Positions 1-36,864 of a DNA stretch of 36,864 bases are shown one piece after another. Position numbers and translations under genes: made by a program. The DNA comes from Candidatus Bathycorpusculum soli (lineage in GTDB: Archaea; Thermoproteota; Bathyarchaeia; Bathyarchaeales; Bathycorpusculaceae): NCBI GenBank assembly GCA_031277345.1, contig JAITMO010000041.1, positions 1-36,864 on the forward strand, read 5' to 3'. Every line of letters starts with the position of its first letter. Position 1 is the first letter of the stretch. The notes below the pieces were generated by a model that searched no databases, was not told the origin of the DNA, and worked only from the letters and a program-made list of their open reading frames with translations.

Positions 1-139
1 TGGGTTTGTTTGTTTTTCGTGTTTTATTTCATCTGCCTGTTTGTTGTTTGTTGTTATTGTTATGTTGTGTTATTTTTATAAAGTTATGTGTGTATATGAC
101 GCATATAAGGTTGGATGCAGGTTAGATAAGAGTGTGGTT

Positions 140-458
140 ATGCAAGGTAAACTGGTGGTTTTTCGTGTTTACAAGAATAGTAAGTGGGGCAGGGACTAGT
201 TCGACTTTTATTAACAGGTTTGTTCAGACATTTTACGGTCAGAATACTGCTAGTCATAAGGGTGGGTATAGGTATCATGGGCATGGTTTGATGGAGGATA
301 TTGCTCATATAAAGTTCATATGCGGGGTCATAATTATAAGAGGGTCTGATTTGGAGAGGACGTTAACTTTTTTAAAGAAGTACAATGCTAAGATCTATAC
401 CAGAGACATTACGTTAACGCCTGAAGATGAAAAAACCTTAACCAAAGAAGACACATAA
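140..458 (+). pseudogene. Small archaeal protein gene broken by one frameshift
   Basis: An ATG at 140 opens a frame reading MQGKLVVFRVYKNSK and stops at TAG 197-199. The protein clearly continues one frame over, as GAGTSSTFINRFVQTFYGQ, and ends at TAA 456-458. Removing the T at about 185 joins the two parts into one product of about 105 residues. The C-terminal half (GVIIIRG, then FLKKYNAKIY, then LTPEDEKTL) looks like a small basic archaeal protein I have met among uncharacterised sequences but cannot name. A TATA-like stretch lies near 70-84. The stop falls directly before the integrase remnant, so this gene probably belonged to, or was joined to, the same integrated element. A sequencing error at 185 would restore an intact gene. 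Confidence 0.45.
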
Positions 459-938
459 TTTTGTCCCAAAGCCGGTGTCACAGAAAAAACTATAAGAAAA
501 ATTGTTCACACATTAGCAGTCAATGCACAAATTGCAAAAAAAATACCAAACAGTTGGATGTATAGTGTAAGAACACATAGTCTAAGAAAATTCTTCCGAA
601 GCCAACTAAGCACAGCAAAAATTGATCCTGAAATAGTTGAATACATGATGGAACATACAATAAACACATACACAGACATACAAAGCTTAGGCATAAAAAC
701 CCTAAGAAACAGCTACGCAGCAGCTGGACTATCAGTCAGACCAAAAACACAAGTAAACCGCATTGAACAACTTAGAGAAATCATAAGAGCATGGGGAGAA
801 AACCCTGAAGAACTATTATCAAAAGACGCTTTAAGAAGAGGCAACATCACTGAAACACAAGAACAATATAAAAATCATCAATTGTCGATACTTGCAGATC
901 AACTTAAGCAGATTATAAGAAAAGAATTAGCAAAATAA
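459..938 (+). pseudogene. Tyrosine recombinase (integrase) C-terminal remnant
   Basis: The frame is open directly after the TAA at 456-458 and runs to 938. It reads as the C-terminal catalytic half of an archaeal tyrosine integrase: an HxxR box (HSLRKFF, shortly after the ATG at 558), then EYMMEHTINTYTDIQ and TLRNSYAAAGLSVRP, which carry the second His and candidate nucleophile tyrosines. The N-terminal core-binding domain and the first catalytic Arg are absent. About 160 residues remain, against 300-400 in intact enzymes, so activity is unlikely. There is no start codon before 558. The gene points at the 3' end of the minus-strand tRNA-Arg 35 bases away, which is the usual arrangement for an element integrated into a tRNA 3' end. 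I infer a decayed insertion at this tRNA. Confidence 0.75.
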
Positions 939-972
939 GTCAAACTATGGTACTTTTTCACGCATATGAAAA

Positions 973-1047
973 CGGGTCGTGAGGGATTTGAACCCTCGAC
1001 TTCCAGCTTAGAAGGCTGGCGCTCTATCCGTGCTGAGCTAACAACCC
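973..1047 (-). tRNA. tRNA-Arg (anticodon UCU)
   Basis: On the minus strand the 75 bases fold as a tRNA. The acceptor stem GGGTTGT pairs with ACGACCC (one T-G pair) and is followed by discriminator G. The D arm begins GCTCAGC. The anticodon stem CCAGC/GCTGG closes a loop CTTCTAA whose anticodon is TCT. The T arm is GAGGGTTCAAATCCCTC. CCA is not encoded and no intron is visible. The tRNA reads AGA codons, which are common in this A-rich genome. The integrase remnant next to its 3' end suggests that it served as an attachment site. Confidence 0.95.
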
Positions 1048-1233
1048 ATTGTTGATGATAGATATAGTATTTCACGTTTTAAGCCTTACTGTAATTTACT
1101 GTAAAGTGACGTGGAGTTGTTTATTGTCTAAGAGCACTGTGTAATATTCCAGTTTTTATTGACATTTTTTTGGGTGGTGTTTTTGTGTTTTTTATAGATA
1201 TGTTATTATTTTTCATTTTAGGGTTTATTTTCA

Positions 1234-2262
1234 ATGTCGCGTGTTAAGGCTATTTCATTGTTTTCGGGTGGGTTGGATAGTATTCTTGCTACTCAACTTA
1301 TTGTTAATCAGGGTGTAGAGGTTATTGCGTTTAATGTGAAAACTCCGTTTGGTATTCCCAGAAAAACTGGGGAAAGTGAGGCGGAGGCTGCAATCAAGTA
1401 TTTGAAGGTGCCTTTAGAAGTTGTTTCGGCTGATAAAGAGTATATTCGTATGCTTAGAAAGCCAAAGTTTGGGTATGGTAAAAATATTAATCCGTGTATT
1501 GATTGTAAAATTTTTATTTTAAAACAAGCAGTCAAATACGCTAAAAAGGTTGGTGCGGATTTTTTGTTTACAGGTGAGGTATTAGGGGAGCGTCCTATGT
1601 CTCAGCATGGTCCAGCGCTTAGAACTATTGAAAACGCTGCAGGATTAAAGGGTAAACTATTGCGACCACTTTCAGCAAAACTTTTACCGGAAACTGTGGC
1701 AGAAAAGAAAGGTCTTGTTGACCGAAACAAATTGTTGGCTATTTCGGGGCGTTCTCGTAAACCTCAATTTCAATTAGCCAAAGAATTAGGCATCGCAGAG
1801 TACCCCTCACCTGCAGGGGGGTGTCTTTTAACTTGTGAAGAATACTCAAAAAAGTTATCAGACCTATTTGAACACAAAAAAAACATAACAAGCTCTGATG
1901 TGGCATTACTACGATCTGGTAGACATTTCAGAGTAGAGAAAAACAAGATTATAGTAGGACGAAATGAAACAGAAAACAAAACACTAAAAACACTTAAAGA
2001 TAAAAATGAATACCATTTTGAACTACCAAATATTGTAGGACCAATAACTATTCTACAGGGCGCTAAAACTAAAAAGGCAATTCAAACCGCAGCGCAATTA
2101 ACAGCTTGTTACTCAGATGCTAAAACAAAAACAGTTAAAGTAAACTATGGCAAAACCACATTAGACAAAACAATAACCGTTACAATACTTAGCAGATCAG
2201 AAGCCGACAAACTCCGAGTTAAAGAAAAAGCAAACAATTCACTCAATATCAATAAAAAATAA
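1234..2262 (+). CDS. PP-loop ATPase, tRNA thiolation-type (MnmA/ThiI-like)
   Basis: The protein has 342 residues. It opens with a hydrophobic strand and the PP-loop SGGLDS (residues 11-16), which binds ATP for adenylating a substrate, as in tRNA-thiolating and tRNA-modifying enzymes. Cysteines occur in NPCIDC (C88, C91) and PAGGCLLT (C197), placed as expected for sulfur transfer or metal binding. The C-terminal part has HFRVEKNKIIVGRNETEN, a pattern found in the COG0482-like archaeal and anaerobic-bacterial relatives usually named tRNA 2-thiouridylase-like. The ATG at 1234 follows AGGG about ten bases upstream and a TATA-like TTTTTTATAG near 1188-1197. The coding strand drifts from G+T-rich at the start to A+C-rich at the end. 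The class is confident; the exact tRNA target is unknown. Confidence 0.8.
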   Translation: MSRVKAISLFSGGLDSILATQLIVNQGVEVIAFNVKTPFGIPRKTGESEAEAAIKYLKVPLEVVSADKEYIRMLRKPKFGYGKNINPCIDCKIFILKQAVKYAKKVGADFLFTGEVLGERPMSQHGPALRTIENAAGLKGKLLRPLSAKLLPETVAEKKGLVDRNKLLAISGRSRKPQFQLAKELGIAEYPSPAGGCLLTCEEYSKKLSDLFEHKKNITSSDVALLRSGRHFRVEKNKIIVGRNETENKTLKTLKDKNEYHFELPNIVGPITILQGAKTKKAIQTAAQLTACYSDAKTKTVKVNYGKTTLDKTITVTILSRSEADKLRVKEKANNSLNINKK

Positions 2263-2496
2263 GATCTACCCTCAGAGCAAGACAGCTTTGTTCTAAAAAA
2301 TTTGGGAGTCTGGTTTACCCTTATTTTACGAACCAAAACACTTTTACTATAGACAGCCTCCGAAAAATTCTCAAATATGGTTTGAAATGCAATTATACAC
2401 CACTTTAAGAACGAGATGGTGTTTCCAGAGGCGCCTATAAATTAACACTTGCCCCATCAAAGGATAACAGATAGCAAACTAAAAATAGTTAAAGGG

Positions 2497-4284
2497 TTAG
2501 ATTATTTTTTCTAGGTCTTTTATAAAGTTTTCAAAAACTTTTAAGCCGCCATTCCAAAAGTCGGGTGTTTTTGGGTTTAATTGCAGGGTTTGTCCAATTT
2601 CTAATGGTGATAGGCTACTACCTGCAGAGAGGGCTTGTTTGAATTTTGGCACAAATAACTTACCTTCTGTTAAGTATCGTTCGTATAACGAATATACAAA
2701 CATTTGAGCGTAGACGTATGGGTAATTGTAGAAGCGGTAATTTGCCATATAATAGTGGGGTTTCATGGTCCATTCGGCTTCCATTTCGGGAAACCATATA
2801 ACTGTATCACCAAAAATACGATCTCGGGCGGTAGTCCAGTGGTTACAAATGGTTGTGTAATCCAAAAACTTGTCCTGTTCAATTGAATTGTAGAGGGCTT
2901 GTTCAAACCATACTCTTGCAGTAACTTGGAAAGTCGTCATACCTGCTTCATCTAAAATCAAACATAATACTGCTCTACGTTCAACATCTGATTTTGCCTC
3001 AGCTAAAAGCAAATCTGCTAAGAGTAACTCGCCAAAAATAGATGCTGTCTCAGCCACAATAGAGGGTACATTAACGTTTAAAGGCGTTTGACTACGCGAC
3101 ATATACCAATCATGCGTTGCATGACCCAATTCATGTGCCAAAGTAAAAACGTCACTTAAAGTGCCATTAAAACTTTGCAGAATATAAGCAGACTTTCCAT
3201 TATAATAATTAGCACAAAAAGCACCATTTCGTTTTCCAAAACGCGGTGCAGCATCAATACGACGTTTAGCAAACATTTCCCTAACCGCCACAGCATAATC
3301 AAAATCAAACCGACTGTAAGCACGAACAATCAAATCTCTAGCCTGATCAAAAGTGAATTTAAGCTCCGACACACCCTGCAGAGGCGCAATTATATCATGA
3401 TTCCCTAAAGAAGTCAAACCCAAAAACTTGGCTTTAAGTTTGAGATACCGACGATAAGTCTTAACACCCCTCTCAATACTAACAAGCAAATTATCAATAA
3501 TCGACTGCTCAGTATCATTGTTAATTAAGCTAGACTCCATAGGAGACAGGTATTTTCGATGTTTAGAAACCGCTACCCAGTCATTACAAATATTTCGAAG
3601 CGCAGACGAAAAAATCTCACCATCCTCACCCAACAAACCGTAAATGGAGCGATTAGCAGATTCACGAGTAGCCCTATCAAAATGACTCAATAAACCATTT
3701 GCTTCCCCATAGCTGAGACGTTTTTTCTCACCTAAAACTGAAACCTCAAAAGTACGAGTATTTAACCACTTACTCTGCAACTCCTCCCAAGCATTAACTC
3801 CAAACTGATCTTTCTCAATAATCAACTGCTCCTCAACCTCAGACAACTGATGCTCAACACGCCTATAGACTCGCTCCAAAAAATGACGATAATTAACCAA
3901 AACAGGATCACAAATAAACTCAGGCTTACACTTTAATAAAGCACCTAACTCTAAACGATAAAAAGCAAGCCTCTTACCAAACCTAACCCCCAACTTGTCA
4001 ATTTTATCATTTAACACCTGAGCCTCAAGCGAAGTCATATCAGCAGCAAACACCAAACTCGAATAAAGACCAACATCACCAAACTGTCGACTAAACTTCT
4101 CAACTGCCTCCAAACAATTAAGCAACTCTACAGGAGTTAAATCAGAAATTTTACCACGATACCTCGCCTCAAAATCATCCACCAAAGAAGTAGCCTCGAC
4201 TATAGCCTGACTAATTTTAGAATCATTTACACCACAAAAAAGATCAGACAAATTCCAAACAACCGGATAACACTCACTCAACAT
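2497..4284 (-). CDS. pepF: Oligoendopeptidase F-like M3B metallopeptidase
   Basis: This is a cytoplasmic zinc peptidase that degrades short peptides. The M3 motif HELGH is at residues 384-388 from the chosen start, and the third zinc ligand is E412 in SIVAETASIFGE. The N-terminal region, beginning near VVWNLSDLF, is the helical M3B domain. The length of 595 residues fits PepF (about 600). The reading frame extends 25 codons further to 4359, but that extension is Cys/Val-rich translation of intergenic-looking DNA. The ATG at 4284 has GAGG eight bases upstream and directly precedes the conserved WNLSDLF start, so I place the start there. The gene is divergent from rpoH. On the plus strand its 5' part is strongly A+C-rich and its 3' part G+T-rich. 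Confidence 0.9.
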   Translation of the reverse strand: MLSECYPVVWNLSDLFCGVNDSKISQAIVEATSLVDDFEARYRGKISDLTPVELLNCLEAVEKFSRQFGDVGLYSSLVFAADMTSLEAQVLNDKIDKLGVRFGKRLAFYRLELGALLKCKPEFICDPVLVNYRHFLERVYRRVEHQLSEVEEQLIIEKDQFGVNAWEELQSKWLNTRTFEVSVLGEKKRLSYGEANGLLSHFDRATRESANRSIYGLLGEDGEIFSSALRNICNDWVAVSKHRKYLSPMESSLINNDTEQSIIDNLLVSIERGVKTYRRYLKLKAKFLGLTSLGNHDIIAPLQGVSELKFTFDQARDLIVRAYSRFDFDYAVAVREMFAKRRIDAAPRFGKRNGAFCANYYNGKSAYILQSFNGTLSDVFTLAHELGHATHDWYMSRSQTPLNVNVPSIVAETASIFGELLLADLLLAEAKSDVERRAVLCLILDEAGMTTFQVTARVWFEQALYNSIEQDKFLDYTTICNHWTTARDRIFGDTVIWFPEMEAEWTMKPHYYMANYRFYNYPYVYAQMFVYSLYERYLTEGKLFVPKFKQALSAGSSLSPLEIGQTLQLNPKTPDFWNGGLKVFENFIKDLEKII

Positions 4285-4432
4285 TAAACGCCTCACACAG
4301 TAACATACCAAACATACGCTTAAACATTTTTTCTCTCCGCATCCCTTAACCATTACCATTAATTAAACCATAAAGTTTAAGGGCAGAAGCTTTGTTTAAG
4401 ATTCAAGTATTCTAACTTTGAGGGTTCACAGT

Positions 4433-4984
4433 TTGAGCACTAACGTCTTAACAATTGAAGAACGAAAAGCAGAAGTTCTCATTCGACTAAGAAAATATAA
4501 ACAAATAGAAAAACAGCCTTACGAAGGCGCATACGCATACATAGTAGATATACCACAAGACAAAGAACGTGCCATCGTATGGTGTATTCTAGGCGAAGCC
4601 ACCGTCGGCATAGCCGCCATGAACACACTCTACAAAATCATGAAAGAAAAAGAACTTGAACGCGCCATCGTCATAACAGAAGGACGATACACACACGCAG
4701 TCAAACTAGGCGCAAAGAAAAAGAACGTAGAACTCTTACCAAAATCTTTTCCAGTATTCAACATATTCGAGCACGGACTAGTCCCATTTCACGAAATACT
4801 AAACGAAAAAGAAAAAACCCAACTACTCACACAATACAAAGTACAACCATACCAAATGCCACAAATAAAATCAGGCGATCCAGCAGTTAAAGTAATCGGT
4901 GCAAAACCAGGTGACGTACTCAAAATCACAAGAAAAAGCACAACCGCCGGCGAACACACAACATACAGATACGTAGTAGAATAA
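4433..4984 (+). CDS. rpoH: RNA polymerase subunit H (Rpb5) with N-terminal extension
   Basis: The last ~75 residues ([11 protein letters not shown], then the [18 protein letters not shown] and TTYRYVVE segments) are the conserved assembly domain of archaeal RpoH, equal to the C-terminal domain of eukaryotic RPB5. Archaeal RpoH is normally only ~80 residues. This one has ~108 more in front, with [20 protein letters not shown] and AIVITEG, which follow the layout of the N-terminal jaw domain of eukaryotic RPB5 (VGIK, a helix, then RAIIVVQQG). I start it at TTG 4433 because GAGGG lies eight bases upstream; TTG 4418 is the longer alternative. The gene stands alone. In many archaea rpoH precedes rpoB, and neither rpoB nor rpoA is here. 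Identity is firm; homology of the N-terminal domain is inferred from memory of RPB5. Confidence 0.92.
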
Positions 4985-5028
4985 ACAAATAAACTCTGTC
5001 TATTCACAAATTCTTTTCTTCACTCTAT

Positions 5029-5250
5029 TTAAGACTCTTTTGCTTCAACAGACAATTCATCTAAAATCACTAATGCTTCTCCAAGAGACATATTAAGCCT
5101 ATGAGCAAGCTCTTGAGGAGTTACATCAGGTGTCTCTAAAAGCACACACCCCTTTGTATAAGCCTTATGAGAAACAAACATTACTGAAGAATGGGCAGTC
5201 TCCACAACCAACTGCCAAAGACTCTCTTTACTATAACTATCCAAATCCAA
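5029..5250 (-). CDS. Small HTH-like protein of unknown function
   Basis: About 73 residues from TTG 5250. The C-terminal part (VTPQELAHRLNMSLGEALVI) has the spacing of a helix-turn-helix, with a final Glu-rich tail. The frame continues upstream to an ATG at 5334, but that part is a Cys/Val/Ile-rich translation of an AC-repeat-like intergenic stretch, so I prefer the TTG, which has AGG about ten bases upstream. It lies downstream of, and on the same strand as, the giant helicase-nuclease gene (146-base gap), and converges on rpoH. A regulatory role is possible, but I do not recognise the family. Confidence 0.45.
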   Translation of the reverse strand: MDLDSYSKESLWQLVVETAHSSVMFVSHKAYTKGCVLLETPDVTPQELAHRLNMSLGEALVILDELSVEAKES

Positions 5251-5367
5251 AGAGCAACAACCTATTATAAAACAAACAAACAAACATATACACATTACCA
5301 CACCCACCACAAAATACACAACATCAATCAACAAAAAAAGAAAACATAGAAAAGATAGTACAAATAG

Positions 5368-5396
5368 TCCATTTAAAAAATAAGAAAAAGAAAAAA
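5368..5396 (-). terminator. T-rich tract after the helicase-nuclease gene
   Basis: Directly after the stop codon the minus strand carries several runs of five or six T, typical of archaeal intrinsic termination. No clear hairpin precedes it. Confidence 0.4.
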
Positions 5397-8300
5397 TTAA
5401 GCCAAAGTTACAAGGCCATCTTTGAGAGATAGTTTTCGGTCGCGCACCAGTCGATTTAAGATATCGTTAAAGCATTCTTTAACCGCATCTACAGAATATC
5501 TTAAACCAAAAATTTTAGCCGTTTCAGTTAACAAAGATATATCACTTATACCTGAAGTATACTTAACAATAAGCATCAGGGCAGCCTCTACTTCTTCAGG
5601 AGGAATATACTCTAATTTACGTTTAGTCTCAGGGATACCCTTGACTGGTTTACGAATTTGCACCTCTTTCAAAGGAAGAGCCCATAAAAAGCCACCTTTA
5701 ATAGTAACTTTTTGCGCCTTAAGCAAAACATTAAGAGACTCCTGAACAGCATGAGTAATTTTTGGCGTTACAGCATGTAAGCCCCAACCATCTGCAAGAC
5801 GTTCAACCGCGTAATCAAAATGAATAGGCCCTTCCCGTTCCACCAAGGATCCAAGGAAACGAGTTTGAATATCTCTATTACTAGGATAATGAAACTCGTT
5901 ACTCTGCCTTGAAATGTAAGTATTTTTGTTGTTGAACGCTTTAAGATAGGGATTAAACGCTATCCGAAGAGGAAAAACCTTGTATGAGACCCCAATTTTT
6001 TCTAAGGACATAAACGAGACTTTATGCATCTCAGTCTCCACAACACCCGCCTCTTCCTCCTCGCCTAAATCAACAGATGGCTTAAGAGATTCTTCATCTA
6101 ACTGCACTTTTTGGGCTTGCTCAAGAGCCTCCTTTAATCGTTTAACTTCAGAATCACGACGTGCAACCCAAGAAGGTGCCCAAACACGATGAACACGCCA
6201 ACCTAAACCTCTAAGAACTTGCTCACGAAGACGATCACGATCACGCGCACTATTGCTTGAACAATAAGTTGGCCCATCACATTCAACACCTAAAAGATAA
6301 CAGCCAGGAGTAACAGGGTCAACAACACCTATATCAATTTTGTAGCCACTACAACCCACTTGAGGTATAACCTTATAACCCAACTTTTGAATCTCAAAAG
6401 CAATATCTTCATCAAGAGAAGACTCAAAAGTTCCAGACGAGTTAAGTGCAACACTAAAAAGCTCTGGCCCTTTCTCAGCGTACTCAAGATAATTCCGCAA
6501 AGTCTGAACACCTAAAGCTTTCACATCAGAGCTAATATCAGCAGACTTTATTGACGAAACAATAACCACCTTTTCACGCGCACGAGTTACAGCAACATTC
6601 AAACGACGCTCGCCACCAGGCTTATTTATAGGTCCAAAATTCATAGTCATCTGACCAGTATGATCATAACCATAACCAACACTAAAGAAAATAACATCAC
6701 GTTCATCACCTTGAACATTCTCAAGATTCTTAACAAAGAAGCCTTCAAGACGGTCTTCCTTAAAGAATTTGTCAAACTCTGGATTTTCTTGCAAACGTCG
6801 ATAAATAGCCTCCTCAATAGCCTCCATCTGAGGTACACTAAAAGTAACTATACCAAGAGTCTTCTTAGGATAATTAGTAAAATGCTCAAACACCAAAGTT
6901 GCAACTTCTTCAGCTTCAACTTGATTATCTCTATTACCACCTCTATCATAAAGACCATTTTGAACATAAACCATCTTTACACCCAAACTATCATGCTTAG
7001 CCTTAGCCGCTGGAAAAGTAATAAGATTACCATCATAGAACTGATTATTAGAGAAAGCAATCAAATCCTCATGCTTACTACGATAATGCCACCTTAACGT
7101 TTTCACAGGCAAACCAATACCTAAACACTCATCAAGTATGCTATCAAAAACTTCAAAGTCTTCATCATTTATTTGACTCCAATCAATATTATCAACGATA
7201 GACTTTTGGAAGAAACTCGTAGGAGGCAACTGTTTATTGTCACCTGCAACAACAAGAGTTTTACCACGATAAATGGAACAAATTGCATCCTCAGGCACAA
7301 TTTGAGAAGCCTCATCAAACAAGACAATGTCAAAATGAGACGCTTCAGGCGCAAGAAATTGACTCACGCTAATAGGACTCATAAGCATACAAGGCTTTAA
7401 TTTAACCAGCAACGTAGGAATTCTCTGCAATAAAGTGCGTATAGGCATTAAATTACGCTTCTTAGCAGCCTCTTTCATAAGAATAGATGTTTCAGAATCC
7501 CCTGCCTGAACCAAAATATTCTGAGGCTTTCGACTATTCGCAGATTCAATAACCATACTAGAAGCTAAACGAATCAACTTCTTATCAAGAGCCTTAAAGT
7601 CATCGATTAACTGCTCATGATTCTCGCGCCGAAAACGACCTAAACGAGAATCCTCTGTATAGAGATTATTTATCCACTCCTGATAAGCACCCCTACGAAA
7701 AGAATCAATCAATTGACTATCCGACGTTTTCTGCTCAACAAGTCGCTCAAAGAAACCACCTAACCCACGAAGCGCAAACCGGTTCCGAAGATCTTTAAAA
7801 TCAATCCAAATCTGCAACTCATCAACCCGCTCACGCAAAATCTTCAACCGCTCATAAACAACAGAGAGAGGCAAATCACGAAGAGCCTGATTCTGATACC
7901 TAAGCTCCTTCTCAAAGCGCGACTCAAAAATAGCAATAGACTGAAGAGCAGTCTCATAACACCTAATCAACTTTACATCTGAAGGCGTATTAGAAACACC
8001 GGTAGCAGCAAGAAGAGCAAAAGCATCAGGAACAACAACATCACCAAAAACTCCCTGCACTTTTTTAACCCACTCAAGCACATAAATAATCTCAGTCCAA
8101 TTCGTTTCAAGCTCACAGAAACGAGAGCCAAACTTTATTTGAAGCTGAGACTTCTCACCAGTTACAGCAGCCTCCTTTCTACGTACAGCCTCAACATTTA
8201 CAAGATCCTCAAGAAGATGTTTATAGGTTTTAGGCACAACCAAAGCAGTAGAAAGAGTCTCTTTTGTCAAAATACTCAAAGGCGCAAACTGCTTCTCAAC

Positions 8301-11075
8301 ATCAATCACCCACTCTTCAAGCCTATGCAAATCAATTTGATCCAACGCTACACTAGAAAAAGGCAAGCTTTCGGGAATCAACTCAGAAACCTCTGCAGCC
8401 TGTTGCTCCCACTTAACAATAGACTCCTCAAGTTCATAACCTAAATGCTTAATCATAGGAGAAGGCCCAGAGGCACTTGTAACCAATTTTACAAAAGTCT
8501 CAGAAGGAACATTAATGCCTGATGCCAGTTTAATTTCTTTAATTATGTTAAGTGCCTTCTCTACTCGGAGGAAATCCGTATCATACCCTTGATAGAAACG
8601 ACCCAATAAACCTTTAACAGTCTCAGCCTGAGCATCGATTTCGGCGCCAAGAGTTTTTACTTTACGAGCATCAATAAGGTCCTCCAAGATGGTTGAAGGA
8701 ACCTTACCATTTATACTAACACGAGCGAGTTGCTTTTGATCGTTACGGAAGTTTGAGCTAAACATTCGAGACAAGTTAGACTGATAACTTCCATTATAAC
8801 GAGCGACAAGCTCATCAAGATTTAGATTATAAAGACCAACAGTATAAGACTTGCTTAAACGTTCCTTTAGCAGGTTATGCTGTTGATAAAGTTCTTTTGC
8901 TTTTAATACAGTATTATATACCTGTTGGAAAACTATAGAATCAAACCATTGTGGCTCAGGCTTAACATCAGCAAAACAGAACAAAGCTAACTTGGAAAGA
9001 TACTTGACATTTTGTAAATTCAAACTATCAATAGATAAACCAAGAAGACCTGCAAGAGAATGCGCCTGCTCACGCCACTTCTTAATAGCCTGCTGAGTAC
9101 TTCGAATATACGTCAAAAGCTTTTCCTGCTTAACCAAAAAATCTGACTCTAACAGATTTATTCCTGGAAACAACTTTTCAAGAATAAGCAAATTCTTTTG
9201 CAATTCAACAGACCTATCAAAAGCAAGATTAAACACAGATCTATTATAACGCTCCAACAAACTAGACCTTGTAGTTTTAATCCATTGACACATCTCACTA
9301 TAGGTTTTTGCCTCAGCTATTAGAGCATCAACATTTCTATTAAGCAACCAAGATGCTTCAGGTTTAGGACTTGCATGTAACAGCGACCCTATATTAATTA
9401 ACCATTTTACTTTATCAAGACTTACAGGGGAGCTTAAGCCTAACTGACGAGAAAAGTTCATGCTCTCTGACTGTAAATCTTCAACAGTATGAGCAAGAAC
9501 CTCAATTGAAGTTAACACCTCAGAGCGAACTTCAAGATTATAAAGACTCGCACGATAACCCGCCCAGGGAAAATCAGGTTCATCAACCACTTGCCAAACT
9601 TTACTTAACTCAGAAGTTAAACCTTCAAGCTCACTTAACTTTTGAGGAGTTAGAGTACTAACATCAGTTAAACCAACAGCAACATACGGAACACGTTCAA
9701 GACCAGCAATTATACTCAAAGCATCATACGCACTCTTTTGCATATAAGGACGCTTTTCATGCAACGCCGTAACATAACCATTTAAACTATCGCGATAAGC
9801 TTTCATCGTCTCAAATTCATGTGCCGAAGGCAATTTACAAGGCACCAAAGTCTCATCAAGACTACGCTTAAGCTCAGCAACAACCTCCTGCTTGTTAGCC
9901 TTACTACTATGAAGCTCTAAACAAAAATGAGCCAACCCTACCTCGCTAAGACGCTTATAAACTACATCAAGAGCAGCCATTTTGTCACTTACAAAAAGCA
10001 CCGACTTACCATGGGCAATACATTCAGCAATTATATTTGCAATCGTCTGACTCTTACCAGTACCAGGCGGCCCCTGCATTACAAAACTTTGACCACGCAA
10101 AGCATACTCAATACTAACCCGTTGACTACTATCAGCATCCAAAGCCTGATACGTTGACTCAGGCAACTGAATCTTATCAACATCCTTCTCATCAGGAAGA
10201 CCATCAAGAACAAGCTTTTCATCCTTTATACCAACAATCGCCCGCACTATAGGATGCTGCGTGATAAGCTCCTCATTTGACTCAAAATCCTTGTAAATAA
10301 CCAACTTGTGAAAAGAAAACAAACCTACATTCACAACAGAGTCAACAGTCCAACCTAACTCTGCAACAACTTTTGCTACTGCATCAAAATAATTTACAAG
10401 CGTATCTACTTCCACATCTTCAGGAAACAAAGGCAAATCAATCTTAAACTCAGTCTTCAACTTTACCTGCAACGCAGGATTTACAACAGTTTCTTCTTCA
10501 ACAGGAGGCACAAAAATTTCAAACGGCTTACGCACCGTTTCCCGCGCCAACTCTAAAGGCACCAAAAGCAAAGGAGAGGACACATTCTCCTTAGTATCAC
10601 CATCAACCCAATTCAAACGACCAAACGCCATATAGAGAACCCTAACACCCCGTTCCTGATAATCAAGCAAAGAACGTTTCTGCAAACTCTTAAGAGTAGA
10701 CTCAAGCTCCACACGGTCCAAACCCTTACTAACAAGCTGGTTTGAACGAGGCTTTTTAGGCTCAACAACCGTAGACTTAGTCACAACCACTGAGTCATCA
10801 AACGATTCATCAATTTGACTTTCCTCTTCTACAGGAGGCACCCAAAATTCTAGACGTTTCTTGCGTATAACCAAATCCTTAAAAACTGTCGTCGCATCCG
10901 GTGTAGTTACCGACACATTTCCACGCTTAGACGCATGAAAATAAAGCAGATTATTTCTTCGAGTTAAATCAATTAAACGCGACTTCCAATCATCAACACG
11001 CCGCACAGATGTAGAAGAATTCACTTGAGCCATAATACCACACTTAAACAAATATTTAGCTAAATTATTATACAT
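5397..11075 (-). CDS. Giant DUF4011 / SF1 helicase / PD-(D/E)XK nuclease
   Basis: This is a protein of ~1,892 residues. Domains in order: a DUF4011-type N-terminus (DDWKSRLIDLTRRNNLLYF, from residue 28); an SF1 helicase core with Walker A GPPGTGKS (335-342); a long helical insertion to about 1,200; Walker B IVLFDEASQI (~1,250), WHYRSKHEDL (~1,330) and NVAVTRAREKVVI (~1,500); an MTES_1575/Vsr-like nuclease with DIGVVDP, GVECDGPTY and a GWRVHRVW strand (~1,570-1,660); and a C-terminal DUF3320-like region. Enzymes of this plan (COG1112) are presumed nucleic-acid helicase-nucleases, and a DUF4011-helicase-Vsr architecture has been reported as the Hhe antiviral system. I start at ATG 11075, which has GGAG five bases upstream; ATG 11033 is an alternative. 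It is a single gene with no classical defence partners. A defence role is inferred. Confidence 0.88.
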   Translation of the reverse strand: MYNNLAKYLFKCGIMAQVNSSTSVRRVDDWKSRLIDLTRRNNLLYFHASKRGNVSVTTPDATTVFKDLVIRKKRLEFWVPPVEEESQIDESFDDSVVVTKSTVVEPKKPRSNQLVSKGLDRVELESTLKSLQKRSLLDYQERGVRVLYMAFGRLNWVDGDTKENVSSPLLLVPLELARETVRKPFEIFVPPVEEETVVNPALQVKLKTEFKIDLPLFPEDVEVDTLVNYFDAVAKVVAELGWTVDSVVNVGLFSFHKLVIYKDFESNEELITQHPIVRAIVGIKDEKLVLDGLPDEKDVDKIQLPESTYQALDADSSQRVSIEYALRGQSFVMQGPPGTGKSQTIANIIAECIAHGKSVLFVSDKMAALDVVYKRLSEVGLAHFCLELHSSKANKQEVVAELKRSLDETLVPCKLPSAHEFETMKAYRDSLNGYVTALHEKRPYMQKSAYDALSIIAGLERVPYVAVGLTDVSTLTPQKLSELEGLTSELSKVWQVVDEPDFPWAGYRASLYNLEVRSEVLTSIEVLAHTVEDLQSESMNFSRQLGLSSPVSLDKVKWLINIGSLLHASPKPEASWLLNRNVDALIAEAKTYSEMCQWIKTTRSSLLERYNRSVFNLAFDRSVELQKNLLILEKLFPGINLLESDFLVKQEKLLTYIRSTQQAIKKWREQAHSLAGLLGLSIDSLNLQNVKYLSKLALFCFADVKPEPQWFDSIVFQQVYNTVLKAKELYQQHNLLKERLSKSYTVGLYNLNLDELVARYNGSYQSNLSRMFSSNFRNDQKQLARVSINGKVPSTILEDLIDARKVKTLGAEIDAQAETVKGLLGRFYQGYDTDFLRVEKALNIIKEIKLASGINVPSETFVKLVTSASGPSPMIKHLGYELEESIVKWEQQAAEVSELIPESLPFSSVALDQIDLHRLEEWVIDVEKQFAPLSILTKETLSTALVVPKTYKHLLEDLVNVEAVRRKEAAVTGEKSQLQIKFGSRFCELETNWTEIIYVLEWVKKVQGVFGDVVVPDAFALLAATGVSNTPSDVKLIRCYETALQSIAIFESRFEKELRYQNQALRDLPLSVVYERLKILRERVDELQIWIDFKDLRNRFALRGLGGFFERLVEQKTSDSQLIDSFRRGAYQEWINNLYTEDSRLGRFRRENHEQLIDDFKALDKKLIRLASSMVIESANSRKPQNILVQAGDSETSILMKEAAKKRNLMPIRTLLQRIPTLLVKLKPCMLMSPISVSQFLAPEASHFDIVLFDEASQIVPEDAICSIYRGKTLVVAGDNKQLPPTSFFQKSIVDNIDWSQINDEDFEVFDSILDECLGIGLPVKTLRWHYRSKHEDLIAFSNNQFYDGNLITFPAAKAKHDSLGVKMVYVQNGLYDRGGNRDNQVEAEEVATLVFEHFTNYPKKTLGIVTFSVPQMEAIEEAIYRRLQENPEFDKFFKEDRLEGFFVKNLENVQGDERDVIFFSVGYGYDHTGQMTMNFGPINKPGGERRLNVAVTRAREKVVIVSSIKSADISSDVKALGVQTLRNYLEYAEKGPELFSVALNSSGTFESSLDEDIAFEIQKLGYKVIPQVGCSGYKIDIGVVDPVTPGCYLLGVECDGPTYCSSNSARDRDRLREQVLRGLGWRVHRVWAPSWVARRDSEVKRLKEALEQAQKVQLDEESLKPSVDLGEEEEAGVVETEMHKVSFMSLEKIGVSYKVFPLRIAFNPYLKAFNNKNTYISRQSNEFHYPSNRDIQTRFLGSLVEREGPIHFDYAVERLADGWGLHAVTPKITHAVQESLNVLLKAQKVTIKGGFLWALPLKEVQIRKPVKGIPETKRKLEYIPPEEVEAALMLIVKYTSGISDISLLTETAKIFGLRYSVDAVKECFNDILNRLVRDRKLSLKDGLVTLA

Positions 11076-11200
11076 TACTTCTCCAAACTGATTGACTAAA
11101 CAACAATAAAACAAAAAACAGCGCTAAACAAACACCAAAAACCAACAGCACTCAAGCTACAAAGACGCACAACCTAAAATCACCAGTAAAACCATGCTAA

Positions 11201-11224
11201 ATATGAAAAAAGAAAAGAAAGAGG
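11201..11224 (-). terminator. T-rich tract after the ABC permease gene
   Basis: Downstream of the permease stop the minus strand reads a pyrimidine stretch with runs of three to six T. It is a plausible archaeal terminator for the ABC operon. Confidence 0.3.
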
Positions 11225-12505
11225 TTAGTCTTGTCTTAGCGCATCTACAGGCTTAAGTTTAGAAGCACGCCATGCAGGATACAATGCAAAGATTACACTT
11301 ATACCTACACCAAACGCTAACGAGCCAAATAAAACTATAGGAGTTAACACAGGCGTAATAGCAAGTCCACCTCCACCAGTACCAATAATAAGACCAGAGC
11401 CAAGTACCCAAACTACAGCTTTAGCTGTAATCCAACCACCAATTATACCAAGGATTGCACCAATAAAACCGATAATTACTGATTCTCCAAGAAAGATCAT
11501 GAGTACTGTCCGGCTTTTCATACCCAACGCCTTAAGAATACCAATTTCACGTGTACGCTCAATCAGCGAAACAATCATAATGTTCATAATACTAATGCCC
11601 GCAACTAGCAAAGAGATTGCTGCAATGCCAAATAGGAACAGTTGGATAGTAGTAAAAACCGTAGATAACAAACTTATTATTGCTGTTGAAGAGATTACCG
11701 AGACTTGATTACCAAAATGATCGCGGATTAAATCGGTAACACGTGCAATTGTGTCTTCATCACTATTTGTCAGCTTTACAATTATCATATCACAAACATC
11801 TGTTCCAAAGAAACTCTCAGCTGTTGACAACGGAATATAAACGCCACTATCAGAAGGTCCACCAAAACCAAACCCTCCAACAGCGCCCAAAACACCACTA
11901 ACTTGGGCGGTATAAGTTTTATTTTCAAACGGCCTTGCAGAAACATTAAGCCAAACCAAATTTATGCTATCGCCTGGAACGATAAATTGCGTGCCATTTT
12001 TATCAGGATCACTTACACTACTACCAATTACAATTGTATCATTTTTAGGATTAGTTGGAATTGTTCCAGATTCAGCATCAAAAGTACTGTAAATTCGCGC
12101 GTATGTTTCATAGTCAACACCGTAAACATGTACACTACTGTTTAGATAGTCTGATTCAACCATACCAACCTTTGAAATTACTGCAAGAACACTATCAATA
12201 TCTGGAGATAAATTCTGTATGTCAGAGGTGTCATTAAGATACAACTTAAATCCAGAATCATCTAAACTAATAGTTACACCACCCTCAGAACCACCTTGAC
12301 TACTACCAGGTGTAACGATTAAAGAATTAGTAGACAACCCTGAATTTAACTCGTCAGTAACTGCCACTTGGAACCCTTGAGTAATAGTTAACATAGCCAC
12401 TATAGCCAAAATACCAATCGTAATACCAAGAGTAGTTAAAGCAGCACGAAGTTTACGAAGCCTTATTGTACTAAAAGAGTAACCTAAAATATCAAACGTT
12501 TTCAT
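11225..12505 (-). CDS. ABC exporter permease, MacB/FtsX type
   Basis: A membrane subunit of 426 residues. One membrane segment near residues 20-45 (LRAALTTLGITIGILAIVAM) is followed by a large extracellular domain (about 46-285, rich in Ser, Thr, Gly and Asp) and three membrane segments near 290-310, 335-365 and 385-410. The loop SLIERTREIGILKALGMKSR is the FtsX-family coupling region that contacts the ATPase. The gene begins one base after the stop of the ATPase gene, so the two are co-translated. MacB-type exporters act mechanically on peptides, lipids or lipoproteins outside the membrane; the substrate here is unknown. The family is sure, the specific function is not. Confidence 0.9.
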   Translation of the reverse strand: MKTFDILGYSFSTIRLRKLRAALTTLGITIGILAIVAMLTITQGFQVAVTDELNSGLSTNSLIVTPGSSQGGSEGGVTISLDDSGFKLYLNDTSDIQNLSPDIDSVLAVISKVGMVESDYLNSSVHVYGVDYETYARIYSTFDAESGTIPTNPKNDTIVIGSSVSDPDKNGTQFIVPGDSINLVWLNVSARPFENKTYTAQVSGVLGAVGGFGFGGPSDSGVYIPLSTAESFFGTDVCDMIIVKLTNSDEDTIARVTDLIRDHFGNQVSVISSTAIISLLSTVFTTIQLFLFGIAAISLLVAGISIMNIMIVSLIERTREIGILKALGMKSRTVLMIFLGESVIIGFIGAILGIIGGWITAKAVVWVLGSGLIIGTGGGGLAITPVLTPIVLFGSLAFGVGISVIFALYPAWRASKLKPVDALRQD

Positions 12506-12506
12506 A

Positions 12507-13190
12507 TTAATTCACCATATCTGATTGTATTTCACCATCAAACATTTTGATAGTTCTTCTTGCGGTACGAGCCAATTCTTGATCATGAGTAACCATAATA
12601 ATGCTCACACCATTTTCCTTGTTAAGCCTATGAACTAAACTCATTATCTCATGAGCTGTTTTAGAGTCAACATTACCAGTTGGTTCATCAAGCAATAAAA
12701 ACCGCGGATTATTAGCCAAAGCACGAGCAATAGCAACACGCTGTTGCTGTCCACCACTAAGTTCAGTAGGCTTATGATTCATACGCTCCTTTAAACCAAC
12801 TATTTCAAGCAACTTTATTGCACGTTTACTACATCTTGCCTTATTCATGTCAGCTACAGACATTGGCAATTCAACATTTGCTTTTGCAGATAAACGTGGA
12901 ATTAGATTAAAAGATTGGAAAACAAAACCAATTTTTAAACGCAGCTCAGAAAGGCGTGCATCATTTAGTTTGCCGACATTTACACCATCAATAAGCATGG
13001 TACCAGAAGTTGGCTTATCAAGAGCACCAATAAGATTAAGCATTGTAGATTTACCACTGCCCGATGGCCCGAGAATCGAAATAAAGTCGCCAGCTTCCAC
13101 ACTAAAACTCACACCACACAGCGCTTCAACGGGAACTTTACCCATCATATACGTTTTTCTAAGATTAATAGCCTCAATTATTGCCGTCAT
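12507..13190 (-). CDS. ABC exporter ATPase, LolD/MacB type
   Basis: A nucleotide-binding subunit of 227 residues, the normal size. Walker [10 protein letters not shown] is at residues 41-49, the Q-loop lies in [15 protein letters not shown], the signature LSGGQ is at 144-148, Walker B LLLDEP at 165-170, and the switch His is in [11 protein letters not shown]. It powers the permease encoded one base downstream. The start is well supported, with AAGGAG a few bases ahead of the ATG. No accessory membrane-fusion protein follows, as is usual for archaeal pairs. The substrate cannot be inferred. Confidence 0.93.
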
Positions 13191-13496
13191 TTCACATCTC
13201 CTTATTTTTTATTACTTGTATTTTCTTAATTGTCTATTGTATAACACTATGCACAAACTGATTGAATATAAACAGTATCTAATAAGAGTATACACCATAG
13301 GTGTAACTAAATTTTTCAAAAAAAAACACTAACAACACCAACTACAACAAACAACACCTAAAACAAACGCCGATAGACCATAAACAACTAAACATAACAT
13401 ACATCATAATAAGACGACCATACACCTAATCAACACAACAACACAGACATACAATCAACTACAAAATACTAACAGAATATCAAAACATCATTTTCA
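13191..13496. other. A+C-rich intergenic stretch (plus strand)
   Basis: There is no gene here. About 300 bases separate the ABC operon from the downstream end of the small membrane-protein genes. From ~13320 to 13490 the plus strand is almost free of G and made of short AAC/ACA/CAA words, as in several other non-coding stretches of the window. The part next to 13190 should contain the ABC operon promoter; AT-rich candidates exist there but none is convincing. Confidence 0.6.
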
Positions 13497-14024
13497 TTAA
13501 ACACCATCATCATTATTGTAACAGGATTGTGTTTTTGTAGAGTTAACAAGATGTAAAAGGTGTACTCTTTGACGTTTTAATCCTGAATATTCAAAGAAAA
13601 ACTTTTCAAACGCAGCCCAAAGAAAAACCCAACTTGCGACAAGCAACACTTCATACAAAATTGTAAATATACTAAACAGATAACAAAACAAAAGAGTAAA
13701 AACACCCAACCCCATCAACAGCAGCGACAGATGTTTTATTCGCTTCTCCTCTTTACGAATAGTAACAAGGTCTTTTGCAACAAACAAACTTAACTTTTTA
13801 TGAAAAAAATTTGTACAATTTTTTGGGACAGTTATTTTGACATTGCGAACAAAATCAATAAACCGTGCTTGCTCTTTTAAGCTATTGTACCCTTTTGCAG
13901 TAAGCTCACCGGTTTCATCAAAAAAGTCAGCAGTTAATACAAGTGTATTATCATCCTGTGATGATATTTGGGCCAATAACTCATTTTCTAATTGAACAAG
14001 TTCCTTTATTGTATTCCTACTCAT
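13497..14024 (-). CDS. Two-helix membrane protein of unknown function
   Basis: About 175 residues. The N-terminal half is soluble and charged (NTIKELVQLENELLAQISSQ, then LTADFFDETGELTAKGYNSL), followed by a basic stretch and a membrane hairpin at about residues 98-142 (LSLLLMGLGVFTLLFCYLFS and a second segment ending WAAFEKFFF). A short polar tail ends in an Asn/Asp-rich end. The frame extends to 14093, but ATG 14024 has AGGG nine bases upstream, so I start there. It is the last of three minus-strand genes (winged helix, membrane protein, this one) that may form an operon. I do not recognise the family. Confidence 0.6.
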   Translation of the reverse strand: MSRNTIKELVQLENELLAQISSQDDNTLVLTADFFDETGELTAKGYNSLKEQARFIDFVRNVKITVPKNCTNFFHKKLSLFVAKDLVTIRKEEKRIKHLSLLLMGLGVFTLLFCYLFSIFTILYEVLLVASWVFLWAAFEKFFFEYSGLKRQRVHLLHLVNSTKTQSCYNNDDGV

Positions 14025-14135
14025 AACAATATCCCTATAACACTTTGTGGAACATAAAATAATATGGAAGTATCCCGCTGTTGTACGTGACACAATAAGT
14101 ATGTTGACTGTTTGAAGTAAAAACGATTTGCACGT

Positions 14136-14495
14136 TTATTCGCTTCCACTGGTTTTGTCATCATCTGCAAACAGGGTTTCTTCGTAGCTATAGATACGCT
14201 TCATGCGTTTTTCCCACCGTTTGAAGAATTTAAATTGAGACGTTGTCAGATAAATCGTGTAAATCAAAAACCCTGCTAAAGGCAACAACAAAACCAAAAG
14301 GACAAGATCAAAACCAAGAAAACGTGTTATACGTAAATAACCAGAAATAAACCCTATCAATAAAATTGAGCAAACAATAGTACTCAAAATTGTACCACGT
14401 TTAAAGCGTTTCCACTCTTTATTTATCTCAGAAAAGAATTCATGTGCAGCTTTAACAGGATGCTGTTGTTCTTCTTTTTCGTTCATATTTTTCAT
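14136..14495 (-). CDS. Small two-helix membrane protein of unknown function
   Basis: 119 residues. A charged N-terminus (EFFSEINKEWKRFKRG) is followed by two hydrophobic segments at about 35-53 (TILSTIVCSILLIGFISGYL) and 63-84 (DLVLLVLLLPLAGFLIYTIY), then a basic stretch and an acidic tail. Translation could start at M1 or at M4 (ATG 14486, with GAGATGA upstream). It sits 111 bases after the next small membrane protein's start and 50 bases after the winged-helix gene, on the same strand. The layout (cytosolic ends, a hairpin in the membrane) resembles the neighbour, but no sequence similarity is evident. Function unknown. Confidence 0.6.
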   Translation of the reverse strand: MKNMNEKEEQQHPVKAAHEFFSEINKEWKRFKRGTILSTIVCSILLIGFISGYLRITRFLGFDLVLLVLLLPLAGFLIYTIYLTTSQFKFFKRWEKRMKRIYSYEETLFADDDKTSGSE

Positions 14496-14545
14496 CTCTG
14501 TATATTTTTCTGTAGTTATATAGGTAACGCACCATTGGTGAATAC

Positions 14546-14914
14546 CTAAAGTAATGAGGGCAATGAATCACGAAGGTTAATGTAGATTTTTCTGCCCTCT
14601 GCAGTTAATAAAAGCCTGTTTTGTGATTCTTCTTTAACAAATCCTTTATCTTTTAAATAAATTAAATGCTTTAAGAAGTCATCATATGATACATCGGTTG
14701 CTTTACGCCAAACATGTGTACGCAATTGAGTTTTATCACTAAAGAAAAGGAACTCTAATATTTCAAACCGTATCTGAACTGAACCTTTTCGTTTATTAGT
14801 AATCTCTTTACGCCTCACTAAACCTGATGATGTATTCACTAAGGAATTGTAAGAAAATAACTTGTATTTTTTACAGTGTATACCATGTAAGTGTTTGGAA
14901 CATTGCTCCAACAA
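14546..14914 (-). CDS. Winged-helix DNA-binding protein (HTH_45-like)
   Basis: The protein fits the small archaeal winged-helix family (PF14947-like): a basic start (RRKEITNKRKGSVQIRFEIL), a recognition-helix region (VSYDDFLKHLIYLKDKGFV), then the wing strand RLLLTAEGRKIY. The domain begins about 33 codons into the frame. The preceding residues are Cys/Lys/His-rich and may be untranslated, so GTG 14818 or GTG 14839 are alternative starts. The family includes regulators that control adjacent membrane-protein genes, and two such genes follow on the same strand. A regulatory role is inferred; the target is unknown. Confidence 0.65.
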   Translation of the reverse strand: MLEQCSKHLHGIHCKKYKLFSYNSLVNTSSGLVRRKEITNKRKGSVQIRFEILEFLFFSDKTQLRTHVWRKATDVSYDDFLKHLIYLKDKGFVKEESQNRLLLTAEGRKIYINLRDSLPSLL

Positions 14915-15157
14915 AGTTACAAGCTAATCAGTACAGTTCCTAATTGAATGTTAAAAAGCATGTTTATACGTATTTAAGAATTATCATTACAAGAGTAATG
15001 TGTCTTTTTCAAAACACATTTGCTTCGCTAAAAACGCGATTTTTTTGCGATTTAACCAGCTAAACATTAACCAAACCACAAACCTACGCACTAAAACTAC
15101 AAAAAGAGATAAAGAATGGTATTTGGTGACCAACCAAAAGGGGCAGTTAAACTTTTT

Positions 15158-15571
15158 TTAATTTATAATGTCTACTGGTTTTAGATGGTATTTAGGCCAT
15201 GGTGGCCAAGTTTGTGATTCATTACACGAGTCAAAATGGACTGTTAGGTGCATGCCAATTTTGAGTTGCTCGTGAGATATGTTTTGTATTACGCCTGGAA
15301 GTTTCAAGTTGTCGTCTAATTCTATGATACCTATTGTGTATGGAGCTAAATGGTGAAATTGTGGGGGTGCTATGTGAATTACTGTGTAGGTTAAGAGTTT
15401 GCCCTTATTTGAAATTGGTATCCATTCGAACTGTGTATTGTAGCAATTATCACATAATGGGCGTGGGGGTAGGTGAAGTTTACCGCATTTTAAACATTTG
15501 CCAGCCATTAATTTGTCTTGTGAGATAAGTTTATAGAATTGTTCAATACTGAAAGGTTCTTGAATGTTCAT
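15158..15571 (-). CDS. DUF35 zinc-ribbon/OB-fold partner of thiolase
   Basis: 137 residues. An N-terminal helix is followed by a zinc ribbon with C26, C29, C40 and C43 (CLKCG and CDNCY) and then an OB-fold from about residue 48 (KGKLLTYTVIHIAPPQF). DUF35 proteins bridge acetoacetyl-CoA thiolase and HMG-CoA synthase in the archaeal complex that opens the mevalonate pathway, channelling the CoA intermediate. The ATG overlaps the thiolase stop by one base (TAATG), so the two are translationally coupled. HMG-CoA synthase, often part of this cluster, is not in the window. Confidence 0.9.
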   Translation of the reverse strand: MNIQEPFSIEQFYKLISQDKLMAGKCLKCGKLHLPPRPLCDNCYNTQFEWIPISNKGKLLTYTVIHIAPPQFHHLAPYTIGIIELDDNLKLPGVIQNISHEQLKIGMHLTVHFDSCNESQTWPPWPKYHLKPVDIIN

Positions 15572-16749
15572 TATTGTGTGCTCCTATATATGTGAACAAC
15601 GGCAGTTGCACCTGAGCCGCCAACGTTGTGGGTTAATCCAATTTTTGCATCTTTAACTTGGCATCGTTCAGCTTGGCCGGTAAGTTGTAGGTACATTTCG
15701 TATGCTTGTGCGGTACCTGTTGCGCCAACAGGGTGACCTTTAGCTTTTAAACCGCCACTTGTATTGACCGGGATACGGCCACCAAGGCGTGTCTGGTTGT
15801 CTTCTAGTAATTTGCCACTCTCGCCTGGTTTGCAGAAACCTAAGTCTTCATATGCAATAAGCTCAGCACTGGTAAAGCAGTCATGAACTTCGGCAAGATC
15901 GACGTCTATAGGTGAGAGCTGCGCCATTTCATAGGCAGTTTTTGCAGCGGTTTTTGTTGATGTTAATGAAGTTACAGTTTTACGTTCGTATAATCCAATA
16001 GAGTCGCTAGCTTGTCCACTACCAATAATGTGTACTGGGTTATCGGTGTATTTAAGGGCAAGTTCTGGTTTTGTTAAAATTACACAGCTTGCACCGTCAG
16101 TAACAAGGGAGCAATCATATAGTTTAAGAGGCCATGCAACATATCGGGACTGCATAACGGTTTCAAGGGTAATTTCTTTTTGCATATGTGCTTTAGGATT
16201 AAGGCTTGCATGATAGTGATTTTTGACTGCTGCCATCGCAAAATGTTCTTCTTGTGTACCATAATCATGCATATGTCTAGAAGCCATTAACGCAAACAAT
16301 CCTGGAAAAGTAATACCATGATACTGCTCAAATGGATAGTCAGAAGCCATTGCAAGGTATTCTGTAACTTCAGCAGTGGTACGATTGGTCATTTTTTCAA
16401 CGCCTCCAACTATCACAACGTCGGCAAGTCCAGATAATACTGCATATACACCAGTCCGCAAAGCTGCACCTGATGAGCCACAAGCAGCCTCACAGCGAGT
16501 AGCAGGAATACCAAGTAGTCCAGACCAATCCGCAAGAATAGCACCCATATGACCCTGATGTTCATACGCTTCACCCATATGTCCAATAAACATGGCCTTT
16601 ACATCACGCTTGGGCTCCAAACGAGGACACCGTGCAAATGCTTCTTGAATAGCTAAAGTAAAAATTTCTCGAGCAAGCAATCCTTCATGCTTCTGAAATT
16701 TTGACATACCAGCACTAATTATACTAACTAGAGGTTTTCCACTCAACAC
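15571..16749 (-). CDS. Archaeal thiolase (acetyl-CoA acetyltransferase type)
   Basis: 392 residues, SCPx-like archaeal thiolase size. The nucleophile region is EAACGSSGAALRTG with C90; the other active-site boxes are HDCF (289-292), KGHPVG (H339) and HNVGGSG (374-380). In archaea this enzyme condenses two acetyl-CoA to acetoacetyl-CoA for isoprenoid lipids, in complex with the DUF35 protein encoded next. The start is a GTG with AGG nine bases upstream; a TTG follows as the second codon. Absence of a neighbouring HMG-CoA synthase leaves a different acyl-CoA substrate possible. Confidence 0.9.
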   Translation of the reverse strand: MLSGKPLVSIISAGMSKFQKHEGLLAREIFTLAIQEAFARCPRLEPKRDVKAMFIGHMGEAYEHQGHMGAILADWSGLLGIPATRCEAACGSSGAALRTGVYAVLSGLADVVIVGGVEKMTNRTTAEVTEYLAMASDYPFEQYHGITFPGLFALMASRHMHDYGTQEEHFAMAAVKNHYHASLNPKAHMQKEITLETVMQSRYVAWPLKLYDCSLVTDGASCVILTKPELALKYTDNPVHIIGSGQASDSIGLYERKTVTSLTSTKTAAKTAYEMAQLSPIDVDLAEVHDCFTSAELIAYEDLGFCKPGESGKLLEDNQTRLGGRIPVNTSGGLKAKGHPVGATGTAQAYEMYLQLTGQAERCQVKDAKIGLTHNVGGSGATAVVHIYRSTQ

Positions 16750-16842
16750 TAATCTATACCTACTATTAGTCTATAATAATTCATGCACAAATAAAAACTT
16801 ACAGCAAACAACAGTAAACAAACATTAAAGATAAACAAAAAA

Positions 16843-18936
16843 TTATCGTTCAAGCGTAATTTTACTAACTCCTGCCTCTTTTTCCAGAGAAATTACATGC
16901 TCAGCTTTGTCTGCAAAAACTTCACTATGGGTTACTGCGATTATTTGCTCTATAGCTTTGAATCGACTAATAGCCTCTGCTAAACGCTCAATGCTTCCAT
17001 CTTCGCTACCAAGGTTTTCAGTAGGTTCATCAAGCATTAGAAGACTCAAACCATGTCCAACCTTTGACTGCATAATTAACTGTCCCAAGCCTAATCTGTA
17101 AGCAAATGCCAACAAAGTACGCTCCCCCCCAGAAAGGTTACCTACTTCACGAGTTATACCAAGATCACTTTTTACATAAGGCGTATAGGTCTCATCAATT
17201 ATTATATTTAGCAAGGGGGTCTCGCCTCCAACTAGGCCATCAAGAACTTGCTGTATAAAATTACGTAGCGCCTTAACAAATTCTACACGAAGCTTAGGTT
17301 GAATGCTACGATATGCATCTCTAATGGCGTCAAGTACCTCGATTATGCGCTCAAGTTTTTCAACTTTTTCAACCTTCTCTTGAGCAGTATCAATGCGCAA
17401 TTTAATCTCATCAATACGTCGTAAAAGATCAGACTTGCGATTCACTTTAACACGTAAATCAGAATCTAAAACATAATACTGTTTAAATGTCTGCTCCCGG
17501 AAGACACGTGCTGCATCTAAGTCAGATAAATCAAAAGTAGCAATCTCGTTTTGAAGCATTAAATGTTGATTTTGCTGGTCAATTACTAGTTTCTGTTGAG
17601 TTTCAAGTTCGATAATTAGTTTTGCAAGATTGCCTTCTTCTTCACTAACACGAGCAGCAAGGTCAGTTTCACGAGTTAAACACATTTGTAAACCGGAGTA
17701 GGCTTCGGAAGCGATAGTTTTTGCCTTCTGTAAATCAGCGATTTCAAGACGCAATCGATTAATAATTTTTTGGCGTTCAGCATTTTCTTGTTCAATACGC
17801 AAAAGAAGATCCGTCTTATATTGACCAGTCAAAGACTGAACGCATAGAGGACATTTATCTTCTTGAGATAGTTGACTAATTCTTTTTTGGTCTGTTTGAA
17901 TGCCCTTAGATGCAACCTCCTGCTCCCCACGTAAACTACTAATTTTATCATCAAAAGATGCTAAAAAAGACCCTAATTGATCAAACGGTTGATCTATGGG
18001 CAGTCCAGTTTGTTCCAATTTAGCTAAAAGTAAGCTTTTTTGAGAGTTCATAGAAAGTTGTCGTTGGCACAAATTATCAATAAGAATTTTTTTATCTTCA
18101 ACTCTTTGATTAAGAGAAGCAACATTATTAGTGCTGCTTTGTAAACTTGTATGCATCTGTGTCTCTTTACGTTTAAGCTCTTCAACTTTAAGTTTTTTTT
18201 CTTCAAGCAGTTTAAGTTTCTGCTCAGCCGCTTCAAGATTACGTTTCGCAGTAGCTAATTTTTCAGTTAAAGATTCAAGATCAATCTCTAAGAGAGTAAA
18301 ATCTTCGCTAACACGATTATAATCATTACTTAAGGCTTCGATATTATTGACATCAGAATCTTTTAGGTAAACATTTTTTTCAATTTCATAATCACGTCGA
18401 TATGTAGCTATATTATTCCATGCCACATCATAATCCGAAACGCCAAACAACTCATCAAGACGCCTTTGCCTATCACGAGGTGCTACGTCAAGCAACTCTT
18501 TAAGATGTTCCTGACGAAACCAAACAATCTCACGATAAAGATCACGATCCAAACCCGTTATAGCCTTAATCTGCTCTGCCACAGCATCATTTTTAACACT
18601 AGCAAGTAACGTATCTTCCTCATACAAGCAAAGCTCATCAGAATTCTGAAGTATACTTTTACCGCCTCCTCTGCGATGCAAACCACGAATTATCTTGTAA
18701 GTTTTACCATTCTGAGAAAACTGCACAGATACCTTGCCAGCATCAGCACCCTCGCGAAGCAAATAGTCAAAACCTCTAGTAACAGAACCGCCAAATAACG
18801 CAAAATCAACCGCATACATAACACTAGATTTTCCACAACCCACTCCGCCTACAACACAATTAAACCCACTTGTAAAAGGTACAGTCGACTTTACATGACT
18901 ACGAATATTTTCCAACTGAACAACTTCAATTTTCAC
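16843..18936 (-). CDS. rad50: Rad50-like SMC ATPase
   Basis: ATPase of the Mre11-Rad50 complex, which tethers and opens DNA ends for repair. The N-terminal Walker A is GGVGCGKSS (from residue 30). Two coiled-coil arms (about 190-350 and 370-530) flank the zinc hook CPLC at 362-365. The signature LSGGERT is at 601-607 and Walker B LLMLDEPTENL near 632-642. At 697 residues it is shorter than many archaeal Rad50 proteins (often 850-900), so the coils are short. The start is a GTG overlapping the mre11 stop by four bases (GTGA). All catalytic elements are present. Confident. Confidence 0.94.
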   Translation of the reverse strand: MKIEVVQLENIRSHVKSTVPFTSGFNCVVGGVGCGKSSVMYAVDFALFGGSVTRGFDYLLREGADAGKVSVQFSQNGKTYKIIRGLHRRGGGKSILQNSDELCLYEEDTLLASVKNDAVAEQIKAITGLDRDLYREIVWFRQEHLKELLDVAPRDRQRRLDELFGVSDYDVAWNNIATYRRDYEIEKNVYLKDSDVNNIEALSNDYNRVSEDFTLLEIDLESLTEKLATAKRNLEAAEQKLKLLEEKKLKVEELKRKETQMHTSLQSSTNNVASLNQRVEDKKILIDNLCQRQLSMNSQKSLLLAKLEQTGLPIDQPFDQLGSFLASFDDKISSLRGEQEVASKGIQTDQKRISQLSQEDKCPLCVQSLTGQYKTDLLLRIEQENAERQKIINRLRLEIADLQKAKTIASEAYSGLQMCLTRETDLAARVSEEEGNLAKLIIELETQQKLVIDQQNQHLMLQNEIATFDLSDLDAARVFREQTFKQYYVLDSDLRVKVNRKSDLLRRIDEIKLRIDTAQEKVEKVEKLERIIEVLDAIRDAYRSIQPKLRVEFVKALRNFIQQVLDGLVGGETPLLNIIIDETYTPYVKSDLGITREVGNLSGGERTLLAFAYRLGLGQLIMQSKVGHGLSLLMLDEPTENLGSEDGSIERLAEAISRFKAIEQIIAVTHSEVFADKAEHVISLEKEAGVSKITLER

Positions 18937-20141
18937 TTTGACAATTCCTCCTCAACAATCGACTTAACCTTATCATCCCGCTTACAAACCAAGGGCTCAA
19001 TCAAAGCCAATGCCAACCGCGCAAACCTATCAGCCTCCTTCGCACTATACCGTTCACCAAAAATCTGCATAAAATACTCAAAAGACTTTGTTCGCAAATC
19101 CTTAAAATTATCCTCAAAAATATTCTGCACCACCTCATCTAAAACCGCAGACTCCTTAAGCAACACCACTGGATGAACCAACAAAGCTTTTTCACCAGCT
19201 GCACAAATTTGAGATATATCAATTTCCGTACGACACGCCTCCGCAGGCAAAGTACCCCTCAACACAGGAACAACCACAACACCAGCCACATCAACATCTT
19301 TAACCATCTGAGACGCCAACTCTGTTATCTTAACAGGAGACATACCAGAGAAATCAACTTCATCTAAAACAATAAACTGACGCGACAAAGAAAGTTCCAT
19401 TTGTTCAACATGAAAAACACCCTCTTCATTTACCTGCACATAACTAAACCCCTTAGGATACCTAGCCTCATCATAACCACCAGTCTCAGTACAGCCGCTA
19501 TAAACTAGAGAACCATCTTTAAATTTAGCACTAAACCGCTCATGCAAATGCCCAGCCGCATAATAATCAAACCCTGACGGTAACGCATCAGATATTAAGT
19601 CAGCCTCAATATAAGGAGGTTTACTAGGCAAATCCACCGTTCCATGTAAAACAAAAATATTACAAACATCTTTCATAGGTTTTGGCGGTTTTTCCATCAT
19701 AAACTTGGGCAAAGCCTCCATAGTCTTATGGCGACTATGGAAATTTGGTATGCCATAAACATAACAACAATCGGACTTAATCCAACAAGCACCCTCATGA
19801 CGTGGAAGATAAAAAATTAAACCAGCACTATCAAGTGGATAAAGAATCGTCCCAGTAATAGTATTAGGCGCAGAATCATGAGAACCATCAACTGTTAGCA
19901 CAGGAATCTTTGCATCTTTTAAACGCTTAAAACTACGAATAGCATGCTCAAGAGTAACATTTGAAGGTCTAGGCTGATGAAATAAATCACCTGCAATAAT
20001 CATAAAATCAGGCTTAAGCACAAGCGTCCTATCCACAAGTTCAGCAAAAGCGTCATCAAAATCCTGCCGACGCACCTCAAGCCCATACTGGGAATAGCCC
20101 AAATGCAAATCGGAAACATGAACAAAACTGAAAGCCCGCAA
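18933..20141 (-). CDS. mre11: Mre11 nuclease
   Basis: Calcineurin-fold nuclease of 402 residues, partner of Rad50. Metal-site motifs are SDLHLG (D11, H13), AGDLFHQ (D52), the GSHD box at 86-89, LHG (H166) and GHLH (H198, H200). The third motif is normally GNHD; here the Asn metal ligand is Ser87 while His88 is kept. The start is a TTG with GGGG about six bases upstream. The C-terminal region beyond about 240 is the divergent capping and Rad50-binding part. The 4-nt overlap with rad50 indicates coupled translation. No HerA-NurA genes, often neighbours in thermophilic archaea, are present. Confidence 0.93.
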   Translation of the reverse strand: MRAFSFVHVSDLHLGYSQYGLEVRRQDFDDAFAELVDRTLVLKPDFMIIAGDLFHQPRPSNVTLEHAIRSFKRLKDAKIPVLTVDGSHDSAPNTITGTILYPLDSAGLIFYLPRHEGACWIKSDCCYVYGIPNFHSRHKTMEALPKFMMEKPPKPMKDVCNIFVLHGTVDLPSKPPYIEADLISDALPSGFDYYAAGHLHERFSAKFKDGSLVYSGCTETGGYDEARYPKGFSYVQVNEEGVFHVEQMELSLSRQFIVLDEVDFSGMSPVKITELASQMVKDVDVAGVVVVPVLRGTLPAEACRTEIDISQICAAGEKALLVHPVVLLKESAVLDEVVQNIFEDNFKDLRTKSFEYFMQIFGERYSAKEADRFARLALALIEPLVCKRDDKVKSIVEEELSK

Positions 20142-20301
20142 AGTTTAACCCCAAATTAATTAACTAAATAGGAATGTAACCTTGCAAGCTTTAAGCATTT
20201 AGCAAACACAACAACAAAACCAAGACACACCAAAACAAATACGCTAAACTTGGGGAAAAATATTAAATCATTAAAACACAAATTCAACTATAGGGAAAAC
20301 A

Positions 20302-21123
20302 ATGAACTGTCAAATATGTGGAATCGAAGTCACCATACCCCATACCTGCCATTACTGTGGCGGACAATTCTGTAGCCAACATCGCCTACCAGAAAACCAC
20401 ACGTGTCCACAAATCAACATCGCACGCACACAACAACAATATACCACAAATACAACAAAAACACAAACAAATAACAACTATACATACAACTTTAACTTTA
20501 ACCCACAACAATCAACCAAAAAACGCCAAAATATTTACTCAAGTCCAAAAGAACTAAAACATATTGGAATTGCAGCCCTACTTGTAATCGGCATTGGCGT
20601 CTCAATAGGCATTTATTCTGGCTGGACAATAGGTATGATGGCTATTTTTGCTGTTTGCATGATGGCATCATTTTTAGCCCATGAAATCGCACACAAAATT
20701 ACAGCACAAAAACATGGATTATGGGCAGAATTCCGCTTAACCCTATGGGGGACGCTATTAACATTTGCCTCAGTGTTCTTACCATTTAAATACATAGGAC
20801 CAGGGGCAATGATGATAAGAGGCACAACAAATAAGAAAAGTATACTAGAAATTTCTATTGCAGGGCCAATTACAAACATTATATTTTCGCCGATTTCCTT
20901 TGCAATAGCACATATTTTACCAATAATAGGTCTGCCAATTCATTTAGCAGCAGTATTTATGTTTGTAGGGTACATCAACGCGTTTATAGCAATTTTTAAT
21001 TTGATACCAATCGGAATATTGGATGGTTACAAAATATTTAGTGTAGACAAAAAAATTTGGGCGACAGTATTTATTCCAAGCTTAATATTAATAATCTATG
21101 GATACATTATATTATTTATGTAA
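20302..21123 (+). CDS. AN1 zinc finger fused to M50 site-2 protease
   Basis: 273 residues. The N-terminus is a complete AN1 finger with C3, C6, C16, C19, C24, H27, H33 and C35. A Gln/Asn/Thr-rich linker follows (about 40-75, containing QQQYTTNTTKTQTNNNY). The remainder is an M50 intramembrane protease: HEIAH (127-131) binds zinc, AGPITN (187-192) is the second conserved box, and the third ligand is D241 in GILDGYK. About five membrane segments are visible. M50 enzymes cut transmembrane substrates such as anti-sigma factors or SREBP-like proteins; AN1 fingers bind proteins or ubiquitin-like modifiers in the cytosol. The fusion suggests substrate recognition by the finger; the substrate is unknown. 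Confidence 0.9.
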   Translation: MNCQICGIEVTIPHTCHYCGGQFCSQHRLPENHTCPQINIARTQQQYTTNTTKTQTNNNYTYNFNFNPQQSTKKRQNIYSSPKELKHIGIAALLVIGIGVSIGIYSGWTIGMMAIFAVCMMASFLAHEIAHKITAQKHGLWAEFRLTLWGTLLTFASVFLPFKYIGPGAMMIRGTTNKKSILEISIAGPITNIIFSPISFAIAHILPIIGLPIHLAAVFMFVGYINAFIAIFNLIPIGILDGYKIFSVDKKIWATVFIPSLILIIYGYIILFM

Positions 21124-21215
21124 CCACCATATTTTTCAATAAATATTAAGAAGTATGTTTTTCGAGCAGTAACACTCTACAAAGACGTAAGTGGTGTTTT
21201 AGATGTTTTTAAGGG

Positions 21216-21935
21216 TTAATAAAAATCTGTTAACAATTTGTTTTCAGGTTTAAAATCCATAATGCCTAGCATATAAGAGGGGTGTTTTTCTAGTTCTATG
21301 TCACTACTATATTGTGTTTTTATTAGTCGTAAAATGATGCCTGTTTTTGTAGTTGTTATGTCGTGTAGTGTTTTGTTTCTTGTGGTGTTTTCGTGTGGGA
21401 GGTTTGTTGCAATTATGATTATATTGTGTTTTTTTGCAAAGTTTGAGAGATAGTTTATGATTTGGTTGTAGGCAGTTCTTGTTTCCTGTTCGTCTATAGT
21501 TTCGGTTAAGAAGGGGCACATTATGTCAGAGATTATTACGAGTTTTGCTTTAGATGTTTTGATGGTTTGTTCTAGTTTTTCAATTATCAGGGATTGAAGT
21601 CTGTAAGCAGTGTAGGCGCGGAATGTTTGGATGTGTTCTATTGTTTTTTGTGGGTCTAGTTGGTGGTGTTCAATAGTTTGTAAAATGTTAGACATTGAGG
21701 AGCTGTTTGCGGCATCAATAAAGATTGTGTTACTGTTTAATCCTCCTTGTTCTGTGGGTAAGTGTGCTCGGATGCAAAGTTGTGATAGTAAGGAGGTAAC
21801 GTTTTCTGATCCGTATAGTACGGCAAAGTCGCCTGTGTGGAATGCTGGAAAGAGTTCGTCTAAGGTAGGTATATTGAATGTTAATTGTAGTTTAGTTGTT
21901 GTTTGTGGTGTTGTTTGCAGTACTAGTTTTTGCAT
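21216..21935 (-). CDS. RadA/RecA-fold paralogue with degenerate P-loop
   Basis: 239 residues with a RecA core: the entry NIPTLDELFPAFHTGDFAVL matches the strand before a P-loop, then comes YGSENVTS (41-48), where GxxxxGK[ST] is expected. The essential Gly and Lys are missing. A Walker B-like strand LVIISDI (D137) and a later NIIIIATNL strand remain. It resembles the RadB/RadC class of archaeal Rad51 paralogues, which modulate the main recombinase. Loss of the P-loop Lys suggests a non-ATPase accessory role. The gene is divergent from the E1-like gene. The coding strand is A+C-rich throughout. No Shine-Dalgarno sequence is seen, so it may be leaderless. Confidence 0.65.
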   Translation of the reverse strand: MQKLVLQTTPQTTTKLQLTFNIPTLDELFPAFHTGDFAVLYGSENVTSLLSQLCIRAHLPTEQGGLNSNTIFIDAANSSSMSNILQTIEHHQLDPQKTIEHIQTFRAYTAYRLQSLIIEKLEQTIKTSKAKLVIISDIMCPFLTETIDEQETRTAYNQIINYLSNFAKKHNIIIIATNLPHENTTRNKTLHDITTTKTGIILRLIKTQYSSDIELEKHPSYMLGIMDFKPENKLLTDFY

Positions 21936-22163
21936 GTTTTTTCAAGTTTGTTACGGCTTTTTTGCTTATTTAAAGCATCGGAGAAGCGACTATCTGTAGC
22001 AGTGGAGGGGTTAGTGAAAGTAAAAGTGAAATATTGTTTGGTTAATCCAGTTGCTTTGCGTCAGTAGCAGTAGTGTGTTGTTTGATGTGTTGGCTGCTTG
22101 TTTTTATGTTGTAGAAGGGTAAATATAAAATTAGCAAGTATTACATATGTGTAGGCATTAGGC

Positions 22164-22940
22164 ATGAATAGTGTGGAAATGAAAAGTTTTGCTGAAGCAT
22201 TTTACAGTCGTCAAGTTGCAATGAAAGAGTTAGGGGCCGATGGCCAGCAAAAGTTGGCTAATACACGTGTTGCTGTTGTTGGTGTTGGTGGTTTAGGTTC
22301 TGTTTCCGCATTGTATCTTGCGTTAGCTGGTGTTGGTTATATACGGGTGATTGATAGAGATACAATTGAGTTACACAATTTGCATCGTCAAATTCTCTAC
22401 ACACCAAATGATTTGTGTTCTCTTAAAGCTAAAGTGGCAGCAAATCGTTTAATGCAGGTTAACCCGTTGGTTAAAGTTGAATCCATTTCAGAAAATATAA
22501 ACGTGGAAAATGTTAAGAGATTGCTTGCAGGGGTAGACTGTGTGGTTGACGGGTTAGATAACATGTTAACACGCTACATTGTAAACAGGGCATGTACCAA
22601 AACTAATGTGCCGTATGTTTTTGGAGCAGTCATGGGCATGGAGGGTAATTTATCGGTTTTTGTGCCTCCTGAAACAGGTTGTCTTGAATGTTTAATGCCA
22701 AACCTTTCAGATAACCAAATACAAACAGGCAACATACGAGGCATATTAGGAGCCACACCAGGAATTATAGGCAGTTTACAAGCCATGGAAACCATTAAAC
22801 TATTAACAGACACCGGCTCAACATTGAAAAACAAATTATTAATCTGCGACTTCAACGACATGGATTTCACCACAATTAACATAACCAAAAACCCACATTG
22901 CCCAACTTGTCAAAACAAAAAACCAAAAAATATCCAATAA
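22164..22940 (+). CDS. ThiF/MoeB/E1-like adenylating enzyme
   Basis: 258 residues. The Rossmann ATP site is VVGVGGLGS (G40 to G45), followed by D64 in VIDRD, the Arg finger R75 in NLHRQ, K88/K90, and D129 in VVDGLDN. Zinc is held by C173/C176 (CLEC) and C246/C249 (CPTC). Such enzymes adenylate the C-terminal Gly of a ubiquitin-like or sulfur-carrier protein (MoaD, SAMP, ThiS) for molybdopterin, tRNA thiolation or protein conjugation. The usual catalytic Cys four residues before the GVLG-type motif is absent; the aligned residue is about G189 in QTGNIRGILG. No ubiquitin-like protein gene is adjacent. Family sure, pathway open. Confidence 0.9.
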   Translation: MNSVEMKSFAEAFYSRQVAMKELGADGQQKLANTRVAVVGVGGLGSVSALYLALAGVGYIRVIDRDTIELHNLHRQILYTPNDLCSLKAKVAANRLMQVNPLVKVESISENINVENVKRLLAGVDCVVDGLDNMLTRYIVNRACTKTNVPYVFGAVMGMEGNLSVFVPPETGCLECLMPNLSDNQIQTGNIRGILGATPGIIGSLQAMETIKLLTDTGSTLKNKLLICDFNDMDFTTINITKNPHCPTCQNKKPKNIQ

Positions 22941-23238
22941 ATTTTTGACAACTATTCATACTATTATGAAGCATACCAATAGTCGGTAAAAAATTTCGTA
23001 TTTTGAGTTTAAGGGACTGATTGAAAATAAACTTTACATGTATAACCGTAACTCTTCCATTTTACACTTATAACTACTATTTAATGCTCAAATTATACCT
23101 TATATCATTGTTAGACCATAAATTCCAAATATATTTACCCTTATATTTACCCTTACGAAAAACGTTCCAACAGCAATACAAACAACATACCAACAAATAA
23201 AACAACAACAAAAAACAACCTGCCTACAACTCAAAAAA
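22941..23238. other. AT-rich intergenic stretch with a small tandem repeat
   Basis: No gene is recognised. The stretch contains a perfect tandem duplication of TATTTACCCTTA (23132-23143 and 23144-23155). From about 23165 the plus strand becomes almost free of G, leading into the transposase remnant. Confidence 0.5.
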
Positions 23239-23783
23239 ATAAACAACCACTACTACATCTACAAAATACACAACCAATACAACAAACAAACAAAAAAACC
23301 ACAATCATAATAGGAAAAATAACCCTAAACGGTCAATACCACCCCAAAAAACCAAAAACCAAAACCTCAACCACCAAAACCTACGAATACGGCAGCTCAG
23401 AACTTCTCCACCAACTCACAAAAGACCAACAACAAGCCACAGAAAACCTGCCCTACAAAAACGAACTCTTAGCCCTCACCATCATACGAGCCATTCACCC
23501 AACCCCCATACGCCTAGCCCAAACCACCTGGAACGACCTTCACCTCTCAAGAAAAATACAACCCAACCTCAACCCAAAAAAACATCACAAACACCCTAAC
23601 AACCATAGGCACACAAATAGAAGAAACCTACAACCTCTTCACCCAACTCACCCCAAAAGGCGAAATGCTCTGCTACGACCTAACCAGCATATTCTCCCAC
23701 AGCAAAAAACTCTTACTATCCGAACGTGGCTACAACCCCGACTGGGACAACACCAACCAAATAAAAATAGCCATGGCCTTTTT
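23239..23783 (+). pseudogene. DDE transposase remnant (IS1634/IS4-like)
   Basis: Three frames must be joined to read it. NNHYYIYKIHNQYN (frame of 23239) passes to TTIIIGKITLNGQYH and YEYGSSELLHQL, then ELLALTIIRAIHPTP and TTWNDLHLSR, and a third part GEMLCYDLTSIFSHS followed by LLSERGYNPDWD and QIKIAMAF. The last part has the catalytic Asp context YDLTSIFSHS of IS1634-type transposases and the ERGY box. Both internal shifts fall in runs of seven A (23292-23298 and 23576-23582). The start and the catalytic C-terminal third are missing. Codons are extremely A+C-rich, unlike the fragment that follows. Confidence 0.7.
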
Positions 23784-23975
23784 TCGGAATATACCTCTTT
23801 TGATGACTTAGTGTGGGCATATATGAAGTGCATTTTGCGTAAGCTTAAGGCTAGAACTGAGGATGTTTGGGTTGATGCAGCAGTTCAGGCTCTTGATTGC
23901 GTTACACCTGAACTTGTTGTTTCTTGGTTTAAACACTGCAACTACTCATCACCCATACAGTTAACAAAAAGTTGA
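23784..23975 (+). pseudogene. Transposase C-terminal fragment (possibly IS630-like)
   Basis: A 63-codon frame ending at TGA reads SEYTSFDDLVWAYMKC, ILRKLKARTEDVWVDAAVQA and TPELVVSWFKHCNYSS. It looks like the C-terminal tail of an IS630-type DDE transposase, from memory of such tails. It begins in a T6 run exactly where the previous remnant ends, and the plus strand changes there from A+C-rich to G+T-rich, suggesting a junction between two different elements. Alternatively it is the same element read through another frameshift. Confidence 0.5.
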
Positions 23976-24033
23976 GCTATTATAATTGATACAATATACT
24001 ATTAATGGGTTACCATAGAAAAAAATAAAAGAA

Positions 24034-25089
24034 TTATTCTTTGTTTTGTTTTGATGGTCGTAGTGAACGTACGGTTGCGCCTGCTTTCCATAGTTCGCTG
24101 TTGCCCATGGCTTTCAGTTCGTCTGCAAGTTTTTGTTTATAGTTTGCTTCTTTACTGCGTTCTAGAACTATGCGTGATTCTTCGCCTGTTGCGGTGAGTT
24201 CATATAATGATTCAAAAACTGGTTTTGTTGCGCTTCGAAAACGCTCTTTCCAGCGTAATGCACCTATGCGTGCTGTTTCGCTACAATTGTTGTACATCCA
24301 GTCCATACCATTTTCATCGACTAGGCGGATGAGGCTTTGGGTGAGTTCTTCTACAGTTTCATTAAATGCTTCACTTGGACTGTGACCGTGTTCACGTAGA
24401 GTTGTGTATTGGGCTTCAATTATACCAGCTAAGGCACCCATTAGTGTTCCGCGTTCGCCTGTTAGGTCGCTATAGGTTTCTTTTTCAAAAGTTGTCGGAA
24501 AAAGATATCCACTGCCAATTGCAATGCCCATTGCTTTTGCACGTTCCTCTGCTCGGCCTGTGGTGTTTTGGAATATAGCAAAACTGCTATTAATACCGCT
24601 ACCATCTAAAAAGTTTCTACGCACGCTAGTACCACTACCTTTTGGTGCAACCAAAATAACGTCTATATCAGCGGGAGGAACAACACCTGTTTGTTCCTTA
24701 AAGACGACGCTAAATCCATGACTAACGTAGAGGGCATCGTCTGTCTTTAGAGACTTTTTAACATTAGGCCATTCTTCCTTTTGACCAGCATCAGTCAACA
24801 AGAACATTTTAATCGTTCCACGCTGAGCCGCCTCCTCAACAGAAAAAAGACTCTGACCAGGAACCCAACCATCCTTTACAGCTAGATCCCAAGTTTTAGA
24901 ACCCTGTCTTTGACCAACAATCACTTTTATTCCTTGATCACGCATGTTTAACGCTTGTGACCGTCCCTGAATACCATAACCCAAAGTCGCAATAACTTCA
25001 CTTTGCAAAATCTTTTGCGCTTGCTCAACAGTAAACTCTTTTCGAGTGACAACATTTTCCTTAATGCCACCAAAATCCAACTCAACCAT
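24034..25089 (-). CDS. ilvC: Ketol-acid reductoisomerase, fungal/Bacteroidetes-like type
   Basis: 351 residues. The enzyme rearranges and reduces acetohydroxy acids with NADPH in valine, leucine and isoleucine synthesis. The Rossmann motif is GYGIQG (37-42), the catalytic His is H124 (YVSHGF), and the Mg ligands are D208 and E212 in YSDLTGERGTLMGAL plus E244/E248 in FNETVEELTQSL. The wording (DGWVPG, VAPKGSG, GINSS, SDLTGERG, HGHSPSEAFNETVEE, SELWKAG, VRSLRP) follows yeast Ilv5 and its bacterial relatives more than the common archaeal form. The ATG has GAGG seven bases upstream. No other ilv or leu gene is near. The coding strand shifts from G+T-rich to A+C-rich along the gene. Confidence 0.95.
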   Translation of the reverse strand: MVELDFGGIKENVVTRKEFTVEQAQKILQSEVIATLGYGIQGRSQALNMRDQGIKVIVGQRQGSKTWDLAVKDGWVPGQSLFSVEEAAQRGTIKMFLLTDAGQKEEWPNVKKSLKTDDALYVSHGFSVVFKEQTGVVPPADIDVILVAPKGSGTSVRRNFLDGSGINSSFAIFQNTTGRAEERAKAMGIAIGSGYLFPTTFEKETYSDLTGERGTLMGALAGIIEAQYTTLREHGHSPSEAFNETVEELTQSLIRLVDENGMDWMYNNCSETARIGALRWKERFRSATKPVFESLYELTATGEESRIVLERSKEANYKQKLADELKAMGNSELWKAGATVRSLRPSKQNKE

Positions 25090-25334
25090 AATAATACCTC
25101 GTTAAACTATTATTTTCTTTACTTTGAAGAAAGCGCAGTAAATAAAAATTACCCTTAAAAAATAAAACAAACACCACCCACGCCCCTTCAAGTGTATAAC
25201 CACAAACAATACAAATACAACAAAAAACTCTGCTATCATAAATTAACAATATCTAAACACTACTACTCACCAAAATAAGTCACAAACACCAGTCTAAAAC
25301 AGTAAACAAGCAACAACATAGTTTGTTGCCACAG

Positions 25335-25346
25335 TATATAATAAAA
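25335..25346 (+). promoter_or_regulatory. TATA box of nikR
   Basis: TATATAATAAAA lies about 40 bases before the nikR start, placing a transcription start near 25370 with a short leader. I saw no clear NikR palindrome around it. Confidence 0.45.
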
Positions 25347-25383
25347 GTTTTAAGCTCATCACGCACTCTTATAGTGACCAACA

Positions 25384-25791
25384 ATGTCAAAAATCATCCG
25401 TGTAGGTGTAACATTTCCTCCTGAATTACTCAAAGATTTTGATGAAATCATAAATACCATGGGATACGAAAGTCGAAGTAAAGCAATCCAAGATGCCGTA
25501 AGACTATTTGTTTCTGAACGCAAATGGCTAAAAGAAGAAGAAACCAACCAAACCGGTGTAATTCTAATGGTCTACGATCACGAAGTGCGCAACTTGGAAA
25601 GTGGCCTAACAGAAGCCCAACACCACCATTCAAACTTGATTTCATCAACAATGCACATCCACCTAGGCAAAAGCGACTGCCTAGAAGTTATAGCAGTAAA
25701 AGGCAAAGGCTCAGAAATAAGACACCTTAGCAACGAATTAACAACCAGAAAAGGCGTAAAAATCCTTAAAGCAACAATAGTAAATGTCTAA
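25384..25791 (+). CDS. nikR: NikR nickel-responsive repressor
   Basis: 135 residues. The N-terminal ribbon-helix-helix (VGVTFPPELLKDFDEIINTM, then SRSKAIQDAVR) binds DNA. The C-terminal ACT-like domain carries the nickel ligands H80, H91, H93 and C99, with the same spacing as H76, H87, H89 and C95 of E. coli NikR. It represses nickel uptake when nickel is bound. No nickel transporter or urease/hydrogenase gene is in the window, so its targets lie elsewhere. It is divergent from ilvC across a 294-base A+C-rich gap. Confidence 0.95.
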   Translation: MSKIIRVGVTFPPELLKDFDEIINTMGYESRSKAIQDAVRLFVSERKWLKEEETNQTGVILMVYDHEVRNLESGLTEAQHHHSNLISSTMHIHLGKSDCLEVIAVKGKGSEIRHLSNELTTRKGVKILKATIVNV

Positions 25792-25809
25792 CCACTCTAA
25801 AACCACAAT

Positions 25810-26721
25810 TTAGACTTTTACGTCAAACATCCGCTCCAAAGCAGCACGAGCTTTTTTAGCAACCACATCAGGAACCGTTACAACATGTTTCTCTTCATTT
25901 AAAGAAACATAAACCCGCTCAAGCGTAGTTAACTTCATATTAGGACAAATCGCACCCTCATACGCCAAAATAAACTCTTTGTCAGAATTTTCCTTCCTAA
26001 GACGATGTAAAATACCATCCTCAGTACCAACAATAAACCGTTTAGAACAAGACGTTTTAACAAATTGACACATTTTTGAAGTACTACCAACAAAATCAGC
26101 CACCCTACGCACCTCACCACTACACTCAGGATGAACCATAACAACCGCGTCAGGATACCGCAACTTTAAAACCAAAATATCTTCAGGCTGAAACAACAGA
26201 TGCGTAGGGCAAAAACCCCACTCCGGAATAGGAACAACCGTTTTACCCGTCTGCTCTGCAATATATTCACCCAAATTACGATCTGGACCAAACAACACCG
26301 TATCAACATCAAAAGACTCAACCACCGCAACAGCATTAGCCGAAGTACAACACACATCACTAACAGCCTTCACAGCAGCCGAACTATTAACATAAACCAC
26401 CACAGGCACACCCGGATACAGAGATCTAGCACGCTTCACTTCATCAACCGTCAACATCTGAGCCATAGGACACCTAGCACCAACACAAGGCAAAAGAACC
26501 TTCTTTGCAGGATTCAAAATAGCAGCAGACTCAGCCATAAAATCCACCGCAGAAAAAACAATCATCTCAGCATCCTGCTCACCCATAGCTTTACGACTAA
26601 GCTCAATACTATCACCAACATAATCAGCAACGTCCTGCACCTCGGGACGCTCATAATTATGCGCAAGAATTACCGCCCTCTTCTGTCTTTTCAAATCAAG
26701 GATTCTCTGCACTAAATCCAT
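25810..26721 (-). CDS. nadA: Quinolinate synthase
   Basis: 303 residues. The enzyme condenses iminoaspartate with dihydroxyacetone phosphate to quinolinate in NAD synthesis, using a [4Fe-4S] cluster. The three cluster cysteines are C84 (GARCPMA), C171 (GFCPTH) and C259 (GAICPNM), spaced as in Pyrococcus NadA. HNYERPEVQD near the N-terminus and MVHPECSGEVR (190s-200s) are substrate-binding segments. nadB and nadC are not adjacent. The gene converges on nikR with an 18-base gap and is divergent from the HAD gene. Confidence 0.95.
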   Translation of the reverse strand: MDLVQRILDLKRQKRAVILAHNYERPEVQDVADYVGDSIELSRKAMGEQDAEMIVFSAVDFMAESAAILNPAKKVLLPCVGARCPMAQMLTVDEVKRARSLYPGVPVVVYVNSSAAVKAVSDVCCTSANAVAVVESFDVDTVLFGPDRNLGEYIAEQTGKTVVPIPEWGFCPTHLLFQPEDILVLKLRYPDAVVMVHPECSGEVRRVADFVGSTSKMCQFVKTSCSKRFIVGTEDGILHRLRKENSDKEFILAYEGAICPNMKLTTLERVYVSLNEEKHVVTVPDVVAKKARAALERMFDVKV

Positions 26722-26897
26722 AAACCACGCCTTTACACTAAAATAACAAAAAACAAAAACTCACCTACAAATATAATCTTTACCCCCAACAAACACACTT
26801 TAAGAAAAACAACACACACCAACCCAACAAAACAACAAAAACAATACAAACAATATAAACACACAACAACACAAACAAGAACTAAGAGAGAAAAACA

Positions 26898-27638
26898 ATG
26901 CAGGTAAAAGCCATACTATTTGATATGTTTGACACATTAGCACTAATTGATAACAACCATGAATTCTACAACCACGCCATAAACCGCATGCACAAACACA
27001 TAATAACCAACCAAGGAATAAACAACATCACTCTCGAAACATTTCGCACAGCCTACATCAACACACGAAAAGAACTCTACACCATAGCAGACAAGAATCT
27101 CGAAGAACCACACTTTAACCAAAGAATCCAAAAAACCCTCAAAAACTTGGGTTACGACATAGACATCAAAAACTCAATAATCACAGGAGCCACAAAAGAA
27201 TTCTGTCAAGAATTCACAGATCACGTAAAAATCGACGAAAACACAAAACCCATTCTACAAAAACTATACAACAAATACAAACTTGGAATAATCTCCAACT
27301 TTGCAATTCCAGAAGGAGTATACAATCTACTAAAAACAAACAGCATAGAAAAACTATTCAGCATAGTTATAGTATCAGGTGAAGTTAACAAACGCAAACC
27401 CAGCCCAGAAATTTTTCAAATAGCTCTTAAAAAAATAGGGGTCACCGCCAAAGAAGCGGTTTTCGTTGGCGATACAGCAGATGCTGACATAGCAGGAGCC
27501 CACGCTACAGGAATGAAAGCAATATACATCAAACGACGCTTTGAACAAACACTTGAAAAATTCACACCAGACATAGTTATCGAAAAACTAACAGAACTAC
27601 CAATAGCAATTAACAACATCAATAAAGAACTAGACTAG
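26898..27638 (+). CDS. HAD-family hydrolase
   Basis: 246 residues. Motif I is FDMFDTL with the nucleophile D9. The residue two positions on, usually the acid/base Asp of phosphatases, is F11, as in the FDxFDTL and haloacid-dehalogenase-like groups. Motif II is IISNF, motif III the Lys in NKRKPSPEIF, motif IV FVGDTADADIAGA. A helical cap lies between about 20 and 110. Likely a small-molecule phosphatase; the substrate is unknown. GAGAG precedes the ATG. A 50-base gap to the phosphodiesterase gene on the same strand suggests an operon. Confidence 0.85.
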   Translation: MQVKAILFDMFDTLALIDNNHEFYNHAINRMHKHIITNQGINNITLETFRTAYINTRKELYTIADKNLEEPHFNQRIQKTLKNLGYDIDIKNSIITGATKEFCQEFTDHVKIDENTKPILQKLYNKYKLGIISNFAIPEGVYNLLKTNSIEKLFSIVIVSGEVNKRKPSPEIFQIALKKIGVTAKEAVFVGDTADADIAGAHATGMKAIYIKRRFEQTLEKFTPDIVIEKLTELPIAINNINKELD

Positions 27639-27688
27639 CAAGATACATAAACAAAAACATAATAATAATCACCAAAAAAGAGGAAAAA

Positions 27689-28174
27689 ATGTTCATTGGA
27701 CTAATTTCAGACACACACGACAATTTACCGCAAATAGAAAAAGTCGTAAACCAGCTAAATGCTACAGGCGTACAAATAGTTCTGCACGCCGGCGACTACT
27801 GTTCTCCCTTCACCATCACAAAGTTCAAAGCGCTAAACTGCAAACTCGTAGGTGTATTTGGCAACAACGACGGCGATACAGAGCAACTAAAAAAACGCTT
27901 TGATGAAACGCCAAACTGTGAAATACATGGCAGATTTGCCAAAATAGATATTGACAACTATAAAATTGCCCTGCTACATGGAGACGAGCCAGAAATACTA
28001 TTTGCATTAAGTTATAGTCAAAACTTCAACGCAATCATACATGGACACACACATAACAAAAGCATCGAACAAAAAGGAAACACGCTAATTGTTAATCCAG
28101 GAGAAGTTTGCGGATACATAACAGGCAAATCCACTTTTGCATTACTTGACACAGAAAAAACAAAGCACAAATAA
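27689..28174 (+). CDS. YfcE/MJ0936-type metallophosphoesterase
   Basis: 161 residues. The metal-binding motifs are SDTHDN (D8, H10), LHAGDY (D36), FGNNDGD, LLHGDEP and IHGHTHN, covering the complete two-metal site of this small phosphodiesterase family (MJ0936, YfcE), which hydrolyses phosphodiesters in vitro; the natural substrate is unknown. GAGG stands five bases before the ATG. The gene is probably co-transcribed with the HAD gene upstream. It converges on the 23S rRNA gene. Confidence 0.9.
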   Translation: MFIGLISDTHDNLPQIEKVVNQLNATGVQIVLHAGDYCSPFTITKFKALNCKLVGVFGNNDGDTEQLKKRFDETPNCEIHGRFAKIDIDNYKIALLHGDEPEILFALSYSQNFNAIIHGHTHNKSIEQKGNTLIVNPGEVCGYITGKSTFALLDTEKTKHK

Positions 28175-28203
28175 TAGAAATCTAGACAAAAAACTTGTTA
28201 TTT

Positions 28204-28211
28204 AAAAAAAA
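28204..28211 (-). terminator. T8 tract ending the 23S rRNA transcript
   Basis: On the minus strand, about 100 bases past the mature 23S end, there is a run of eight T; a second T6 run follows shortly after. Both fit an archaeal terminator for the rRNA transcript. A short ACAAC/GTTGT hairpin lies between it and the processing helix. Confidence 0.45.
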
Positions 28212-28263
28212 TTTGTGACAGTAAAACCATACATAGGTCAACACGACAACACTTTATAACGTT

Positions 28264-28313
28264 GTGGAGATCAGTTTAGGCCTCACGCAAATATCGCTCA
28301 AACACTACCATTG
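28264..28313 (-). other. 3' strand of the 23S processing helix
   Basis: This trailer pairs with the leader at 31333-31383: 14 perfect pairs next to the mature RNA, then further short matches (CAC/GTG, TAGG/CCTA, and GTGGAG/CTCCAC, the last at 28264-28269 with 31378-31383). It is the typical archaeal pre-rRNA stem. A bulge-helix-bulge is plausible in the middle, but I could not fix its register. Confidence 0.7.
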
Positions 28314-31332
<3,019 letters not shown>

Positions 31333-31728
31333 CAATGGTAGTGTTTGTTTGGCGTTTGGTGAAAACCTAATTGTTTTCTCCACATATACTACATATTATT
31401 TTGTTGTGTTGCGCGTCGTTGACCTATGCATGGTGTCATTGTGAGCGTACACATGTTCGACTTATGTGGGCTCTTGTCACACCCTTCACTCCACATATAC
31501 ATTATACGGGAGTTGCATCTATTAATTCACAATTTATGGCCTACCCATAATTGCTGAATTGCATTAGAAGCGAATATCAGTAATATAAGGATATCGTTTA
31601 AGATTTACAGTTTCTTGGCAAAAATTTTATGCCCATTAAAGCATCAAAACTATAACGAAAAAAAATACTTCACCACAAACAGTGAAAAACTACTCCGCTA
31701 ACTCTAAAAGAAATAAAAATTTGATTTT
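31333..31728 (-). other. 23S rRNA leader and promoter region
   Basis: 396 bases between the 23S rRNA and the glyA stop hold no tRNA, 16S or protein gene that I can see. The part next to the rRNA (31333-31383) is the 5' strand of the processing helix. The 12-mer CTCCACATATAC (plus strand) occurs twice, at 31378-31389 and 31489-31500; on the RNA side it includes the GUGGAG that pairs with the trailer. A TATA-like TAATATAAGG (plus strand, 31581-31590) could direct rRNA transcription; a second AT-rich candidate lies near 31493-31510. The glyA end carries T-rich tracts. Confidence 0.55.
31699..31722 (-). terminator. T-rich tract after glyA
   Basis: Just past the glyA stop the minus strand has several short T runs (up to five). 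This may end glyA transcription before the rRNA promoter. Confidence 0.3.
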
Positions 31729-33063
31729 TTATGTTTTAGCATATTTCAAGGCTTCTTCAACGCTTTGGAAGCCATATTTTACTTGACTAAAACCTTTTTT
31801 CAGAGCAATAACATCTACTTTAACTTGTTCAGGCGTACGTTTACCTTTAATTATATCCATCATTAAATCACAGAGATACTTAACATCACTTTCTTTCATA
31901 CCGTGGCGTGTTACAGCATGAAAACCAACACGTAAACCAGCAGGGTTTTCTTTGTCACTTTGGTCATCATACGGCAACAAGTTTTTGTTAAGGATAATGT
32001 TTGCGTCTTCTATTTCTTGAGCGATTTTATTACCACCACCAAAAGCTCTAATGTCAAGCGCGATTTGGTGTGATTCTGTGAAACCTTTGTGCTCTGCGAC
32101 TACTTTTATGCCGTTCTCATACAAGTATTGACCCGCGGCTTGAGCATTTTTGACGATTTGTGCAGACAATTCTTTACCGAAAATTTTCATTTCAAGACAA
32201 GCGATACCCAATGCAGGTAATCTTCCAAGGTGCGTACTTGAAGCTGTTAGAGGAAATACGGCGTGCTGTATTTTTCGTACAGCTTTTTCTTTAGCTACCG
32301 TATCAGGTATACCCATAATTACTCCACCTTGTGGCCCGGGGAATGTTTTGTGTGTGGATGCTGTTATAAAATCTGCACCTTCACGCAGTGGATCTTGGAA
32401 TTGTCCACCGGCAATTAGCCCTAGTACATGAGCTGCGTCATAGGCTATATATGCACCTACTTCATCGCAGACATCTCTAAGTTCTTTTATTGGATGTGGA
32501 AATAGAAATAAACTGCCACCAAAAGTGACGATCCCAGGTTTTGTTGCACGGATAACTTTGGCTGATTTGTCAGGGTCAATATTAAATTCTTTAATATCAT
32601 AGACATGGTTGGCATTTTGTAATCCTAGAATGCCTCCAGCTAGTCCGGTGTAATCATGACTTATGTGGGCACCACAGCTTAGCGGAGTTACAACCATTTT
32701 ATTATTTTTTGACGCAGATGTCAATCCTTTAAATGTTGCTGTGTTTGCATGAGTACCTGAAATTAATCGAATGTCTGCCCAAGTGGTGTTAAACAAGCTT
32801 TTTATGGCGTCGGTTGCATGATTTTCGATTTTGCTACTATATTTTTGTCCTTGGTAAAAGCGTTTGTTTGCGTGCCCTTGTTGATCGTTATCTCCTTCAG
32901 CGTATCTGGTGGCGAGATCATGAGACATGTCGAGCATTTGACAAACGGCGGGTGACTTAACACCTTCACTTGCAATCATGTTTATGCATTCATTGCTACG
33001 ATATTGTTCATGTTTTTTTGCTGTTTCTATTAAGTCTATGATTATATTAGACAGGTTGTTCAT
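31729..33063 (-). CDS. glyA: Serine hydroxymethyltransferase
   Basis: 444 residues, archaeal SHMT length. It interconverts serine and glycine with transfer of a one-carbon unit to a pterin. The PLP lysine is K239 in TASTHKTFPGPQGG. D209 and H212 in AYDAAHVLG contact the cofactor, and the early RYAEGDND and NKRFYQGQKY segments are substrate-site elements. The ATG follows GTGAG about ten bases upstream. The gene is divergent from the iron operon and reads towards the 23S rRNA on the same strand. No folate gene is adjacent. Confidence 0.95.
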   Translation of the reverse strand: MNNLSNIIIDLIETAKKHEQYRSNECINMIASEGVKSPAVCQMLDMSHDLATRYAEGDNDQQGHANKRFYQGQKYSSKIENHATDAIKSLFNTTWADIRLISGTHANTATFKGLTSASKNNKMVVTPLSCGAHISHDYTGLAGGILGLQNANHVYDIKEFNIDPDKSAKVIRATKPGIVTFGGSLFLFPHPIKELRDVCDEVGAYIAYDAAHVLGLIAGGQFQDPLREGADFITASTHKTFPGPQGGVIMGIPDTVAKEKAVRKIQHAVFPLTASSTHLGRLPALGIACLEMKIFGKELSAQIVKNAQAAGQYLYENGIKVVAEHKGFTESHQIALDIRAFGGGNKIAQEIEDANIILNKNLLPYDDQSDKENPAGLRVGFHAVTRHGMKESDVKYLCDLMMDIIKGKRTPEQVKVDVIALKKGFSQVKYGFQSVEEALKYAKT

Positions 33064-33175
33064 TGTCTGGTTCTCACACTAACAACAAGGATTAGAGTTG
33101 GCAGTATTTAGCCGTTACTGGCGCATGTGTTTGAAAGTTCTGTGCGTAATGTTTTTTGTTGTTTAACACACTATT

Positions 33176-33193
33176 TTTTAGGTTTACCTAAAA
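33176..33193. promoter_or_regulatory. Iron-box operator 1 (TTTTAG-N6-CTAAAA)
   Basis: The palindrome TTTTAG GTTTAC CTAAAA belongs to a perfect inverted repeat with nine-base arms (33175-33183 and 33186-33194). It resembles the DtxR/IdeR consensus, which also has TTAGG...CCTAA halves, and sits just upstream of the TATA element of the DtxR-FeoA gene. Confidence 0.7.
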
Positions 33194-33194
33194 A

Positions 33195-33202
33195 TTTATA
33201 TG
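33195..33202 (+). promoter_or_regulatory. TATA element of the iron operon
   Basis: TTTATATG lies between the two operators. The expected transcription start, about 26 bases on, falls inside operator 2, so bound repressor would cover both the core promoter and the start site. Confidence 0.5.
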
Positions 33203-33216
33203 TTGTTTTACACATA

Positions 33217-33234
33217 TTTTAGACATACCTAAAA
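33217..33234. promoter_or_regulatory. Iron-box operator 2 (TTTTAG-N6-CTAAAA)
   Basis: TTTTAG ACATAC CTAAAA repeats the half-sites and spacing of operator 1, with centres 41 bases apart (about four helical turns, same face). It ends 13 bases before the TTG start of the regulator gene. Confidence 0.65.
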
Positions 33235-33247
33235 ACAGGGTGATATA

Positions 33248-33967
33248 TTGCAAAGGTCAACTCAGGATTACTTGAAAGTCATGTACAGCCTATCCAAAAA
33301 TGCAGAAATGGTAAGCAACGCAAACATTTCTCAAAAACTCGATGTTTCTCCCGCCAGTGTAACAGAAATGCTAAAAAAATTAGCTGATGAAGGTTACATA
33401 AAATATTCCCCCTACCAAGGTAGCGTACTTACCGAAAAAGGCTTAAAAGAAGCACAAAGAGTAACACGAAAACATCGCCTACTTGAAAGTTTTCTATCAA
33501 ATGTGTTACGCATAGGAAACGATAAAGTACATCAGGAAGCCTGCCAAATGGAACATGCACTCTCAGATGAGGCTGAAGAATCTCTATGCCGATTCTTAAA
33601 ACACCCAGACACATGCCCTGACGACGGCAAAACAATACCTGCATGTGACTTACCTTTTTGCAATTGTGAAGAATGCATCCAACTACACCAGAAAGGCTTA
33701 GAACAAGTCGGAAAACGTGACAAAAATCTCATCTCAATACGAGATTTAAAAAATGGTACATTTGGCAAAGTTAGCTTCATCCGAGGTGAACACAAGGTTC
33801 TTCAACGTCTTTTAGACATGGGACTTACACCTGGAACAAAAATTCAAATTATCAAAGTAGCACCAATGACTGGACCAGTTAAAATTGCTGTTAGAGGCTC
33901 AAAACTGGCCTTAGGACAAGACATAGCTTGCAACGTATTTGTTGAAGTAGAAGAACACACAAAATAA
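33248..33967 (+). CDS. DtxR-family iron regulator fused to FeoA domain
   Basis: 239 residues. The N-terminal winged helix (about 1-65) is followed by a metal-binding dimerisation domain with H76, E80, H95, C99, E102 and H103, in the same spacing as DtxR H79, E83, H98, C102, E105 and H106. D7 matches MntR D8, but the Cys argues for iron. HPDTCPDDGKTIP and a Cys cluster (C133, C138, C140, C143) follow, then an SH3-like FeoA domain (about 160-235). The TTG start has GGGTGA just upstream. feoB follows after 15 bases. Two matching palindromes lie before the gene, so autoregulation by iron is likely. Confidence 0.9.
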   Translation: MQRSTQDYLKVMYSLSKNAEMVSNANISQKLDVSPASVTEMLKKLADEGYIKYSPYQGSVLTEKGLKEAQRVTRKHRLLESFLSNVLRIGNDKVHQEACQMEHALSDEAEESLCRFLKHPDTCPDDGKTIPACDLPFCNCEECIQLHQKGLEQVGKRDKNLISIRDLKNGTFGKVSFIRGEHKVLQRLLDMGLTPGTKIQIIKVAPMTGPVKIAVRGSKLALGQDIACNVFVEVEEHTK

Positions 33968-33982
33968 CAGGAAAAAAACAGA

Positions 33983-35965
33983 ATGACAAATGTAACTACT
34001 GACGTAAAAAACAAAACAACCTCACTTAAAGGGAAGAATACTCCACTTACATTTGCTCTTGCAGGAAACGCAAACGTAGGAAAAAGTGTAATTTTTAATC
34101 AGCTAACTGGATCAAATCAAATAATTGGAAATTGGCCAGGAAAAACTGTTGAACGAGCAGAAGGCACATTAAGCTTTGAAGGGCACGAAATTAAAATTAT
34201 CGACTTACCAGGCATCTATTCATTTTCAACGTTTTCTATGGAAGAACTCGTATCACGAGATTATGTTGCTTTAGAAAAACCAGACGCAGTTATTAACGTA
34301 GTTGATGCTTCAGTTTTGGAGCGAAACCTGTTTTTTACGTTACAACTTTTAGAAATGAATACACCACTTGTTCTAGTATTAAATCAGGTAGATGTTGCAA
34401 AAAATAAAGGAATTCTTATTGACAAAGACCATTTGTCCACAATATTAGGGACCCCAGTAGTTTTTACTACCGCTACTCGCGGTGAAGGTATCTATGAGGC
34501 TATAAAGGAAGCAGTAAAAGTTGCAACAAGCAAACCTAAATATACACCCATAAAATATCGAAAAGATCTTGAAGAACAAATTCAAAAACTACAACAACTC
34601 ATTGAAAAAGAGCAAATTGACTTGAAGTATCCATCTCGTTGGGTAGCTATCAAGTTACTTGAAGGCGATACTGAAATTACAAAGCTTGTCATTGAAAAAT
34701 CAAAAACCGTTATATTACAAGCAAAACTTGTGATTGCTGAATTTGAAAAAAACTGTCAAGAAAAATGTTTTTCTATAATTGCTTCTGCACGGTATGCACT
34801 TGCTAACTCTATTGTAGCATCATCTCTTCAACAAGATGAGGTTTGGCATCCATTAACGGATAAAATAGAATGGTTTACTACACACCGCATATTTGGATAC
34901 GTAACAGCTTTTGGCGTGATTGGTGGGTTGCTGCTTTGGACGTTTGTGGTAGGCAACACGTTATCTGGTTTAATTTCACAGGGTCTAAGCTTAATCAACC
35001 CTATTGATCCTGAATTATCTATGTCTGCACCAATCTTGAGCATTATTTTTAATGGTTTTTGGGGTGGACTTGATGCAGGTTTAACATTGATAATCCCCTT
35101 TGTTATACCATTCTATCTGTTATTAGCACTAATTGAAGACTCGGGGTTGTTGACTCGTGTTGCCTTCATGATGGATAGTGCAATGCATAGAATTGGGTTA
35201 CATGGTAAAGCGTTAATTCCAATAATTCTTGGTTACGGTTGTAGTGTTCCAGCTATTCATAGCTGTAAAATTATGGAGACTCGTCGAGAGCGTCTTCTTG
35301 CAGCTTTTGCTATAACGTTTGCCCCTTGTTCGGCTCGAACTATTGTTCTCTTTGGCATGGTGGGGTTGTTTGTAGGTGTACACTGGGCATTACTTTTGTA
35401 TGTTGTTAACATCTGCATAATTTTTGCTATGGGTAAAATTGCTATGAAAGCGGTTCCAGGAAAAACTACGGGGTTAATCATGGAGATGAGTAGTTTTAAA
35501 CGACCTTCCATAAAAGTTGTTTTAAAACAGACGTGGACTCGTACGAAATCCATAATTTATGTGGTTTTTCCAATATACATCATTGGCAGTGCACTTATCC
35601 AAATACTATACGTCTATGATATACTTACACCAATAAGTAATGCATTCTCGCCACTCACAGTTCTATGGTTAGGGTTACCAGCATTCGCAGGTGTACTACT
35701 ATTGCTTGGCACAATCCGTAAAGAGTTAATTATCGTTGGTGCAACGGCAATGCTTGGCACATCAAATCTGCTTGTAGGCTTCACTCCAATACAATTAGTA
35801 ATTATAGCCCTAGTAGCCATGCTCTACATTCCATGCGTCTCAACAATAGCCATACTTGCCAAAGAATTCAGCTGGAAAACAGCCATAATAATCTCACTGG
35901 CAAACATCAGTACCGCCTTAATAGTTGGTGGCCTAACTTTCCAACTCCTAAACCTTTTTGTTTAG
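33983..35965 (+). CDS. feoB: FeoB ferrous iron transporter
   Basis: 660 residues, inner-membrane Fe(II) uptake protein. The GTPase domain has G1 GNANVGKS (28-35), G3 DLPG (74-77) and G4 NQVD (134-137; the FeoB family more often has NMxD). A helical spacer runs to about 280, then come two membrane gate domains with GYGCSVPAI and PCSARTIVLFGMV, and KELIIVGA near the end. Hydrophobic segments are as expected for FeoB. It is co-transcribed with the DtxR-FeoA gene, whose FeoA domain may replace a separate FeoA. AGGA precedes the ATG. Confidence 0.96.
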   Translation: MTNVTTDVKNKTTSLKGKNTPLTFALAGNANVGKSVIFNQLTGSNQIIGNWPGKTVERAEGTLSFEGHEIKIIDLPGIYSFSTFSMEELVSRDYVALEKPDAVINVVDASVLERNLFFTLQLLEMNTPLVLVLNQVDVAKNKGILIDKDHLSTILGTPVVFTTATRGEGIYEAIKEAVKVATSKPKYTPIKYRKDLEEQIQKLQQLIEKEQIDLKYPSRWVAIKLLEGDTEITKLVIEKSKTVILQAKLVIAEFEKNCQEKCFSIIASARYALANSIVASSLQQDEVWHPLTDKIEWFTTHRIFGYVTAFGVIGGLLLWTFVVGNTLSGLISQGLSLINPIDPELSMSAPILSIIFNGFWGGLDAGLTLIIPFVIPFYLLLALIEDSGLLTRVAFMMDSAMHRIGLHGKALIPIILGYGCSVPAIHSCKIMETRRERLLAAFAITFAPCSARTIVLFGMVGLFVGVHWALLLYVVNICIIFAMGKIAMKAVPGKTTGLIMEMSSFKRPSIKVVLKQTWTRTKSIIYVVFPIYIIGSALIQILYVYDILTPISNAFSPLTVLWLGLPAFAGVLLLLGTIRKELIIVGATAMLGTSNLLVGFTPIQLVIIALVAMLYIPCVSTIAILAKEFSWKTAIIISLANISTALIVGGLTFQLLNLFV

Positions 35966-35976
35966 AAACAAAACAA

Positions 35977-35984
35977 TTTTTTTT
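35977..35984 (+). terminator. T8 tract after feoB
   Basis: Eight T start 12 bases past the feoB stop, in an AT-rich context. It is a plausible archaeal terminator of the iron operon. Confidence 0.4.
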
Positions 35985-36018
35985 GAGTAATAAAAGAGCA
36001 CAACATAAAAAGTTATTT

Positions 36019-36621
36019 TCATTCTTCATGTTTTTGGTTTTTAGGAATAGCCCAGTAGTCAATTGTTGATCCTTTCACCCATTTGCCTCCTATGCTTTTT
36101 ACGGTATCGTTGATATCGTCCCATTCGGTTTTTAAGAATTGTATTGGTTTAACAATGACGTAGTCGCCTTCTGATGTGAATTTTAGTACTTTACGTTGTT
36201 CTTTAGTGAATTCGTCTTCAAAACCACAGGTGTCTACATTTGGTTCATGTTTAGATTCTAAGGTTTTAACTCCTATTTTTGGATCATTCAAAGAAGAACT
36301 ACTTGGTGTTGTTAAGGTTTGAATTAATGTTTTTTGTGGTGTTGGCTGTGCTTGCGTTACGTTTCTTTGTGTGAAATCTACTGGTGGTATTGGTGTTTGT
36401 TTGTGAGGCAATATTTTGTGTGTATAGTCTGGAATTGGCGTACCTTCAGGGATATTTTCAAATGTGTCACTTCTAATTATTGCAGTTAATTGTTTGGTAA
36501 ATGTGTTGTATTTTATGTTAACTAGTTCGGTGTCTGTTGGAAGATTGAGTTGTTGTGTTTTGTTACCTTGAAGAGTACGAATTAGCTCTTCAGGTGTAAG
36601 CTTCAGTATTTTTTGTTTCAT
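36019..36621 (-). CDS. Hypothetical protein with small C-terminal domain
   Basis: About 200 residues. The first ~60 (LKLTPEELIRTLQGNKTQQL and onward) look folded. A Pro/Thr/Gln/Ser-rich linker (about 65-125) leads to a C-terminal unit with VIVKPIQFLKTEWDDI, TVKSIGGKWVKG and YWAIPK. The pattern Lys/Leu, helix, GG-x-W/Y-V, aromatic-x-IPK resembles a short domain I recall in hypothetical proteins of Bathyarchaeia and Thaumarchaeota, but I cannot name it. The frame extends to GTG 36636; ATG 36621 has GAGG nine bases upstream and is preferred. It converges on feoB. Function unknown; nucleic-acid binding is only a guess. Confidence 0.6.
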   Translation of the reverse strand: MKQKILKLTPEELIRTLQGNKTQQLNLPTDTELVNIKYNTFTKQLTAIIRSDTFENIPEGTPIPDYTHKILPHKQTPIPPVDFTQRNVTQAQPTPQKTLIQTLTTPSSSSLNDPKIGVKTLESKHEPNVDTCGFEDEFTKEQRKVLKFTSEGDYVIVKPIQFLKTEWDDINDTVKSIGGKWVKGSTIDYWAIPKNQKHEE

Positions 36622-36741
36622 TGGGTTTTTCCTCACTTTTGTTTACGTCTTAGAGTTTAAAAAGTGTTTTTGATTTCGCCTCGTCTTGTTCTATCCAATA
36701 AATGGGTTACACTTTCTATATAGCTATAGAGTTGGAGTTTG

Positions 36742-36864
36742 TTGAATCACGATGTTGAAAAGCTAAAAAAGTGGATAATTAACAGAAAGCTTGAAGGTCA
36801 ATCGGTTAGGTCGATTTGTGTTCAAGTAAAGATTAGTCGAAAAATGTTCTATTACTGGTGGAAC
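36742..36864 (+). CDS. Transposase N-terminus, cut by window edge (IS481-like)
   Basis: An open frame from TTG 36742 to the edge gives 41 residues: a basic helix (LKKWIINRKLEGQ) and a helix-turn-helix (SVRSICVQVKISRKMFYYWW). This is how IS481/IS3-type transposases begin, the HTH binding the element ends. A TATA-like TATATAGC lies just upstream near 36718-36725, and GGAG is four bases ahead of the TTG. The catalytic integrase core would lie beyond the window. The exact start is uncertain. Confidence 0.5.
   Translation, partial: MNHDVEKLKKWIINRKLEGQSVRSICVQVKISRKMFYYWWN

Follow-up and report, generated by a model that had tools for sequence, protein, structure and literature searches.

A solitary PDC-S37/ProA-like helicase–nuclease is a vertically inherited core gene of Ca. 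Bathycorpusculum

The minus-strand gene at 5397..11033 of the window (the whole 36,864-nucleotide stretch of DNA analyzed here) encodes a giant protein of 1,878 residues that joins a DUF4011 domain, an SF1 helicase split by a long helical insertion, a nuclease and a winged-helix-like tail. Its closest named relatives are single-gene families annotated for defense; the gene itself stands alone, is fixed throughout the genus Ca. Bathycorpusculum, has been inherited vertically and is held under purifying selection. From these features we infer its substrate, its activity and an antiviral role: in the reading we favor, to which we would give an even chance, the protein is a constitutive PDC-S37/ProA-like DNA-surveillance helicase–nuclease that most likely restricts incoming viral or plasmid DNA. 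A function in genome maintenance is somewhat less probable, and the evidence for each is weighed below.

The original prediction placed a frame of ~1,890 residues at 5397-11075. The open reading frame is genuine, but its start was set 14 codons too far upstream. The minus-strand frame is open across 5397-11114, and we take the ATG at 11033 (protein P0001) as the conserved start because the frames of four close relatives (G027, G001, G028 and G002) open exactly at the equivalent codon. The gene has full-length homologues, 57-78% identical, in 29 other genomes of the genus, which excludes a chance frame; in a 30th genome the homologue is split over contig ends.

The domain order read from the sequence alone is upheld by Pfam and AF2, all features lying on the minus strand. 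The DUF4011 domain (PF13195, E 9e-27, with the same coordinates by genome search) spans residues 19-192 (10458..10979) and is followed by the first RecA half of the helicase (residues 297-480, 9594..10145; AAA_11 in Pfam at residues 301-452), whose Walker A motif GPPGTGKSQT (10044-10073, containing K327) varies neither within the genus nor in any outgroup that covers it. The second RecA half (residues 1235-1494, 6552..7331; AAA_12 in Pfam at residues 1308-1494, and Foldseek) carries the DEAS box, GDNKQLPP, QGDERD and NVAVTRA. Genus-wide, Walker A, the DEAS box, GDNKQLPP, ENVQGDERD and RRLNVAVTRA vary little or not at all. An MTES_1575/Vsr-like PD-(D/E)xK nuclease (PF18741, E 1.3e-31) occupies residues 1542-1637 (6123..6410); judging from its fold, D1567, E1584 and D1586 would be the catalytic residues. 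The window copy retains these acidic residues, as the MTES_1575 PD-(D/E)xK definition demands, together with all SF1 motifs, and the expectation of intact catalytic motifs thus holds for this copy. The tail comprises two winged-helix-like units (residues ~1717-1785 and ~1812-1877, 5403..5885), recognized by AF2 secondary structure and by a weak DUF3320 match (PF11784, residues 1713-1759; E 1.1e-4 with the whole protein and 1e-5, just above the cut-off, with the tail alone). We note that the window's C-terminal block (5403-6170) is unusually divergent, with an identity of 0.60-0.67 to G027 where G001 and G027 share 0.85-0.88. It is in frame, and a foreign origin is not supported, as its own clade remains closest.

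The predicted very long helical insertion is also seen in the AF2 model. Its ~670 residues (481-1150, 7584..9593) split the helicase and are modeled as all-alpha with a local pLDDT mostly of 80-92, the overall arrangement being unsure at a pTM of 0.36. All Bathyarchaeia orthologues, even those at ~41% identity, have Walker A and motif II 913-919 residues apart, against 549-638 residues in more distant relatives; given the constancy among the orthologues, the insertion is a structured element whose length is fixed. Comparison of the profile with itself reveals two duplicated units within it (~458-599 with 600-744, and ~781-916 with 932-1070) at an E value of 4e-14 that helical composition may inflate, and aligned motifs such as KPExxW support the duplication. 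A fold search with the N-terminal model returned only generic long-helix matches with TM below 0.1, and the insertion has no Pfam HEPN match.

Both by sequence and by fold, the helicase best matches UPF1/IGHMBP2, with SEN1 and DNA2 also among the matches (Foldseek for the fold), the fold match being that of the second RecA half only. With motifs Walker A to VI and a UPF1-type fold, the giant is a UPF1-like SF1 helicase; Hhe has been assigned to the same group, SF1_Upf1 (PMC10925250). The C-terminal AF2 model (mean pLDDT 73) runs H-H-H-E-E twice, in agreement with the published MTES_1575 archetype, which combines an SF1 helicase and a Vsr REase with two wHTH overlapping DUF3320 (PMC3710099). 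The giant shares these elements. The archetype additionally has transglutaminase and HEPN domains, for neither of which does the giant give a Pfam match.

Among named families, PADLOC PDC-S37 is the best match (1,414 bits, E=0), collinear over positions 8-473, 637-848 and 849-1542 of 1,550. Judged by bits and coverage of the profile rather than by PADLOC's own thresholds, profile comparison places the giant with this single-gene family. It is ~330 residues longer, mainly in the helical insertion, where only weaker, separate pieces align with profile positions ~474-636. While PDC-S37 is a single-gene phage defense candidate, the gene here is fixed in a genus. We found no test of PDC-S37 antiviral activity in the literature, and since PDCs are mostly unvalidated (PMC12988326), the family name alone does not prove defense.

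The next match is the anti-phage family ProA (NCBIfam NF058533), with 1,348 bits over positions ~350-1,901; its cut-off of 1,500 is reached in none of the 32 genomes of the genus. The match begins at profile position 351, corresponding to residue 4 of the giant, so that the N-terminal ~350 positions of ProA have no counterpart in the protein. In G016 (C1:997771-998679, locus L213), a separate frame without a Pfam hit matches ProA positions 17-311 with 90.7 bits and may encode the N-terminal domain of ProA on its own.

The likeness to the single-gene Hhe system proposed in the original prediction proved to be more distant. Hhe has DUF4011, a UPF1-type SF1 helicase and a Vsr-like nuclease in the same order, and its profile covers residues ~108-1655 of the giant. 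However, the match ends past the nuclease, leaving the winged-helix tail unmatched, and its scores (558 bits for PADLOC PDLC02194; 862.7 bits for NCBIfam NF042953 against a curated cut-off of 2,000) fall far below those of PDC-S37, which reaches 2.5 times the PADLOC Hhe score, and of ProA. We therefore reject Hhe membership, which we regard as highly improbable. The broader kinship suspected at the outset, with defense-annotated single-gene helicase–nucleases, stands, in that PADLOC or NCBIfam profiles of all three families match. Distant DUF4011-helicase-nuclease paralogues with a shorter helical insertion also occur, of ~1,400 residues in G027:C15 (L078) and ~1,500 residues in G048:C1 (L079), and two truncated fragments of giant homologues (L122 in G427:C72, and G230:C14:5057-5266) are perhaps relics.

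Of the 32 genomes of the genus, identified from named records as Ca. Bathycorpusculum, 31 carry the giant, and the one without it (G031) is 60% complete. It is normally single-copy; a second close copy occurs only in G029, which we take to be a probable mixed bin because one of its copies does not differ from the G004 gene at either synonymous or nonsynonymous sites. By our own count, 28 of the 30 other loci of the genus (all except those of G028 and G003) have a flank in common with the usual gene order, which runs rpoH - HTH - [alcohol dehydrogenase] - [HAD phosphatase] - giant - [DUF1638-like] - OB - thiolase. In the window, this order is represented 3' of the giant by rpoH/Rpb5 (4418..4984, plus strand; Pfam E 9e-30) and, on the 5' side, by the OB-fold/thiolase pair (15158..16749, minus strand), which flank comparison finds conserved in most relatives. 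The giant thus belongs to the core gene set of the genus, being near-universal, normally single-copy and syntenic. The original prediction had held that universal single-copy core status would refute a defense gene, and that status is what we find within the genus; beyond it the family is patchy. Elsewhere in the same taxonomic family, giants occur at unrelated loci in genera g25, g26, g30 and g190 and in one of seven g24 genomes, and most other genera lack one. Any giant match is found in 44 of 91 family genomes and 7 of 33 genera, and DUF4011 in 29 of 397 genomes sampled phylum-wide. Methanosarcina acetivorans also has a DUF4011 gene.

Neighbors in relatives were judged mostly by reading rather than by profile scan, the less familiar names being our own reading of the sequences. 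With this scope, no defense genes were recognized beside the giant in the loci examined, and the housekeeping setting without island partners, first noted in the window, extends to the relatives. A cDHS1-like defense hotspot was accordingly rejected, the conserved or recurrent neighbors being rpoH, an ABC transporter, alcohol dehydrogenase, HAD phosphatase, DUF1638-like and OB/thiolase genes. Neither the defense neighbors nor the patchy occurrence of a defense island is found, but housekeeping neighbors and genus-wide presence instead. Upstream of the giant, where most relatives have the DUF1638-like gene, the window (11225-14914) holds an FtsX/MacB-type permease, its ATPase and three small genes. 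Further away lie a complete archaeal 23S rRNA (28311-31334, minus strand; RF02540) and, at 558-1048, a C-terminal fragment that weakly resembles integrases (PF00589, E 0.0085, under the cut-off) beside tRNA-Arg(tct) (972-1048), a possible old integration site. A promoter/terminator scan stayed at shuffle level, using sigma-70 patterns that are inapplicable to archaea.

A small HTH-like frame does lie next to the giant on the same strand (5029..5250, minus; HTH_24, E 0.0015, under the cut-off), as originally noted, and had been proposed as its regulator. Its distribution contradicts this partnership. A search with the 71-residue protein recovers the HTH gene from 78 of 91 family genomes, spread over 30 of 33 genera, far more widely than the giant, and about half of those 78 genomes have no giant. 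Outside the genus it often adjoins an ABC-transporter ATPase; several loci within Bathycorpusculum have an ABC transporter and a PBP_like_2 solute-binding protein between it and rpoH, and in many relatives two unrelated genes intervene between it and the giant. The HTH gene is a neighbor, and a two-gene system of giant and regulator, for which adjacency and shared strand in the window would speak, is scarcely credible.

The giant has been inherited vertically since the ancestor of the genus. In trees of Rad50 and of the giant, built by quick searches with SH-aLRT support only, the genus forms one clade with full support, and the main subclades match, including the same termite subclades. Between members of the genus, pairwise identity averages 0.70 for the giant and for Rad50 alike, and the two sets of values correlate (rho 0.85). 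Pairwise dN/dS is 0.05-0.10, values that are approximate given a high dS, and indicates purifying selection. Defense genes are usually patchy and clustered. Such fixation, and a pace of evolution as slow as that of Rad50, are unusual for them, and ordinary defense is indeed patchy in this genus, since cas1 is present in 14 of 32 genomes (13 above the cut-off) and strong N6_Mtase matches in roughly half (our own count from the score table).

The original prediction held that non-conserved nuclease residues would refute it. Most copies do conserve them; they are lost in one three-genome subclade and in one further genome. D1567, which every outgroup examined retains, is replaced by N (codon AAC) in G002, G008 and G010, a single termite-gut clade (loci L051, L054 and L053), and E1584 by A in G003 (L068), the giants being otherwise intact; G351 has no equivalent Glu. 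No decay is visible in the nuclease of the D1567N clade, as its identity of 0.91-0.96 matches that of sister pairs, and the protein is still under purifying selection there. These substitutions suggest that some lineages may do without nuclease cutting.

For the favored defense reading, we propose that a single-protein member of the family was present in the Ca. Bathycorpusculum ancestor and has since passed down vertically as a solitary core gene. The DUF4011 region and the C-terminal tandem winged helices would bind DNA, on which the UPF1-like SF1 motor would translocate with ATP, the DNA being single-stranded or end-containing. The fixed-length helical insertion could serve as a clamp or sensor arm, and the tethered Vsr-like nuclease would then cut, so that viral or plasmid DNA entering the cell would be restricted constitutively. 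This reading draws on the collinear PDC-S37 match, on the anti-phage names of both next matches, ProA and Hhe, and on the presence of giant homologues on bacterial and haloarchaeal plasmids. Against it stand the lack of recognized defense neighbors, a fixed, Rad50-like slow gene where cas1 is patchy, the largely unvalidated status of PDCs, and the D1567N and E1584A substitutions. Core status alone does not exclude defense, however, because P. aeruginosa, too, has a large DUF4011 gene in its core genome, bordering the cDHS1 defense hotspot (PMC10250203); that gene is likened to the giant by description, not sequence, and the giant differs in having housekeeping neighbors.

The same fixation, synteny, mostly single-copy state, slow rate and strong purifying selection, together with the lack of recognized defense neighbors, would also fit a housekeeping genome-maintenance enzyme, the family having been recruited here to act, like DNA2 or SEN1, on DNA ends, R-loops or stalled forks, with loss of defense. 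DNA2 and SEN1 are among the fold matches, and a nuclease residue has been lost in one clade with the rest of the protein conserved. We consider this a serious contender of lesser probability than defense, as the best-matching named families are defense-annotated and most other genera of the family lack the giant, which is thus not essential for bathyarchaeal genome maintenance generally. A persistent selfish or addiction-like element, kept because its loss is costly and not for any net benefit, would likewise be solitary, large and retained, and distant relatives do reside on plasmids; with no antidote partner or mobile-element genes seen and a constant location in the genus, we regard it as quite unlikely.

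In sum, a member of the PDC-S37 family that is solitary, fixed and as slow as Rad50 across a whole genus is a clean natural setting in which to ask whether proteins of this kind serve immunity, housekeeping or both, and the subclade whose nuclease site has changed naturally constitutes a built-in test of the need for cutting. A more specific scenario, which we hold to be rather doubtful, is that a virus-defense helicase–nuclease was domesticated as a vertical core gene in an archaeal genus and that, in a termite-gut subclade, its nuclease lost a catalytic residue with the motor still under selection. If true, a domesticated giant with a lost catalytic residue would imply a nuclease-independent cellular role.
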